Made by a program: the position numbers and the translations under genes | Notes under the pieces: generated by a model | Seen by the model: only the letters and a program-made list of their open reading frames with translations | Databases searched by the model: none | What the model was told of the DNA's origin: nothing | Shown: positions 1-64,000 of the stretch, in pieces | Layout of the letters: each line of letters begins with the position of its first letter | Numbering within the stretch: position 1 is the stretch's first letter | Assembly: GCA_025055115.1 (NCBI GenBank) | Contig: JANWYJ010000011.1 | Location: forward strand, 1-64,000 | Source: Gemmata sp. | Lineage (GTDB): Bacteria; Planctomycetota; Planctomycetia; Gemmatales; Gemmataceae | Length of the DNA stretch: 64,000 bases | Direction: 5' to 3'

Positions 1-255
1 TAGGCTATCGTTGACCGCTCGTAGCCGTGATGACCTCCTGCTTGATACCATCGACCCGCTTGGTTTACCTGACGGAAAACTGTTGCATTGACTCAATTGA
101 AGGTAGTTTCGGCCAAAAACTTCTGGAGATCAACCCAACCCAACGTATTGATTATCTTAGTTAAGCTCTCGGGAATGTGTGCGCGATGCTCACTGGCGGG
201 CTACCGTTGACGCCGACACTCGCAGGTCCTGCTCAAAGGCAGGGACACGTTCGGG

Positions 256-297
256 AGTGCTTGCAGCTTGAACAATAGTGCTTGCAGCTTGAACAAT
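256..297. repeat. 21-bp perfect tandem duplication
   Basis: The 21-bp unit beginning AGTGCTTGCAGC is present at 256-276 and again, without change, at 277-297. The second copy forms the left arm of the inverted repeat that follows. Confidence 0.85.
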
Positions 298-321
298 AAA
301 ATATGCTGTTCAAGCTGCAAG
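281..321. repeat. Perfect 15-bp inverted repeat (hairpin)
   Basis: Positions 281-295 (CTTGCAGCTTGAACA) are the exact reverse complement of 307-321, with an 11-nt AT-rich loop. There is no T-tract on either side, so it is not a typical intrinsic terminator. The upstream tandem copy (260-274) could pair with the same right arm as an alternative. Confidence 0.8.
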
Positions 322-690
322 ATTGCCTCAGCTATCACATCGGGTATGAGCAAAGGACAATAGTGACTTGGTGAATCCTGACGGATGAAACCCGCGATCG
401 AAGACGGTCAAACTTACCTCGAGACGGTTTGAAAACCCAACAAAAGCCGAACGATACGTCGTAATCGGCAACTATCCCGGTGTTTGCCAACGTCCTCTAG
501 CCATTCAGTTAGAACGATTCTTTGAACGTCCTGGAACGTTCTCCCCCAACGGAAGACGACGGACCACATCCCGCTGTTGGGACTTTCTCGTAAGGTGGCC
601 TGTTCCGTGGTTGATTTTCAGTGGTTGATTCGACCTATCTTTCAGTTGAATACGAGTTTATATTTTCTCAGACCAAGTCGAAACAGCACG

Positions 691-787
691 TTGGCCAGCA
701 TGCTGTCATCAGCAAAGCAAGCCTTCCCTGACCCGGCTACACCGCCGTAAGGGAGGGCCTCGGCCAGCATGCTGTCATCAACAGAGC
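691..787. repeat. Direct-repeat pair, offset 69 bp
   Basis: 691-718 matches 760-787 at 25 of 28 positions, with a perfect 19-bp core (693-711 and 762-780, GGCCAGCATGCTGTCATCA). About 41 bp of unrelated DNA lies between the copies. It belongs to the set of pairs with roughly 72-bp offset found across the window. Confidence 0.8.
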
Positions 788-838
788 GGGTTGGCCGTAG
801 TATAAATGTCCCAATGCCTCGACGCAGGAAAGGAATTT

Positions 839-1363
839 ATGGGAGACTTTTGGCACGATTTTTGGGTGCGTTTTGGTGTCACCATCCTCATCACACCGAT
901 CGCGGTGAGCTTTTGGAAAGCCTGTGAAGCAGCCTGGCACCGCTGGTACAACTATCGCTTGCGCAAGATCGCCGCTCGTCATGCATTGGCGCATGGCATC
1001 AAGCAGGTGGTGCTAACGATTTCGATTGGTGACGACATCGAAGAATCGGTACGCAATTTTTTGCAAGAACGGCGCTGGCTGGGTGGTGGGACAGACATTC
1101 CGATACTGAAAGTCCATCAACCTGAAGCATTGAGTGATTCGGACGGACACTGGTATTATTTTTTGGACAAGGTGAAAGACGAGATCCGCAAAATTCGCAG
1201 TGAGGGATTCACGCGTGTACATGTTTTCGCCCGCGTACCTGTGCCGATGGCAATCCTGGTGGGGGCCACCCTGACCAACGGACCAGCCGCGTTTTTGTAT
1301 CACTTTAACGCCGGTCGGTACTTGCCTGTCGGACAAATCACGTTTGAAACCGTCAAACTCTAA
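839..1363 (+). CDS. Small membrane protein with SAVED/CARF-like C-terminal sensor half
   Basis: A 174-residue protein. The ATG at 839 is preferred over the ATG at 806 because AGGAAAGGA lies five bases upstream of it. Residues about 8-27 form one hydrophobic membrane helix, followed by a basic stretch (about 38-47) that would sit in the cytoplasm. The soluble part (about 52-174) has an alternating beta/alpha pattern. Its end, around VHVFARVPVPMAILVGATL and then LYHF..GRYLP, resembles the C-terminal half of SAVED domains, which bind cyclic oligonucleotides. A full SAVED has two CARF-like halves; only one fits here, so the protein would need to oligomerise. The layout (one helix plus sensor) recalls the CRISPR membrane protein Cam1. 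It is first in an operon with a Cas6-like and a Card1/Can2-like gene. Membrane effector activity is inference; the SAVED match is by eye. Confidence 0.6.
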   Translation: MGDFWHDFWVRFGVTILITPIAVSFWKACEAAWHRWYNYRLRKIAARHALAHGIKQVVLTISIGDDIEESVRNFLQERRWLGGGTDIPILKVHQPEALSDSDGHWYYFLDKVKDEIRKIRSEGFTRVHVFARVPVPMAILVGATLTNGPAAFLYHFNAGRYLPVGQITFETVKL

Positions 1364-1385
1364 CAACCCCGTCCAGGAACTCCCC

Positions 1386-2396
1386 ATGGCTCAGACTCTC
1401 CGCCTGAAGATTCTCGAAACGCAACGCACATTGGTTATCGCCCGAGGTGGCCGATTGCAACCGTGGCTGGGTCCGGCGTTACGGGGATTGGCCGGAGGTC
1501 GTCTGAAAGCGCAAGTGTGCCGCCAACCGGTGCGACTGCAACTGACGCAATGGCGTTACTGCCATGGTTGCCCCCTGCGCCGCGGTTGCGCCTACGGCGA
1601 AACCATCGAAGGGGGTGACGCCGCGAAAGCCGATCCAGCGCGGCCGATTGTCATCGCCCCTCTGTACCCTTGTCCAGAATTTGGACAGCTGGGGGATCGT
1701 ATCCCGGTCACGGTGCGTTTCATCGGTCCGATGGCGGCGGCCCACGCGGACGTGTTCTGGGAAGCAGTACGGCGCGGCGGAGCCGATCCGGGCTTGGGCT
1801 TGGGCGAAGACCACGTCTTATTCGACGTATTGCCGGGCGAACACGCTGACCGGTGGCAAGTCGTGGAGCTACCCGACCCCGACACACAAACCGGCTGGCT
1901 GCCCGCTGTGCGCGTGGTGCTGACCAGCCCGTTGATCCTGCACAGCCGCAAGAACGGCCCACGGCATCTGATTCATCAACCCACCTTAACGGATTTACTG
2001 CAGCGTTGGGAGAACCTGGTTGGCCTGTTCGAACCAACCTCGGTCTGGCTCGCTCATCAGCGCATCGCCCGCCTGCTTCAACTTGCGGCCATCACGGAAA
2101 TCCTGGATGCCGCATTAGAACCCGTGGGGCAAGTGCGTCGGTCGCAACGATCGGGGGAGCGTTGGCACGAAGAGGGCATCTTCGGGTGGCTGAAGCTAGG
2201 GCCGATAGCCTGCGGTGTTTTACCCTGGCTCGAAGCCGCGGGGCAACTCCATATCGGCACGCACCGTAGCGGCGGAGCCGGCGGCTGGCGTGTAGTCGCG
2301 GAAACCGGCAACGCCCCACGCCAGCGCCAGTTTCAACGCCGGCTCGCACAGCCTTCAACCAACATCCTCGTATCACAACCCCTTCCGTCGGAGTAA
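1386..2396 (+). CDS. cas6: CRISPR-associated endoribonuclease Cas6 family protein (RAMP)
   Basis: A 336-residue protein, started at the ATG at 1386, which has AGGA 8-11 bases upstream; an upstream TTG at 1344 would overlap the previous gene. Family marks of the PF10040-type Cas6 are visible: an early LRGLAGGRLK segment (about 32-41), cysteines at about 45, 59, 62 and 68 with the spacing CxxCxxxxxC and a following AYGE, then a P-rich strand entering VTVRFIGPM, a GLGLG turn (about 136-140), and a C-terminal GQLHIGTHRSGGAGG segment (about 286-300) in place of the usual glycine-rich loop. Cas6 cuts precursor CRISPR RNA inside the repeat. A catalytic histidine cannot be assigned by eye. It begins 22 bp after the membrane protein and ends 4 bp before the nuclease gene. 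No repeat array that it could process is in the window. Confidence 0.75.
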   Translation: MAQTLRLKILETQRTLVIARGGRLQPWLGPALRGLAGGRLKAQVCRQPVRLQLTQWRYCHGCPLRRGCAYGETIEGGDAAKADPARPIVIAPLYPCPEFGQLGDRIPVTVRFIGPMAAAHADVFWEAVRRGGADPGLGLGEDHVLFDVLPGEHADRWQVVELPDPDTQTGWLPAVRVVLTSPLILHSRKNGPRHLIHQPTLTDLLQRWENLVGLFEPTSVWLAHQRIARLLQLAAITEILDAALEPVGQVRRSQRSGERWHEEGIFGWLKLGPIACGVLPWLEAAGQLHIGTHRSGGAGGWRVVAETGNAPRQRQFQRRLAQPSTNILVSQPLPSE

Positions 2397-2400
2397 CATC

Positions 2401-3717
2401 ATGCAGTTGTTTGTTCTCGTCTCCACGGGTCAACGAATAGCTAATATCCCACCGGTGTTGGAATATGCCCGTGTTGGCGACCATGTGGTCTGGATTGAAA
2501 GCCAGGAAGCGGCGCGCAATCATTGGACCGAAGCCCCCCAGCGGTTGCTGGAAAACCGAGGATTGCTCACCGTAGCCACGATTCGCGTGCGCCACGTCAA
2601 CGATCCGGTGGATTTGAGTAACCAACTCACACCATTTGCACAATCGGTCCAGGGGCAGTACGAAGCCACCTACTTAGTCGCCAACGGCGGGACGAAACTC
2701 TCACCCATTGGGTTGTTTTTCGGCTTGGAGTCTCTCAACCCGCAGATTCTCTATGGCGATGAACGACCGGCGGTTCACAATCTGTATCCCGCCGGGCTGA
2801 ATGAATCCCCACGAGTCGCCCCCTACACGCGGCACACCCTCGATTTGCCCGAAATTCTTCAGCTCAACGGTTATCAATTCTTAGCCCAGCGCCATCCGTT
2901 GCAAATCTGGCCTCAACCGCTTCCGGCGGAATACGACTCCGAGCGTTACGGACAGGACGAAGAATACACCTATCAGTTGCATCGGGACCATGCCCGTTGG
3001 GCCGCGGCCCGCCGCAGCCAAGAGTTCGTGCCGTTTGGAGAGCTATTTGGACTGGTTGACACAAACGTGATCCAGCGCTGGTATAACACGTTTCAACTGG
3101 CCCGACGTTGTCCCAATCCCCAAAACCTCACATCGTTATACCACGGCACGATCAACCTGGCCGAACAGGGTCGCGTAGCGGCTGGTCGGCGGCAACTGCC
3201 CCCTCCCCAAAGCGATCTTGGCCGTTCTTTCGAGTGGGCCGTGGTCCGACGGGTCCGGGAATGGCTGGATCGTGTACAACATCCCGCGGTGCAATCGGCC
3301 TGGTCGAATGTCATAGTGGCCCGAGAAGGCTTACCCGATCGGTGTGATGCCGAGTTTGATGTCCTTGTGGTCCTCAAAAATGGCATCCTCGTGGCCTTCG
3401 AGTGCAAAGCCGCTCAGGTGGACGATCGGGATTTGGAAGTTAACTTTCACCGTCTGCGTCAGGCGACCTCCCGGTTAGCGCATACCGCAATCGTTATACC
3501 TATTTATACCCGAGCATCGCATGAGCCGTGGTTCCTCCAGCAACACCAAACCCGCGAAGCCATCACAACGCGATTTGGTCCAAGCGGTCTTGTCGCATTC
3601 ACCTGGCCCGGGCAGCCCACCCAATACACCTTGCCGAACAACCCATCCCACGAGACTTTCGAGTGCCCAGATTTTGAATCGAGTCTTGAGACTCTTTTGA
3701 GTGGCTACCGTCCCTGA
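2401..3717 (+). CDS. CARF-domain nuclease, Card1/Can2-like (DUF1887)
   Basis: A 438-residue protein with two parts. The N-terminal third is a CARF-type Rossmann domain, with the diagnostic NGGTKLSPIG segment at about 95-104, where these proteins contact cyclic tetra- or hexa-adenylate made by Cas10. The C-terminal part (about 270-405) is a restriction-endonuclease fold: GRSFEWAVVRRV at about 274-285, then AEFDVLVVLKNG and AFECKAA, giving D320, E334 and K336 as the likely D-ExK metal site. Card1 and Can2 cut single-stranded DNA/RNA or nick DNA once the second messenger binds. The gene lies 4 bp after cas6 and is last in the operon. Family placement rests on motif order and length, which agree well; substrate is unknown. 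Confidence 0.8.
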   Translation: MQLFVLVSTGQRIANIPPVLEYARVGDHVVWIESQEAARNHWTEAPQRLLENRGLLTVATIRVRHVNDPVDLSNQLTPFAQSVQGQYEATYLVANGGTKLSPIGLFFGLESLNPQILYGDERPAVHNLYPAGLNESPRVAPYTRHTLDLPEILQLNGYQFLAQRHPLQIWPQPLPAEYDSERYGQDEEYTYQLHRDHARWAAARRSQEFVPFGELFGLVDTNVIQRWYNTFQLARRCPNPQNLTSLYHGTINLAEQGRVAAGRRQLPPPQSDLGRSFEWAVVRRVREWLDRVQHPAVQSAWSNVIVAREGLPDRCDAEFDVLVVLKNGILVAFECKAAQVDDRDLEVNFHRLRQATSRLAHTAIVIPIYTRASHEPWFLQQHQTREAITTRFGPSGLVAFTWPGQPTQYTLPNNPSHETFECPDFESSLETLLSGYRP

Positions 3718-3720
3718 GAG

Positions 3721-3779
3721 GATCAGTACCAAGGCTGCAGTCTGGACACTAGCAGATCAGTACCGGGGCTACAGTCTGG
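3721..3779. repeat. 25-bp imperfect direct repeat after the nuclease gene
   Basis: 3721-3745 and 3755-3779 (GATCAGTACC..GGCT.CAGTCTGG) match at 22 of 25 positions, offset 34 bp, directly behind the stop codon. A second short duplication (TTGTGATGAGAT at 3818 and 3838) follows. Neither is palindromic, and no terminator was recognised between the two convergent genes. Confidence 0.75.
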
Positions 3780-3894
3780 CGACTGACAGAGTGTGAAAAG
3801 ACGCGCGTTGCAAGTCGTTGTGATGAGATACAACTTATTGTGATGAGATGCGAAATGGTTCTAGGCCGGCCGCAACCGGCCACGCCGACAGGTT

Positions 3895-4509
3895 TCAGGA
3901 GCGCAAGTCCTGAACAAATTTTAGGTTCAGTAATGCCTCCCGACTGCGTACACGTATTTGCGTGATGGTGTTGGCCTTCACCCGCAAGGCTCGCGCCAGG
4001 TAGACGGTGCGCTCCCGATCAGACCAGCTCAGAAAATGAGCCACAGGGAACGGCTCCAAGGGGGCCACGGCCGCCAAAGTTTGCGTTTGATCCTCAGGCG
4101 GTAATTTGTCCCACAAACCATACCAGCCCAAAACGACAAAGCGTTGCCGCGGACTCCAAGCCCGAACGCTGGTCAAATCTTCATGACCAAAACGGCTTTT
4201 GAAATCGAGCTTCACCTCAAGCCACCCAAGGTCGCTGGCCACGGGGGGATAGACCGGGTCCGAGTGATCCTCCGGTGTGATTGGCCGTACTCGTCGCCAA
4301 CTCTGGCGGATATCGGCAATGTAATGGCGCATGACGCGATAAGCCCAGGCACGGAACGAATAACCGCGCTGAGCGTCAAACAACCCTCGCCATTGTTGAA
4401 CCAGAACGTGTTGGATCGCCTCCTCCGCCAAGGGTTGGTTTCCGTTCGTCAATTTCAAAGCCAAAGCAAAAAGTTGGCCTCTGTCGCAATACTCGATGCA
4501 ATCATTCAT
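3895..4509 (-). CDS. ECF-like sigma-70 family RNA polymerase sigma factor
   Basis: A 204-residue protein, started at ATG 4509 (GGGGAA upstream) rather than a TTG eight codons earlier. Residues about 10-75 resemble sigma region 2: LALKLTNGNQPLAEEAIQHV, then WRGLFDAQRGYSFRAWAYRVM and an arginine-rich end, as in core-binding helices of ECF factors. The last 50 residues (LSWSDRERTVYLARALRVK and following) fit region 4, the -35 reader. The linker is longer than usual. No anti-sigma gene is adjacent; it converges with the CARF nuclease gene. It probably directs RNA polymerase to a small regulon that cannot be identified here. Confidence 0.65.
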   Translation of the reverse strand: MNDCIEYCDRGQLFALALKLTNGNQPLAEEAIQHVLVQQWRGLFDAQRGYSFRAWAYRVMRHYIADIRQSWRRVRPITPEDHSDPVYPPVASDLGWLEVKLDFKSRFGHEDLTSVRAWSPRQRFVVLGWYGLWDKLPPEDQTQTLAAVAPLEPFPVAHFLSWSDRERTVYLARALRVKANTITQIRVRSREALLNLKFVQDLRS

Positions 4510-4835
4510 AGGCGATTCCCCAAACTGGGCCAAAGGACACGAAAATTCTTCCGCGTCGCAAAAGCTGGGGGATCGCTCTTGGCGGGGTCATCGCCCGCAT
4601 GTTGTTGACATCATACGCTGGATCAAGCGGCGAGGGGATGTCCGAAAGAATTTTGGTCGTCAGGGAGCTTTCGGACCGGAATAAGTAAGTTTGTGACTGA
4701 CCACCGCACATACCGAAAATGTTCTGCTGGAGAGTTTTTGCCCAAATCTTTACCGTTGCGCTTGGCGTACTATGTGTCGAACAACCATACCGCAAAGCGA
4801 TGATACTTACCAGTACCTTCCAACGATAAAGGAAC

Positions 4836-4944
4836 CAATCACTCGGCCGAATCTTCGTGAACGGTCTCCGCGACGGGTCAGGCGGAGGCATGCCACCACC
4901 AGCCATACAATCACTCGGCCGAATCTTCGTGAACGGTCTCCGCG
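4836..4944. repeat. Perfect 37-bp direct repeat around a 35-bp unique segment
   Basis: 4836-4872 and 4908-4944 are identical over exactly 37 bp; bases on both outer sides differ. The 35 bp between them (4873-4907) occur once. Repeat and spacer lengths match one unit of a typical CRISPR array, but only two copies exist and the repeat is not clearly palindromic, so it is recorded as a repeat, not a CRISPR array. Confidence 0.9.
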
Positions 4945-5027
4945 GCTAGCCGACTGCACAAATGGCTAGGCCAGAAATCCGCAGTTCAATATGTAAACCA
5001 ATGATCACAGAGAACGAACGTCCCTCC

Positions 5028-5102
5028 CGTTGGCCAACACTGGAGGGTAGTTCGTCGTCGGAACCCGTCGGCCAACAGTGGAGGGTAGAATGTGGTCGGA
5101 AC
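5028..5102. repeat. 37-bp near-tandem imperfect duplication
   Basis: 5028-5064 and 5066-5102 (CGT.GGCCAACA.TGGAGGG..) match at 31 of 37 positions with one base between them. The right copy runs into the next repeat pair at 5092. Confidence 0.75.
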
Positions 5103-5197
5103 TTCGGAACCTCCCTGCTCAGCCGCTTTGACGACTCGAAGCGGCCTTCCGGAAAGGCTGTCGTGATCGGAAACTCGGAACCTCCCTGCTTGGCGGC
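5092..5197. repeat. 35-bp direct-repeat pair, offset 71 bp
   Basis: 5092-5126 matches 5163-5197 at 29 of 35 positions, with a 16-bp perfect core (TCGGAACCTCCCTGCT). 36 bp of unrelated sequence lies between the copies. Confidence 0.75.
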
Positions 5198-5330
5198 GCA
5201 GGCGATGCTGCGCGGGAAGGTTGAGGAGGCTATCGGATTGTTGAAACCCAGCCGAACCTACGACACTCAAGCTACGGCCACGCCAGATGCCGTATCGGTA
5301 GTTGAAGTTTACTCACCCAGGCCGTAGCTC

Positions 5331-5440
5331 GTCGGCATCGCTACTTCCTTTCACCGTGGTGCTTGGCCGCCACCACGAGAGGTTTTCACAGCGAAAAGGA
5401 AGCAGTGGGCATCGCTATTCCCTTTCACCTTGGTGCTTGG
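5331..5440. repeat. 36-bp direct-repeat pair, offset 74 bp
   Basis: 5331-5366 matches 5405-5440 at 32 of 36 positions, around 38 bp of unique DNA. Weaker copies of its GCTACTTCC core (5485) and of a flanking GTTGAAG segment (5301, 5446, 5519) continue at about 72-bp steps to the end of the WD40 gene. Confidence 0.75.
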
Positions 5441-5504
5441 GGGTCGTTGAAGTTGACCCACTCGAGCCGAGGCCTGTTGCGGATGCTACTTCCGAGACCT
5501 CGGG

Positions 5505-8462
5505 TCATGGGAGGGGTAGTTGAAGGATCGCCGCCAAAGCGGGGGTTTTATTGCGTGGCACGCTGGCCGTTCCGATCACAACCCGATTGTTATCCAGTAT
5601 TTCCAACGCATGAACGGGTCCGAAGGGGTGTTCGACCCCATAGAGACGTTTCCCTTGGACTGAGTCCCAAACCGCGATCGAGCCGCGGCCTTTCGGAGCC
5701 GCGCCGGCCGAGAGGAGTCGGCCCTGAGCGTCGAAACGAACCGCGTGAACCCATCCCGGATGCGACGGGGCCGGTTCCTCGGGAAACACTGGCTTCAACT
5801 CAGGACTGGGGAACTCGCGCACCACCTGGCCCGCGGCGACATTCCACAGCTTGACCGTGCCATCGCTCGAGGCACTGGCCAGAAATTGACCATCTTTCGA
5901 TAAGGCGATGCTGAAGACTTGATCGCGATGACCCTGCGGTCCTAGACCTTTGGGGGTGGATGGCTCGTTGGTCTTCTCATTTTTCCGGGGTTCCACTTTC
6001 TTCGCTGTCGCCGGGGGGAATTCGCGGACTAAGTTCCCGCTGGCCACATCCCACAACTTAATACTTTTATCGTAACTGGCGGAGAAGAGCTGCTTGGCGT
6101 CGCGGCTCCAACACACAGCGTAGATGGGATGGGCGATGGTTTGCGGCATCGTGACGATATGGGCATCGATTTGTTTCAAGATGTTGTCTTTCGTCACATC
6201 GTAGATGCGCACGCGGCCATCGTGGCACCCAGTCGCCAGGCGATGGCCCGTGTCGTCGAAGGCGACACAAGCGACCAAGTTGGGGTGATCGTAGCGCTTG
6301 ATGGGGTTGGTTGAAGCGATGCGAAAGAGCCGGGCTAGCTTATCGGCAGCAACCGTGCAGAATTGACCGCTGGCGTTGAAAACCAGGCCACGCACGGCCA
6401 CCGGATGCCCAAACGACTGCAGAACCTGGCCGAATTCGGGGGGAAGTGGCTGGTTCGCCGGCCCAGCAACATTCCAGGCCACCGCGGAGTGGGTTGGATC
6501 CTTCAACAAGCCGACCAACACGGGGTTCGTCGGATGAAAGGCCAACTCCACAACCGGTGAACCGGCCGCAATGCGACCGATGAACCCACCATCGGCCATT
6601 GTAAACAAATGTACAAAGCCCTCAGCATCCCCCACGGCCAACCGCTGACCATCTTTGGAAACAGCCACTGCCGTGGTTGTGGCCGTGATCTCAAAAGAGC
6701 GTTCCTTCTGGCCCGTATTACTACTCCAACTGGTAGCCGTGCGGCTGTCGCCAATGGTGATCAAACGCTCGCCGCCGGGTGATACCACCAGCCGAGCCTT
6801 TTTTGGGGTCGTCACCAGCACCCGTGTGCAGGTGATGGGAGAAAGAGCCACGCGGCGATTGGTCATTGCGGTGATCGCCAGAGGAGCTGTAGGATGCAAA
6901 GCCGCTGCCCGAATCCCACCGACATGGGGAAACGCTTGCAGAGCCTGGCCGCTCGCCACATCGACCAGAAGAGCGGAAGAATTCGCTCGTCCCACAAGTA
7001 ATCGCGAACCATCGCCGTTGAAACTCAAAGTCGTAACTTCCGCCGTTTGCGGTAAAGTCCCAACCGGTTGTTTCTCCCCCAACTTCCAGATCAGGACGTT
7101 CTTACCGACTCCCACAGCGAACTGCTTACTGTCGTGTGCGAGGGCCACGGCTCGGGGTGCCGCATCCAACGGTCCCCAGTCGCGCCGCGGCTGATCCGTC
7201 TTTTTCAGGTCCCACAAGCGGATATGGCGATCGTCGCCGGCAGTGAGTAATTCCCCTGTGGTCGCACTGATTTGCACATCCACGACTGCTCCCGTATGAG
7301 CCGAAAATTCAGCCATCACGGAATTGCCATCGCCCGTGGCCGCCCCTGCCTTCTCAGTGGGTTTCTCAGAGGCGAGTGGCCGTTTCCAAACCTTGATCTT
7401 GCCATCGGCTGCCGCGGTGATGAGCAGCGGCTGCGTGGGATGGTACAGGACAGCGGAGATCGGTTTTTCGTGGGCCGCTATGTTCGTCACGAGTTTCCCG
7501 TCACGATTCCACACGAGCAGACGCCCGTTGGCACATCCCGCGACGATTTGCTGACCGTCTGGCGCCAGCGCCAAACAGGTCACCGGCTCTTTGGCTCCAC
7601 GGAACGTCGCGACCACTTGGTTGTTGTTCGTGTTTCCCCAAGTCACAGCACCGTCAGAACTTGCGTACAGTACTGCTGTACCGTCGGGTGTGAGGGTGAG
7701 TGCCGTAAGGTCCTCGTTCAGTTCAGGAAATTCCCGCGATAGCGGCGGGGGGGCTTGCCAGAAGCGAATGACACCGTCAGGATCCGTGGTGAACACCGCT
7801 TGGCCATCCGGACGAATGGCGAAGCCCGTGATCTTCGTATCCTGATGATACTGAGCCAGCCGTTTGGTATCGTTGGCGGCAAAGAAGCCCAGGCTGTTGT
7901 CGGCATAAGCAGCGACCCACGTGGTGCTACCGCCGAGCTGGCCCAGACCAACGATGGCGGTTTTTGGTCCTGAGAGTGTTATCACTCCCTTCTCTTCACC
8001 GAGGGGGAAGAGCCGCATTTGCCCTTGGTCGTCACCGATAGCGAGTGTTTTCCCATCGGCCCCGATGGCGACCGCGGTTCCGGGGTTGTTCAAGGGGAAG
8101 CTTTTCGCGGCGGTTGGCACGGGAACTTCCCAAATGAACGCGCGGTTATCCGCCCCACTGCTGGCCAAGCGGTCTCCCGCGGCCGAAAACGCCACGCCAA
8201 GCACTTGTCCTTTGTGCCCTTGTTCGCCGGCATACGTTCTGATCAAACGGCCTGTGGCTGTTTCCCAGAGTTTGACGGTTTGATCGAAACTGGCGGTCGC
8301 GATGAATCGCCCATCGGGACTGACGGCGACCGCTTCCACCGTATCGGTGTGACCTTTCAATTCGGTCACGACCACCGGAGCTGGGTTCTCGGCAGCCAGC
8401 AGGACTACGGCCCAACTGGTCAGTAGGAAACTGAGGAGCTTAGGTAGATGCGTGGACCGCAT
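5505..8462 (-). CDS. Secreted WD40-repeat beta-propeller protein
   Basis: About 985 residues from the ATG at 8462, chosen because it gives a clean signal peptide (MRSTHLPKLLSFLLTSWAVV then LLAAENPAP); an ATG 28 codons upstream would spoil it. The rest is almost entirely WD40 repeats, at least a dozen, with typical GHTDTVEAVAVSPDGRFIAT, then FDQTVKLWE style units, enough for two seven-bladed propellers. The last repeats carry KGLGPQGHRDQVFSIALSKD. Such planctomycete proteins are exported and presumably act as interaction scaffolds; no catalytic domain is visible. It begins 70 bp after dnaB on the same strand. Partner and function are unknown. Confidence 0.85.
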   Translation of the reverse strand: MRSTHLPKLLSFLLTSWAVVLLAAENPAPVVVTELKGHTDTVEAVAVSPDGRFIATASFDQTVKLWETATGRLIRTYAGEQGHKGQVLGVAFSAAGDRLASSGADNRAFIWEVPVPTAAKSFPLNNPGTAVAIGADGKTLAIGDDQGQMRLFPLGEEKGVITLSGPKTAIVGLGQLGGSTTWVAAYADNSLGFFAANDTKRLAQYHQDTKITGFAIRPDGQAVFTTDPDGVIRFWQAPPPLSREFPELNEDLTALTLTPDGTAVLYASSDGAVTWGNTNNNQVVATFRGAKEPVTCLALAPDGQQIVAGCANGRLLVWNRDGKLVTNIAAHEKPISAVLYHPTQPLLITAAADGKIKVWKRPLASEKPTEKAGAATGDGNSVMAEFSAHTGAVVDVQISATTGELLTAGDDRHIRLWDLKKTDQPRRDWGPLDAAPRAVALAHDSKQFAVGVGKNVLIWKLGEKQPVGTLPQTAEVTTLSFNGDGSRLLVGRANSSALLVDVASGQALQAFPHVGGIRAAALHPTAPLAITAMTNRRVALSPITCTRVLVTTPKKARLVVSPGGERLITIGDSRTATSWSSNTGQKERSFEITATTTAVAVSKDGQRLAVGDAEGFVHLFTMADGGFIGRIAAGSPVVELAFHPTNPVLVGLLKDPTHSAVAWNVAGPANQPLPPEFGQVLQSFGHPVAVRGLVFNASGQFCTVAADKLARLFRIASTNPIKRYDHPNLVACVAFDDTGHRLATGCHDGRVRIYDVTKDNILKQIDAHIVTMPQTIAHPIYAVCWSRDAKQLFSASYDKSIKLWDVASGNLVREFPPATAKKVEPRKNEKTNEPSTPKGLGPQGHRDQVFSIALSKDGQFLASASSDGTVKLWNVAAGQVVREFPSPELKPVFPEEPAPSHPGWVHAVRFDAQGRLLSAGAAPKGRGSIAVWDSVQGKRLYGVEHPFGPVHALEILDNNRVVIGTASVPRNKTPALAAILQLPLP

Positions 8463-8532
8463 GGAGGGTTTCCGCGGGGTGGGTGGCTGAATCGGCGTGA
8501 TCGAGGATAGCAGTAGTTTACTCGATCGCGTA

Positions 8533-9912
8533 TCAAACTCCACCACCCATACCGATATCGGCGATGTAATTTTCGTAGCGGTTGTATTCCTTCAACCAGG
8601 TGAGGGTGATTTCACCCGTTGGACCGTTGCGCTGTTTCGCGATGATGACCTCGAGAATGTTATCCTCCTGGGCACCATCAAATTTGCCCGGGCGGTGCAA
8701 CATCAGGACGGTATCAGCATCCTGTTCAATCGAACCCGATTCGCGCAAGTCCGACAGCCGCGGTTTATGGTCTTGCCGCTCCTCGGAAGCCCGGTTCACT
8801 TGCGCTAGGGCGATGACCGGGATACCCAATTCGCGGGCCAGGAACTTCAAACGGCGGCTGATTTGAGCGACTTGCTCTTGGCGGGGATCGCGGCGGTTTT
8901 CCGGCTCAATCAGCTGCAGATAGTCGATCACAATGAGCTTCAGACCACCGTCTTTTTCATGTTTTTTGTCTAACCGTCGGGCACTGGCCGCAATTTGAAT
9001 CATAGTGCGGCTGGGGGTGTCGTCGATGTAGAGTTTGGCCCGGCGGAGAACATCACCCGCATCCATCAGTTTCTGAATATCATCGGCACTCAAATGACCT
9101 TTGCGAACCTTGTGACTATCGACCCGCGATTGGCAACAGAGCAAGCGTTCGGCCAATTCAATCCGCGCCATTTCCAGGCTGAAGAACAAAATCACCGGGG
9201 AATGACCGCTGGCTAATCCATCGGTGATGATGTTGCGGACGATATTGAGAGCGAAAGCTGTTTTCCCCACACTGGGCCGGGCCGCGATGATGATGAGTTC
9301 CGAATTTTGCAAGCCCGCGGTGATATTATCGAGATCGACATACCCAGTGCTGATGCCACTGATGGACAGGTTTTCCTTACCCACCCGGGCATCGATGCGT
9401 TGGTAGGCTTCAGTGATAATCTCGGTCAGTGGTTTCGTGTCACCGACAATACCGGCTTTGGCGATGTCCATAATCCGCCGTTCGGCTTGGGCAACCAACT
9501 CATCGGCGGATTGTGTGCGATCGTAGGCATCGCGAAGGATTTCGTTACTCGCATGAATCAGTCCGCGGATCATCGCGGCTTCGCGCACCAGTTGGGCGTG
9601 ATACTCGGCATTGGCTCCGGTGGGTACCGATTCCCACAAATCGACGAGATACTCTTTGCCGCCGACATCTTCGAGCTGCTTATTTTTGCGTAATTTGTCG
9701 AAGAGCAGGACGAGATCGACCGGTTGCCCCTCATTCGCCAGGTCGCACAGCGCTTGGTAGATTTTCCGGTGCGCATCGAAGTAAAAATTGTCGGCGACAA
9801 TCACTTGCTGAACAATGGGCAGAGTGTCGGGGTCGCGCAAAATCCCACCCAAGACACCGCGTTCGGCATCACGGTTTTGCGGGGGAAGCCGCTCAGTCAG
9901 AGGATCTGCCAT
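8533..9912 (-). CDS. dnaB: Replicative DNA helicase DnaB
   Basis: A 459-residue protein of normal length for the family. The N-terminal helical domain opens with PPQNRDAERGVLGGILRDP, the usual DnaB start that contacts primase. The RecA-like C-terminal domain has Walker A ARPSVGKTAF (about 211-220), FFSLEMA, the Walker B strand LIVIDYLQLI and the SDLRESGSIEQDADTV motif with the arginine finger region. It unwinds DNA at the replication fork as a hexamer on the lagging strand template. The WD40 gene follows downstream on the same strand; no replication origin or other replication gene is adjacent. Confidence 0.97.
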   Translation of the reverse strand: MADPLTERLPPQNRDAERGVLGGILRDPDTLPIVQQVIVADNFYFDAHRKIYQALCDLANEGQPVDLVLLFDKLRKNKQLEDVGGKEYLVDLWESVPTGANAEYHAQLVREAAMIRGLIHASNEILRDAYDRTQSADELVAQAERRIMDIAKAGIVGDTKPLTEIITEAYQRIDARVGKENLSISGISTGYVDLDNITAGLQNSELIIIAARPSVGKTAFALNIVRNIITDGLASGHSPVILFFSLEMARIELAERLLCCQSRVDSHKVRKGHLSADDIQKLMDAGDVLRRAKLYIDDTPSRTMIQIAASARRLDKKHEKDGGLKLIVIDYLQLIEPENRRDPRQEQVAQISRRLKFLARELGIPVIALAQVNRASEERQDHKPRLSDLRESGSIEQDADTVLMLHRPGKFDGAQEDNILEVIIAKQRNGPTGEITLTWLKEYNRYENYIADIGMGGGV

Positions 9913-10122
9913 AATCCATTAAAGAGGTCTGGAATAACTCTCTACGATCTTGTACACTTACTATTAATATGCACACTATCAATCGAGATGGTGCTAGGCA
10001 TACCAGCAAGGGTGAAGAAATGGAAGCCCGATAAGTCCAAATACGACGATTCCGAGGATGACGGTGGCTTGTTAAGATGAGGAAAGTGTCGACCTCCCGG
10101 AAGCGGTGGTTGAGGTTTCGCG

Positions 10123-11919
10123 ATGTTGCCACGTTGGTTGCCGGTTATCGGTTTTACCCTGTTTCTGTCATCAACGACCGATGCCGCCGTTGTCGTCATT
10201 GCCAATTACACGGCCGATCCCATCCGCTTTAGCTTGGCTGAACCCGAGGCTCAACCACGCCGGCATTTTCTGGGGGCCAATGAGGTGCTGCCGTTTTTTG
10301 TTCGCGGTCCGGCCGACATCGAATGCCACCTCCACGGTCGCGATATCCGCCACCGCCTGGATGTTTACAGCGCATACATGTTCCTGCCCCAACCCAACGG
10401 CACGGTGGAATTCCACGGCATCGAACTGCCCGGCCAGCCGCTCGAACGGGACCAACGCCCCGAGCCGAACCCCCTGCCCCGCCATCCGGTCGTCAAAATC
10501 CCTGTCCTCATGGCGGTTGATGATGCCGATCCGCGAACCGAACAATTGTGGCAGAAAGAACTCCGCAGTCGCTTCGACCAAGCGGCAGCAGCGATCGAAC
10601 GCTGTAGTGGTATCCGCTTGGAACTGATCGACCTGCAAACGTGGCGTTCTGACCCCGAGGCCCAAACCTGTACCGACTTGCTGAGAAGTTTAGAACGTAC
10701 CCTACCAGCGAAAGCCGGGATGCTGGTTGTAGGTTACTCCAGTCGCCAGTTGAAGCCGCCACAGGAGTCCGCTTTCGGCGCGGTTCGGGGGGTTGGTGCG
10801 CGGCATATTCTTCTGCGTGAGGGTTGGCCGGCGAAAGAACCCCAGCGCGTCGAGGTGTTTGTTCACTTCTTAGCCCGGGCGTTGGGAGCTGTGGAATCGC
10901 CCGATCCCGGGTCCGCAATGCGCTCCAAACTCGATGATGAATACATCTTGCACGCCAAAAGTGTTTTGCGGCTCGACCCCTTGAATGCCCTGGCCCTCAA
11001 TATCTGGGCGGAAGAGCGCCGTCATCAACCGGAGGTGGAGTTGGCCACCCTTTCGCCCCTCAATCGTCATCGGCTCAGCCGTGTCTATCGGGCGTTGGCT
11101 GCAGCAGCCCCGATGGATGCCTTCGTGCGCACGTACGTGGCCTCTTTGGAGGGCGAGATGGCCAAGAAAGAAGACTTCACGAAAGATGCGGCCGCGCCGC
11201 TGCAAGCCCCCGAGCGGGCGTTGGCCCAACGGGATGCTCTGGCCCGGCAAATCCTTCGTGCCATCGTGCACGAAGCCCAGGATAACGCCCAGCGCGGCCC
11301 AGCAGCCCTCCGTGGTGATTCCCTGACGGCCCGCTACGTCCATGTGGCCGCACGTGAAGCGCTGAACAACGTCGGTCCGGAGATGGTTTCGGCCTTCCTC
11401 ATCGCTTTGGGTATCGCCTTGGATGACACCGATACGCTCCTCCAGCATCCTGACACTGCCTCTTCGATTCGCAACATCGAAACGGAGGAGGAGCGGCAGC
11501 GACGCCAGCGCGTTCTGGGTCTTCCGACATTGGCGGGTCGCCGCGATCTGTGCCGCCGATTTTTTCTAGGCTGTGCCACCGGAGAACTCCTCGGACCCAC
11601 CAAGGCTGAAGAAGCCGCACAGCAACGCCTGCAGACCGATCTGGAAACTCGGGCCGGTTTTAGCTTTCCCGCACTGGCCGCCGAGTTAACAGGTATTCGC
11701 TTCGCCCAATCCGCTTTCTTCGACCCCGACATCATCCGCGATGTTGTGAATCGCTTCTCCGCGGACGATTATCTGCCGCCTCTCCACGGATTGCGTAACG
11801 GGTTATCGCGCACGAAATTCATCCTCCATTACGGCGAACCCGATGATCCACGCTTTCACCAATGTGTAGCGGATATCAAAAAGCGTATTCATTCACTCAC
11901 CCCTTATCGCAACCCATAA
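10123..11919 (+). CDS. Secreted planctomycete protein of unknown function
   Basis: A 598-residue protein with a signal peptide (MLPRWLPVIGFTLFLSSTTDA, cleavage likely near residue 21). GAGG lies upstream of the ATG. The mature start (VVVIANYTADPIRFSLAEPE) looks like a small beta domain; the middle section around VLMAVDDADPRTEQLWQKEL resembles the beginning of a zinc-independent protease-like or reprolysin-like fold seen in planctomycetes, but no HExxH motif is present. The C-terminal half is helical. I do not recognise the family. The following secreted protein at 12096 is on the same strand 176 bp away. Confidence 0.7.
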   Translation: MLPRWLPVIGFTLFLSSTTDAAVVVIANYTADPIRFSLAEPEAQPRRHFLGANEVLPFFVRGPADIECHLHGRDIRHRLDVYSAYMFLPQPNGTVEFHGIELPGQPLERDQRPEPNPLPRHPVVKIPVLMAVDDADPRTEQLWQKELRSRFDQAAAAIERCSGIRLELIDLQTWRSDPEAQTCTDLLRSLERTLPAKAGMLVVGYSSRQLKPPQESAFGAVRGVGARHILLREGWPAKEPQRVEVFVHFLARALGAVESPDPGSAMRSKLDDEYILHAKSVLRLDPLNALALNIWAEERRHQPEVELATLSPLNRHRLSRVYRALAAAAPMDAFVRTYVASLEGEMAKKEDFTKDAAAPLQAPERALAQRDALARQILRAIVHEAQDNAQRGPAALRGDSLTARYVHVAAREALNNVGPEMVSAFLIALGIALDDTDTLLQHPDTASSIRNIETEEERQRRQRVLGLPTLAGRRDLCRRFFLGCATGELLGPTKAEEAAQQRLQTDLETRAGFSFPALAAELTGIRFAQSAFFDPDIIRDVVNRFSADDYLPPLHGLRNGLSRTKFILHYGEPDDPRFHQCVADIKKRIHSLTPYRNP

Positions 11920-12095
11920 TATCCCTTGGCCGCTCGACCAAAAGCACAATCATCGCCACGCTCCTTATCCCTCCAGGCGATTCCCTAACGCCGCTGGGGA
12001 AATCGCCAAGACATGCTGATCCTATGTGTTACATTGATGATCGCCTTGGGCGGCTTGTCATCACTTTCTCGCACACACATTAGTGGAGGTAACTG

Positions 12096-13997
12096 ATGCG
12101 TTGGCCATCACTGTTAGCCATAGTGCTGGTGAGCGGAACGGTTCGCGCGGATGTGGGCGATCCGCAAATCCGCACGGAGCATCCGTGGTATCCAGGGGAG
12201 TTAGCCTGTTCGACCTTCGAACGACTGTTCGCGACACAAGCCGAAGTCTACAAACGAGTTACTGGACGAAATGTCAGTTCTGAAGAAGACAAGGTTTTGG
12301 CCTCGTGGTTATGGCGGAATACCCACTATTGGCACGGTGAAGAAGGGGGGCAAGATCTGTGGGGTCGGGGGCTGGGTCAAGGCCCGGACCCCAAGCAACG
12401 GGAATATTGGACCGGATTGTTTGCCCACGGGTTTGCCTTGTGCGGCACCACACATGCCCAGTGGGTGGGGGAAATGGAAGCCCTTTTGGGCCACAGCCGG
12501 GGACGCAGTGTGGGCACAGCCGGCCACAATTCGTTTGAAGTATTCATCACCGGCGGCGAATACGGCCAAGGACGGTGGGTTCTCCTAGATCACGACCTTT
12601 CGACAGTGATTTTCACTCCGGATGGCAAGCGTCTGATGGGCTTGGCCGAAATTGCCCCCCAGTGGAAACAACTGACGAATCGAAACTTCCGCCCCGAACG
12701 GCAACGCGGTTGGCTTCCTTGCGGCCTCTATGCCGACGATGCCTCCAGCTTCTCTGCTTTCGCGGTGGCCGAGTACCTTAGCGGCTACGCGGGACCGCCC
12801 CCGATGGTCCACTTGCGGCGAGGCGAGTCCCTGCGCCGCTACCTGCAACCAGGCTTGGAGGATGGCAAAACCTTCGTCTTCTGGGGCCGCAACTATCGCA
12901 CTGCAGGAATACCCGGCCCCGAACGATCCCGCACCTGGGTCAACCAGCCAGAGAAGATGTACCAATCCAAGACCGGTACACCCCACATCGATGGCCAAGC
13001 CCGCTATGCCAACGCCGTCTACACCTACCGCCCCGATTTCCGCGGCGATTATCGGGAAGCAGTCGTTTCAGAAGATGATCAACAAGTGACCCTCGAGTTC
13101 ACCACGCCCTACATCATCGCCGCCACACCGGCCAACGATGAACCCTGGGGCATCTACGCCGCCGGAGCTAAAAACGGACTGGTACTGCGGGGTCAACCGC
13201 TGGGGAAAGTCTCGCTTTCTGTCAACCGCGGCGCCTCCTGGACCCAAGCCAACATGACCGACTCAGTCCTCGATCTCACCGACGCGGTGAAAGGGCACCG
13301 ACAGTACTGGCTCCGTATCCACCGACCCGCCAAACAGTTGGTGGATAGCGGATTGGTCATCACCACCGTCTGCCAATGTAACGTGGCGGTGCTGCCGCGG
13401 TTAACCGATGGCGGCAGCCGGGTGATCTTTGAAGCCGGACAGCAAGCTCAGGTGAACGCCGGCCCGAATGTACCTCAGGCTGCCCCACACGTTGTTGCCG
13501 GCAAGATCGAGTCGCCTACCGTCACGCTCCAACTGTCAACACCCCGCGGCGAACCTATCCGGCACATCTACGCCGCCGCTCACATCCGTTCCAGTTCGCC
13601 CCCCGATCCCAAAATTCTGTACCAAATTGACTTTTCCACTGATAATGGCCGAACGTGGAAACATTTAGTCAAGGATTGGAACATCCCTCGCCAAGGGGAT
13701 GAACCCAAGGACTTCTGGAGCCAGAGTTTCTGTTGGGGCAACATCCGCTTGGAAGGCTCGAATCAAACGGTTCAAGTCCGGTTCAGGAATAATGGCGGCA
13801 AAGCCTATCTGCGTCCGGAAGTTCATCTCGTCTACCAAACGCCCCCCCCCGATCGGACGCGCGTCACCTTTGCGTGGAGCGATGACCGCGGTCAGCAGAC
13901 GCACAGCCACATCACAAAAGGACCGAAAGATGAGTGGACCGTACCCACTGGGAAAAACGTGCAAACCCGTTGGGTGGAATTTGAGGTAGTGAAGTGA
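12096..13997 (+). CDS. Secreted transglutaminase-like protein
   Basis: 633 residues; GGAGG is 8-13 bases before the ATG and residues 1-18 form a signal peptide (MRWPSLLAIVLVSGTVRA). Residues about 60-190 resemble a transglutaminase/protease core: cysteine in FALCGTTHAQWVGEM, histidine in TAGHNSFEVF and aspartate in VLLDHDLSTV, in the order Cys-His-Asp. The C-terminal 300 residues are beta-rich, with sandwich-like strands (ISFDSTDNGRTWKH style segments) probably binding surfaces or other proteins. Function outside the cytoplasm is inferred; the catalytic triad is assigned by eye. A long-stem hairpin at 14012-14052 follows the stop. Confidence 0.65.
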   Translation: MRWPSLLAIVLVSGTVRADVGDPQIRTEHPWYPGELACSTFERLFATQAEVYKRVTGRNVSSEEDKVLASWLWRNTHYWHGEEGGQDLWGRGLGQGPDPKQREYWTGLFAHGFALCGTTHAQWVGEMEALLGHSRGRSVGTAGHNSFEVFITGGEYGQGRWVLLDHDLSTVIFTPDGKRLMGLAEIAPQWKQLTNRNFRPERQRGWLPCGLYADDASSFSAFAVAEYLSGYAGPPPMVHLRRGESLRRYLQPGLEDGKTFVFWGRNYRTAGIPGPERSRTWVNQPEKMYQSKTGTPHIDGQARYANAVYTYRPDFRGDYREAVVSEDDQQVTLEFTTPYIIAATPANDEPWGIYAAGAKNGLVLRGQPLGKVSLSVNRGASWTQANMTDSVLDLTDAVKGHRQYWLRIHRPAKQLVDSGLVITTVCQCNVAVLPRLTDGGSRVIFEAGQQAQVNAGPNVPQAAPHVVAGKIESPTVTLQLSTPRGEPIRHIYAAAHIRSSSPPDPKILYQIDFSTDNGRTWKHLVKDWNIPRQGDEPKDFWSQSFCWGNIRLEGSNQTVQVRFRNNGGKAYLRPEVHLVYQTPPPDRTRVTFAWSDDRGQQTHSHITKGPKDEWTVPTGKNVQTRWVEFEVVK

Positions 13998-14011
13998 TGA
14001 AGTGACAATTC

Positions 14012-14052
14012 GGGTGAGCTTGTTCCGTTCATCATGCGGATGAAGCTCACCC
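14012..14052 (+). terminator. Hairpin behind the transglutaminase-like gene
   Basis: GGGTGAGCTT (14012-14021) pairs perfectly with AAGCTCACCC (14043-14052), 15 bp after the stop codon. No run of T follows, so termination may be Rho-assisted or the hairpin may only protect the 3' end. Confidence 0.5.
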
Positions 14053-14282
14053 AAACGCAGGCATCCGACATCCCAGGCATCAGGCCTCGTGATGGGGGCC
14101 TCCTAATAGCTTGATTGGGGTCTCCAGAATCGGGCAATATTCAGGCCTTCTGATATTCTGGCAATCGTGCAGGTAGGTGATCCCGACCGTGACACCCCAA
14201 TGCGGGAGTCCGATAAGCAAGGTTACCCGCCTTCTGTTTCTAGCCTTCTGATCGGGAAGAAGGTCTGATGTGGCTGCATGTC

Positions 14283-14337
14283 AGCGCAAACACAGAAGCC
14301 ACAAGGGTTTACACATATCCTTGCGGCTTCGTGCGCT
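14283..14337 (-). terminator. Long hairpin downstream of tRNA-iMet
   Basis: An inner stem of 12 pairs (14295-14306 with 14319-14330, one G-U type mismatch) is capped by an outer AGCGCA/TGCGCT stem (14283-14288 with 14332-14337). On the tRNA strand it starts about 20 bases after the tRNA 3' end. It may terminate or delimit the precursor; the T content after the stem is modest. Confidence 0.45.
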
Positions 14338-14356
14338 TCAGTGAACGAGCGTCAAG

Positions 14357-14431
14357 TTGCGGCGGTAGGATTTGAACCTACGACCTCCAGGTTATGAGCC
14401 TGGCGAGCTAGCCGGGCTGCTCCACGCCGCG
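14357..14431 (-). tRNA. Initiator tRNA-Met (anticodon CAT)
   Basis: On the minus strand a cloverleaf is complete: acceptor CGCGGCG against CGCCGCA, giving a C1-A72 mismatch that marks bacterial initiator tRNAs; D-arm GGAGCAGCCCGGCTAGCTC with A11-U24; anticodon arm CCAGG-CTCATAA-CCTGG; T-arm GTAGG-TTCAAAT-CCTAC; discriminator A. CCA is not encoded. The anticodon stem has A29-U41 in place of the usual first of three G-C pairs. Confidence 0.93.
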
Positions 14432-14941
14432 TCACTCGTTATCATTCTACACACACACACCGGAAGTGGAAAGAGCAAATCTTCATTTCATCTGTCGGAT
14501 CATGGCTTTTGTGACACCACCGAGGGGGGCGAAGGGTGGCAGTCGATGGACCTCATCCGATACTCTTGAAGCGCAAACGCCACCAGCCCTGTCCAGGGTG
14601 CGAATAACCCCCAGACGACAGACGGCATCCCGTCCGCCGGACAAATCACAGTTTTTATGACACGGGAAGCAGTTCGTCCTCCCCCAGAAGACGCATCACG
14701 AGAAACCACCACTGGTGGCGCAGCAGGCTTCTCGAGTGACAGGTGGACAACAACATGATTCCTACTCAAAGGAGTTCGACCTGAGTGAGGCGCAGCAAGC
14801 TTCTCGAAAGACAAGTGGACAACGAAGAAGCCGAACGGCTTGTCCGGTCGACGGGTTGGTGGGCTGTGGGTGTGTTGCAAGAAGAAGTCAACAGCGTCTG
14901 GCCAACGCCAAAGGCACACCACCAATCGGCTCGTGATGGAG
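14432..14941. other. Non-coding region between tRNA and anti-sigma gene
   Basis: No gene is seen on either strand. It should contain the tRNA promoter (minus strand, upstream of 14431), and it carries the direct-repeat pair at 14715-14823. Confidence 0.55.
14715..14823. repeat. 37-bp direct-repeat pair around 35 bp of unique DNA
   Basis: 14715-14751 and 14787-14823 match at 32 of 37 positions (core GGCGCAGCA.GCTTCTCGA). The 35 bp between them are single-copy. Size and offset (72 bp) equal those of the perfect pair at 4836, but the sequences are unrelated. Confidence 0.8.
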
Positions 14942-16303
14942 TCAGCCAACGGGGCGTATGACGATCAATATGGGTGAGCTGCGGGGATCGCGTTCGCCCT
15001 GTTTTTGGAGAAATTGCTTCAATTCGGCCGACGCCGCGGGAGCCGTTCGCGGGATACTGGGGTGTATCGTTTGCCAAGTCAGGAGCACAGCCGACTTTTC
15101 GCGACCACGTTCAGCAGGTTTGGTCAGTGTTTCGGTGACTTTGTCGATCGTTTGGTCACTGAGAGCTTTCCCCTGCGGAACGGCCGGGGCTTTCGCAGAG
15201 GTGGAACCGGAGTCGGTTCTTTCGGAGGGTCGCCGGAAGAGTCCTGGATCGCTTCCCAAAAGGCTTTTGAGTTCCATTTCATCCAACCGACCGGCCGGAA
15301 GAGCATGGATGCTGTCGCACACCCGAGGAGAGAATTTTTGGTCTTCCAAGGCTATTTGTGCCAAGAACTTGACCACTTCCGAAGGCGTGAGGTTATCCGT
15401 AAAAAACACAACCGAGTGAATCTGTTTCTTCTTCAATTTGTCGCGGGTGGCACTATCCACATAAAGTTTGAGGCCAGTGGCAGTAGCAGCTTTCTCAAGT
15501 ACATCCACACCCCGGCTCGGGTCGCGGACAAACAGGTCGAAACGGGTGGCCAACGAACTCTTGAGTTCGTCGAGGAGTAGTTGCCGCACGTCATCCTGCG
15601 GCAGTTCGGCCACGGGACGTAGCAACGGCACGCGCACTTCAACCCGTTCAAATGGTGGCAACGCGGGGAGAATTTGCGAACCGATCAAGTCCCGTGCAAC
15701 GATCCGTGGTTCGGGGGCCAAGGTCACCGATGGTTGTGGTTCCACCTCCTTGGGCATGGGGCTGACCGGGGGTGAAGCCGGTGGCTTGTCGCCCGTCGCC
15801 AGAGGTGGTGTGGTGGAAGGCTGTGGCGTCAGTTGTTGGGGAGCGATCGGAGCATCCGTTGGACTCGGGAACTTCTGGGCGAGGATTCGCGTTCTGGTTT
15901 TGAGCCGTTCCGTTTGGCTGAAAAAGACGAAGGATGTCAGCGTGATGGCCAAGAGTACACTTGCGGCCATGGCCACAGGCACAAGGTGTTGCCAAATCCG
16001 GCGGCGGCTTGGTTGCGAGGATGACGGGGACGAGGAGGTTGATGGTAGTGCCGTTGTGCGCAGTGGCCGCAGCGTAGGTAAGGTGGCGATTCGCGTGACA
16101 ATCCGGGCGGTGAGTTCAGCAGGAACCGGAATAGCTGCCCCCGAGAGGCTTTGCAACCGGCGACTATCGTCGGCCAGTTGGGCGTAGAGTTGCTGAGCCT
16201 CGGCAGAAACCGACAGCAACTGCTGTAGCGCAGCCATTTCACTGTCGGAGAGTTCCCGATCTATGGCGGCGGTGATCAGGGCTAATTGCTGCTCGGTCAA
16301 CAT
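14942..16303 (-). CDS. Membrane anti-sigma factor
   Basis: 453 residues, starting 2 bp after the stop of an ECF sigma gene, the usual order for a sigma/anti-sigma pair. The N-terminal 60 residues (LITAAIDRELSDSEMAALQQ and following) have the 'DGELS' style helical start of anti-sigma domains, but no zinc-binding HxxxCxxC is seen. One membrane helix lies at about 110-130 (LVPVAMAASVLLAITLTSFV). After it comes a long proline/serine-rich extracytoplasmic linker and a mixed domain. It would hold the sigma factor at the membrane until a signal triggers release. The trigger is unknown. Confidence 0.75.
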   Translation of the reverse strand: MLTEQQLALITAAIDRELSDSEMAALQQLLSVSAEAQQLYAQLADDSRRLQSLSGAAIPVPAELTARIVTRIATLPTLRPLRTTALPSTSSSPSSSQPSRRRIWQHLVPVAMAASVLLAITLTSFVFFSQTERLKTRTRILAQKFPSPTDAPIAPQQLTPQPSTTPPLATGDKPPASPPVSPMPKEVEPQPSVTLAPEPRIVARDLIGSQILPALPPFERVEVRVPLLRPVAELPQDDVRQLLLDELKSSLATRFDLFVRDPSRGVDVLEKAATATGLKLYVDSATRDKLKKKQIHSVVFFTDNLTPSEVVKFLAQIALEDQKFSPRVCDSIHALPAGRLDEMELKSLLGSDPGLFRRPSERTDSGSTSAKAPAVPQGKALSDQTIDKVTETLTKPAERGREKSAVLLTWQTIHPSIPRTAPAASAELKQFLQKQGERDPRSSPILIVIRPVG

Positions 16304-16305
16304 GG

Positions 16306-17049
16306 CTATTTGGTTGGACGAACCGGGTTGGTTGTTGGTTCCCGGTAATGTCCATTCTCATTGGCACCGGTAGTGTGGTGGGAGTCCATGGGTTCGGAAT
16401 TTGCCGAATTGTCGGAAGGACGGCAATTGTAACGATCCGGGCGTTGGTTTTCTAATGCTGTGAGCAATTCCCGTAATTCCAACCGTGCTCGGTGCAGACG
16501 GCTGCGGACCGTGCCAATCGGCAAATTCAATAACTGCGCGATATCCTCATATTTAAGGCCATCGAGTTCTTTCAATAACAGCACTTCGCGATGATCGGGA
16601 GACAGGCGAGCAATAGCGAGTATCAGCTCCCGTTCATCTTCCGTTCGTTGGAGGGCGAGTCCTGGCTGAATATACTCCGACAGGTCGGGGGGGTCGAGAG
16701 AATGTTCGCCCAAGTACGCTTCAAGGCTCAGGGTCGGCTTGCGTTTCCGCTTGAGGCTAACCGCGGTGTTGAAGGCGATCCGGTATAACCATGTAAAAAA
16801 CTCAGAATCGCCTTTGAATGTATGCAACGATTGGTAGGCGCTCAGAAACGCATCCTGAACGACATCCGCGGCGTCTTCGGCGTTTTGGACCAGTCGTAAC
16901 GCGGCGCTGTAAAGCCGTGCTTGGTACCGATGAACCAATACGGTGAAGGCCTCTCGGTTGCCGCCCAAGCAATCCGCGATGAGCTGGCGGTCGTCCTCGC
17001 TCACGCCCCTCCCATTATTCGGACGCCATTCGGAAGGAAGAAGTTCCAC
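16306..17049 (-). CDS. ECF RNA polymerase sigma factor (SigE/RpoE-like)
   Basis: 247 residues from a GTG at 17049. Region 2 is clear: FTVLVHRYQARLYSAALRLV, then DAADVVQDAFLSAYQSLHTF and FFTWLYRIAFNTAVSLKRK. Region 4 follows with LSPDHREVLLLKELDGLKYE and LNLPIGTVRSRLHRARLELRE. The C-terminal 40 residues are a variable tail. It recruits RNA polymerase to stress or envelope promoters and is expected to be controlled by the membrane anti-sigma protein encoded 2 bp downstream. A promoter should lie in the 202 bp shared with the divergent uvrA gene. Confidence 0.92.
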   Translation of the reverse strand: MELLPSEWRPNNGRGVSEDDRQLIADCLGGNREAFTVLVHRYQARLYSAALRLVQNAEDAADVVQDAFLSAYQSLHTFKGDSEFFTWLYRIAFNTAVSLKRKRKPTLSLEAYLGEHSLDPPDLSEYIQPGLALQRTEDERELILAIARLSPDHREVLLLKELDGLKYEDIAQLLNLPIGTVRSRLHRARLELRELLTALENQRPDRYNCRPSDNSANSEPMDSHHTTGANENGHYREPTTNPVRPTK

Positions 17050-17251
17050 AATTTTCTCGCTAAAAGTCGCAGCAATTAGGCTTTTAACTATACCACCATC
17101 CTGACTTTCTGAGAACTTGGTGAGAATTTCCGCCCCGGTCCTGTTCTACCCAAGACTCGCTGCCCCTCTAAACTAGTCATCTGTACCCTTCCCACTCACA
17201 CTAAGCGCCACGGGAAAGTTGTAGCATCACTCAGGAGGAGTCCTTCGACCC

Positions 17252-20200
17252 ATGGATACGCATTCGCTGGTGGTTCGCGGCGCGCGCGAGCATAACCTCC
17301 GCAATGTCGATCTCGAACTACCGCGTCACCAATTGATCGTCTTCACCGGAGTCAGCGGCAGTGGCAAGTCGTCGCTGGCATTCGATACGATTTACGCCGA
17401 AGGCCAGCGTCGCTATATCGAATCGCTTTCCAGCTATGCCCGGCAGTTTCTCGGCCAACTTCCCAAACCCGATGTCGACTACATCGGCGGATTGTCACCA
17501 TCCGTCAGTATCCAGCAAAAAACCGCCAGTCGCAATCCCCGTAGCACGGTGGGCACGATCACCGAAATCAGCGATTACCTCCGGGTACTTTACGCCCGGT
17601 TAGGTCAAGGACACTGTCCAAAATGTGGACAGGCCATCACAGCTCAAACGCGTGAACAGATCATCGGTCGCATTCTCAGCCTGCCGCAAGGTACACGATA
17701 TTTCATTTTGGCTCCCATCGTTCGTGGCCAAAAGGGTGAATTCAAGGATTTGTTCGCGGAGATGGTGAAGCGCGGTTATGTGCGTGCCCGGGTCGATGGG
17801 CAAATCGTGAAATTGTCCGATGACTTGAAACTCGACAAACGGATCAAGCACAACATCGAAATTGTAGTCGATCGGCTCGTCGCCGATGTGAAAAACCGCG
17901 TGCGCATCGCCGAAGCTGTTGAGCAAGCCCTGCAATTGGCGGCGGGCAATCTCATCATCGCTGTGGATAGCCCACCGTCGACTTCGGAAAAGCCTCCTTC
18001 CTCCACTTCTGCCGAAGATACCCTCCTTTCAGCCCATTACGCTTGCGTACATTGCAACATCAGCTACGAACCGCCGACGCCACAGTTGTTCAGTTTCAAC
18101 AATCCCCAAGGGATGTGCCGCACCTGCGACGGTTTGGGCACGTTGTACACGTTTGATCCGGCATTGTTGATTCCCGATCCTACGCGCAGTTTTTCCGAAG
18201 GAGCCATCCCTCTTGTAGGACCGCTCAAAGAAATGGGACGCTGGCGGCGGCACATTTACGAAGGCGTGGGTCGTTCGTTGGGCATTGACCTGAAAAAGCC
18301 CTGGCGCGAGTTACCCGCTCATCAGCAACACCAGTTGCTCTATGGCAGTGGCGATACCCACATTGTTTGGGAGTGGAAACAACGCTTCGGCAAGGTCTGG
18401 AAACATGGGGGCCGGTGGGAAGGCATTATCCCCCAGTTGATGGGGCAGTTCAAGAAAACTGCACCAGGGCCGCGCCGTTGGCAACTGGAAAAATTCATGC
18501 GCGTCGTTCGCTGCCCTGATTGCCACGGGCAGCGCCTCAATCCCCAGGCCCGCGCCGTCCGGGTCGGGGGCAAAACCCTCATCGAACTCGGTCAGATGCC
18601 GGTTGGTGAGTTACTCGCATGGTTCAATGACTATGTACAAAAATTGAACAGTGGCCAACGCCTGATCGCAACGGAACTGATCAAGGAAATCCGGGCGCGG
18701 CTCGAATTTCTGCTCAACGTGGGTCTTCACTATCTCACCCTCGATCGCCCAGCACCGACACTTTCCGGAGGCGAAGCCCAACGGATTCGTCTCGCCTCAC
18801 AAATCGGCAGCGGGTTGGTGGGGGTGTTGTATGTTCTCGACGAACCGAGTATCGGTTTGCACCCGCGCGACAATGCCCGCTTACTCGCCAGTTTGCAACG
18901 GCTGCGCGACATGGGCAACACCGTGATCGTGGTCGAACACGATGAAGACACCATGCGCGCCGCGGATTATCTAGTCGATTTCGGACCAGGACCAGGTGTC
19001 CGCGGAGGAGAAATCGTGGCCCACGGCCCGCCGCATCGTGTGCTGGCCGAACCCCGTAGCCTCACCGCCCAGTATCTGACCGGTGCCCGGCACATTCCCA
19101 TTCCCCAGCAGCGCCGCGGTCCCAACGGCCGCTTCCTCCGCATCGTGGGTGCAAAACATCACAACTTGAAGAACATTACCGCCGAAATCCCCCTAGGATT
19201 ATTCGTTTGCATCACGGGTGTCAGTGGCAGCGGGAAATCATCGCTGATCAACGATGTTCTGCTGACACACCTGCGCTCCAAAACCCTCACATCCGAGAGT
19301 GCCGACGATGCCGAGGAAGAACCAACAGCCGTAGTTTCCCCCAACGGCCTGTGTGAACGGATCGAGGGTAGCGAATTTATCGACAAAGTCATCACCATCG
19401 ACCAATCTCCCATCGGCCGCACGCCGCGGTCCAACCCGGCCACCTATATCAAGTTGTGGGATGAAATCCGCGCCTTATACGCCGAAATGCCAGAAGCCAA
19501 AGTGCGCGGTTATCGCCCGGGCCGATTCAGCTTCAATAAACCCGGTGGCCGTTGCGAAGCCTGTGAAGGGAATGGCTCCAACCGGCTGGAAATGGACTTC
19601 CTCGCCGATGTTTGGGTGCAGTGCCCCGTGTGCGAAGGTCGCCGTTTCAATCGCGAAACGCTCCAGGTGAAATACCGCGGTCAATCGATTCATGATGTTC
19701 TGCAAATGGAGGTCGCCCAAGCTCTCGAACATTTTGAGCATGTGCCGAAAATTCGCGCCATGCTGCAAACTCTCCACGATGTTGGGCTGGATTACATCAA
19801 ATTAGGGCAACCCTCCCCCACCCTCTCCGGGGGGGAAGCCCAACGGATCAAACTCGCCAAAGAGCTAGTCCGCCGCGGTACCGGGCGCACGCTTTACATT
19901 CTCGACGAACCGACAACGGGCTTACATTTCGAAGACGTTCGGAAATTGTTGGAGGTCTTGCACGGATTCGTGGATCAAGGCAACACAGTGGTGGTGATCG
20001 AACATGATCTGGACGTTGTGAAAACTGCCGACTGGATCATTGACCTAGGCCCTGAAGGTGGTGACGGCGGCGGGGAAATCATTGCCACCGGTCCACCGGA
20101 AGAAATCGTCCGCTGCCCCCGCTCGTACACGGGGCAAGCCCTCGCTGCCCGCTTGGCTGCTGGGCCGTCCCAACGCCGCTCGAATGGCCGCCGCCTCGGG

Positions 20201-23200
20201 GCACCCCCCAAGATGCCACCCCCGCGGCCCACCGAGCCGTTCATCACCCATCTGTGCGTCGAAGGGGCCTGCCAACATAACCTCAAAAACGTCTCCGCGA
20301 AGCTCCCACGCGACAAGATGACCGTTTTCTGCGGCCCCAGCGGCAGTGGCAAGTCGTCGTTGGCTCTCGATACCATCTACGCCGAAGGCCAACGGCGCTA
20401 TGTCGAATCGCTCTCCAGCTACGCGCGACAGTTTCTCGGACAGGTGCAGAAGCCGAAAGTCGAGCAGATCACCGGGCTTTCCCCAGCCATCAGTATTGAA
20501 CAAAAAACCACCAGCCGGTCGCCACGCAGCACCGTCGGTACAATCACGGAAATTTACGACTATTTGCGGATTCTCTACGCCCGGCTCGGTCAACGGCATT
20601 GCCCCCACTGCGGACAGCCTGTGGGTACCCAAACCGCAGACCAAATTGTGGACAAAGTTCTCAGCCGACCCGAGGGGAGCAAACTGTACATCATGGCCCC
20701 CGTCGAGCGTCGCAGCCAGGAGAAGTACGAAACCCTCTTCGATGAAATTCGCCGCGCCGGCTATACCCGAGTCCGCATTGATGGCTACAGCTACACTCTC
20801 GACTCGGCCCCCGCCATCGACCACCGCCGTCAACATCGCGTTGAGGTCATCGTTGATCGCAACGTTGTTAAGCCGGGCACACGCAGTCGCATCGCCGAAG
20901 CCGTCGAACAAGCCCTCGAGTTAGGCCGCGGGGTCCTCCATATCGCGGATGTTCAAACCGAAGTCCCGGAAAACAAGTGGAAGGTCGAGAAGTTCTCGCA
21001 GCACCTGGCTTGTGAAAACTGTAACGTGAGCTTTGAAACGCTCAATCCGCATCATTACTCGTTCAACAGTCCCTTGGGTTGGTGCTCCACTTGCGAAGGT
21101 TTGGGCTTCCAACGGGGGGCCAATGCGAACGTATTGGTAGGTCATCCGCAGTTGTCGTTGCGGCAGGGTGCGATCACGGCTTGGCCGTCGCTGCAGCCGC
21201 ACTCACCTTGGTTACCGTTTGCCGAGGCTCTCGCCCGACATGTCGGTTTTTCGCTCGATACGCCCTTTTGTCAACTGGCGGCCGAGCATCAGCGAGCCAT
21301 CTTGCACGGCACGGGCGATAGTTGGATTGAACTTCCGCAGCCGTCCGAATCACGCTCCGCGGTGACTGCGAAAACCCGCCGCCAGTCGAAGGACGGTGCC
21401 ACCCCAGCCACGACAAAATTCCAATACAAAGGATTGTTTCCCGCCATCGACGAGGCCTCACGCGTCTCCTGGGTATATCGCCAGAAGTTGGAGCAGCTTG
21501 TGGACGAAGTGCCTTGCTCGGCATGTCAAGGGGCGCGCATCCGCCCGGATGCCGCGGCGACGCGGTTCGCGGGCCTTACTTTGGGGGATTTGTGTTCACG
21601 ACCCTTGGGCGAAGTCCTCACCCTGTTCAAAAATTTGACACTTTCACCCACACAGCGCCCCATCGCCGGTGAAGTTCTTCGCGAAATTTCAGCGCGGTTG
21701 CAATTTCTTGTCGATGTCGGGCTGGAGTATTTGACGCTGGCACGCCCCGGGCCGACCCTCTCCGGTGGCGAAGCGCAGCGGATTCGTCTCGCATCCCAGA
21801 TCGGCAGTGGCCTGACGGGTGTACTCTATGTTCTCGATGAACCCACGATTGGTCTTCACCCCCGCGACAACCAACGGCTCCTCCAGGCTCTGCAACGGCT
21901 GCGCGATCTGGGCAACACACTGGTGGTGGTGGAACATGATCGTGAGGTGATCGGCGCGGCCGATTATCTGCTCGATTTTGGCCCAGGTGCTGGCGATCAG
22001 GGTGGCGAGATCACCGCGTCGGGCACCCCCCAACAGGTAAGTCAGAACCCCCGATCGCTCACCGGCAGCTACTTGAGCGGCACCCGCGCCATCGCCATTC
22101 CCACCAACCGCCGCTTGATTGGGCAGCAACCTCGACAGAATGCCACAAAATCAGGCACTCCAAGAACTCCTCGGGCTAACACTCAGTTTCCCCAAGCCTT
22201 CACCCCCGAGGGTCAACCGGCCGTGTGTCTATCGGTTCGTGGCGCCCGGCAGAACAACTTGAAGAATGTGGATGTCGATTTCCCCTTGGGGGCGCTAGTA
22301 GCCGTGACCGGCGTTAGCGGCAGTGGCAAGTCGTCGCTGGTCAATGAGGTTCTCTATAACACCGTCGCGCGTCAGCTCCATCGGGTCAAGACCACGATAG
22401 CCGCATACGATGAAGTCCGTGGGCTGGCGCACATCGACAAGATCATCAACGTGGATCAAGACCCGATTGGCAATTCGCCATCTTCGAATCCGGCCACTTA
22501 TACGGGTGTTTTCGATCTCATTCGCGAATTGTACGCACGCCTGCCTGAATCGAAGGTACGCGGCTATCATCCCCGGCGTTTTAGTTTCAACCAAAAGGGT
22601 GGCCGCTGCGAAGCCTGTGAGGGCATGGGTCAAAAAAAGATCGAAATGCACTTTCTGCCCGATGTTTGGGTCGAGTGCGACACCTGCCACGGTCTTCGCT
22701 ACAACCCGGAGACGCTCGCGGTGCGCTACCACGGCCGTAGCATCGCCGACGTTCTTCAGATGCGCATCAGTGATGCCTTGGAACTATTTGGCAACATTCC
22801 AAAGATTCGCATCATTCTTCAAACATTGGTCGATGTTGGTCTGGGTTATATGGCCTTGGGTCAGCCCGCTCCCACGATGAGCGGAGGCGAAGCTCAACGA
22901 ATCAAACTGGCTGCGGAATTGGCCCGACCCAGCACTGGAAAAACCCTCTACATCCTCGACGAACCAACGACCGGTCTCCATTTCGACGATATTCGCAAAC
23001 TCCTTGAGGTGCTACACCGGCTGGTTGATGTGGGCAATACGGTCATCACCGTGGAACACAATCTCGATGTGATCAAAAACGCCGATTGGATTATCGATCT
23101 GGGGCCAGAGGCTGGGACGGGGGGGGGTGAAGTGGTCGCTTGTGGAACCCCGGAAGATGTGGTGCGGCAATGGGCAGCCGGGGCACCGACGCACACAGGG

Positions 23201-24295
23201 CGGATTCTCCAAGAGGTGCTTCAAGCCGGTCCCTACGCGCAGCGCAAGCCCTTCGACCCCCAGGCCGCCCTGCAGGCCCGAGCCGGTGATCTGGATTTGA
23301 ACGATGTGGGCAAAGAGCAACAGTTACCTTGGGAAGTCGATGGTCGGCGATGGCACACCCAAGACCGTGTGACCACCACCGGTCGTCCCATGAAGTGGGA
23401 CGGCGAAATGCTGGCGTGGGTTGTGGAGCAGATTCAACAAACCGGCCGCTTCCAAGAAACGAATTGGAAGCACCGCAGCATTGTGGAAATCATCCCCCTT
23501 CGCAAAGGTGCGGATTGGTTCCTCCACGCTCTGACCGGGCACGAAGCCTACGTGAAGCTGGTCTTTCGCGTACCCGGACGACCCTTCAAACAACGGGAAT
23601 TGGAGCAGCAGTTGGCTTTCCCGCCCTTGTCGGACACGCCAGGGCTGGAAGGTTACTCCCGGGATAGCAACCGCGTGGAAGTGGTCAACCGCGGCGCAAT
23701 CCAACAAATCACGCTGGTTGTTCACAAGAAGTCAGAAATCGATACTCCGGCGTTTCGCGCATTCCTGTCGCGGGCCATCGACCGCGTGACCGGCGGACAG
23801 CAGCGCACAATCAGCGAGGATATTGAAGCTCATATGCCGTGGAAGAAAGATGGCGAGAAATGGCATCTGGGTCCGAAAGGCTTTCCTGTCGGGCAAAGCC
23901 CCCTGTGGGATCGTTCCCTGTTACCGCGATGCCTGCACTTGCTCCGCGACGTGGACTCCACCTTAACCTTCGACTGGGGCCATCGCGATACGATCCTTGT
24001 CATAACTTCAGAAACAGCAGCAACTTGGGGCCGCATTCACACCAAAAAGCCCGATGCCCTCCAGGTCGAATTGACCTGCCGTCGCGGAACAACCTCTGCC
24101 GAGCGGCTGCGCGCTGCGGGGATCGCCGCTGAAGTCACCCGCGGCACCGACAGAGGCACCGAAATTCTCCACATCCGCTTCACCCGCACCGAAGAGCTGA
24201 GCACCGAGTCACTGCGATCAGTTCTGGCCGAATGCCTCGCTCACTTCAAAAAACTTGCGGGCGCTGGGGGTGTGAACACCAAGGAAGCCGTCTAG
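17252..24295 (+). CDS. uvrA: Tandem (double) UvrA excinuclease subunit with C-terminal extension
   Basis: 2347 residues, more than twice normal UvrA (about 950). Two complete UvrA copies are fused in frame. Walker A motifs (G.SGSGKSS) lie near residues 33, 655, 1027 and 1686, and ABC signatures (SGGEAQRI) near 503, 858, 1502 and 1875, giving four ATPase sites. Zinc-binding CxxC pairs are present in each copy, for example CPKCGQ, CRTCDG and RCEACEG. One polypeptide could therefore act as the UvrA dimer that scans DNA for bulky lesions and loads UvrB. From about residue 1985 an extension of some 360 residues follows that matches no UvrA part I know. AGGAGG at 17233-17238 precedes the ATG. The fusion is one continuous frame. 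Confidence 0.95.
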   Translation: MDTHSLVVRGAREHNLRNVDLELPRHQLIVFTGVSGSGKSSLAFDTIYAEGQRRYIESLSSYARQFLGQLPKPDVDYIGGLSPSVSIQQKTASRNPRSTVGTITEISDYLRVLYARLGQGHCPKCGQAITAQTREQIIGRILSLPQGTRYFILAPIVRGQKGEFKDLFAEMVKRGYVRARVDGQIVKLSDDLKLDKRIKHNIEIVVDRLVADVKNRVRIAEAVEQALQLAAGNLIIAVDSPPSTSEKPPSSTSAEDTLLSAHYACVHCNISYEPPTPQLFSFNNPQGMCRTCDGLGTLYTFDPALLIPDPTRSFSEGAIPLVGPLKEMGRWRRHIYEGVGRSLGIDLKKPWRELPAHQQHQLLYGSGDTHIVWEWKQRFGKVWKHGGRWEGIIPQLMGQFKKTAPGPRRWQLEKFMRVVRCPDCHGQRLNPQARAVRVGGKTLIELGQMPVGELLAWFNDYVQKLNSGQRLIATELIKEIRARLEFLLNVGLHYLTLDRPAPTLSGGEAQRIRLASQIGSGLVGVLYVLDEPSIGLHPRDNARLLASLQRLRDMGNTVIVVEHDEDTMRAADYLVDFGPGPGVRGGEIVAHGPPHRVLAEPRSLTAQYLTGARHIPIPQQRRGPNGRFLRIVGAKHHNLKNITAEIPLGLFVCITGVSGSGKSSLINDVLLTHLRSKTLTSESADDAEEEPTAVVSPNGLCERIEGSEFIDKVITIDQSPIGRTPRSNPATYIKLWDEIRALYAEMPEAKVRGYRPGRFSFNKPGGRCEACEGNGSNRLEMDFLADVWVQCPVCEGRRFNRETLQVKYRGQSIHDVLQMEVAQALEHFEHVPKIRAMLQTLHDVGLDYIKLGQPSPTLSGGEAQRIKLAKELVRRGTGRTLYILDEPTTGLHFEDVRKLLEVLHGFVDQGNTVVVIEHDLDVVKTADWIIDLGPEGGDGGGEIIATGPPEEIVRCPRSYTGQALAARLAAGPSQRRSNGRRLGAPPKMPPPRPTEPFITHLCVEGACQHNLKNVSAKLPRDKMTVFCGPSGSGKSSLALDTIYAEGQRRYVESLSSYARQFLGQVQKPKVEQITGLSPAISIEQKTTSRSPRSTVGTITEIYDYLRILYARLGQRHCPHCGQPVGTQTADQIVDKVLSRPEGSKLYIMAPVERRSQEKYETLFDEIRRAGYTRVRIDGYSYTLDSAPAIDHRRQHRVEVIVDRNVVKPGTRSRIAEAVEQALELGRGVLHIADVQTEVPENKWKVEKFSQHLACENCNVSFETLNPHHYSFNSPLGWCSTCEGLGFQRGANANVLVGHPQLSLRQGAITAWPSLQPHSPWLPFAEALARHVGFSLDTPFCQLAAEHQRAILHGTGDSWIELPQPSESRSAVTAKTRRQSKDGATPATTKFQYKGLFPAIDEASRVSWVYRQKLEQLVDEVPCSACQGARIRPDAAATRFAGLTLGDLCSRPLGEVLTLFKNLTLSPTQRPIAGEVLREISARLQFLVDVGLEYLTLARPGPTLSGGEAQRIRLASQIGSGLTGVLYVLDEPTIGLHPRDNQRLLQALQRLRDLGNTLVVVEHDREVIGAADYLLDFGPGAGDQGGEITASGTPQQVSQNPRSLTGSYLSGTRAIAIPTNRRLIGQQPRQNATKSGTPRTPRANTQFPQAFTPEGQPAVCLSVRGARQNNLKNVDVDFPLGALVAVTGVSGSGKSSLVNEVLYNTVARQLHRVKTTIAAYDEVRGLAHIDKIINVDQDPIGNSPSSNPATYTGVFDLIRELYARLPESKVRGYHPRRFSFNQKGGRCEACEGMGQKKIEMHFLPDVWVECDTCHGLRYNPETLAVRYHGRSIADVLQMRISDALELFGNIPKIRIILQTLVDVGLGYMALGQPAPTMSGGEAQRIKLAAELARPSTGKTLYILDEPTTGLHFDDIRKLLEVLHRLVDVGNTVITVEHNLDVIKNADWIIDLGPEAGTGGGEVVACGTPEDVVRQWAAGAPTHTGRILQEVLQAGPYAQRKPFDPQAALQARAGDLDLNDVGKEQQLPWEVDGRRWHTQDRVTTTGRPMKWDGEMLAWVVEQIQQTGRFQETNWKHRSIVEIIPLRKGADWFLHALTGHEAYVKLVFRVPGRPFKQRELEQQLAFPPLSDTPGLEGYSRDSNRVEVVNRGAIQQITLVVHKKSEIDTPAFRAFLSRAIDRVTGGQQRTISEDIEAHMPWKKDGEKWHLGPKGFPVGQSPLWDRSLLPRCLHLLRDVDSTLTFDWGHRDTILVITSETAATWGRIHTKKPDALQVELTCRRGTTSAERLRAAGIAAEVTRGTDRGTEILHIRFTRTEELSTESLRSVLAECLAHFKKLAGAGGVNTKEAV

Positions 24296-24395
24296 GAAGC
24301 GATTCGGATTGCTGGTTGTTGCAACTTTACACACCGACGGAGATGGTACAGTATCTTTTGCTGTTTAGGAAGCGATTCGGATTGCTGGTTGTTGC
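24290..24395. repeat. 33-bp direct-repeat pair starting at the uvrA stop codon
   Basis: 24290-24322 matches 24363-24395 at 32 of 33 positions, offset 73 bp; weaker similarity continues to about 24336/24409. The left copy includes the uvrA stop codon TAG, and the copy reproduces it. About 40 bp of unique DNA separates the copies. Confidence 0.85.
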
Positions 24396-24426
24396 GACCA
24401 TACACCCCGCCGTGAGGAAAAGGTGT

Positions 24427-26940
24427 TCAGGAACCAACCACGATCTTGTTGAGGAATAACATGCGCCGATCGCCGCGCGCGGAGTAATCCTCTAACAACA
24501 CCTCGACACTAGGTTCGAGCAATTGCGGCTTGTAACCGCGCGGAACGGCTCCATTGAGCCGGACCCCGATCGGCTTCGACCAATCGACCATGCCTGGGGC
24601 GAGCCAAATTGTGAACTGCCGCACTCCCCGGTGCTGAATGTCGATCATGTTGTTACCGCGAATATCGCCGATCATCTCCGCCGGGACAATCGCGCCGCCT
24701 TGGGTACCGTAGCGCATGTCGTCGGCTTGTAACCAGTAGAAGTGGTTGTCGGTTTCGCGGATCATTTGCCAACTTTGGCGGTTACGGTTGTCGAGTTTGA
24801 GGGTCGCGACGGGATTGGCTCGGGTTTTTCGGCTCATCCAATCGAAGAACACTGGAATTTCAGCCGCAAACCATTCAATCCCACGACCGCGATACACGCT
24901 CCACAGCGACGGGAAGCCATACCGGGTCCATTTTTCGTAGATCGAACGCACGGTTTTCGATCCTTCGCCGTTAAACTCCCCGGTCACGACAAAAAACGGC
25001 AGCAGTTGAGCGTTTTTCCAATATTGGATGAACATTCCCCCCCATTTGGGAACCGGTCCCATGGCCATCACGCCAGCGAACAGATCGGGGTGAGAAGCGC
25101 CGACATCCATGGCCATATTGGCCCCTTCACCAACCCCCAACAAGAACACTTTGTCGTTATCGACGGTGAAGTGACGGACCGTATCGCGCAGCGTCGCTGT
25201 GACCCAAACGTGATCTTCGCCCCGCCATTCCCAACCTTGCCCAAAGGCACCGGTCCATTCTGGAACAACGACGATGTAACCATGTTTGTCGGACTGGGTG
25301 ATAACCGGTACCAGAATGTCTTCGGGCTTAATGCCCGCGTGCGTCAGAACAATCAGAACTGGATACGCTCGCCCATGGTGATATTCGGGCGGCAATTTGA
25401 CCAGATACGACAAGCCGCCCGGATGCCCCGGGATCGTGGGCGTGACGCGGCGATAGATCTCGGCCAGAGGTTGGCCAGCCAAGGCGATGCGGGTACCGGT
25501 CATGGTTTCCCCATCTTCCGCCCACGCGGGGGGCAAAAGGGAAATCAACCGGGCCAATTCTTCCGCGGGCAGTCCCACGGAGTTTTTATACTGCCGCAAG
25601 ATCGCCGCGCGGTCGGTGGCATTGTCGGCCCGTTGGTGCGCAAGGATCAACTCCCGGGCTAACCAAATCTTCCACGCTTTTTCGGGGTCTGGTGTGGCCC
25701 CGTTCTTGCCTTTGGCCCAACCGCTGATAGCGGTCGCCAGCAGTTCCTCGGCTTTTTTCGAGGGTTCTTTGTTGTACATTTGCTCGCGTTCGACTTGCGC
25801 GGCGAGCGTGACAAACATTTCCAGGCGGATGGCCGAATCAGGATGAAGCTCGTGCAGTACTTGTTCCGCGGCGCCGGCCAGGTTGAGTAACTCGGGGCTG
25901 ACGTTGGCGGGCGGCTGCCAGGTAGCGCGAGCCAAGCCGCCGCCGAGAGCCACCCGGGCATTCACGACGTGCTGTCCAGTGGCTTGATCGATGATCTTGC
26001 GTAGCAGGCGTCGAGCCGCATCATAGCGTTCCCGATTGGCCTGAAGTTCGGCCGTCACTTTGGCAATCCGGGCGATTTCGTTAGTTCCCGCAGTTTTTTC
26101 GGGAAATGCCTGCAGCAATTCGGCCGTGTAGTGATAACGTCCGGCCGCTAGGGCCATTTCGGCCTCGTTGGCCACCAACTCTCCGGTCTTGAGGTCGATT
26201 TCTTTGAGGAGTTTGTCGAATTGTTCTTTGGCTTCTTGGGGTAGCTCCTGCGGGTGATCGCGGCGCAATCGCTCCACTTCGTCTTTAGCGAATTGCAACC
26301 ATCCCGCATCGAGGAAGAACTTTGCAAGAGTCAGGCGCTTGAGCGGATCGCATTTGCCGTCCGGCTCGGCAATATCGGGGTGAGCCATCAACAGCTTGCG
26401 AACGAGCTTGGGGTCCCACTCGCTGGTGCGATAACCAATCGTCCAGCGATGCGTGGTGGACACGACACGGATTTGATAGGGGTCCATGTAGGTGATTTGT
26501 TGACGGATGACCGAGGGACCCGCTCCGGGGACTTTCACCGTCAGCTCGCGCACCCACTTCTCGTTGTATTCGGTCGCCTTGATTGTTTCGCCCATGCTCG
26601 GAATTGGTTTGTTGTCCGAGCCGAGAAATTTTGTGGTGAAACCGCGCATATCCGGCCGGATTTTGGTGTCGGCTGAAACGCCGCCCAATTGCCGCGAATG
26701 GCTACTGAAGATGGTAATTTTGGGGCCTTCGTCGATGAAGTCCAGCCCTGTGGATTTCACGATGGTGAACACCTGGCCCGATGTTTTGTCGAAGATGGTA
26801 TCGGTTTCCTTGCGGACGTTCCCTTGAATTACAAAACCATCTTTGAGAATCACGACATCGGCGGGAAAAGCCGTAAGACTGGCCACCCCAACAATTCCCA
26901 AAGCTAATCCAAAGCCGGTGGCGGTGTGGGATAACGTCAT
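24427..26940 (-). CDS. Secreted protein with alpha/beta-hydrolase-like domain lacking the serine nucleophile
   Basis: About 837 residues from ATG 26940, which has GGGAG upstream and opens a signal peptide (MTLSHTATGFGLALGIVGVA); a longer frame upstream is unlikely. The N-terminal half has tetratricopeptide-like helices (DAGWLQFAKDEVERLRRDHP and similar). The C-terminal third is an esterase/PHB-depolymerase-like alpha/beta fold: LVKLPPEYHHGRAYPVLIVL, then HGYIVVVPEW and VFLLGVGEGANMAMDVG. The nucleophile elbow reads G-V-G-E-G where active enzymes have GxSxG, so the serine is replaced and hydrolysis is doubtful. Probably a periplasmic binding or scaffold protein. The substrate is unknown. Confidence 0.7.
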   Translation of the reverse strand: MTLSHTATGFGLALGIVGVASLTAFPADVVILKDGFVIQGNVRKETDTIFDKTSGQVFTIVKSTGLDFIDEGPKITIFSSHSRQLGGVSADTKIRPDMRGFTTKFLGSDNKPIPSMGETIKATEYNEKWVRELTVKVPGAGPSVIRQQITYMDPYQIRVVSTTHRWTIGYRTSEWDPKLVRKLLMAHPDIAEPDGKCDPLKRLTLAKFFLDAGWLQFAKDEVERLRRDHPQELPQEAKEQFDKLLKEIDLKTGELVANEAEMALAAGRYHYTAELLQAFPEKTAGTNEIARIAKVTAELQANRERYDAARRLLRKIIDQATGQHVVNARVALGGGLARATWQPPANVSPELLNLAGAAEQVLHELHPDSAIRLEMFVTLAAQVEREQMYNKEPSKKAEELLATAISGWAKGKNGATPDPEKAWKIWLARELILAHQRADNATDRAAILRQYKNSVGLPAEELARLISLLPPAWAEDGETMTGTRIALAGQPLAEIYRRVTPTIPGHPGGLSYLVKLPPEYHHGRAYPVLIVLTHAGIKPEDILVPVITQSDKHGYIVVVPEWTGAFGQGWEWRGEDHVWVTATLRDTVRHFTVDNDKVFLLGVGEGANMAMDVGASHPDLFAGVMAMGPVPKWGGMFIQYWKNAQLLPFFVVTGEFNGEGSKTVRSIYEKWTRYGFPSLWSVYRGRGIEWFAAEIPVFFDWMSRKTRANPVATLKLDNRNRQSWQMIRETDNHFYWLQADDMRYGTQGGAIVPAEMIGDIRGNNMIDIQHRGVRQFTIWLAPGMVDWSKPIGVRLNGAVPRGYKPQLLEPSVEVLLEDYSARGDRRMLFLNKIVVGS

Positions 26941-27105
26941 GAGTCGCTCCCGGAAACGTCGTGTGGTGGGCCACTTGTTATTCTTCCGCGACCAACAAGC
27001 CGGATCAAGCGATCGGTTGGCCATCTTCCGGATTGTGTTGAAACCCGCCGACGCTATATTGGATTAAACATTCCACAAAGCCTGCCGTTGGTCGGAGTTT
27101 CAACA

Positions 27106-27663
27106 ATGCCCATCCGCTTTCGGTGCGGTTATTGCCAACAACTCTTAGCGATCGCCACCCGCAAAGCGGGTACGGAAACAACCTGCCCCGAGTGTAGCTT
27201 CCCCATCACCGTACCCACACCCGAAGAGGCGGAAGCCGAAGAGCGTCGCCGAGCCGAACAACGTCGGCTGAACAAAGTCACTCGTGTGCCATCCTCGCCG
27301 GCTGCGAACGCTGCCCCCACCACTATGCTGTGGCGACGCGAGGCCTCAGCGGGAGCTTCACACACTCCCGCGCGATCAGCCACCACAACTCAACCCGACC
27401 AAAAACCGGCCACCAGTAGCAGCAAAAAGGCCGATGATCGACCACTCTTTGAGAAAGAAATCGACGATATCCTCGGCCCGTCGAAGCCCCTGCCTTGTGC
27501 CGAGCGATCGGCTCCGGCCCCCACCAGTGGCGTGGATGCTTTTAGCCTCGACGATTCACCCAGCCAAATCGTCCTCACTGGGGCCACAGCGACACTTTTG
27601 ACAGTAGGCGTGGTGGTGTTGATGGTGCTTTCCTTTGTGGCAGGGTATTATGCGGGAAAATAA
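27106..27663 (+). CDS. Zinc-ribbon protein with C-terminal membrane helix
   Basis: 185 residues from ATG 27106 (GGAG upstream). The start carries two CxxC knuckles (FRCGYCQQLL and TTCPECSFPI), as in planctomycete zinc-ribbon proteins, followed by a charged, low-complexity linker rich in alanine, proline and serine, a DRPLFEKEIDDILGPSK acidic segment, and a final membrane helix (TLLTVGVVVLMVLSFVAGYY). Likely a tail-anchored cytoplasmic protein. Function unknown. The last codons and stop are part of a 31-bp tandem triplication. Confidence 0.75.
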   Translation: MPIRFRCGYCQQLLAIATRKAGTETTCPECSFPITVPTPEEAEAEERRRAEQRRLNKVTRVPSSPAANAAPTTMLWRREASAGASHTPARSATTTQPDQKPATSSSKKADDRPLFEKEIDDILGPSKPLPCAERSAPAPTSGVDAFSLDDSPSQIVLTGATATLLTVGVVVLMVLSFVAGYYAGK

Positions 27664-27735
27664 TGCCGCAGCGGGGTATTATGCGGGAAAATGATGCCGC
27701 AGCGGGGTATTATGCCGGAGAGTGATGCCGCAGCA
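27643..27735. repeat. 31-bp tandem repeat, three copies, over the stop codon
   Basis: Copies start at 27643, 27674 and 27705 (GGGTATTATG.GGGAAAAT.ATGCCGCAGC). The first copy contains the end of the zinc-ribbon gene including its TAA; the other two lie downstream. Copies 1 and 2 differ at very few positions, copy 3 at a few more. Confidence 0.88.
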
Positions 27736-27964
27736 GATCGGTGGTCAGCCCTCCATCAGCGCAACATCACAGGGTCGAAGGGTTTCGGCACCATCACCAA
27801 CAGCCCAATGAAGTGCTGGTGCGGTACTGTCACCAGCCGACCCCCACACGTGTTGGCACTGTTGGCACTTTTTGGGACACTGTTGGCACTTTTTTTGTGT
27901 TTTTTTTTGACAAAGCGCTGGCGATCGCGCATATTGTACTTAAGTTCATTATCGTCGGCCTGGA
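27736..27964. other. Non-coding region between convergent genes, T-rich
   Basis: No gene is seen. Short GTTGGCACT echoes (from about 27851) and runs of T (27891-27909) occur. The T-runs could help end transcription from the zinc-ribbon gene, although no strong stem precedes them. Confidence 0.45.
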
Positions 27965-29041
27965 TTACTTCACCCGACGAATCCGATGGCTATTGGTATC
28001 GCCGATGTAGATACCGCCGTCGGGTCCGACGGCCACTCCATGCGGACGACCGAGCGTGGCTTCGGTTGCGGGTCCACCGTCACCCAGACCCGGGGTTTTC
28101 GTGCGCCCTTTCCCCGCAATCGTGGTGATGATTCCGGTTTTGGCGTCGATGCGGCGAATGGCTTCATTTTCCGTATCCACGATGTAGACGTTGCCATCGT
28201 TGTCGATGTCGAGTTCCTTCGGTCCATCGAAGGTCGCCTCGAGGGCTTTTCCGCCATCGCCGCTGTAGCCTCTTCGGCCCGTGCCGGCGAAGCGGCTAAT
28301 TGTTCCGCGGGCAAGGTCGAGACGGCGAACACAGTGGCCGTTGCGTTCGACGAGAATAAGTGAGCCGTCGGGATGCATGGCGACGGCGCGGGGGCCAAAC
28401 GTGGTGGCGTCTTTGAGGGGTCCACCGTCACCTGCGGTCACGCCTTTTCCATTACCCAGCAGCGTGTTGATCGTGCCGGTTTTCAGATCGACGACGCGGA
28501 TGCGGTGTCCGGCGACATCAGCGATATAGAGTTGGCCCCGCTGATCCAAACAGATACCGTTGGGTTCGACGAGAAGGGCCTGATGAGCCGGTCCGCCATC
28601 GCCAGCATAGCCGGACTTGCCACCGGTACCAGCCACCGTGGAGATGATACCGGTTTTGGCATCGACCTTACGGATGCAATAGTTGAGGCGATCGACTATG
28701 TACAAATTGCCATCTGAATCAACCTTCACACCATACGGTTCATTGAGGCTGGCCTCCGTGGCTTTTCCGCCATCGCCCGCGAAGCCTTTCTGACCATTGC
28801 CCGCCACGGTGGTGATGATGCCGGTTTTCGCATCGACCTTGCGGACGCGGTGATTGAAGGTATCGGAGAAGTACATATGGCCCAGAGCATCGAACGTAAC
28901 ATCGAACGGCTGATTGAGTTCGGCTTGGGTCGCCGGCCCCCCATCGCCGGCAAAGCCCTTCTTCCCGGTGCCGACTGGGGAAGTGATCGTCGGCTGTGGC
29001 GCGGCCGCCACCGTCAGCAGAACCAAGGAGATCGTGAGCAT
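27965..29041 (-). CDS. Secreted NHL-repeat beta-propeller protein
   Basis: 358 residues with a short signal peptide (MLTISLVLLTVAAA). Six or so NHL units follow, each with GDGGPA..A.L..P.G and then D..G..YI.D......RV/IRKVD blocks, the standard pattern of a six-bladed propeller. Such proteins are usually interaction or sensing platforms outside the cytoplasm; no enzymatic residues are seen. The gene is 39 bp behind pyc on the same strand, and its ribosome site (GAGG) lies inside a duplicated stretch of the pyc 3' end. Confidence 0.88.
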   Translation of the reverse strand: MLTISLVLLTVAAAPQPTITSPVGTGKKGFAGDGGPATQAELNQPFDVTFDALGHMYFSDTFNHRVRKVDAKTGIITTVAGNGQKGFAGDGGKATEASLNEPYGVKVDSDGNLYIVDRLNYCIRKVDAKTGIISTVAGTGGKSGYAGDGGPAHQALLVEPNGICLDQRGQLYIADVAGHRIRVVDLKTGTINTLLGNGKGVTAGDGGPLKDATTFGPRAVAMHPDGSLILVERNGHCVRRLDLARGTISRFAGTGRRGYSGDGGKALEATFDGPKELDIDNDGNVYIVDTENEAIRRIDAKTGIITTIAGKGRTKTPGLGDGGPATEATLGRPHGVAVGPDGGIYIGDTNSHRIRRVK

Positions 29042-29088
29042 GGCCTCTACCTCGATTATTCAAAATGGCCTACACCTCGATCATTCCA
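29041..29088. repeat. 23-bp direct repeat joining the pyc end and the NHL gene start
   Basis: 29041-29063 and 29066-29088 match at 20 of 23 positions. One copy contains the pyc stop codon (29081-29083), the other the ribosome site of the next gene. Confidence 0.75.
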
Positions 29089-32000
29089 AGCGAATGACCA
29101 AATCCCCCGCTTCCACTTGCATGCCAGGGCGAACCAGAACCTCAGCGATCCGGCCAGGACGTTCGGCATGCAAGGTGGTTTCCATTTTCATAGCTTCCAT
29201 GGTGAGCAGTTTCTGACCACTGGCAACTTCTTCGCCTGTGGCCACAGCGACGGCCACCACCGCGCCAGGCATCGGTGCGGCGATGTGCTTGGCATTGCCC
29301 GGCTCAGCTTTGGGGCGTGACTTGGCGACACGGCCACTGAGGGACTTATCGACAACAACCACTTCCCGCGGCTGACCGTTGAGTTCGAAGTACACGGTGC
29401 GGCGGCCGTCGGGCTGTGGCTCGCCCACCGTCAGAAACTTGATGATGAGCGTTTTGCCTGGTTCGATGTCGATACTCACTTCTTCCCCCGATTGAAGGCC
29501 GAAGAAGAAAACGGGCGTTGGTAGCACACTCAAATCGGAGTATTTTGCGACCGTTTCGGCATAATCCAAGAACACCTTGGGATACAGCAAATAGGAGATG
29601 ACATCATGATCGGTGGGTGGTCGCTGGAGTTTTTCGGCCAATTCGCGGCGCGTTTGGTCGAAGTCGGCCGGGGGAAGGATGGCGCCGGGGCGGTCGGTGA
29701 GGGGTTTGCGGCCACGGAGGATGCGCTTTTGCAACTCGGGCGGAAAGCCACCCGGGGGCTGACCGAGTTTGCCTTCAAAAAACTCGACGACCGACTCAGG
29801 GAAGGCAATTTCACGCTGGGGGTCCAGAACCATCTCGGGCGTCAGATTGTTGGCCAGCATGAAAAGGGCCATATCACCGACCACCTTGGATGTAGGGGTG
29901 ACTTTGACAATGTCGCCAAACAGTTTGTTGACGGCCGCATACATCCGCCCCACTTCGGGCCAACGGTCGGCGATGCCGAGGGCTTGGGCCTGCTGATACA
30001 GGTTCGCGTACTGCCCACCGGGCATCTCATGCAGGTAAACCTCGGCGGAACTGGCCAATTGGCCCGTTTCAAACGGAGCGTAATACTTGCGCACCTTCTC
30101 CCAGTAGTTGGCGGTTTCTTGCAAGGTGTCGAAATTCAAACCGGTGTCATGCGCCGTGAAGCGTGCCGCTTCCACCAACGCATTGAGACTGGGCTGCGAT
30201 GTCACTCCTGCGACGGGAGCAAACGCACAATCGACGATGCTGACGCCCTCTTGGGCCGCCAGCAGATAGGCCGCAATCTGGCCGCCGGCGCAATCGTGTG
30301 TGTGGAAGTGAATCGGCACGCCGACTGCTTCGCGCAAGGCGCGGATCAGTTTCTGGGCCGCAAACGGCTTGAGCAAGCCGGCCATATCCTTGATCGCGAG
30401 CAAGTGCGTGCCTCGTTTTTCCAACTCTTTGGCCAAATTCACATAGTAGTTGAGGGAGTATTTATCCCGTTTGGGGTCGAGAATGTCGCCCGTGTAGCAG
30501 ATCGCTGCTTCGCAAATGGCGTTGGTTTTCAGAACCGCGTCGATGGCCACTTGAATGTTTGGCAGCCAGTTGTTGGCATCGAAGATGCGGAAGATATCCA
30601 TGCCGGCTTCCGCCGACAGGCGAATGAATTCGTGAACCACGTTATCTGGGTAGTTGGTGTAGCCGACAGCGCTTGCGGCTCGCACCAGCATCTGGAAGAG
30701 AATGTTCGGAATACGTTCGCGCAAGCGGGCCAGCCGGTCCCAGGGCGATTCTTTCAAGAACCGCATGGCTGTGTCGAATGTCGCGCCGCCCCACATCTCC
30801 AGAGAAAACAGGTCGGCATGCTCACGGGCATAGCGATCGGCAATCCCCAGCATGTCGATAGTGCGCATCCGCGTTGCCAGCAGCGATTGGTGAGCATCGC
30901 GCATCGTAGTATCGGTGATCAGCAGGCGCTTTTGCTGCTGGACCCACTGGGCAAACTTCGCTGGCCCCAATTGGCGAAAGATATCGCGGGTGCCCTGGGG
31001 CAACGAGGTGGGAGGACTTGGTATTGCCGGCGACGCGGGGACCGACGCTCCCAAGTCGCTCATGGGTCGGGAGCGACCTTTCACGTCCGGATGACCATTA
31101 ACGATGATGTCGGCAATGTACGACAACAACTTTGTAGCGCGATCACGACGCGCTTTGAATTGGAACAAATCGGGAGTTTCATCAAGAAATCGCGTAGTAA
31201 CATCACCAGCGACAAACTGCGGATGCTCGATCAGGTTCAGCAAAAACGGAATGTTGGTCTTCACCCCACGAACACGAAACTCCTGCAGACTGCGTTCCAT
31301 GCGCATCACGCATTCGGCAAATGTCAACCCGCTGACAGTCACTTTGACGAGCAGCGAATCATAAAACGGCGTAATTACCGCCCCACCAAAAGCAGTACCA
31401 GCATCCAAACGAACGCCAGGTCCGCCACTGGAGCGATACGCGCTCAGTCGTCCATAATCGGGAACAAACCCATTGGCGGGGTCTTCGGTGGTCACGCGGC
31501 ACTGAATGGCATAGCCGCGCGTGCTGATGGCGCTGGGCAGTAAGCCTACCCGGGGATGATGCAGCGGCAAACCGGAGGCAATGAGGATTTGCGAACGGAC
31601 AATATCGAAACCGGTCACCTGCTCTGTGACCGTGTGTTCGACCTGGATGCGTGGATTGACTTCGATGAAGTAGAACTTCTTCTCGTCGGTATCGTAGAGG
31701 AATTCGACCGTGCTGGCGTTGTCGATGCCGCAGGCGCGCCCGACCGCCATCGCCGCTTCCAAAATCGCCTCGCGCACGTCGCCAGGCAAACTCGGTGCGG
31801 GAGCGATTTCCACAACCTTCTGATGCCGGCGTTGGATGGAACAATCACGCTCATAGAGATGAACCAAACCCCCGTGCTTATCGCCGATCAACTGGACTTC
31901 AATATGTTTGGCACGCTGAACGAATTTCTCCAAAAAGACATCGGGTACACCAAAGGCCGTGCGGGCTTCGCGTTGGGCCGACTCCACCGCATCAGCGAGT

Positions 32001-32551
32001 TTATCAGGGCTGTGAACCACACGCATACCGCGGCCGCCGCCACCCATCGCGGCTTTCACAATCACCGGATAGCCAAGTTGCTCCGCGAGGGTTTTCGCTT
32101 CCTCCCAAGAGCGCAGCGGCGTATCGCTGCCAGATAGGACAGGTACTTGGGCTTTGCGGGCCATAGCCCGAGCGGTCACTTTATCGCCCAATTGTTCGAG
32201 AACTTCCACTCGTGGGCCGATGAAGGTGATCCCGGCCGCGGCACAGGCTCGTGCAAATTGCGCATTTTCGGACAGAAAGCCATAGCCCGGATGAATCGCA
32301 TCCACGCCCACGGCCTTGGCCAACTGAATCAACCCGGAAATGTCGAGATAGGCGCGAATCGGTTCCCCCGGTTTGCCCACCGGATAGGCTTCATCGGCTT
32401 TGAAGCGGTGCAAGGCAAAGCGGTCTTCATGCGAATAGATCGCCACCGTGCGAATACCCAACTCGTGGGCGGAACGAAAGACGCGAATGGCGATCTCACT
32501 CCGGTTGGCCACTAAGAGCTTCTTAAAGGGTGCAGCAGGATTTTCTGGCAT
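29081..32551 (-). CDS. pyc: Pyruvate carboxylase
   Basis: 1156 residues, full length for the single-chain enzyme. The biotin carboxylase domain is first (KKLLVANRSEIAIRVFRSAH, the glycine-rich ATP loop GGGGRGMRVV, and EVNPRIQVEHTVTE). The carboxyltransferase domain follows (TTMRDAHQSLLATRMRT, then LFSLEMWGGATFDTAMRF and MAGLLKP, HTHDC with metal ligands). The end is the biotinyl domain with EAMKME, lysine about 1122. It carboxylates pyruvate to oxaloacetate with ATP and bicarbonate, feeding the citric acid cycle and gluconeogenesis in the cytoplasm. Downstream is an NHL gene; upstream a terminator of the DUF1573 gene. Confidence 0.97.
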   Translation of the reverse strand: MPENPAAPFKKLLVANRSEIAIRVFRSAHELGIRTVAIYSHEDRFALHRFKADEAYPVGKPGEPIRAYLDISGLIQLAKAVGVDAIHPGYGFLSENAQFARACAAAGITFIGPRVEVLEQLGDKVTARAMARKAQVPVLSGSDTPLRSWEEAKTLAEQLGYPVIVKAAMGGGGRGMRVVHSPDKLADAVESAQREARTAFGVPDVFLEKFVQRAKHIEVQLIGDKHGGLVHLYERDCSIQRRHQKVVEIAPAPSLPGDVREAILEAAMAVGRACGIDNASTVEFLYDTDEKKFYFIEVNPRIQVEHTVTEQVTGFDIVRSQILIASGLPLHHPRVGLLPSAISTRGYAIQCRVTTEDPANGFVPDYGRLSAYRSSGGPGVRLDAGTAFGGAVITPFYDSLLVKVTVSGLTFAECVMRMERSLQEFRVRGVKTNIPFLLNLIEHPQFVAGDVTTRFLDETPDLFQFKARRDRATKLLSYIADIIVNGHPDVKGRSRPMSDLGASVPASPAIPSPPTSLPQGTRDIFRQLGPAKFAQWVQQQKRLLITDTTMRDAHQSLLATRMRTIDMLGIADRYAREHADLFSLEMWGGATFDTAMRFLKESPWDRLARLRERIPNILFQMLVRAASAVGYTNYPDNVVHEFIRLSAEAGMDIFRIFDANNWLPNIQVAIDAVLKTNAICEAAICYTGDILDPKRDKYSLNYYVNLAKELEKRGTHLLAIKDMAGLLKPFAAQKLIRALREAVGVPIHFHTHDCAGGQIAAYLLAAQEGVSIVDCAFAPVAGVTSQPSLNALVEAARFTAHDTGLNFDTLQETANYWEKVRKYYAPFETGQLASSAEVYLHEMPGGQYANLYQQAQALGIADRWPEVGRMYAAVNKLFGDIVKVTPTSKVVGDMALFMLANNLTPEMVLDPQREIAFPESVVEFFEGKLGQPPGGFPPELQKRILRGRKPLTDRPGAILPPADFDQTRRELAEKLQRPPTDHDVISYLLYPKVFLDYAETVAKYSDLSVLPTPVFFFGLQSGEEVSIDIEPGKTLIIKFLTVGEPQPDGRRTVYFELNGQPREVVVVDKSLSGRVAKSRPKAEPGNAKHIAAPMPGAVVAVAVATGEEVASGQKLLTMEAMKMETTLHAERPGRIAEVLVRPGMQVEAGDLVIRLE

Positions 32552-32625
32552 TCCAACTCGCCCTACAAAAAAACCGAGTCACAGGATGTTTCAGAGAATT
32601 GATAGGAACCAACAGGGCCGACACC

Positions 32626-32660
32626 AAATCAGAAAGCCCACCCGGCTCCAGGGTGGGCCT
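32626..32660 (-). terminator. Intrinsic terminator of the DUF1573 gene
   Basis: On the minus strand GCCCACCC (32658-32651) pairs with GGGTGGGC (32643-32636), an eight-base GC-rich stem with a seven-base loop, and is followed by TTTCTGATTT. It lies 35 bp after the DUF1573 stop and before pyc, so the two are separate transcripts. Confidence 0.8.
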
Positions 32661-32694
32661 TCAAGGTATCGTTGAGTTCCGCACAGGAAGAATA

Positions 32695-33681
32695 CTACTT
32701 GGGAAGAACCTGGGCTGTCACGGGAACAACCACCACGGGTTGATCGGGATTGTCGGTGACAATTGTCACAACCTGGTTTAAGCCACCCACTTCCTGTGGG
32801 CTGACAATGATCGTGATGGTATGTGATGCTTGCGCGACTTCACGATCGACCTTCACGCGCAGCGGCCCCTCAGCCCCTTGAACTTCCACGATCTTAAATG
32901 GCTTTTTTCCCTCCAGCGTCACGATTTGTTGAGCATCCCGACCGGGCGTGAGCGGACCGAACGAGACCGCGTCCGGTTTGACCGAAACCACGGGGACCAC
33001 ATTGACGGTCACAGGGATACGCAACTTCGCCACCGCCGCATTGTTGGTTTCGAGGTAAATATCAGAGGTCCAATTGCCGATGGGGCAATCTTTATCCAAT
33101 TGTGCGGTGACTTCGTAGGTGACGATGGTTCCGCTGCGGGAGCTGAGTTTGAAGTCGGCTTTCACATACGCCCCAGTACTGGTGGCCTTCTCCACTTTCC
33201 AATTGGGATCGCTCGTGAAGGTCACTTTAGTACTGACGGTGCCACCCTGCCCTTTAGCGACCGTCCCAAAGGCCAATGTATCTGGCGACATCAGCAAATC
33301 GTCGCGGGTGATGGTGGTCACTTTCAGGGCGACTTCTTCCAGATGAGGACGATAAACCGGAACGAAGATGGTGACTGTTTTCGGAATTCCCGCATGTTGA
33401 ATCCGCCGGGTGTCCATATATGCGATAACCGCAGCCGTTTGCCCCGGCTCGACTTTGTTGGCGGTTAACGCGGGCGTGACACAACCGCAGGAGACACGCG
33501 GCTGGCCCACAGTGATAGTTTGAGTCGTAGTGTTGGTGAAGCGGAAGTAATGGACTAACACCGTCCCTTTCGGGCTTATGCCGAAATCTTTTTCCTTTTC
33601 CGCAAATAACTCCACCGGTCCAGCCAAGACCCCGTGGCTGCAACACATGACGACGATCCAACCCAACAGGTAGCGGGTCAT
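32695..33681 (-). CDS. DUF1573 secreted protein
   Basis: 328 residues; GGGGGGA precedes the ATG, and a signal peptide is present (MTRYLLGWIVVMCCSHGVLA). Residues about 30-125 form the DUF1573 domain: DFGISPKGTVLVHYFRFTNT, then the cysteine pair SCGCVTPAL. Similar immunoglobulin-like repeats follow to the end. Proteins of this kind are very common in planctomycetes and Bacteroidetes and sit outside the cytoplasm. No biochemical role is established. A terminator follows at 32626-32660. Confidence 0.85.
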   Translation of the reverse strand: MTRYLLGWIVVMCCSHGVLAGPVELFAEKEKDFGISPKGTVLVHYFRFTNTTTQTITVGQPRVSCGCVTPALTANKVEPGQTAAVIAYMDTRRIQHAGIPKTVTIFVPVYRPHLEEVALKVTTITRDDLLMSPDTLAFGTVAKGQGGTVSTKVTFTSDPNWKVEKATSTGAYVKADFKLSSRSGTIVTYEVTAQLDKDCPIGNWTSDIYLETNNAAVAKLRIPVTVNVVPVVSVKPDAVSFGPLTPGRDAQQIVTLEGKKPFKIVEVQGAEGPLRVKVDREVAQASHTITIIVSPQEVGGLNQVVTIVTDNPDQPVVVVPVTAQVLPK

Positions 33682-33887
33682 AGTGGTTTCCCCCCTCGAC
33701 TGCTTCTGGCCCCCCCGGCCTGACGCAGTCGGTTATTCATTGGTAGCATACTGGAACCATCTAGCTGAGCCAAAAAGCGCCCGAGTTCCGTGATCTTCTC
33801 GATTGCCATGACGACCCTATTCGGCACGACGCATCCATTCGATACGACCCTCACGGGCTGGCCGCGCAGGCGCAGTCGGGACAATTG

Positions 33888-34673
33888 TCAATCACGGGCG
33901 AGCACGGCTACAAATACCCGGGCTGCTCCCGCGTGGCGGAGGGTCTGTGCGGCTTCGCTCAGTGTGCTGCCGGTCGTCATCACATCGTCCACGAGTAAAA
34001 GGGTGCGTCCGGCCAGTTTTGCGCCCCGGCGAACACAAAACGCCCCACGCACATTGTCGCGGCGGGCCGCCCGGGAGGGTTGTAGCTGTTGTGGCGTGGA
34101 GCGCACGCGCCGCAACACCCGCGGCCAGAAAGGTAGGCTCAAATAGCGTGCCAATTCCCGGGCCACGGCCTCGGCTTGATTATATCCGCGGGTCCACTTT
34201 CGCCGCCAATGCAAGGGAACTGGCACAACGCCGTCGATCTCTGAGCAGGGCAGAAGACCTCCCCGAGATTCCGCCCACACCCGGCCTAACATCTCGGCCA
34301 ATCCTTCCCCGGAAGCCGCTTTGATCCGCAAAATGGCTTCGCGAAGACGACCGGTATACGGGCCGAGACGAAAAACCCGCTCAAAGGGGAACGAAACTGC
34401 TCGGCAATGCGGGCAACCGCCGTCGACCAAGGTGTGCGGACCAATCGTTTGACCGCAGCGCGGGCAGCTTTCATGGCCATCGCCAGTGATTGCGCGATAA
34501 CAGGGGCCGCACAAACCATGCCGGAGCCACTCCGGCGGCTGCTCGAGGGCATCACACACCAAACAGGCGTTGGGATAAATCCACGCCAGCAGTTGGCGGA
34601 CCATCTCCGTCGCCCAAGGTCCTAACATGGCGCAGCCACTTCCGCAGTCGCCGTCAAAGGACGGCTTGGCCAA
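33888..34673 (-). CDS. comF: ComF family phosphoribosyltransferase-like protein
   Basis: 261 residues if started at the first codon; ATG codons at 34628 and 34604 are also possible. The N-terminus is a four-cysteine zinc ribbon (CLVCD, CGPCY, CPRCGQ, CPHCR). The body is a type I phosphoribosyltransferase fold ending in the PRPP loop LLVDDVMTTGSTL. Also seen is the family's KW-RGYNQ segment. ComF proteins are needed for DNA uptake in some bacteria, probably as a nucleotide-linked helper; the reaction is unproved. A 9-bp hairpin lies upstream. Confidence 0.9.
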   Translation of the reverse strand: MAKPSFDGDCGSGCAMLGPWATEMVRQLLAWIYPNACLVCDALEQPPEWLRHGLCGPCYRAITGDGHESCPRCGQTIGPHTLVDGGCPHCRAVSFPFERVFRLGPYTGRLREAILRIKAASGEGLAEMLGRVWAESRGGLLPCSEIDGVVPVPLHWRRKWTRGYNQAEAVARELARYLSLPFWPRVLRRVRSTPQQLQPSRAARRDNVRGAFCVRRGAKLAGRTLLLVDDVMTTGSTLSEAAQTLRHAGAARVFVAVLARD

Positions 34674-34705
34674 AGACTAAATTTCATCGTAAATCGCGGT
34701 TCCGA

Positions 34706-34728
34706 TGATTCTCAAGACGTGAGAATCA
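34706..34728. repeat. Perfect 9-bp inverted repeat
   Basis: TGATTCTCA (34706-34714) and TGAGAATCA (34720-34728) form a stem with a five-base loop. It lies between the kinase end and the ComF start; no T-tract follows in either direction. It could be an operator or weak terminator. Confidence 0.55.
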
Positions 34729-34826
34729 AGAAACCATCGCCTGCAGCCGACTCAACATGCCGTGCGCTTCCGGCTCGATGAGGTGCCGGTCAACAATTAA
34801 GAAACCATCGCCCAAAGTCGACGGAA
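34722..34826. repeat. Imperfect direct-repeat pair, offset 71 bp
   Basis: 34722-34755 matches 34793-34826 at 26 of 34 positions, with the perfect core AAGAAACCATCGCC-like segment (34728-34741 and 34799-34812). About 37 bp lies between the copies, just behind the kinase gene. Confidence 0.65.
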
Positions 34827-34829
34827 AGG

Positions 34830-36503
34830 TTACGCGGACTGCCGATCGCAGAAATCGAGTGTGATGGACCGGGGCAAGGTGAGAAGAAAGCGCGTCGGAG
34901 CATCCGGCGCTGGCTGGTATCGAAGATCGCCGCCGTTTTGACGGATCAATTGCCATGCTGTCGGCAGGCCTAACCCCCGTTTGCGTCCGGCCGAGCGGCC
35001 GCAATAGAACGGATCAAAGGCGTGTTCGCGATCGGTTGCGGATAGTCCAGGCCCACTATCTTCCACAATCAGATGAACGTAATCCTCGTCGGCTTCGCAA
35101 CACCGGAGTCGAACCCAGCCATTCTCGCCCGCGGCTTCGATGGCATTGCGGACCACGGCGGCCAGAGCATGTTTGGTCTGCGCAAAATCGCAGCGAACGC
35201 ACGTCATGGCTGTGTCGGCCCTAATGTCAAGCCGGACATGGCGTTCATGAGCATCTTGTTGGAGTTCGTCACGCACAGCCGTCAGGAGGTCAGCCAGTGC
35301 GACGCGCCGCGGTTGAGGTTGCGGTGGCCGGGCAAACTGCATCAGATCGCGCAAAATACTAGCAATGCGCTGAGATTGCCGGATGATGGCTTGCAGGGCT
35401 TCGCCACGAACCGGGTCGGGTTCCGTTCGGAAAAGCCGCTGCGCATGACCACTGATAATCGCCAACGGGTTATTGATTTCATGTCCAGCTCCGGCGGCCA
35501 ATTCGGCCAGCGCCGCCAATTTGGCGTCGTGTGCGCGCCGTTCCACCTCTTGACCCATTTGGGCAACGGCGTCGAGCAGGTGGTCGAGCCGGTCTTCCAA
35601 ACGAACGATGAGTGCAGCGCCGTTACGCCGGCGGCTCTCCGCCGCCATCTTCAACAAATTCCGCAATAACGGAACCGCATGGGGGGGAGTGGATTGCGAC
35701 GGTCCAGTTGATGACTCGGTTGGCCGCAAAGTCTCATCCCGCCAAAACTGTTCCAACTGCTGAGAGGAAAGGTGCAATTCGCGTAATAAATCGTCGCGGT
35801 TTGCCCCCTCGGTAAGGGCCAGCGCAAGCCCTCGGCGTTCGGCTTCCAGAAGGGCCAGTTGGGCGACCGCGAACAATCCACGATCAGCGATGACAGTTCT
35901 CACCGCATCGACCGGCAAGTTCAAGTGACCCACGGTCGTAGTGATCCAGTCTGGCAAGCGCCAGCGAGCGGTCAGACGCCGGGCGATGGCGTTTTGATCC
36001 AATCCCCAGACATGCTGTTGTATCGCGGGTGCTGCGGGTGATTCAGGATCGTGCAATGGTTCGGCGGCTGTGCCAGGATCGATGGCGGCCACGGCCAACC
36101 AACCCAATGGTGCCAGGCGAACAACCGCCACCGCTTGATCAGGAACCGCCTGCCGGGTGATGGTGGCAAGTTTTCGGGCCAAAGGAACCGCAGACTGCAT
36201 CAAGCGCTGGTAGCGCTGCATCAGTTCGGCGTGGGGCGGAATCCACACCTGCGGGGTTGTGGCCAAAAAAGCAGCCGCGGCATCCGCTAACGACGAAGAA
36301 ACGAGGGATGAGGGGCAAAACAACCCGGTGGCCGGGTGCGGAGCTGCGGGCACGAAACGGAGAAGAAATGCCAATAGCGCCGGATCGGTCGGACAGGTCC
36401 GAGCCAACGTAGCCGGCTGCTCCGCCAACTGGATAAGGCTCTCCGTGTTTGGGCACAACCACGGCAACGCCGCCGCGGATCGGCCCACCGCCATCCCTGA
36501 CAC
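34830..36503 (-). CDS. HDOD-domain histidine kinase
   Basis: 557 residues from a GTG with AAGGAG seven bases upstream. Residues about 100-240 look like an HDOD domain (LAAIDPG style segment, then GLDQNAIARRLTARWRLPDW). The kinase part has the H-box AGAGHEINNPLAIISGH with H340 as the phosphorylation site, the N-box region AVVRNAIEAAGENG, and the glycine-rich SGPGLS and RGLGLPTAW boxes of the ATP lid. No membrane helix is seen, so sensing is cytoplasmic. It lies 153 bp after a response regulator gene on the same strand, its probable partner. Signal unknown. Confidence 0.85.
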   Translation of the reverse strand: MSGMAVGRSAAALPWLCPNTESLIQLAEQPATLARTCPTDPALLAFLLRFVPAAPHPATGLFCPSSLVSSSLADAAAAFLATTPQVWIPPHAELMQRYQRLMQSAVPLARKLATITRQAVPDQAVAVVRLAPLGWLAVAAIDPGTAAEPLHDPESPAAPAIQQHVWGLDQNAIARRLTARWRLPDWITTTVGHLNLPVDAVRTVIADRGLFAVAQLALLEAERRGLALALTEGANRDDLLRELHLSSQQLEQFWRDETLRPTESSTGPSQSTPPHAVPLLRNLLKMAAESRRRNGAALIVRLEDRLDHLLDAVAQMGQEVERRAHDAKLAALAELAAGAGHEINNPLAIISGHAQRLFRTEPDPVRGEALQAIIRQSQRIASILRDLMQFARPPQPQPRRVALADLLTAVRDELQQDAHERHVRLDIRADTAMTCVRCDFAQTKHALAAVVRNAIEAAGENGWVRLRCCEADEDYVHLIVEDSGPGLSATDREHAFDPFYCGRSAGRKRGLGLPTAWQLIRQNGGDLRYQPAPDAPTRFLLTLPRSITLDFCDRQSA

Positions 36504-36656
36504 GGCACACTCCTTCGTGGGAAATCAACCAGCGAGGGGCTTAACACCACCCGGACAAAGCTTCCGATGGCGGGAACGAACCACGGCCGGTCCTAGGTCG
36601 CGGGCGATACCGACGCTTCGTTACCGCCATCGTCATATCGCTTCGACAACGGTTCA

Positions 36657-37238
36657 TCAGGCTAAAACACCAGTTTCCATCTCCAGCTGCAGGCAAATCT
36701 GCTCGATGAGATGGTCGACATCAAAGGGTTTGCGAATGAACTCATCAGCCCCCGCCAGCTTGAGTTCCTGGATTTTATCTTCTTCGATCATGCCAGAGAT
36801 GCAGATAATCCGCACATCCTCCATACTCGGATCGGCACGAACGCGGTGGCACACTTCCTTCCCGTTGATGTCGGGCAGCATGACATCGAGAATGATAAGG
36901 TCGGGATGATAATCCTTGACCATCATTCCCGCATCGAAGCCGTTGGAAGCGATCCGCACTTCAAAGCGGCCATCGGCCTGAAGAGCGTCGTTGACCAGGG
37001 CGACGATGTCCGGTTCGTCGTCGACCAGAAGAATTTTTCTCTTACCGCTCTCAAGAGCGTCGGTCGGAATGCCGTTATCTTTCATGAACTTGTACAACGA
37101 CTCCCGGGGGATGCGGCGGAACTTGCTGCCGGGCACCCGGAACCCTTTGAGCTGACCATTGTCGAAGCAGCGGATGATCGTCTGTTGGGAGACTTTGCAA
37201 ATCTTCGCCGCTTCGCCAGTTGTGAACACCGTCTTCAT
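36657..37238 (-). CDS. Response regulator with N-terminal excisionase-type HTH and C-terminal receiver
   Basis: 193 residues from ATG 37238; the longer frame upstream has no domain. Residues 1-52 are a MerR/excisionase-like helix-turn-helix (TTGEAAKICKVSQQTIIRCF, then GSKFRRIPRESL). Residues about 66-190 are a receiver: acidic DD at 73-74, phosphate acceptor D118 in LIILDVMLP, the ISGM switch residue and KPFD lysine near 168. DNA-binding first, receiver second is the reverse of most response regulators. It probably receives phosphate from the kinase encoded downstream (34830-36503) and controls an unknown promoter, possibly its own in the 596 bp upstream. Confidence 0.88.
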   Translation of the reverse strand: MKTVFTTGEAAKICKVSQQTIIRCFDNGQLKGFRVPGSKFRRIPRESLYKFMKDNGIPTDALESGKRKILLVDDEPDIVALVNDALQADGRFEVRIASNGFDAGMMVKDYHPDLIILDVMLPDINGKEVCHRVRADPSMEDVRIICISGMIEEDKIQELKLAGADEFIRKPFDVDHLIEQICLQLEMETGVLA

Positions 37239-37834
37239 ACGTGCATCCACCTGCCGGCTCAGCCGGCTCGCTTGTGGAAGGTCCGTACACGCAGAAACCA
37301 CCCTGACGTGCCACGGACCGGAAACCAGTCCTTGACTTTCACAAGTCAACCGAATGTCACTGCCACTTCGGACGCTGGATGCCAGCGCCAAACCGCAGTG
37401 GTGGAGGGGGTAATCCTGGTTGCGCCACGTCCAGTTGGTGAACGGGGATGATGACACAGTTTGGAGGAACTCAACCAGTCCGTTCCATCATACCCTGCGG
37501 CCACATCGGATCAATGGTCGGCTGATGCGACAGCCCAGCTCCTGGAGACTGTTCTGCCCCATCAAACCCCCGTCAATGCCGACATCTTGACTCGCTTCAC
37601 CATCTTGACAGCTTTTGGACACCCACTCCCTAGTTTGGGCGTCTTACCCACTTGGCGCACCTTCCATCGACTTTCTCAACCGCCCGAGTCGAGTCCAAAG
37701 CGCTCCGTTGACGCGGGAAGTTCGCGTCGCGGAGGCAAAATGGCCCAACCGTGCCGGTCGGGGGGGTGCAATCCAACCCGTGGGTCGTGCCGGTTGCCCG
37801 GTTTCTCCCCAACGGGCTAGCAGCCCATAGCTAC
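37239..37834. other. Non-coding region upstream of the response regulator
   Basis: No gene is seen on either strand. It holds the end of mnmG's transcript and the promoter side of the regulator gene. A CATCTTGAC echo (about 37582 and 37602) and CGGGCTAGCAGCCC near 37813 are the only local structures noted; the latter may end mnmG transcription. Confidence 0.5.
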
Positions 37835-39649
37835 TTATTCCAAATAAAGCAACAGCATTGCGAGATCTGCGGGGGTGATGCCGCTGATGCGGCTCGCCTG
37901 ACCAATACTCGTTGGCCGCACACGATGGAGTTTCTCGCGGGCTTCGGGGCGCAGTTGGGGAACAGCGGCATAGTCGAAGGTGGGTGGAATGCGCCGATTC
38001 TCCAAGCGTTGGAAGCGTTCGACTTCCGCAGCTTGCCGTTGAATGTAGCCGCTGTATTTGGCTTCCAGAACCACCTGCTCCACCACCTCCGGTTGGTGAT
38101 CCCAAGCCCGCAGGGGCGGATGTCGCTCGCAGATGTGGCTCCAATCCACCCCGGTTCGCCGCAACCACGTGGCCAGGGAATCGCCATCGCTTTTCACTTT
38201 GCGCAGCTCTTCCTGAAGGGCGGCAATACCCTGCTCTTTCCGCTCAAAACGTTGCCAGGCATCGTCACTGACGGAACCAATGCGCCGCCCGATGGGCGTT
38301 AAGCGACGATCAGCGTTATCGTGCCGAAGCAACAAACGGTACTCGGCCCGCGAGGTGAACATCCGGTAAGGCTCATCCACACCTTTGGTGACCAGATCAT
38401 CAATCAGCACTCCGATGTAGGCTTGGCTGCGGTCGAGAACCAGCGGCGGTTGCCCCTTCAGCTTCAATGCCGCGTTCAACCCCGCCATCAGGCCCTGAGC
38501 TGCAGCCTCTTCGTAGCCGGTCGTGCCGTTGATTTGCCCCGCAAAATACAACCCCGCAACGAGTTTGGTTTCGAGCGTGGGGTGCAATTGCGTCGGCGGA
38601 GCATAATCGTACTCCACAGCATAACCCCAGCGCATCACCTCGGCGTTCTCTAGGCCGGGAATATGCTTGAGAATCGCCGCCTGAACGTCCTTTGGCAAGC
38701 TGGTACTGATGCCATTGCAGTAATATTCGCGGGTGTTCAGGCCTTCCGGTTCCAAGAAGATGGTATGCGCTTCTTTGTCGGCAAAGCGGACGACTTTATC
38801 CTCAATGCTAGGACAATAGCGCGGACCGCGGGAACAGATCTGCCCGCTGTACATCGGGGCACGATGCAGATTGGCCCGGATGATTTGGTGCACAATGGGG
38901 TTGGTCTGCGTGCTATGGCAAACCACTTGAGGGAGAGTGATCCGTTCGGTGCTGAAACTGAAGGGCCGCGGTCGGGGGTCGCTCGGTTGAACGGTACATC
39001 GGCTGAAGTCGATGGTACGACCATTGATGCGGCAAGGAGTCCCGGTTTTGAAGCGGGCCAATTCAAAGCCGATGGCGGTGAGGGTATCGCTCATCTGCTC
39101 CGCAGCAGCATCACCGGCTCGACCACCGACGGTTTTGGCTTCTCCGGTGTGCATGATGGCCTTGAGGAACGTTCCTGTGGTCAGAATGACCGCGTCGGCC
39201 CGATAATATGTCGGACCGCGAGCCACGACCCCTCGGACGCGCTTACCGCTCGGCGTTTCTTCAACAATCAAGCCTTCGACCAACTCTTGCCGCAGGGTCA
39301 GGTTCTCTTGTTCTTCCACCCAGCGTTTCATCGTGAACTGATAGAGCTTCTTATCGGCTTGGGCCCGCGGAGAATGCATCGCCGGCCCTTTCGACTCGTT
39401 GAGCATGCGGAAATGGATGCCGCTGGCATCGATACACCGGCCCATGACACCGCCCAGAGCGTCGATTTCACGAACGATCTGCCCTTTCGCGACCCCACCG
39501 ATGGCCGGGTTGCAACTCATCTGCGCCACGGCATCGGCGTTCATGGTCAACAGACAGGTTTTCAGCCCGAGGCGGGCCGTGGCCATGGCCGCTTCTGTCC
39601 CAGCGTGCCCCGCTCCTACCACAACCACGTCAAACCGATACTCCAACAC
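37835..39649 (-). CDS. mnmG: tRNA uridine-5-carboxymethylaminomethyl modification enzyme MnmG
   Basis: 604 residues from the GTG at 39649, chosen because GGAGGGA stands nine bases before it; an earlier GTG would add six residues. The FAD fold opens with [16 protein letters not shown]. MnmG-specific segments follow: [30 protein letters not shown], the TGTFLKA strand, [17 protein letters not shown], and the C-terminal [19 protein letters not shown]. With MnmE it uses FAD and methylene-tetrahydrofolate to modify U34 of several tRNAs. It stands alone here: no mnmE or rsmG neighbour. Confidence 0.97.
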
Positions 39650-39837
39650 GCCGACTACTCCCTCCACCTGGTTCGATGGTTCTCCATATATTTTAGCAAC
39701 CCCTCGGGTGGGCGCGGGGATACCGGTATGTATTATGTTATTCCTATTACAGTTAGCATTTTTTCGTGAAATAAGGTTTTCAACAGCGGCACATCCGCTA
39801 TGATGAGGTCAATTTCGGTACCCCCTGAGTCGCTCAC

Positions 39838-41814
39838 ATGCCCCCATCCAACGCCGCGTCGTCGACTCATTCGGGTTTCTCCCCCACGGACCCGTTCACC
39901 CAAGTCGCCGCTGACGCATTGGTGCCAGAAGCTCCGACGATGACCTTCGTTCCCCCCGCTGATGCCAACCAACAAACGGCGACAGGTGGACAAGCCGAAA
40001 TTGAAACTGATCTCGACCTAGCCCAGCACCTGCCACAAATTCCCGGCTACCAACTGCTGAAAGTGATCGGTCGCGGTGGAATGGGCACGGTTTATCACGC
40101 CATCCAATCAACGTTGCAACGGGAAGTGGCCCTGAAACTCATCAGTGCCCCATGGGCGAGCGACACAGCGTACCGCACGCGCTTTCTCCGTGAAGTGACG
40201 ACCCTGGCAGCTTTCGATCATGAGAACATCGTTCCGGTCTACGATGCAGGGACTTGGCAGGGCTTGCTCTATCTGACGATGAAGTTCGTGGGCGGAAAGA
40301 CGCTGCACCATCACCTGGAAGCTCTCCGCAACGACTTGCGGACAGCGGTCCCCATTCTCACTCAAGTGGCTCGGGCTGTTCACCACCTTCATGAAAAAGG
40401 TGTTGTCCACCGTGACCTTAAGCCCCTGAACATTCTGTTGACACCCGAAGGCAAACCCCTGGTGGCCGATTTTGGTCTGGTTCGGCCTCTTGACGACGAC
40501 TCCGACCTATCGCTCACCCTCGTTCCGCTCGGCACACGGCAATACATGGCGCCCGAGCAAACCCGGGGTGGCAAAGCGAACTACACCCCCGCCTGCGATA
40601 TCTGGGCTTTAGGCATCATCCTCTATGAATTGGTTGCGGGTCGGCGGCCGTTCATGGATGACGATACCTTTGAATTGTTCCGGCAGATTCGTTACGCCCC
40701 ACTGCCAGCGATTCCAGCCGAAAAAAACGCCCCGGCAGAGCTGGTGGCGATCACCGAAAAATGCTTGCAGAAAGAGCCGAAAAACCGCTACGCCACCGCG
40801 GCCGAACTGGCCGACGACCTCGAACGCTGGCTGGCCGGGCAACAACCCCTGGCCCGCTCCCAACCAACCTCCGCGAAACCAGTTCATTTTCATTCGGAGG
40901 AGTTTCATTTGGAGCAGTGCGAAACCACCCAAACCATTCCACAACGTCACCATCCGCCACAACGCCGCCTCAGGTGGCGCGGGCTGGTCTCTCTGGTCGT
41001 GGTTGCTAATGCGGTGCTCATCGGGGCGGCCGCGGTGTGGCAACCCTGGGGAAAACCGGATGAGTCACCGGTTACCACGTTGGCGGAGCGTCTGGCGCGG
41101 GGTGAAAAAATTACGCTGATCGCGGAAAAAGGCTTGTCGCAGGTACCGGCCATTCCCTTGCCGGGTTGTTCGGGAACTCTGACGGAATCGCGCGATGGCT
41201 ACGCAACCCTCACGGCCGCGGGGGCTACCCTCATCGAACTGTGGAAGCACTCCACGGCCCAGCCGCTACGACTGCGCGCCGAATATGCCATCACGGAAGC
41301 CCAGGACCTCTTCTCGACCGCCGGGGTCTATGTCGCCGGCAAAACCGAATCGACGGGCGAGCAGTTGTGGCAGAGTGCCGTGATCTTCGGTCATCGGAAT
41401 GAGTATTTCAAAGATCAGCAAGAGAAAGCCAAAATCCGCGAACGTTTTGGTTTCACTCTCTACACTTGGCACAACACACCACCAGGCATCAACTTTCGCT
41501 TGCCGCAAACGACCCGCATCATCGACGCCCCGGGTATCCGTGACCCAAACACTCTCTGGCGAACGGTTGAAGTGGTGATCCGGCCAAAGGTGCTCGAAGC
41601 GACCTACGAGGGCCTTGCCGCCCCACCCCTTTTAGCTCACCATGATCCGAACCAACCCCAGCTTCTGTCGATCGAAATGGGTGTCGCCGGCGTTGGGGCT
41701 GGACCAGGCCAGTCCGTGTTCCAACCACCTTACATCGGCCCCAGTATCGGCGTGTTCGTCAACAATGCCAATGCCATCTTCCGTAACGTCTCTCTTGAGC
41801 TGATGGAGAAGTAG
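39838..41814 (+). CDS. Membrane Ser/Thr protein kinase with lectin-like ectodomain
   Basis: 658 residues. After a 68-residue disordered start comes a Hanks-type kinase: glycine loop IGRGGMGTVY (about 78-87), catalytic lysine K100, HRDLKPLN with the active-site aspartate at 193, DFG at 211-213 and APE at 238-240. One membrane helix is at about 382-401. The outer part (about 405-658) is beta-rich (SGTLTESRDGYATLTAAG, YVAGKTESTGEQLWQS) and looks like a concanavalin-type sugar-binding domain. It may sense an extracellular ligand and phosphorylate cytoplasmic proteins. Divergent from mnmG. The target is not known. Confidence 0.9.
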   Translation: MPPSNAASSTHSGFSPTDPFTQVAADALVPEAPTMTFVPPADANQQTATGGQAEIETDLDLAQHLPQIPGYQLLKVIGRGGMGTVYHAIQSTLQREVALKLISAPWASDTAYRTRFLREVTTLAAFDHENIVPVYDAGTWQGLLYLTMKFVGGKTLHHHLEALRNDLRTAVPILTQVARAVHHLHEKGVVHRDLKPLNILLTPEGKPLVADFGLVRPLDDDSDLSLTLVPLGTRQYMAPEQTRGGKANYTPACDIWALGIILYELVAGRRPFMDDDTFELFRQIRYAPLPAIPAEKNAPAELVAITEKCLQKEPKNRYATAAELADDLERWLAGQQPLARSQPTSAKPVHFHSEEFHLEQCETTQTIPQRHHPPQRRLRWRGLVSLVVVANAVLIGAAAVWQPWGKPDESPVTTLAERLARGEKITLIAEKGLSQVPAIPLPGCSGTLTESRDGYATLTAAGATLIELWKHSTAQPLRLRAEYAITEAQDLFSTAGVYVAGKTESTGEQLWQSAVIFGHRNEYFKDQQEKAKIRERFGFTLYTWHNTPPGINFRLPQTTRIIDAPGIRDPNTLWRTVEVVIRPKVLEATYEGLAAPPLLAHHDPNQPQLLSIEMGVAGVGAGPGQSVFQPPYIGPSIGVFVNNANAIFRNVSLELMEK

Positions 41815-41860
41815 GCATTTCCACACCTCGATCCATTTCATTTTTTCACTTGAGGATTAT

Positions 41861-42274
41861 ATGGACGAAACGAAATCCCACCCAGATATTCGCGACTTAC
41901 TGACCCAATTCAAAAATGAATTGAACGACTATTTGAAAAGATTAGAAACGAAATTCTTACCTCCTCTGATTTATCCACAAATCGTCAATCCTGATTCTGG
42001 AGATAATATACCGGCGAATTCCACGCAAATACATATTGATGTACGCAGCAATCAGTCACTTTCCTTGGTAGCTCAACTTTATACGACGCAAGGAACGCCT
42101 GTTGGCAATTCATGCATAATACACTTGACGCAAAATGGTAACAAGTACATTGGGCACGCTGATATGAACAAGCCGGGTGCCGGACAGTATGTGATCTACT
42201 GCTACGTCCAGGGTGACAACCCGATGAATCCTACTCATCATGTCGCCAAAGTTTTCATCAATGTACTCCCATAG
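41861..42274 (+). CDS. Small AT-rich hypothetical protein
   Basis: 137 residues; GAGG lies nine bases before the ATG. The DNA is visibly poorer in G and C than its neighbours (many AAA, AAT, TTA and ATA codons), unlike the flanking genes, which suggests gain by transfer. The N-terminal 35 residues are a charged helix (DIRDLLTQFKNELNDYLKRL) that could coil; the rest is beta-strand rich (PQIVNPDSGDNIPANSTQIH) and resembles a small immunoglobulin-like or adhesion fold. No signal peptide, no membrane helix. I do not recognise a family. It sits between a kinase and a phosphohexomutase on the same strand. Confidence 0.65.
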   Translation: MDETKSHPDIRDLLTQFKNELNDYLKRLETKFLPPLIYPQIVNPDSGDNIPANSTQIHIDVRSNQSLSLVAQLYTTQGTPVGNSCIIHLTQNGNKYIGHADMNKPGAGQYVIYCYVQGDNPMNPTHHVAKVFINVLP

Positions 42275-42348
42275 CGTTCCGTTGCCGGGGTGGCCTGAAC
42301 ATGTCGGGTTCGGTAGAGTCACCGAAAAGAACCTGACGTGAGGACCCT

Positions 42349-44316
42349 ATGGATTTCATCGCTTTGGCCCGAGCTGGATTCGCTACGATCGATGCTGATG
42401 CCGCCCTCCAAGAGCGAGCCTTGCAGAACCTCGACCTGTGGCTAACCCGGCCCGAATTTGCCGACTACCGCCCGCAAATCGAATGGCTGGTCCAAACGGG
42501 TGCCTGGTCGGTACTGCTCGATTCGTTTTACCAGATCATCCCCTTTGGTACTGGTGGCCGCCGCGGTGCCGTGGGCATTGGCCCCAACCGCATGAACCTC
42601 TGGACCCTGGGAGCGAGCGTCCAGGGCCATTGTGAGTATCTGCGGCAGCGTTTTCCCGGAGCGGAACTCCGGGTGGTCCTGGCCTACGACGTTCGCCGCT
42701 TCGAAGATACCCGCAAAGTCTATAACCCGGCGTTACCCAACCCGGTATTGGGTTTGACCAGCCGCAACTTCTGCCAACACGCCGCCGGTATCTATGCCGC
42801 CAACGGCATTCGTGCCTTCATCTTACCGCCCGATTCCCAGCGCTACATCCCGACCCCCGAATTGTCGTTCACCATCCGCTACCTGCGGACCAACGGTGGC
42901 CTCAACATGACGGCCAGCCACAACCCGCCCGACGACAACGGCAGCAAGTTCTACGATGAACGCGGCGCTCAACTCGTGCCGCCCGAAGACCAACTCATGA
43001 GCGAAATGGTCGATGCGGTTCAGCATATCCGTCATATCCCTTTCAGCGATGCCGTGCGCAGCGGCAAAGTCCAATTCCTCACCGATGAACCCCACCGGGC
43101 CTACATCGACTTATGCCGGCATGAAAGCCTCATCGCCCCTCCGAAAGTCGATGAATTGCGCGTGGTCTTCACGCCGCTGCAGGGTTGCGGCACCTTCTGC
43201 GCCGGGGAAATCTTGGAGGTTCACGGCTTCCGCCCGATCATCCCTCCGGAACAAGCCACCCCCGACGGCCGCTTTCCAAATGTCACGAAATCGCCCAATC
43301 CGGAAGTGCCAGAATGTTTGGACCGGGCCGAAAAACTGGCCCTCGAAAAACACGCCGACCTCATCATCGCGACCGATCCGGACGCCGATCGCATTGGCGG
43401 CATGGCCAACCGCAGCCCCGACGGCAAAGGCACTTTCCGCTTTCTGACAGGCAACGAAATCGCCGCCCTGCTGACCCATTTCAAGCTCGCCCAATTGGCC
43501 CGCAATGGTGCCCTGCCGCCGTCACCCATCGTCATCACCACCGAAGTGACCACCGGGCAGATAACCCGTATTGCCCGCTCGTGGGGGGCCCAAGTGGTGA
43601 ACGATTTGCTCGTCGGCTTCAAATACCACGCCGACGTCTTGTGGCAACTCGAATCAACCGGGCAATACGGAGACGTTCGCGGAACACTCAACGATTTCAT
43701 CATCGCCACCGAGGAAAGCCACGGCATTCTCGCCACCGCCGGCATCCGCGACAAAGACGCAGGCTGTGCGGCTCTACTGTTGGCCGAAGCCGCCTTGTAT
43801 CAAAAGCGACAAGGGCGAACCCTGGTCGATTATCTCGACGACCTGAATCGTCAGTTCGGTTATTATCGTAATGAACTTTTGAACATCGCCCTCTCGGGCC
43901 TCGAAGGCAAAGTCCACATGCAGCGCATGCTCAATGCCTTACGAACCCAGCCACCCAAGCAGATTGGTGGATTCACCGTCGCCAGTTTTGAAGACCTGCA
44001 AAACCCTGAAGGCCGCCTAGGACCCTTCAAAGGAGAGACCGACAAAGCGGCTCGGAATTTCCTGATCTTCCGGCTTACGCGGGAGGGCATGCAAGCGAAA
44101 GTCTGTCTGCGGCCCAGCGGTACAGAGCCAAAAGCCAAAGCTTACATCGAAGTCTGTGGTGAACCGTGGACTCCAGGCACACCCCAAAGCGTCTGGGATG
44201 CCACCTGTGCCGCGATTGATCAACAGGTCCAGATGATCGCGACCGATTTTCTCACGCTCGCTCTGGCGACCATTGGTCAGAAACCCGCGCCCGGAGCCGA
44301 CAAACTCAGCCGCTGA
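42349..44316 (+). CDS. Phosphoglucomutase/phosphomannomutase
   Basis: 655 residues, in the long phosphohexomutase class that includes phosphoglucomutase PgcA-like enzymes. The phosphoserine loop is LNMTASHNPPDDNGSKFY, the metal loop is ATDPDADRIGG, the sugar-binding loop EESHG (ATEESHGILATAG), and the C-terminal phosphate-binding loop CLRPSGTEPKAKAY. The start IIPFGTGGRRGAVG is also typical. It interconverts hexose 1- and 6-phosphates in the cytoplasm for polysaccharide and nucleotide-sugar supply. GAGGACCCT precedes the ATG. A convergent monohaem protein gene follows. Confidence 0.93.
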   Translation: MDFIALARAGFATIDADAALQERALQNLDLWLTRPEFADYRPQIEWLVQTGAWSVLLDSFYQIIPFGTGGRRGAVGIGPNRMNLWTLGASVQGHCEYLRQRFPGAELRVVLAYDVRRFEDTRKVYNPALPNPVLGLTSRNFCQHAAGIYAANGIRAFILPPDSQRYIPTPELSFTIRYLRTNGGLNMTASHNPPDDNGSKFYDERGAQLVPPEDQLMSEMVDAVQHIRHIPFSDAVRSGKVQFLTDEPHRAYIDLCRHESLIAPPKVDELRVVFTPLQGCGTFCAGEILEVHGFRPIIPPEQATPDGRFPNVTKSPNPEVPECLDRAEKLALEKHADLIIATDPDADRIGGMANRSPDGKGTFRFLTGNEIAALLTHFKLAQLARNGALPPSPIVITTEVTTGQITRIARSWGAQVVNDLLVGFKYHADVLWQLESTGQYGDVRGTLNDFIIATEESHGILATAGIRDKDAGCAALLLAEAALYQKRQGRTLVDYLDDLNRQFGYYRNELLNIALSGLEGKVHMQRMLNALRTQPPKQIGGFTVASFEDLQNPEGRLGPFKGETDKAARNFLIFRLTREGMQAKVCLRPSGTEPKAKAYIEVCGEPWTPGTPQSVWDATCAAIDQQVQMIATDFLTLALATIGQKPAPGADKLSR

Positions 44317-44483
44317 GGGTTATCGTCTGCAGGCTATCGTCGGCGGGCCTCGGCGACGGGTTAGTGGCAGACGCAAAGACGCCTGCGCCCGCCAGCCGAA
44401 GATCGGTTCCCAGTTCGTGGTATGCGCATGCCGCCACGAAGCCTCAGTGCCGCCGCTAACCACGACTCAGCACACGGTCCGGT

Positions 44484-44927
44484 TCACTTGACTGCCAGGG
44501 GTGAACCGACTTCGGCCCGCACATCGTCGCCGCGAAGGTATTGGTGGCATTTCACGCAGGTGAGGGTCATATCGACGTAGGCGAGGGCCGCGGCATCGAG
44601 GTTTTTATCACGTGCGGCTTTCTTCAAACCCTCGGCCCGGCGCAGAAAATCATTGGTGTAAACGAGATACTTCTCCGTTTCGTTGATTTTCCATGTCAAA
44701 TCTTTGACACAATCAATCAAGCCGCTGGCTGCTGCCTCCAGTTCCTTGAAGTCTTTTTTGGCTAAGGCCTCCAAAACCTTTTGGGAATGCCCCAATTTTC
44801 GTTGCATGACACTGGGTTGTTTCGGGTCGGGCTTAGGCTGGGATTGTGCCAACCCCAACTGGGTCAGAATGAAGGCCAAAGCACTAGGGACTGAAACGAG
44901 CCACAGCAGACGGATCGCGGTTTTCAT
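44484..44927 (-). CDS. Secreted monohaem c-type cytochrome-like protein
   Basis: 147 residues from ATG 44927, which opens a signal peptide (MKTAIRLLWLVSVPSALAFI); a longer frame upstream is unlikely. After a proline/lysine linker the protein is all-helical (ALAKKDFKELEAAASGLIDC, NETEKYLVYTNDFLRRAEGL), with one haem-attachment motif CVKCH near the C-terminus. The shape is that of cytochrome c-prime-like four-helix proteins known in planctomycetes. It likely carries electrons or binds a gas outside the cytoplasm; the role is unknown. Confidence 0.8.
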   Translation of the reverse strand: MKTAIRLLWLVSVPSALAFILTQLGLAQSQPKPDPKQPSVMQRKLGHSQKVLEALAKKDFKELEAAASGLIDCVKDLTWKINETEKYLVYTNDFLRRAEGLKKAARDKNLDAAALAYVDMTLTCVKCHQYLRGDDVRAEVGSPLAVK

Positions 44928-45144
44928 CACGAACTCCGAAAAGAGCCAAGTTCTTCGGGGGGTGTGCAATTTCCAGGCCAAGCTTTGTCGTTTCGACACT
45001 TCCACACTTGGCCACCATGTTGTTCCATCACTGGCAACGCCGATGATCTTAGGCCCTTAGCGCTGGAATGTGTCGAACGCGCACACGTTATGGACAATTG
45101 TAATGTTTTCGCACATCCCCAGCGTTCTGTTTTTTTCGCTACTG

Positions 45145-45182
45145 TTGACTTGACTTTCCTGGAAACATGCGCACACTATAAT
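45145..45182 (+). promoter_or_regulatory. Candidate sigma-70-type promoter of the Rad52-like gene
   Basis: A perfect TATAAT at 45177-45182 lies 29 bp before the ATG at 45212. TTGACT occurs twice, at 45145 and 45150; the nearer copy leaves a 21-bp spacer, longer than the usual 16-18, so the -35 assignment is weak. The -10 is strong for this GC-rich genome. AGGAG at 45201-45205 is the ribosome site. Confidence 0.55.
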
Positions 45183-45211
45183 ATACAAAGTATCAGAACC
45201 AGGAGATTCCC

Positions 45212-46096
45212 ATGACTCACATCCCACGCTCGGCGCGTAATCCGGAAATTCAAGCACTCACAGCGGCACTGGCCGAACCTTTCGATCCCCAAGAAGTGAA
45301 GTTCAAACCGCAGATCGTGAAGAACAACCGTTGCCTGGCGATGGCCTACATCGACGCTCGGCTTATCCAAGACCGGCTCGATGAAGTTTTGGGTGTCGAG
45401 AATTGGCAAGATTCCTACCAAATCCTTCCCGATGGTTCGGTGATTTGTCGCTTACGGTTGAAACTGGGCGACCGGTGGATCACCAAAACGGATGTAGGCA
45501 GCCCCAGTGAACAATCCGATGGTGGCGACCGGATGAAAGCGGCCTTTAGCGATGCCCTCAAACGCGCTGCCGTGAAGTTTGGGATTGGCCGTTATCTATA
45601 CCGTTTGCCGGCGCAGTGGGTTGAGTACGACCCGGTGAAAAAGCAGATTGTGCAAGTGCCGAAATTGCCCGCTTTTGCCATCCCTCAGAAGAGAAACAGT
45701 CAGCCACCATCCGCAGTCGCCAACGTAAGCCATAGCTTACCAAGCGATTCGCATGCACGGGGAATGAATCAATCTATGGGAATGAATCAATCTTCCTCCT
45801 GTCGGTCATCCGACGCCCAACCGACCGCGGCACCGGCCAGCCGCTGGCCCCAAAGCGGTGCGGAGCTTCACCGCCGCTTGCAGAACTACGATGCACAATT
45901 AGCTGATCAACACCTCTGTCCGCGGGGAACTTTGCTGGCTCATGTGCTTGAGGCGGGTGTGAAGGCAGGTTATTCGGCGAATATTGGGGATTGGGACGGG
46001 GCCGCGATCCGTTTGGCGGTGGACACGGTCCGGGAATTTGAAAAAACGTTGCGGAAGTCTGCGGAAAAGACGACAGAAGTTTCGAATGCCGCATAA
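45212..46096 (+). CDS. Rad52/Rad22-like single-strand annealing protein
   Basis: 294 residues. The N-terminal 150 residues match the Rad52 core used by phages and some bacteria: FDPQEVKFKPQIV, then CLAMAYIDARLIQDRLDEVL, GVENWQDSYQILPDG, and GDRMKAAFSDALKRAAVKFG followed by IGRYLYRL. Such proteins anneal complementary single strands during recombination. The C-terminal half is low-complexity (serine, glutamine), with a small in-frame duplication of MNQSMG, then a short helical end. It stands alone, with its own promoter-like -10 at 45177; no nuclease partner (YqaJ/Exo type) is adjacent. Possibly taken from a phage. Confidence 0.85.
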   Translation: MTHIPRSARNPEIQALTAALAEPFDPQEVKFKPQIVKNNRCLAMAYIDARLIQDRLDEVLGVENWQDSYQILPDGSVICRLRLKLGDRWITKTDVGSPSEQSDGGDRMKAAFSDALKRAAVKFGIGRYLYRLPAQWVEYDPVKKQIVQVPKLPAFAIPQKRNSQPPSAVANVSHSLPSDSHARGMNQSMGMNQSSSCRSSDAQPTAAPASRWPQSGAELHRRLQNYDAQLADQHLCPRGTLLAHVLEAGVKAGYSANIGDWDGAAIRLAVDTVREFEKTLRKSAEKTTEVSNAA

Positions 46097-46216
46097 CTTA
46101 CAGCAAATTTCATCAGTGCGCGTTTTCTTCGCCCAACACCGCGCAAGAGATTGACCGTGGCGCATTCTAGGGGATAGGTGAGCGATCGTTTCCTGGTGTC
46201 GTTAGCGTTATCCCCC

Positions 46217-46648
46217 ATGGTTTGCGATCCGCGATTGCTGCCCAGCCTTGCGGTTTTTGCGGCGGTGTGCGCCATCCCCAGGGATGCCCACGCCGGATGG
46301 GTCACATTCAAGAACGACACGCCCAAAACCATTGTAGTGCAAGAGTTTACGACTATCAACGGCAAAAAAGTTGCAGGGAAACCTTACAAACTCTTGCCGG
46401 GAGAATCGTTCCGCGAATTTCAAGCCATTCCCGGCATCAAAAACTACGAAATTGTCGACGCGGCCAATGCGGCCAATTCCCTCTGGATTGGCCAGCTCAA
46501 CTGCAAAGGCGACATGCAGAGTTTTTCTGTTACAGTTATCCAAGGGAAAGCCGCGGTCGTTCCCGCCGCAGCGCCACCACGGGGAGTATCTCCTTCCCAT
46601 CCGGGTTCACCTGCACCCCTGCCTCCGGGCGAGGCGAAGCGACCGTAG
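46217..46648 (+). CDS. Small secreted protein of unknown function
   Basis: 143 residues from ATG 46217, which opens a signal peptide (MVCDPRLLPSLAVFAAVCAI) ending near AHA; a GTG 13 codons upstream is also possible. The mature part is a small beta domain (WVTFKNDTPKTIVVQEFTTI, KLLPGESFREFQ) followed by a proline-rich tail. It recalls short planctomycete secreted domains that I cannot name. The last codons (GEAKRP and stop) are duplicated 71 bp downstream. Confidence 0.6.
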   Translation: MVCDPRLLPSLAVFAAVCAIPRDAHAGWVTFKNDTPKTIVVQEFTTINGKKVAGKPYKLLPGESFREFQAIPGIKNYEIVDAANAANSLWIGQLNCKGDMQSFSVTVIQGKAAVVPAAAPPRGVSPSHPGSPAPLPPGEAKRP

Positions 46649-46721
46649 ATGTCCCGTTTCACCTTTGTCTCGACCCTGAGTGTTCGTCTCGACCCTGGGG
46701 CGAGGCGAAGTGACCGTCGAT
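46627..46721. repeat. 24-bp direct-repeat pair over the stop codon, offset 71 bp
   Basis: 46627-46650 matches 46698-46721 at 22 of 24 positions (GGGCGAGGCGAAG.GACCGT). The first copy contains the stop codon TAG (46646-46648). A smaller TCTCGACCCTG duplication lies between the copies. Confidence 0.75.
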
Positions 46722-46762
46722 ACGGTTCGCATCACCCGCTCAGCGCAAGCCCAACGGCTCGG

Positions 46763-47722
46763 TCAGCCAGGGGCCGTCATAGGTTGCTGCATGGCCAAGT
46801 ACCAGTTCACTGTGCGGCGTAATCCCTCTTCGAACATGACAGTGGGTTGGTAGCCCAGATCCGCTTGTGTGCGGCAGATATCGGCTTGGGAGAACTTCAC
46901 ATCGCCTGGGCGAGGGGGGTGAAATTGAGGCTGCAGTGATGTACCGAGAATGCGATTGAGAGTGTCGACCAACTCCAGAATCGTGTAACTGCGTCCTGTG
47001 CCCACGTTGTAGACACGGCCACTGACTTCGGGGGTCTGAGCGGCACGAACCAAGGCTTCAACAGCATTAGCCACAAAGGTGAAGTCCCGCGATTGTTGAC
47101 CATCGCCGTAAATGGTGGGGGCACGGCCTTCCACCATCGCCGCGGTAAACAGGGCGATGACCCCGCTATAGGGGCTATCGGCTCGTTGCCGTGGGCCAAA
47201 AATGTTGAAGAAACGCAAACGAACGGTTTCGATGTCGTAGCAGTGGGCGAAGGCTTCCATGTAGAATTCGCCCGCGAGTTTGGCGGCGGCATAGGGTGAT
47301 TTGGCCTGTAATGGAAGGTCTTCGGTTTGACCGCGGCTGGAGCTTTGCCCCCCGTAGGCGCTGGAGCTAGCCGCGTAAACCACCCGCCGTGCACCAGACT
47401 TGCGGGCAGCTTCAAGAACGTTGAGGGTTCCGGTAGCGCAGGCTGCGTGTGTGGCCAAGGGGTTTTCGACACTCCGCGCCACGGAAGCCAACGCGGCCAG
47501 ATGGTAGACAATACCCACGTCGCGCAGAGCGTGCTCGACGCAAGTAGCCTCCGTGATACTACCTTCGATGATTTCGATTCCCTGGAGATGAGCCAGATTG
47601 CTCCGCAAGCCGGTACTAAAATCGTCAAGGACACGTACTGGTTGCCCGCGGCGGACAAGTTCCTCGACCAGATGGGAACCGATGAATCCGGCTCCGCCGG
47701 TCACCAAAGCTAGCTCATCCAT
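46763..47722 (-). CDS. NAD-dependent sugar epimerase/dehydratase
   Basis: 319 residues from ATG 47722; the frame upstream has no domain. The Rossmann loop is VTGGAGFIGSHLVEEL at residues 7-22. The catalytic triad is visible as the serine region ASSSAYG and Y-x-x-x-K in SPYAAAKLAGEF. FNIFGPRQRADSPYSGVI binds the nucleotide sugar. This is the extended SDR family of UDP-glucose/UDP-glucuronate 4-epimerases; the exact sugar cannot be told. It likely feeds surface polysaccharide. A metallophosphoesterase gene lies upstream, on the same strand. Confidence 0.9.
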   Translation of the reverse strand: MDELALVTGGAGFIGSHLVEELVRRGQPVRVLDDFSTGLRSNLAHLQGIEIIEGSITEATCVEHALRDVGIVYHLAALASVARSVENPLATHAACATGTLNVLEAARKSGARRVVYAASSSAYGGQSSSRGQTEDLPLQAKSPYAAAKLAGEFYMEAFAHCYDIETVRLRFFNIFGPRQRADSPYSGVIALFTAAMVEGRAPTIYGDGQQSRDFTFVANAVEALVRAAQTPEVSGRVYNVGTGRSYTILELVDTLNRILGTSLQPQFHPPRPGDVKFSQADICRTQADLGYQPTVMFEEGLRRTVNWYLAMQQPMTAPG

Positions 47723-47787
47723 GAGGGGTGCACTCCACGAGGTTGAGGCGAGCCGTGAGGAATATAGCACGACACGAACGGGATCGT

Positions 47788-48708
47788 CTAGGCGCTTCGC
47801 AAGGTGAGAATCGCGACTTCTGGTCGGACACCATAACGGAACCGCCACCCAAACCCCACGCCGGTATTCACATAGAGATGTTGTTGCCTCGGTAACGGAT
47901 ACAATCCTGCTGCCCAGCGGCGAGCGTTTTTGCCTAGAAGCAGTCGTCCCCAACCCGGCCAATTGATTTGCCCGCCGTGGGTATGTCCACTCAAGATCAA
48001 ATCGGCACGATGTGTGCCAAGTGTTAAAACCGATTGGGGGTTGTGGGCCAACAGAATACGCGGCACTTGGCCGGATGTACCGGCGAAGGTCGCTTCGGGA
48101 TTAGCTTCCCCGCTCCACAGATCGTCGATGCCGGCGATCAGGAGTTGGGCGTCACCCCGATGGAGGCCCACTGTTTGATTGCGGAGGACTGTGACACCCT
48201 CATTGGCCAGGGCATCTGTGACACGCCGATGAAGGTCCGGATAGCGGCGAACACCGCGAGCGGTGTGGATGGCGTAATCGTGGTTGCCCAACACGGCAAA
48301 AACGCCGCAAGGTGCTTTCAAGCCACGGAATAACTGGGCGGCCCGGTCCACATACCCGGGTCCACGATCAATGAAGTCGCCCGTGAGGGTGATGAGGTCA
48401 GGTCGTTCGGCGGCTGTGCGTTCGATCGCGTCTTCGAGATAACCCGGGGGGATGTGGGGTCCGCTGTGGAAATCGCTCAGTTGGGCGACCCGCAGACCAT
48501 CCCAAGCCGCCGCGAGGCCATGAATAGCGACTTCCATACGGTTGACCCGCAACCAAGTGGGTTCGATGTAATATCCGTAGCCCACGCGTGCCCAGTTGCG
48601 ACCGATAAATCCTGCCACGCGGGTGATAATTTTCGGCCGTGGCGGTCTGGACCATGAAGTGGTGGGCGTCGATTCCGACTTCGGCGGAAAAAGGTCAATC
48701 GTACTCAT
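47788..48708 (-). CDS. Calcineurin-like metallophosphoesterase (YaeI-like)
   Basis: 306 residues from ATG 48708. The five metal motifs are in order: SDFHSG (about 70-75), TGDFIDRG, LGNHDYA, then AHNPQ and GHTHGGQINW. The set is that of the two-metal phosphoesterase fold, subgroup with lipid-linked or UDP-diacylglucosamine-type members such as YaeI/YkuE. An N-terminal hydrophobic patch is weak; membrane attachment is possible but not clear. The next gene downstream is the sugar epimerase. Substrate unknown. Confidence 0.9.
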   Translation of the reverse strand: MSTIDLFPPKSESTPTTSWSRPPRPKIITRVAGFIGRNWARVGYGYYIEPTWLRVNRMEVAIHGLAAAWDGLRVAQLSDFHSGPHIPPGYLEDAIERTAAERPDLITLTGDFIDRGPGYVDRAAQLFRGLKAPCGVFAVLGNHDYAIHTARGVRRYPDLHRRVTDALANEGVTVLRNQTVGLHRGDAQLLIAGIDDLWSGEANPEATFAGTSGQVPRILLAHNPQSVLTLGTHRADLILSGHTHGGQINWPGWGRLLLGKNARRWAAGLYPLPRQQHLYVNTGVGFGWRFRYGVRPEVAILTLRSA

Positions 48709-48913
48709 CGCAGCGAACCTGGCTTTTCGAAAATTGTGGAAGCCGGTCAGTGCTGTTGCTATCAGCGGGTCGATCGCGGTGGCAATCCACGCAACACACA
48801 ATCTCTTAGCTGGATTTTAGACTCCAGAAGGGTGGAAACGATTCCGGAAAAAAAGGACGAGTTTGTCCTCGTCCCGTTGCGCATTCACAACTTCTGGTTT
48901 AGAAAGGATTTAG

Positions 48914-49324
48914 TTAGCGTCGTCCTTTCTTGGGGGGTGTGGGTTCGTCGTCTTCTTCCTCGTCTTCGTCATCCTCGTCGTCGTCTTCATCCTCGTCCTC
49001 ATCGTCCTCGTCGTCGTAATCGTCTAATTCATCTTCTTCATCATCAAAGTCTTCATCGTCCTCGAAATCGTCATCGTCAAAGTCTTCATCGTCCTCGAAA
49101 TCGTCATCGTCAAAGTCTTCATCGTCCTCGAAATCGTCGTCATCGAGGTCTTCATCAAAATCGTCGTCGTCGTCCTCGAAATCGTCGTCGTCGTCCTCGT
49201 CGTCGTAATCGTCGTCATCGTCGTCAGCAGATGCCACGAGGGTGGGCGTCCATTCGTGGGGCCAAGGTCGCAGTTCCTCAAATGGTTCCAAGCCGCTGAT
49301 GGTGAGCAGGGCGTGCGAGGGCAT
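48914..49324 (-). CDS. Extremely acidic low-complexity protein
   Basis: 136 residues from ATG 49324 (GAGG ten bases upstream). The first 30 residues are ordinary (MPSHALLTISGLEPFEELRP), then nearly every residue is aspartate or glutamate, with phenylalanine at intervals, ending in a basic PTPPKKGRR tail. Within it an 11-residue unit (FEDDEDFDDDD) is repeated three times from three 33-bp DNA copies at 49046-49144. Such proteins may bind calcium, basic proteins or DNA-binding surfaces; none is proven. No signal peptide is visible. Real gene status rests on the start site, open frame and protein-like N-terminus. Confidence 0.6.
   Translation of the reverse strand: MPSHALLTISGLEPFEELRPWPHEWTPTLVASADDDDDDYDDEDDDDDFEDDDDDFDEDLDDDDFEDDEDFDDDDFEDDEDFDDDDFEDDEDFDDEEDELDDYDDEDDEDEDEDDDEDDEDEEEDDEPTPPKKGRR
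49046..49144. repeat. Three tandem 33-bp coding repeats
   Basis: Copies at 49046-49078, 49079-49111 and 49112-49144 (the first two identical, the third near-identical) encode the acidic 11-residue unit of the gene at 48914. Confidence 0.85.
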
Positions 49325-49711
49325 ACAATCAATCCTCATGTATAGAAAACTCGGCCAGTGTTCCGAATGCCCACTGCTATCGGCCAATACTGGCCCAAAC
49401 TCCAGTTCAAGTTAGCCAACCAGGCTCCGAGGGAGCTTCGTGGTTGCGTGAATACAATCCCTATGTTCAGCGTAGCGGTTATCCGAGTCCGCGTTCGGTT
49501 CGTACCTGAACTTGTTGGCGCTTCACGGTTCTGCCGTTTACGGTGGCGGCAGAGTTGCGAAGGTAGGCGCTTCTATAGGGACACAATCCGAGCTGTCAAG
49601 AAGAGGTTGCGATTTTCCCAAAGCACCCAAACCATTATGGCAATAGAACTTATGTCACGAGTTGACGAATAATCGAAAATTGGACCAGACTCCTTGTCAC
49701 AGGGCATGCTT
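49325..49711. other. Divergent non-coding region
   Basis: No gene is seen. It holds the upstream regions of the acidic gene (minus) and of the membrane protein gene (plus). No clear promoter or structured RNA was recognised. Confidence 0.5.
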
Positions 49712-50545
49712 ATGGCGGACGATTTGGCGAGCGAACCTCTGGCGACCGAACCGGATTGGGGGTTGCTACTCAACGGACGGCTGACAAGCGACAGTGGGCC
49801 ACGTTACGTCGAGACCCCCCGGGATCCGCTTGCCGCCGATGCACCCTTTATTGCCGAGCCATTCAACACCGTCACGGCCAGTTTCTTTATTGGCATCGCC
49901 CTTTATTGGTTGTGGCGTTTGCGGGGTCGTTATCGGCAGTGGCCCTTTGTGGCGTCGTGTATGCCAATTCTGCTGGCCGGCGGTATCGGGGGAACCTTAT
50001 TCCACGCGACCCGCGCGCATCGGCTGTATTTTCTGCTAGACGTTATTCCCATTTCCTTGTTAGGGTTGCTCGGGGCCGTGTACATGGCCGCGCGATACTG
50101 GGGCCGCAACCGCTTGTGGATGCTGGTGTTACTGGTCATCTTTTACGGGGCGATCAACCGCTTGTTTTTCTCTCTGCTTGGCCCCATGAACCGGCAGCTG
50201 AGCATTAACCTTTCGTATGCCTCGTTGGCCATCATTGTGCTTATTCCCATCGGGTTGGTGTTATGGCGTTCCCAGTTTCGCTATGGCCGTTGGATCGTTC
50301 TGGGTTTGGTCAGTTTTGCGATCGCGTGGTTTTTCCGATTGATGGATCAGTATAGCGCCGGCTATCTGGCCATGGGTACGCACTGGTTGTGGCACACGTT
50401 TGGGGCCATCAGCACCGCGGCTGTGATCCAATACTTCTATTTGGTCGAAGGGGAAAATCGACCTCACCAACCGGCCCGAGACGATCCCGCTACGGCGGAA
50501 CGGATTACCGCGTCAGATCACGCTGCGACCACTACAACACCTTAG
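49712..50545 (+). CDS. CREST-superfamily membrane protein (ceramidase-like)
   Basis: 277 residues from ATG 49712 (AGGG seven bases upstream), with about seven membrane helices. After PFIAEPFNTVTASFFIGI come FHATRAHRLYFLLDVIPISLL and, near the end, GTHWLWHTFGAIS: the H..D and HxxxH pattern of the CREST proteins (alkaline ceramidases, PAQR receptors, Per1), which bind one zinc through conserved histidines and an aspartate. A hydrolase acting on amide-linked lipids is possible. It precedes UxaE by 19 bp on the same strand, perhaps one transcript by chance. Exact substrate unknown. Confidence 0.7.
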   Translation: MADDLASEPLATEPDWGLLLNGRLTSDSGPRYVETPRDPLAADAPFIAEPFNTVTASFFIGIALYWLWRLRGRYRQWPFVASCMPILLAGGIGGTLFHATRAHRLYFLLDVIPISLLGLLGAVYMAARYWGRNRLWMLVLLVIFYGAINRLFFSLLGPMNRQLSINLSYASLAIIVLIPIGLVLWRSQFRYGRWIVLGLVSFAIAWFFRLMDQYSAGYLAMGTHWLWHTFGAISTAAVIQYFYLVEGENRPHQPARDDPATAERITASDHAATTTTP

Positions 50546-50564
50546 GGTTGCTGCGGGGTGAAAT

Positions 50565-51824
50565 ATGGGATCACAAGTCCAGTTGCCCAAGTATTCGATC
50601 GGGGTTGGGGATCGGTTCGGGCATCAAGCGCCAGCGCAACTGCGGGCGTGTCAGATGGCCCTGGAAGCCGGGGTAGAAGTCATTCCGGTATGGAATAAGT
50701 CGAACCGAGAACACACGCTCATTGGCTCGGAACCATCCAGCGTGCGGGCCGCGGCGGCCGCCGCGGTCGCCGCTTTGGGTTGGAAACGGCCCTATTTTGT
50801 CGATGCCGATCATATTCGGCTCGATACAGTCGAGCGGTTCTTATCCGCATGCGACTACTTTACCATCGATGTGGCCGATGCGATTGGCCAGCCCGTTGAC
50901 CCCGAGTATGTACAAAAATTTATCAGTTGTCAGGATGCCCTGATCGGCCGCTTGCGGATTCCGGGGGTGTCGAAGCCCTTCACTCTCACTCGACAGGACC
51001 TTGAACAGATCGCGCGTCATTACTTCCAGGCTATCCGCGAGGCCGCAGCAATCTATCGCAAGATCGCCCAAGCGCGCGGTGCGGGCCAGTTTATCACCGA
51101 AGTGTCGATGGATGAAACGGATACGCCGCAAACGCCCGCGGAACTCTTAGTCATTCTCGCCGCGTTGGCATTTGAGCAGGTACCGGTGCAAACCATCGCC
51201 CCGAAATTCACTGGTCGCTTCAACAAAGGTGTCGATTATGTCGGTGATGTTCGGCGATTCGAACGCGAATTCCGCGATGATCTGGCCGTCATCGCGTTTG
51301 CCGTCAAGGAATTTGGTTTACCCTCCGAACTTAAGCTCAGCATTCATTCGGGCAGCGATAAATTCTCCCTTTACCCCCTGATGCGGCAGGCGCTGCGCGA
51401 TAGTGGCGCGGGGCTTCACCTGAAAACCGCGGGAACAACATGGTTAGAAGAGCTGATCGGGTTAGCCGAAAGCGGCCCCGATGGCTTGGCCTTGGTGAAA
51501 GACATTTACACTGACGCTCTCAACCAACGTGAAGCACTCTGCCGGCCGTATGCCACAGTGATCGACATTAACCCGGCTCAGCTGCCGGCGGCGGAGGTGG
51601 TGCAAGGCTGGACCGCCGCGCAATTTATCGCTGCTGTCCGGCACAACCCTACCGATCCGGCGTTCAATCCATCGTTTCGGCAGCTTTTGCATGTGAGTTT
51701 CAAAGTCGCAGCACAGATGGGAGCACGCTATCTCCAGATGCTTCAACGGTGTGAGGATGCCATCGCGCCCAATGTCACCAGGAATCTGTACGAGCGGCAC
51801 ATCAAGCCATTGTTCATTGGCTAA
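50565..51824 (+). CDS. uxaE: Tagaturonate epimerase UxaE-like
   Basis: 419 residues, the length of the family. UxaE interconverts D-tagaturonate and D-fructuronate in the non-phosphorylated galacturonate route. Recognisable segments: YSIGVGDRFGHQ at the start, DADHIRLDTVERFL, EVSMDETDTPQTPAELL, and QTIAPKFTGRFNKGVDYVGD. The conserved D, H and E clusters fit a metal enzyme with a TIM-barrel fold. GGGGTG lies upstream of the ATG. An SDR gene like fructuronate reductase follows 35 bp downstream, so the two would turn tagaturonate into mannonate. Confidence 0.8.
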   Translation: MGSQVQLPKYSIGVGDRFGHQAPAQLRACQMALEAGVEVIPVWNKSNREHTLIGSEPSSVRAAAAAAVAALGWKRPYFVDADHIRLDTVERFLSACDYFTIDVADAIGQPVDPEYVQKFISCQDALIGRLRIPGVSKPFTLTRQDLEQIARHYFQAIREAAAIYRKIAQARGAGQFITEVSMDETDTPQTPAELLVILAALAFEQVPVQTIAPKFTGRFNKGVDYVGDVRRFEREFRDDLAVIAFAVKEFGLPSELKLSIHSGSDKFSLYPLMRQALRDSGAGLHLKTAGTTWLEELIGLAESGPDGLALVKDIYTDALNQREALCRPYATVIDINPAQLPAAEVVQGWTAAQFIAAVRHNPTDPAFNPSFRQLLHVSFKVAAQMGARYLQMLQRCEDAIAPNVTRNLYERHIKPLFIG

Positions 51825-51859
51825 GCCGAACACGCCATCAGCCAAACCGAGGTATCATC

Positions 51860-52669
51860 ATGACGAATCTGTTTGATTTGACCGGAGAAGTCGCGGCGGT
51901 GTTAGGTGGCACCGGAGTTTTGGGCGGAGCCATGGCCGAAGCCCTGGCTGCCGCCGGGGCGGCGGTCGCGGTGGTGGGCCGCAACGAAGAGCGGGGCCGG
52001 GAACGAGTACGGACCATTGAGAAAGCGGGCGGAAAAGCCATTTTCGTATCCGCCGATGCGATGAACCCCGCATCCCTCACGCACGCCCGCGACACGATTC
52101 GCGCCCAGCTGGGGAATATCACAGTTCTGGTGAACGGAGCGGGGGGAAACAAACCGGAAGGCACCGTTGCGCCCGGCGGCGATTTCTGCAAACTGCCCCT
52201 CGATGGCTGGCAGGCAGTTTTCGATCTCAACCTCGTGGGCGGAACGCTGCTTCCCTGCCAAATCTTCGGAGAAACCATGGTCGCCGCCGGTCGAGGCAGC
52301 ATCATCAACATTGCCTCGATGTCGTCGGTGATTCCACTATCGCGCGTGGTGGCCTATTCGGCTTCCAAAGCCGCGGTGTTGAATCTGACACTGTGGCTGG
52401 CCCGTGAATGGGCCACCAAGGGGGTTCGCGTGAATGCCATCTCGCCCGGATTTTTCCCGGCGGAACAAAATCGCCGCCTGCTGATGAACGAAGATGGAAC
52501 ATACACCGATCGCGGTCGCGCGATCATCAACCACACCCCGATGGGACGGTTCGGCAACCCCGAGGAACTCGCTGGCGCGGTGGTGTGGCTGGCCGCGCCA
52601 CGCGCTAGCAGCTTCGTCACGGGCCAGAATATCATCGTCGATGGCGGATTCTCCGCGGTGACGATCTGA
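51860..52669 (+). CDS. SDR oxidoreductase, fructuronate reductase-like
   Basis: 269 residues, a classical short-chain dehydrogenase. The cofactor loop is VLGGTGVLGGAMAEAL (about 14-29), NGAGG follows, the catalytic serine region is IASMSSV, and YSASK carries the Tyr-Lys pair. The end GRFGNPEELAGAVVWLAAP and TGQNIIVDGGFSAVTI resembles the D-mannonate/fructuronate oxidoreductases of the YjmF type. It would reduce D-fructuronate to D-mannonate with NAD(P)H. It follows uxaE by 35 bp on the same strand, which supports a hexuronate role. Confidence 0.8.
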   Translation: MTNLFDLTGEVAAVLGGTGVLGGAMAEALAAAGAAVAVVGRNEERGRERVRTIEKAGGKAIFVSADAMNPASLTHARDTIRAQLGNITVLVNGAGGNKPEGTVAPGGDFCKLPLDGWQAVFDLNLVGGTLLPCQIFGETMVAAGRGSIINIASMSSVIPLSRVVAYSASKAAVLNLTLWLAREWATKGVRVNAISPGFFPAEQNRRLLMNEDGTYTDRGRAIINHTPMGRFGNPEELAGAVVWLAAPRASSFVTGQNIIVDGGFSAVTI

Positions 52670-52770
52670 CATCCCTTGTCCGCAGACTCGGCAAGGTCGT
52701 GCGGCTGCTCACCATCGTGCGTACCAGGGGAGGTTTCTGTTTCTCCGCAATCACTGAAAGGATCACTCCC

Positions 52771-53889
52771 ATGCGTGGTAATGTCTCCAGACTCCTCGGC
52801 GAGTTTGATCCGGAATTGCCCCTGGAACGGGCCTCGACGATTCCCAGTTCGTGGTACACTGCGCCAGAGGTGTACCAACTGGAACGCGATGTGGTATTCG
52901 CACAAACTTGGCAAATCGTCGGTCGCCGCGACCAAGTTGCGCAACCCGGGCAATACCTCACCGCCGACATTGCGGGAGAACCCATTCTGGTGATTCGTGG
53001 GGATGATGGAACTTTACGCGGATTTTTTAATGTGTGCCGGCACCGAGCAGCGCGGCTGTGTACCACAGAATGCGGTACCGTAACCAAGCTCCGCTGCCAT
53101 TACCACGGCTGGACCTACGACTTACGTGGCCAGCTGCGCGGCGTTCCGGAATTTGATGGTGTCGACAATTTCCGCCGCGAGGAAAACGGGCTTCCCCCCA
53201 TCGCCGTGGCCGAGTGGGGACCGTTTGTGGGGGTTCATCTGACCCCACCGCGCCAACCATTGGCCGACTTCATTGCCCCCTTGCGGCTGTGGGCTGAAAA
53301 CGAGCAGCCCTTTGACGGACTAAAGTGGTATGCCCGAAAAACCTACGACTTGGCCTGCAACTGGAAAGTGTATGTCGATAACTATCTGGATGGTGGCTAC
53401 CATGTCAACACGGTCCATCCCGCGTTGGCCGATTCGCTCGACTACAGTCACTACCAAACCACATGCCGCGGCTATACGGTCGTGCAAAGTGCCCCCACCA
53501 AACCCGCCCCCGGCGATGTCGGCCGCACACGTACCGGCAGGGCAGCCTACTGGTGGCTGTACCCCAACTTCATGATCAATTCCTATGCGGGGGTGATGGA
53601 TACCAACTGGGTGCTTCCCCTGGGCGTGGATCGCTGCCGGGTCATTTTCGACTTCTACTTTGCGGAAAACCTGCCCGACGATTTCCGCCAGCAAAGTATC
53701 GCCGTCGCCGAACAAGTTCAGGCCGAAGATATTGGGGTTTGCGAAGAAGTGCAGCGGAATTTGCACAGCCGTAGCTACACCACCGGCCGTTTCAGTGTCA
53801 AACGCGAAAATGGGGGTTATCACTTCCATCAACTGTTGGGGCGGCAGTTGCAAGCTCCGACCCAGGCAGAATTTTCATCACCCATTTGA
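52771..53889 (+). CDS. Rieske non-haem iron oxygenase, large subunit
   Basis: 372 residues from ATG 52771 (GAAAGGA upstream). The Rieske cluster ligands are CRH (in NVCRHRAARLC) and CHYHGW. The mononuclear iron site lies in NWKVYVDNYLDGGYHVNTVH, with H-x4-H, and a later aspartate. The family hydroxylates or demethylates aromatic and quaternary amine substrates, using electrons from a reductase. No reductase or ferredoxin gene is adjacent, so it uses one encoded elsewhere. The next gene is a RarD-type exporter. Substrate is unknown; aromatic ring, choline-like or stachydrine-like compounds are possible. Confidence 0.88.
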   Translation: MRGNVSRLLGEFDPELPLERASTIPSSWYTAPEVYQLERDVVFAQTWQIVGRRDQVAQPGQYLTADIAGEPILVIRGDDGTLRGFFNVCRHRAARLCTTECGTVTKLRCHYHGWTYDLRGQLRGVPEFDGVDNFRREENGLPPIAVAEWGPFVGVHLTPPRQPLADFIAPLRLWAENEQPFDGLKWYARKTYDLACNWKVYVDNYLDGGYHVNTVHPALADSLDYSHYQTTCRGYTVVQSAPTKPAPGDVGRTRTGRAAYWWLYPNFMINSYAGVMDTNWVLPLGVDRCRVIFDFYFAENLPDDFRQQSIAVAEQVQAEDIGVCEEVQRNLHSRSYTTGRFSVKRENGGYHFHQLLGRQLQAPTQAEFSSPI

Positions 53890-53906
53890 TCTGAGGAGTC
53901 TTTTTC

Positions 53907-54899
53907 GTGGGCGACTGCCAAGCGGCGCAGTTCCGATCCGGCCTTGTCTTCGGACTGGTCGCGTATGTGTGGTGGGGGCTAGTGCCGCTGTACTTTGCGG
54001 CGTTGAAGCACGCGGGGGTTGAAGCGTGGGAAATTCTGGCCCACCGGATTACCTGGTCGCTACCAGTGGTCGCGATCCTGTTGATGCTGTCGTCCGGGTT
54101 GGCTGACGTAGTTCGCGTCCTGCGCAGCCGTCGACTGGTTTCCACCCTCACGCTCTCGGCGTTTCTTCTGGCTTTCAATTGGCTGTTGTACATCTACGCG
54201 ACTGTTACCGGCCGTGTCACCGAGGCCAGTTTAGGTTACTACATGATGCCGCTGGTGAATGCTGCGTTCGCGACGCTTTTTCTGAAGGAAAAGCTACGGC
54301 TCGCCCATTATCCGGCGCTCTTTCTGGTAGCTTTAGGCGTGGCGATTCCGTTTGTTTACGCCGGAACATTCACATGGTTGGCGGTGGCCTTGCCGATCAC
54401 CTTCGGCTTCTACGGATTGGTCCGCAAGGTCGCCCCGGTGGATAGTATGACCGGCCTGACGATAGAAACCTTGGTGCTGTTGCCACCATCGCTGGGGTTT
54501 CTCATCGTATTGAGCCTCACGGGTGGGAACCATTTTTCCAGCACCGATGGGCACCTGAACGCGCTGATTGCCGCCAGCGGTGTGGTGACGGTCGTACCGC
54601 TATTGACCTACACCCTGGCCATCCGCCGGCTGCCACTGTTGACGCTCAGTTTCATGCAGTTTATCTCACCGACTGTGCAGATGATCATTGCGGTCACCTG
54701 GTTGGGCGAAGAGTTGAAGCCCGAAATGATGGCCGCGTTTGTGTGCATCTGGTCGGCCGTGGCCATCTTTATCAGCGATACCGCATGGCAGGTGCGACAA
54801 GCACACCGCCGCCACGCCCTCGTGAAATCCCCCCGGTCCAGTGCGGTCATCACCGGCGATGATGAGGTCGCACGCCCAGCCCCCCCGGCAGTCCGTTGA
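53907..54899 (+). CDS. rarD: RarD/EamA family permease
   Basis: 330 residues from a GTG (GAGGAG upstream), ten predicted membrane helices. The start GLVFGLVAYVWWGLVPLYFA and the EILAHRITWSLPVV segment are RarD hallmarks, as are the YAT...TEASLGYYMMPLVN segment and AIRRLPLLTLSFMQFISPTV. RarD members export or import small molecules; a substrate cannot be assigned. It lies 17 bp after the Rieske oxygenase gene, so the two may be co-transcribed. Confidence 0.88.
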   Translation: MGDCQAAQFRSGLVFGLVAYVWWGLVPLYFAALKHAGVEAWEILAHRITWSLPVVAILLMLSSGLADVVRVLRSRRLVSTLTLSAFLLAFNWLLYIYATVTGRVTEASLGYYMMPLVNAAFATLFLKEKLRLAHYPALFLVALGVAIPFVYAGTFTWLAVALPITFGFYGLVRKVAPVDSMTGLTIETLVLLPPSLGFLIVLSLTGGNHFSSTDGHLNALIAASGVVTVVPLLTYTLAIRRLPLLTLSFMQFISPTVQMIIAVTWLGEELKPEMMAAFVCIWSAVAIFISDTAWQVRQAHRRHALVKSPRSSAVITGDDEVARPAPPAVR

Positions 54900-54961
54900 G
54901 TCCATCCAATTCGCCGCTGACCTCAATGGTGAGTGATCGACGACAGTGGGAACGGCATCGG

Positions 54962-56143
54962 TCAGACGCGAATACGATGAATTTCTGACTGCGGCTCGCC
55001 CCCGGTGACGTGAACCCTACCCTGCGCATCGATGTACACATCCACCTCGCTGCGGATGCCAAATTCTGGCAGATAAATGCCCGGCTCGATGCTGAAGCCT
55101 GTGCGTGGGATGATGCGGCGGTCGTCGCGGGTTTCTAGTCCGTCGATGTGGGCTCCGTTGCCATGCACTTCTTGGCCGATGTTGTGTCCTGTCCGGTGGG
55201 TGAAAAAGTCGCCGTAACCGGCTTGTTCGATAACCGCACGGGTTGCTTGATCGACTTCCCACCCGCGGAGTGGCCGCTGGGCGGCGAATGCGTCGTGTAC
55301 GCAGCGAATGCCGGCATCACGGGCCGCGGCGACGATGTGGAAGATCGTGGCGTACCGCTCGGGGACCGTTTCGCCCACATAGGCCACACGCGTATAGTCC
55401 GCGTACACCGCGCGGGGTTGATTGAGCTTCGCCCACAGGTCAATAAGCACCAACGAGCCTCGCTCAATGGGCAAATCCGTAGCGGGGCGGGTGTCGAAGT
55501 GGGGGTCGCCACTGTGCGGGCCAACCGCGACAATCGGCGGGCTGTAGGTGGTCAGGCCATGGTCGGTGAAAAACTGCATAATCCGGGCTTGCACTGCGGT
55601 TTCTAGCACTTTTCCCTGATGGCGGATTTGTTCGGCAATGAAATCGAAGGCCACATCGAAGGCACGGCGGCACAACGCGGCCGCGGCGAAGTGCGTTTGC
55701 TCTTGTTCATCATCCCATGTCGCTTCAAATTGCTGGATGAGGTCGCCAGAGCTGACAATCGAACAACCGCAAGAACGCACTAACTCAATGGTTCCCGCGT
55801 CGACGCGGCTGATGTAGGGGTTGGCATTGCGTTGGCTGTATTCCATCGCCACTTGTTGCGCGCCGGCGACCAATTGGCCAACGCCCGCCTCCAATTCTTG
55901 CCAGCGCCGATAGATGGTTTTGAGGCGTCCCGGGAGGTGGTCGAGCGCTGCAGGTTCGATCGCGTGGACGAGCTTCTTGGGTTCACCCGTCGCGGGGATG
56001 AAGTAGAACCACCGCCGCGACAATTGGGGCATCACCCCCGTGACTCGCTGGGCGAGCAGATTTTGCCCCCGGAAGTCGTAGAGGAGCCAACCGTCGCACC
56101 CGATCTGGCGAATGGCCGCTTGAATCGCATTCAGATCGAACAT
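54962..56143 (-). CDS. M24 family metallopeptidase (Xaa-Pro aminopeptidase-like)
   Basis: 393 residues. The N-terminal 150 residues form the creatinase-type domain (GCDGWLLYDFRGQNLLAQRV). The pita-bread catalytic domain has the metal ligands: D in LVLIDLWAKL, D in DYTRVAYVG, H in HRTGHNIGQEVHG, E in FSIEPGIYLP and E in RSEVDVYI. It removes N-terminal residues before proline or acts on related dipeptides in the cytoplasm. No operon partner; the gene diverges from the cytochrome protein and converges with rarD. Confidence 0.93.
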   Translation of the reverse strand: MFDLNAIQAAIRQIGCDGWLLYDFRGQNLLAQRVTGVMPQLSRRWFYFIPATGEPKKLVHAIEPAALDHLPGRLKTIYRRWQELEAGVGQLVAGAQQVAMEYSQRNANPYISRVDAGTIELVRSCGCSIVSSGDLIQQFEATWDDEQEQTHFAAAALCRRAFDVAFDFIAEQIRHQGKVLETAVQARIMQFFTDHGLTTYSPPIVAVGPHSGDPHFDTRPATDLPIERGSLVLIDLWAKLNQPRAVYADYTRVAYVGETVPERYATIFHIVAAARDAGIRCVHDAFAAQRPLRGWEVDQATRAVIEQAGYGDFFTHRTGHNIGQEVHGNGAHIDGLETRDDRRIIPRTGFSIEPGIYLPEFGIRSEVDVYIDAQGRVHVTGGEPQSEIHRIRV

Positions 56144-56254
56144 AACACATCCTCACTGATTGCGCCTTAACCTAGCTGTTTCGGCTTGCGACTGCCAGCG
56201 TCTTCCGCATAATCAACGTCGTGCCGACCGGTTCCTTCATACAGGCTCACCCTT

Positions 56255-59200
56255 ATGCTTCACCGGGTTGTCATTCTGGCAGTCACGATCCTGGTCACCG
56301 TCCCCACCAGTTGGGCCGTTGAACCCTCGGACCTGAAACCCGGGCTGATCGCCACCTTTCGCGATCTCCCCCCAGCCCCGGCCCGGGAGATTGTTCGCTT
56401 GGAGCCGACGATAGCCATGTCCTTGGCAACGGGCGAATCCCCGCATCCAACACTGAAATCGGGCAAACAGATGGTTTGGCGGGGATATGTGAACTTCAGT
56501 CGCGCTGGGCAATATCGCTTCACAGTGCGCATTCAAGGGGGAACGTTTGAACTGAAAAGCGATGGGCGTGCCGTTGTCAGCGGCCACGGCCCAGCCGATG
56601 CGATTCGTGAGTTCTCATCGCCAGAAATCGCTTCCACTGGCGGCGTCCAACCCATTGAATTGACTCTCGAGCGGACCACCAACACCGGACCGCTTCTATT
56701 AGAAGTTCTCTGGCAAGGACCTGGTTTTATCCGCGAACCGCTGGCCTATCAGTTTGTGGGTCATCTCCCCAAGGAACGACCAGCCCACTTCCAGGAACAA
56801 GTGGCACTCGAACTGGGACGATTTCACTTTGAGGAACTGGCTTGTGTCAAATGTCACAAGCCCGCCGCCAACGACGCGATGGCGAAAACGCTGGTGGAAC
56901 GCTCCGGGCCGAAGCTCACCGAGGTCGCCAAGCGAGCTTATCCTGGGTGGATTTACGCATGGCTCGCCGATCCCGCCAAGATTCGTCCCCACACCACGAT
57001 GCCCCGGTTGTTCCCTGACACCGCTTTGGGAGCCGCGCAACGCTACGCCATCACCCAATACCTCGTCGCCCTCTCGGGAACACCGTTGCCTGTGTACAAA
57101 TACCCAGTTAACCCCCCGAATGACTTGCGCCAGAGCCTGGAACGCGGACGGGTGCTGTACCACACCACGGGTTGTGCCGCCTGTCACAATGATCCACTGC
57201 CCCGCAAACTCAAAGACGACGAGGAGGAAAAGCCCGCTCTCCAGCCTGAAGACTTCCTCTACGGCCTGGGGACACAAGCCGGCCCCACAGCCCAATACCA
57301 CCTCGGCCAACTGGGAAGCAAGACGCGACCCGAAGCCCTGGCCGCCTATCTCCGCGACCCGCTGAAACACAACCCCGCTGGCCGGATGCCGCACATGAAT
57401 CTCAACGATGCCGAAGCCCTCGACATCGCCCGTTACCTCTGCCGCAGCAGCGACGACACGATCACCCCGGATCAACTGCCGCCACCGAAACTGCCCCCCA
57501 CGGAATTGGCCAAAACCGTTCTGGGGAAGGCCACGGCGGCCGAATGGCGTCGCTTCCAGGAACTATTACCGGCTCAGCAGTGGGTGGACCTCGGTTCGCG
57601 GTTGGTTCACACCCACGGATGCCTCAACTGCCACGAAATCATCGAAAAGGGCCAACCCCGAACGGCCTCCTCGGCCTTCCCCCCACTGGATGCGATCCAA
57701 AAGGCCGCAGCGAAAGGTTGCCTGGATGCCCAGCCCGAAGGGGGGACAGCGCCGGTGTATGTTCTTGATGACCGCGACCGCAAGGCCCTTGTCGCTTTTG
57801 TCACAAAGGGTTTGACCGGCCCCGGCGCGGCGGCTTCCGCCTACCAGGCCCGCGTGGCTCTGCGGCGCTTCCACTGCCTCAATTGCCATCCGCGCGACGG
57901 TGAAGGTGGTATTCCCCTGGAATTGGCCGCCCAGATGCAACTTTTCGAGAAAGCCAACAATGCTGACGAAGTCCGCCCGCCGGTTCTGACGGGCATTGGT
58001 CACAAATCGCGCACAGCGTGGTTGAAATCGGTGCTGTTGCACAGTGGGCGCGCGCGACCGTGGATGCCCTTGCGCATGCCGCAATATGGTTCTCACAATG
58101 TCGGCTTTTTACCGGAGGCACTCGCCGCCTTGGAAGGCGTCCGCCCCGACGACACCATTCACAGCGTGGAACGCACCGCGGCGAAAGTCGCGGCCGGGCG
58201 TGAACTGATCGGCAAAGGCGGCTTAGGCTGCGTTTCGTGTCACGACATCGGCGGATTTGCCAACACCGGCACGCGCGGACCGGACCTGGCCACGATCAAT
58301 CAGCGCGTTCGCTATGAGTGGTATGAACGCTGGCTCAGTCAGCCATTGCGGATGTCGCCGGGAACGCGCATGCCGCAAGCGTTCATCGACGGCCGTTCGG
58401 TACAAAAGACTATCTTCGCGGGCGACCCGGGCCAGCAAGCCGAAGCCATGTGGGCGTATCTGGCATTGGGGCCGGGACTGCCACTCCCCGAGGGTTTGGA
58501 ACCGCCCAAGGGGGTTGTCATCACGGTGAAGGACCGGGCCGAAATTTTGCGGACGTTCATGCCCGATGCCGGCAGCCGAGCTATCGCCGTCGGCTATCCG
58601 GGTTCGATCTCGTTAGCGTTCAGCGCCGATGAGTGCCGCATCGCCTATGCCTGGGGTGGCAATTTTCTTGATGCCGCGCCGGTGTGGAATAACCGCGGCG
58701 GCAATCCGGCACGAATTCTGGGTCAGAAGTTCTGGACCGCCCCTCCGGGCCACCCCTGGGGCCTGACGACCCATGGGAAAATCCCGCCCGATTTTCTGGC
58801 ACGCGCCAAACATCCGGCGTTTGGCCGCCCCCTGCCCGATGATCCCCCTCGTATCTATGAGGGCCCTCCCGTGGTGCAATTCCAAGGCTATCGCCTTGGC
58901 AACGATGGCCGCCCGACTTTCCGTTACCGCCTCGATGCCGGTGGTCAAGGGGCCGTCTTGGAGGTCGCGGAAACCCCTGCGCCGCTACAGCACCCACTCG
59001 CCAACGGTCTGTCCCGTCGCTTTGAAGTCCAACTACCGCGCGAGTATCATACCTGGTTCTGGGCTGGTCGAACCGCTACCAACCCGCGCATTTTCACCAG
59101 CAACGGGTCCGAACGGAAGTGGGATGCTACCGCGGAGGAACTCACCGATTTCGCTGACGGCGGACGTGTTGTCCTACCCGACGGGGAGCGGGCGGTGGTC

Positions 59201-59383
59201 CTCACAACCCGAGGGCTTCCCGAGGGGGCAACGTGGCGCTTTGTCCCCGACAAAGCTCAGGGCTGGCTGGCCCTGGTGCATATTCCCCCGCCCAAAACGC
59301 CCGGTCCTGTCCAATTCACCTTGGAGGTGTGGGCACTACCGAAAAATGACGACAATTTCCTCAAGGAATTCTTCGGCCCCTAG
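56255..59383 (+). CDS. Secreted PA14/pentahaem cytochrome c protein
   Basis: 1042 residues with a signal peptide (MLHRVVILAVTILVTVPTSW). Residues about 25-165 resemble a PA14 beta-sandwich (MVWRGYVNFSRAGQYRFTVR, then GTFELKSDG). Five haem motifs follow: CVKCH, CAACH, CLNCH, CLNCH and CVSCH, spread over about 190-670, each within a cytochrome c-like fold (KMPR/TRMPQ style methionine regions). The C-terminal 250 residues are another beta-rich domain (GSRAIAVGYPGSISLAFSAD). Planctomycetes encode many such proteins; they are thought to act in periplasmic redox reactions coupled to carbohydrate breakdown. The exact reaction is unknown. Confidence 0.85.
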   Translation: MLHRVVILAVTILVTVPTSWAVEPSDLKPGLIATFRDLPPAPAREIVRLEPTIAMSLATGESPHPTLKSGKQMVWRGYVNFSRAGQYRFTVRIQGGTFELKSDGRAVVSGHGPADAIREFSSPEIASTGGVQPIELTLERTTNTGPLLLEVLWQGPGFIREPLAYQFVGHLPKERPAHFQEQVALELGRFHFEELACVKCHKPAANDAMAKTLVERSGPKLTEVAKRAYPGWIYAWLADPAKIRPHTTMPRLFPDTALGAAQRYAITQYLVALSGTPLPVYKYPVNPPNDLRQSLERGRVLYHTTGCAACHNDPLPRKLKDDEEEKPALQPEDFLYGLGTQAGPTAQYHLGQLGSKTRPEALAAYLRDPLKHNPAGRMPHMNLNDAEALDIARYLCRSSDDTITPDQLPPPKLPPTELAKTVLGKATAAEWRRFQELLPAQQWVDLGSRLVHTHGCLNCHEIIEKGQPRTASSAFPPLDAIQKAAAKGCLDAQPEGGTAPVYVLDDRDRKALVAFVTKGLTGPGAAASAYQARVALRRFHCLNCHPRDGEGGIPLELAAQMQLFEKANNADEVRPPVLTGIGHKSRTAWLKSVLLHSGRARPWMPLRMPQYGSHNVGFLPEALAALEGVRPDDTIHSVERTAAKVAAGRELIGKGGLGCVSCHDIGGFANTGTRGPDLATINQRVRYEWYERWLSQPLRMSPGTRMPQAFIDGRSVQKTIFAGDPGQQAEAMWAYLALGPGLPLPEGLEPPKGVVITVKDRAEILRTFMPDAGSRAIAVGYPGSISLAFSADECRIAYAWGGNFLDAAPVWNNRGGNPARILGQKFWTAPPGHPWGLTTHGKIPPDFLARAKHPAFGRPLPDDPPRIYEGPPVVQFQGYRLGNDGRPTFRYRLDAGGQGAVLEVAETPAPLQHPLANGLSRRFEVQLPREYHTWFWAGRTATNPRIFTSNGSERKWDATAEELTDFADGGRVVLPDGERAVVLTTRGLPEGATWRFVPDKAQGWLALVHIPPPKTPGPVQFTLEVWALPKNDDNFLKEFFGP

Positions 59384-59498
59384 CCGATCAGGTCCGTCCA
59401 AGCGAACGACAAGCCAACGCCGTATGAAAATGTGAAGAGAACGTCGTGCTCCCGCGAAGAAGTCGCGGCAGCGGCTGAGGCATATCGGGACTTTATCC

Positions 59499-60884
59499 AT
59501 GCCGGAACATCCAACAACCCCTCGTCTGTGGCGGATCGCTCTTGCGTTTGTGCTGGCGACTGTTGTTGTGACAGCCTACGCGATCCGCGATGCGGCCGCG
59601 GCACCTGTGCGGTCGATGCTGGGGGTAGTGGCGTTCCTTGTGCTAGCCTGCCTGTTGTCGAGGAACCTGCGGGCCATCAACTGGCGGACCGTCGGAGCGG
59701 GCTTTGCCTTGCAACTGATTCTGGCCGTTTTGATTCTGCGAGTACCGTGGGTGTATAGTTTTTTCCGGTCGATGAGCGAGGTGATCCAAAAATTCATTGA
59801 CTTCACGAATGAAGGAGCGGCCTTCGTCTTCGGACCACTGTTGAATGATGCCGCCTTGGAGAAAGGCCTGGCATTGCAGAATGGAGGAGGATTTATTTTC
59901 GTAGTCAAGGCGTTGCCCGCGGTCATCTTTGTGTCGTCCTTTTTCACCGTGATGTACTTTTTGGGCGTGTTGCAATTTGTGGTGAAGCTCTTGGCCCGGG
60001 TCATGGTTTGGGTGATGGGCACCAGTGGGGCCGAAACACTCAGTGCCACCGCGAACGTGTTCATGGGGCAAACAGAAGCTCCCCTGATTGTTCGGCCTTA
60101 TATCACGCGGATGACACGTTCGGAATTGCTAACCCTCATGGTGGGAGGCATGGCAACTATCTCGGGGGGAGTGATGGTCGCATACGTCGGTATGTTGAAC
60201 ACCATCGGCATGGGCGAGCAAGCCGTCGCGATTCTGGCGACCAGTGTCATGGCCGCACCCTGCGGCTTGTATATCGCCAAAATCCTGCTTCCCGAAACCG
60301 AAGAACCCGTCACCCGCGGCGACGTCAAAGTGGAGATACCGCAAAGCCATGCGAACGTTTTCGATGCGGCCGCCGAAGGGGCCAGCGAAGGGATGAAGTT
60401 GGTGCTGAACATTACTGCGATGCTGATTGCCTTCATCGCCTTTGTAGCCCTTGTTAATCACTTGTTGGCCCAATTGGACGCGACGTTCGGTGTTCAGCAA
60501 GCCCTGGGCCTGACCCGTCCGCTCAGTTTGCAGTTGATCTTCTCCTGGCTGTTTGCCCCCGTGGCGCTGTTGATGGGAGTATCCTCCGCCGATGTGCCCC
60601 AAGTGGGTGAGTTATTAGGAACAAAACTGGTGTTGAATGAATTTGTTGCCTATTTGATGCTTTCAACCCAATACGGCGGGCAATTGGAGCCGCGCTCGGT
60701 GGCGTTGACGGCCTTCGCTCTCACCGGTTTTGCCAATTTCGCTTCCATTGGGATTCAGTTGGGGGGTATTGGGGCGATGGCTCCAGAACGCCGGGGCGAA
60801 CTGGCCCAATTGGGGCTTCTGGCCCTCACCGGTGGCTTTCTAGCGACATTGATCAACTCCGCCGTCGCGGGGATGCTGATTTAG
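59499..60884 (+). CDS. NupC family concentrative nucleoside transporter
   Basis: 461 residues. The family frame is intact: three N-terminal helices, then EGAAFVFGPLL, FVVKALPAVIFVSSFFTVMY, a GQTEAPLIVRPYI segment, ELLTLMVGGMATISGGVMVA, and late VGMLNTIG. The motifs belong to CNT/NupC proteins that import nucleosides with H+ or Na+. A short disordered N-terminal segment precedes the first helix. It lies between the cytochrome gene and a convergent DinG helicase gene. Nucleosides imported would feed salvage; no metabolic partner is adjacent. Confidence 0.92.
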   Translation: MPEHPTTPRLWRIALAFVLATVVVTAYAIRDAAAAPVRSMLGVVAFLVLACLLSRNLRAINWRTVGAGFALQLILAVLILRVPWVYSFFRSMSEVIQKFIDFTNEGAAFVFGPLLNDAALEKGLALQNGGGFIFVVKALPAVIFVSSFFTVMYFLGVLQFVVKLLARVMVWVMGTSGAETLSATANVFMGQTEAPLIVRPYITRMTRSELLTLMVGGMATISGGVMVAYVGMLNTIGMGEQAVAILATSVMAAPCGLYIAKILLPETEEPVTRGDVKVEIPQSHANVFDAAAEGASEGMKLVLNITAMLIAFIAFVALVNHLLAQLDATFGVQQALGLTRPLSLQLIFSWLFAPVALLMGVSSADVPQVGELLGTKLVLNEFVAYLMLSTQYGGQLEPRSVALTAFALTGFANFASIGIQLGGIGAMAPERRGELAQLGLLALTGGFLATLINSAVAGMLI

Positions 60885-60905
60885 GTTACATCAACGGAGT
60901 TTGGC

Positions 60906-62936
60906 TCATCCCACGGAAGAGCGTGGCGATTTTGGTAGCCCTTCTTCTGACGTCACCTCCCGCCCGTCGATGAAACGGCGGGCGTTGGGCAGCGCATCGA
61001 GGAACAGTTTTCCATACGGTTTGGTCAGCACACGTGGGTCAAACAGCACGACGATACCGCGGTCGGACTGTGTACGAATGAGTCGCCCAAAACCTTGTTT
61101 GAGTTTGATCGCCGCTTGCGGCACTTGATAATCCCGGAAGGCGTTGCCGCCCGCTTGCGTGATCGCTTCTAAACGGGCTTCGGTCAGTGGGCGATCGGGC
61201 ACGGCAAAAGGTAATTTCGTGATAATCACGTTCGAAAGGGCCTCTCCGCGCACATCAACCCCTTGCCAGAAGCTATCCACGCCAAACAATACGGCATTTT
61301 TCGCTTCGCGGAATTGCTCGAGCAGTTTGGGTGTCGGTAAACCACTTCCTTGGACGAGTAACGTATAGCCGTGCTGGGCCAACCACGGTGCCAATTGCGC
61401 TGCCGCCCGGTTCAAAAAACTGTAACTGGTGAAGAGAACAAAAGCACGACCGCTGGTCTTGGCCACATACTCGGGAATTCGTCGCAGCACTTCGTCTTCG
61501 TAGCGGGCGGCTTGACTGGCGGGATCGGGCATGTTTTTGAACAAGTACAACGCGGCCTGCCGCGGATAGTCGAACGGGCTATCTAACAGCAAGGTGGGAC
61601 TTCCTTCCAACCCTAAGCGCTTTTGGAAATGCTCGAAACCCTCCGATCCCCCGATGGAAAGGGTCGCGCTGGTGAGGATGACCGTCGGCACTGTCTTGTA
61701 GAGTTGGTGTTGGAGGGCCGGCCCCACCTCAATCGGAGCACTGGCCAAGGTCACGCGGGGCTGCGGCCCTGGGCGGACGTCGACCCAGTACACCTGCCCT
61801 TCCAAGTCATGATGAAGCCACTCGGTCACGGCTCGGGCCAGGGCCAACAGGCGGTCGCCACGGCTGGTCAGTTCGAGGCGGTCGTCTTCGGAATCGCGAT
61901 TGTGGGCCAGTTCGTAGAGTGTTTCTCCCAGCTTGGAGAGTTCACGGCTGAGTGTATCCTCCACGGGGTGGGGTTGGCGAACACGGACGCTGCCGCTGGT
62001 GGATTGTGCCGCGCTGGAGCGCGGCTGACCTTGTTGCCATTGGTAAATCGTGACAAAGAATTGCTCGGCCGCGCGCCGGGTCAGCTCCAATTGGGTCACC
62101 GCGTCGCCATCACCCAAGGTGGCGAGGATGCCTTTGTGGGTTCGCGAAGAAAGCAGTTGGTTGAACAAGTATTCCAACCCGCCTTGTGACACGTGGATAC
62201 CCAGGTGATCGGCGGCGACATCTTCGAGGGTGTGGGCTTCATCGAATATTACGGCTTGATAATCCGGTAACACACCGCCCCCGGCACGACGTAAGGCCAA
62301 ATCGGTGAAAAAGAGGGCATGATTCACCACCAGGATATTTGCCCCAAAGACTTGCTTGCGCGCGCGGTAGTAGAAGCATTCGCTGTGCTGCGGGCATTTC
62401 CGACCCAGGCAGTTGCCACTATCGCTTTGGACCAGGTCCCAGACCGCCTCATGGGGTTGCAGGGGCAGATCGGACTTGCTGCCATCGGTCGTTTGCCGCG
62501 ACCAGCGGCCAATCCGGATGAGTTGGTCGATGGCTCCGGGCGAATCCAAAAGCGTATTGGCCTTGGTTTGCGCTAAGCGCAAGCGCCGCAGACTCAGATA
62601 GTTCCCTCGTCCCTTCACTAGAACCGCCCGGTAATCGCCCGGCAGTACCGATTCCAGAAAGGGAAGGTCTTTGTGGATGAGTTGTTCCTGGAGGCTGATG
62701 GTGTGTGTCGAAATGACGACGCGAAAATCCCGCCGGGCCTTGACCGCTTGAATCACCGGGACCAAATAGGCAAAGCTCTTCCCCACTCCTGTGCCCGCTT
62801 CGACTAGCAGCTTGTGCCCCTGCTCCAAAGCATGCGCCACCGCGTCGGCCATGGCTAACTGTTGCGGACGCGATTCAAAATCGGGGAATTTTTGGGCAAT
62901 GAGTCCGTGAGGCCCCAAAATGGTTCGTATCTCCAT
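60906..62936 (-). CDS. dinG: DinG family ATP-dependent DNA helicase
   Basis: 676 residues from ATG 62936; a longer open frame upstream carries no domain. The XPD-like helicase motifs are: Walker A VEAGTGVGKSFAYLVP (about 42-57), an iron-sulfur cysteine set CLGRKCPQHSEC, DEAH (IFDEAHTLEDVA), the LTSATLS motif and the final QGFGRLIRTQSDRG. DinG/XPD helicases unwind DNA 5'-3' with damage-linked roles, using the cluster as a wedge. It ends at 60906, converging with nupC, 21 bp from the nupC stop. Confidence 0.93.
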   Translation of the reverse strand: MEIRTILGPHGLIAQKFPDFESRPQQLAMADAVAHALEQGHKLLVEAGTGVGKSFAYLVPVIQAVKARRDFRVVISTHTISLQEQLIHKDLPFLESVLPGDYRAVLVKGRGNYLSLRRLRLAQTKANTLLDSPGAIDQLIRIGRWSRQTTDGSKSDLPLQPHEAVWDLVQSDSGNCLGRKCPQHSECFYYRARKQVFGANILVVNHALFFTDLALRRAGGGVLPDYQAVIFDEAHTLEDVAADHLGIHVSQGGLEYLFNQLLSSRTHKGILATLGDGDAVTQLELTRRAAEQFFVTIYQWQQGQPRSSAAQSTSGSVRVRQPHPVEDTLSRELSKLGETLYELAHNRDSEDDRLELTSRGDRLLALARAVTEWLHHDLEGQVYWVDVRPGPQPRVTLASAPIEVGPALQHQLYKTVPTVILTSATLSIGGSEGFEHFQKRLGLEGSPTLLLDSPFDYPRQAALYLFKNMPDPASQAARYEDEVLRRIPEYVAKTSGRAFVLFTSYSFLNRAAAQLAPWLAQHGYTLLVQGSGLPTPKLLEQFREAKNAVLFGVDSFWQGVDVRGEALSNVIITKLPFAVPDRPLTEARLEAITQAGGNAFRDYQVPQAAIKLKQGFGRLIRTQSDRGIVVLFDPRVLTKPYGKLFLDALPNARRFIDGREVTSEEGLPKSPRSSVG

Positions 62937-63105
62937 ATGCCGATTGTGGCGAAATTCCCAACGCAGGAAAAGGTCGGTTGCGTTTGAACCCGAGAAAAAA
63001 ACTCGGGTAGTGCCCCGATCAAGGCGGGGTAAGCCCGTTGCGATTCGGTGGTCCATCCCGCGCCAGCTGCGGCTTGTCACGGACCAATAATAAGCCCGAG
63101 GCCTA

Positions 63106-64000
63106 TCACGAAACGATGATTTGATGGAGTTGTCGCAACATCGACCACACTTCGCGGCCGATACAATGGCCGGCGGCATAGCCGGCGATGAATAGGACCG
63201 TGGCCAATCCCAGCAGAACGCCGCGGCGGCGGCGTATTTGTTCCTGAGCCTGTTGGGCGATGCAATCGGCATAAAATTCCGCCACTTGGGCACGCTCTTC
63301 GGCGGCCTCTTTGGCCTGTCGATCTTCCCAGGCGAGCCGTTGAGCCTCCTCGGCCTTGGCTACCGAGGCAGCCCATTCCTGCTCGGCGACCATCAAGCGG
63401 GTTTCAACCCCCAAGCGGTGCGCGGCCAAAAGTCGGGCCACTTCGCCCGCATGGGCCGGGCGATCGTCGGGAAACCGCGACAAGCAGCGGCAGGCCAACT
63501 CAATCAAGGGCGCATCCGCACCACAGCGGGCCAACCGTTCCCGGCACTCTTGGAGATCGCCCTCGCGGGCACGTCGTAGTACGGTAAGGGCATCCGTCCC
63601 GGTGTAAGGCGGTTCCCCAGTCAGAATGGCTGCCAAAATACCGCCCAGTGCGAAAACATCGGCCCGGGCATCGACCCGGTCCCATTCACCCCGGGCTTGC
63701 TCGGGAGGCATGAACTGCGGTGTGCCCATGGCTTGGCCAATCAGAGTCGCTGAGGCCCGGCTGTGGCAGGTTAAAACGCCCCGTGGCAGTGCGGCGTGCT
63801 CCCCAGTACCGATTTTGGCCAACCCCCAATCCATCACTTGAACTTCGCCAAAAGGACCCACCATGATATTCGATGGCTTCAGATCGCGATGAATGATGCC
63901 GCGACTATGGGCATAGGCCACGGCGTGGCAGACTTGTTCAAAAACGCTCATCAACCCGGTGTATTCCACCGCGGTTATATCCAATTCTCCGGCCGATTGC
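63106..64000 (-). CDS. Ser/Thr protein kinase, N-terminus outside the window
   Basis: The frame is open to the window end, so the N-terminal lobe is missing. The visible part has the catalytic loop HRDLKPSN, DWG in place of DFG (VQVMDWGLAK), MPPEQARGEW, and the DVFALGGIL helix. After the kinase domain come a coiled helix (WAASVAKAEEAQRLAWEDRQ) and one membrane helix near the end (GVLLGLATVLFIAGYAAGHC), with a short outer tail. The DWG variant occurs in other planctomycete kinases. Likely a membrane-bound signalling kinase. Confidence 0.85.
   Translation of the reverse strand, partial: QSAGELDITAVEYTGLMSVFEQVCHAVAYAHSRGIIHRDLKPSNIMVGPFGEVQVMDWGLAKIGTGEHAALPRGVLTCHSRASATLIGQAMGTPQFMPPEQARGEWDRVDARADVFALGGILAAILTGEPPYTGTDALTVLRRAREGDLQECRERLARCGADAPLIELACRCLSRFPDDRPAHAGEVARLLAAHRLGVETRLMVAEQEWAASVAKAEEAQRLAWEDRQAKEAAEERAQVAEFYADCIAQQAQEQIRRRRGVLLGLATVLFIAGYAAGHCIGREVWSMLRQLHQIIVS

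What the first reader, a model, noticed from the sequence alone, without database searches (positions are those of the whole stretch)
4836..4944. Perfect repeat-spacer-repeat unit with CRISPR-like sizes (37-35-37)
This is the youngest-looking member of the set: both copies are identical with sharp edges. It lies 1.1 kb after the CARF nuclease gene. It could be a minimal two-repeat array, a neo-array, or a recent local duplication.
Basis: partly seen in the sequence, partly recalled or inferred. Interest (0 to 1): 0.55.

Follow-up and report, generated by a model that had tools for sequence, protein, structure and literature searches.

The report
Misplaced CRISPR spacer insertion, one of dozens
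This small repeat-spacer-repeat looks like the scar left when the bacterium's CRISPR memory-writing enzyme inserted a captured 35-letter DNA fragment at an ordinary place in the chromosome, and a sampled sixth of the genome holds dozens of similar scars, which suggests a naturally sloppy memory-writer.

Summary
It is not a piece of a normal array: the insert and the whole unit occur once in the genome, and the repeat is unlike the two native CRISPR repeats found. It is one of a class. In 800,216 bases (16%) of this genome I found 59 two-copy units with mutually unrelated repeats. Repeat length peaks at 37, inserts at 34-39, period 70-76 in 56 of 59. These are the dimensions of the genome's own Cas2-Cas1-linked array (37-nt repeat, 36-nt spacer). 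Same-genus G017 has 5 in 819,901 bases; shuffles have none. Edges of clean units favour CC outside and G/C inside, like the native leader-repeat junction GGCC|G. Inserts are lower in G+C than their flanks. One insert elsewhere is a 33-of-36 copy of the genome's ATP synthase delta gene, as diverged from its source as its flanking repeats are from each other. Best reading: off-target spacer integration by Cas1-Cas2 ("neo-CRISPR"), naturally accumulated. For this unit the insert's source is unknown, the full edge motif is absent, and the empty-site comparison is inconclusive.

The parts
4836..4872 (.). copy 1 of the 37-bp target-site duplication
   Evidence: identical to copy 2 over 37 of 37 bases
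4873..4907 (.). 35-bp insert, read as the captured spacer
   Evidence: single occurrence in the genome at up to 3 mismatches; no meaningful phage or plasmid match, no exact match of its central 24 bases in viral contigs
4908..4944 (.). copy 2 of the 37-bp target-site duplication
5092..5197 (.). more diverged unit of the same kind, 35-36-35, copies 29/35 identical; not among the 59 counted
5331..5440 (.). more diverged unit of the same kind, 36-38-36, copies 32/36 identical; right edge (reverse strand) follows CC
14717..14823 (.). more diverged unit of the same kind, 35-37-35, copies 31/35 identical
693..787 (.). possible decayed unit, 26-43-26, copies 24/26 identical; not among the 59 counted
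806..1363 (+). SAVED-domain protein (best PADLOC model: SAVED with TM), probable type III signalling accessory; context only
1344..2396 (+). Cas6-like crRNA-processing endonuclease; context only
   Evidence: PADLOC Cas6 2.1e-20; below the Pfam cut-off; no NCBIfam match
2401..3717 (+). Csx1-like CARF nuclease; context only
   Evidence: PADLOC Csx1 5.1e-11 and CARF_PDDEXK 1.5e-5; no NCBIfam match

Best explanation
The unit is an off-target spacer integration by the cell's own CRISPR adaptation enzyme, most likely the Cas1-Cas2 pair on contig C95. Inferred mechanism: Cas1-Cas2 loaded with a trimmed ~35-bp DNA fragment attacks the two strands of an ordinary intergenic site 37 bases apart, the same spacing it uses on its native 37-nt repeat; gap repair copies the 37-bp site on both sides of the fragment, leaving repeat-spacer-repeat. 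Without a leader such a locus would not grow into an array, and its two copies then drift apart. Shown here: geometry, recurrence with unrelated sequences, edge preference of the class, lower insert G+C, and one insert (of another unit) traced to a distant host gene. Inferred: the identity of the enzyme, the origin of this unit's own insert, and the steps of strand transfer and repair.
For: (1) 59 units in 800,216 bases: length exactly 37 in 16, 36-38 in 31; gap 34-39 in 42; period 70-76 in 56. Among the 22 with copies at least 97% identical, 37 is the commonest length, in 9. The native C95 array has repeat 37, its one complete spacer is 36, period 73, beside Cas2 and Cas1. (2) Background: 5 units in 819,901 bases of same-genus G017; none in 80 kb each of G002, G008, G019, G026, G025; 2 look-alikes in 361,543 bases of G001, G004, G011, G014, both inside long frames of repetitive proteins; none at distance 66-80 in two shuffles. 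(3) Edges of 41 clean units (length 35-39) follow CC at 23 of 82 ends, against 10.0% (sd 3.5%) at other offsets; tandem duplications of the same genome show no such signal, 26 of 282. The native junction is GGCC|GTCTC. Off-target sites of S. thermophilus Cas1-Cas2 likewise resemble its leader-repeat junction and prefer G (PMC6895254, passages). (4) Insert G+C 0.542 against 0.611 in 40-bp flanks and 0.607 in the repeats, Wilcoxon p 6e-5 and 2.5e-4, n 59. (5) The insert of L078:14621 matches L080:17279-17314, inside an ATP synthase delta gene, at 33 of 36 over its whole length, while its own two repeat copies are 36 of 39 identical. (6) Copies differ in 45 of 59 units, which argues against an assembly artefact. 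(7) The C95 Cas1 has no match at E 1e-40 in the 16 other genus members listed, whereas a Cas1 in a long frame like the Cas4g-Cas1g fusion occurs in 11 of 18 other genus members.
Against: This unit itself lacks the CC edge: its flanks end AAC and AGC. Its insert has no known source. The 18 units outside the clean set show no clear CC excess (5 of 36 ends against 9.0%, sd 5.3%), and at the CC ends the first repeat base is C 11, G 8, A 3 rather than mainly the native G. Repeats of the class are not significantly more like the native repeat than random DNA (11.6 against 11.1 of 37 positions) and not more foldable. Removing copy plus insert does not fit G017 intergenic DNA better than removing random stretches, in 7 of 7 regions tested (fractions 0.14 to 0.71). 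Only 1 of 59 inserts has a traced source. The genome also has a large excess of plain tandem duplications, 146 against 9 in G017, which this model does not explain and which shows that other duplicating processes are active. A second adaptation module (Cas4g-Cas1g with Cas2) and a 36-nt-repeat array with period 72-74 exist in the same genome, so the enzyme is not settled. Sampling leaned to contig starts, where repeats may be enriched. In one search the first look's candidates were not all scored in every genome.
Confidence: 0.8

Rival explanations
1. Off-target integration, but by the second module, the Cas4g-Cas1g fusion with its Cas2 on contig C86, whose probable array is the 36-nt-repeat array at the end of contig C20.
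For: It is in the genome; the C20 array has period 72-74; G017, whose only Cas1 match is in such a long frame and whose array repeat is 36 nt, has a 36-36-36 unit at L063:7333.
Against: The commonest recent length is 37, not 36; long-frame Cas1 genes are common in the genus, yet the members sampled have few or no units, though most samples were small.
Confidence: 0.1
2. A generic duplication process (replication slippage, template switching or end joining with filler DNA) made a local direct repeat; the 35 bp between the copies was already there or is random filler.
For: 146 plain tandem duplications against 9 in G017 show that duplicating processes are strong in this genome; the empty-site test did not favour insertion.
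Against: Tandem periods spread mostly over 15-31, whereas spaced repeats of 30 bp or more peak sharply at gaps 34-41; the edge motif is absent from tandem duplications; inserts differ from flanks in G+C; one insert is a copy of a distant gene.
Confidence: 0.07
3. Remnants of ordinary CRISPR arrays or a dispersed repeat element.
For: Sizes match a CRISPR array; type III genes lie upstream.
Against: All-against-all comparison of the repeats of 62 units gave no match at E 0.01, and of the inserts only partial ones of 11-14 bases; the native 37-nt repeat occurs only in its own array at up to 3 mismatches, as does the tested 23-nt part of the 36-nt repeat.
Confidence: 0.02
4. Assembly artefact.
For: The genome is a 100-contig assembly, and 3 of 59 units lie within 300 bases of the start of a sampled contig.
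Against: In 45 of 59 units the copies differ, which a simple assembly fault does not produce; the geometry matches a biological enzyme.
Confidence: 0.01

Closest known systems
Non-canonical spacer integration / 'neo-CRISPR' loci made by Cas1-Cas2 (Nivala, Shipman, Church 2018; paper not held; content recalled, and seen as cited in passages of PMC9456107 and PMC11788318)
   Same: a spacer-size fragment inserted at a non-array site and (recalled) flanked by a duplicated repeat-length target
   Different: there, as cited in PMC11788318, with overexpressed Cas1-Cas2; here dozens of natural units with copies from identical to about 80% identical in one genome
Off-target integration in vitro by S. 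thermophilus Cas1-Cas2 (PMC6895254, passages)
   Same: off-target sites resemble the leader-repeat junction
   Different: plasmid sites, likely half-site events by the authors' account; here two-sided products in a chromosome, and another CRISPR type
Frequent off-target integration by the type V-C minimal Cas1 (as stated in the introduction of PMC13034035, passage)
   Same: a loosely targeted integrase
   Different: no Cas2 there; here a Cas2 gene precedes Cas1
Native C95 CRISPR array of this genome
   Same: 37-nt repeat, 36-nt spacer, period 73
   Different: unrelated repeat sequence (for the class); the unit has two copies only

Membership tests
Neo-CRISPR / off-target Cas1-Cas2 integration | duplicated target as long as the native repeat | tested here: met
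   37 and 37
Neo-CRISPR / off-target Cas1-Cas2 integration | insert of native spacer size | tested here: met
   35 against the one complete native C95 spacer of 36
Neo-CRISPR / off-target Cas1-Cas2 integration | intact-looking Cas1 and Cas2 in the genome | tested here: met
   E, H and D residues align with those of 7cr6, their catalytic role recalled
Neo-CRISPR / off-target Cas1-Cas2 integration | insert comes from elsewhere | tested here: inconclusive
   no source for this unit; met for 1 of 59 units
Neo-CRISPR / off-target Cas1-Cas2 integration | site resembles the native leader-repeat junction | tested here: inconclusive
   met for the clean units as a class; this unit has C but not CC at either edge
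Neo-CRISPR / off-target Cas1-Cas2 integration | empty single-copy site in a relative | tested here: inconclusive
   relative too diverged
Bona fide CRISPR array | repeat equals a native array repeat | tested here: not met
   native repeats are other sequences and lie elsewhere
Bona fide CRISPR array | three or more repeats | tested here: not met
   two copies only
Bona fide CRISPR array | transcription and crRNA processing | not testable with these tools
   needs small RNA data

The most novel reading that the evidence does not exclude
A relaxed-specificity Cas1-Cas2 has written several hundred captured fragments across this chromosome (59 in a sampled 16%), and some of these single-spacer loci are transcribed, processed by the Cas6-like enzyme encoded near this unit and used by the type III complex, giving a dispersed immune memory rather than a purely accidental one.
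Probability: 0.1. Interest if true: 0.95.

Novelty: new variant of a known kind. Interest (0 to 1): 0.8.

Why it matters
CRISPR adaptation is usually regarded as site-specific, with off-target insertions known to me mainly from overexpression and test-tube work. A natural genome that carries a large collection of such insertions of graded divergence would show that Cas1-Cas2 can act as a genome-wide mutagen like a transposase, give a natural record of its in vivo site preference, and let one test how new CRISPR loci are born and what keeps the enzyme on its array in other species. It might also explain some of the two-repeat candidates that array-finding programs report.

Tried and rejected
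Bona fide array: the 109-bp unit has no other match in the genome, and the two native arrays found have other repeats. Dispersed repeat element: unit repeats are mutually unrelated. Protospacer searches for this insert: phages (best E 0.1), plasmids (best E 0.9), own genome, its central 24-mer exact in viral contigs; all negative. Exact 21-mers from three other inserts and, as yardstick, from the true native spacer also gave none in viral contigs, so those negatives say little. Similarity to the native repeat, and stem-loop folding: no significant signal. Empty-site test against G017: inconclusive. The genome-contig scan gave 6 loci from Pseudanabaena, Phormidium, Crocosphaera and Endozoicomonas at 22-27% identity, no close strain. 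Two look-alikes in G014 were set aside because they lie in frames of repetitive proteins. Three tandem triplicates (L069:473, L069:8223, L080:11947) were dropped before the count of 59; the true array (L019:9524) was excluded from the start. One search was run before the three were dropped (43 clean units, 19 with CC at either end against 7.3 expected); one search repeats the test without them (41 clean units). Literature: (listings; three of them, 30, 43 and 72, found no paper, and 45, 55, 56, 73, 78 showed only the top rows of longer lists) showed no report of a natural genome-wide accumulation; the library lacks most subscription papers, including Nivala 2018. PMC8616872 was searched for terms and had nothing to the point.

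Full report
Observation. Window 4836-4944 holds two identical 37-bp copies around a 35-bp insert. The 109-bp stretch has one match in the 4.93-Mb, 100-contig genome, and the insert alone is unique at up to 3 mismatches. It lies in the intergenic stretch between a sigma-70-like gene (3895-4533, minus strand) and a WD40 gene (5505-8546, minus strand). A SAVED protein, a Cas6-like protein and a Csx1-like CARF nuclease precede it. The window starts at a contig start.

It belongs to a class. A survey of exact direct repeats in 451,332 bases of the own genome showed a sharp peak at start-to-start distances 70-79 (40 pairs), against 14 in 419,901 bases of the same-genus genome G017, of which 10 are one true CRISPR array. 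With mismatches allowed, and a sample of 800,216 bases (16% of the genome, mostly contig starts), 59 units remain (distance 66-80, length 28-45, gap 28-44), the true array excluded and three tandem triplicates dropped. Length is 37 in 16 of 59 and 36-38 in 31; gap is 34-39 in 42; distance is 70-76 in 56; the copies are identical in 14. The unit repeats show no similarity among themselves at E 0.01 (run on 62 units). Extrapolation gives about 360 units genome-wide; I treat this as rough, because contig starts may be enriched in repeats. The window itself holds 3 of the 59 in 64 kb.

Controls. Two locally shuffled versions of the own sample: none at distances 66-80. G017: 5 non-array units in 819,901 bases (rate difference p 3e-13). 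G002, G008, G019, G025, G026 at 80 kb each: none. G001, G004, G011, G014, 361,543 bases: two look-alikes, both in G014 and both inside long frames of repetitive proteins. G040 and G041, 38,002 bases: none.

The dimensions are those of the genome's own CRISPR adaptation. Contig C95 ends in Cas2, Cas1 and an array with a 37-nt repeat, a 36-nt spacer and period 73. The Cas1 keeps E, H and D positions when aligned with solved Cas1 proteins (that these are the catalytic residues is recalled). Its best matches in five other genomes of the family and order are 47-53% identical. Of the three for which flanking DNA was returned (L152, L153, L154), two (G263, G197) carry an array beside Cas1, with repeats of about 38 and 37 nt; the G197 repeat ends in the same GGCCATTGAAAC as the own one. 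Three further type III pieces are known: Cmr1-like, Cas10/Cmr2, Cmr3 and two further RAMP proteins near the end of contig C49, a Csm3/Cas7-like frame on C80, and the Cas6-CARF group of the window. A second module, a Cas4g-Cas1g fusion followed by a Cas2 gene, sits on C86; its probable array is a 36-nt-repeat array at the end of C20 that differs from that of G017 by one base in the repeat, an inference from the shared repeat. The commonest recent length of 37 (9 of the 22 units with copies at least 97% identical) favours the C95 enzyme.

Signature at the edges. In 41 clean units (length 35-39) the two bases just outside the repeat are CC at 23 of 82 ends, against 10.0% (sd 3.5%, maximum 18.5%) at other offsets, and the first base inside is G or C at 66 of 82 (genome G+C 59%). 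The 141 tandem duplications of the same sample show neither bias (26 of 282 CC). The 18 remaining units show no clear excess (5 of 36). An earlier version with 43 clean units gave 19 with CC at either end against 7.3 expected, never reached in 2000 random draws. The native leader-repeat junction reads GGCC|GTCTC. At CC ends the first repeat base is C 11, G 8, A 3, so the match to the junction is in the CC and in a general G/C preference, not a strict CC|G. Off-target sites of S. thermophilus Cas1-Cas2 also resemble its leader-repeat junction and prefer G (PMC6895254, passages). The unit of this finding has a single C at each edge, so it does not itself carry the full motif.

The inserts are foreign to their sites. 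Their G+C is 0.542, against 0.611 in the 40-bp flanks and 0.607 in the repeats (n = 59, p 6e-5 and 2.5e-4). One insert could be traced: at L078:14621 the 36-bp insert matches L080:17279-17314 at 33 of 36 over its full length, inside a gene for the ATP synthase delta subunit, while the unit lies beside a P-II gene on another contig. Its two repeat copies are 36 of 39 identical, so insert and repeats have drifted to the same degree. The other 58 inserts were about as far from the held own sequence as shuffled inserts: the next best had 10 mismatches of 41 (0.24), the best shuffled one 0.27. If all inserts came from the host chromosome, about nine matches would have been expected in a 16% sample (my arithmetic, ignoring drift), so most probably come from elsewhere; where, is unknown.

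Place in the genome. Sampled sequence is 85% coding by a simple ORF mask, but units are on average only 26% within that mask, and 31 of 59 lie wholly outside it. This fits insertions that survive mainly where they do no harm. In L084:16117 and L084:19195 the homology to G017 begins at or inside copy 2; at L032:14625 and L075:11734 one copy overlaps or abuts the 3' end of a gene shared with G017. There one copy looks like the older site. A formal empty-site test on 7 regions was inconclusive, and in one of them (L032:14625) removal lowered the score.

Against. The genome also shows 146 plain tandem duplications against 9 in G017, so some other duplicating process is strong here; its periods are broad and its edges lack the motif, hence I treat it as separate, but a common cause is not excluded. 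Only one insert is traced. No close strain was available. Genomes with related Cas1 could not be sampled.

Mechanism, shown and inferred. Shown: geometry, recurrence, edge preference, insert composition, one traced insert. Inferred: a loaded Cas1-Cas2 attacks the two strands 37 bases apart at a loosely leader-like site, repair duplicates the site, and the locus then drifts. Nothing here shows that the unit is transcribed or used.

Known and new. Off-target (neo-CRISPR) integration is known from experiments (Nivala 2018, not held, known by recall and through passages of PMC9456107 and PMC11788318; type V-C Cas1 as stated in PMC13034035, passage). A natural genome with this many units of graded divergence did not appear in the listings of nine literature searches of the held library. 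I therefore call it a new variant of a known kind.

Noticed in passing
own genome sample, for example L018:10591-10648, L038:35-104, window 256-297: Strong excess of plain tandem duplications (146 against 9 in a similar amount of G017), periods mostly 15-31, no edge motif. Unexplained.
   Followed up: partly
L018:5472-7471: Cas4g-Cas1g fusion followed by a Cas2 gene, with no CRISPR array seen in the 15 kb held; its probable array lies at the end of contig C20.
   Followed up: partly
L017, about 10594-11235 (G017): The CARF nuclease gene of the window survives in G017 only as pieces, one with a stop inside, at the same place; apparently a decaying copy.
   Followed up: partly
window 1-3717 and L020:7978-14594: SAVED-Cas6-CARF genes at a contig start and Cmr genes near the end of another contig: perhaps one type III-B locus split by the assembly.
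   Followed up: no
L041 (contig C18) and L084 (contig C41): Seven units each within 10.8 kb and 20 kb, i.e. local clusters.
   Followed up: no
L147:462, L147:16151 and L063:7333 (G017): A few probable units in the relative too (37-38-37, 40-35-40, 36-36-36), so a low level of the process may be older than this species.
   Followed up: partly
window 49035-49206: Direct repeats rich in TCATC and TCGTC units, probably an acidic low-complexity coding stretch, not a unit of this kind (coding not tested).
   Followed up: no
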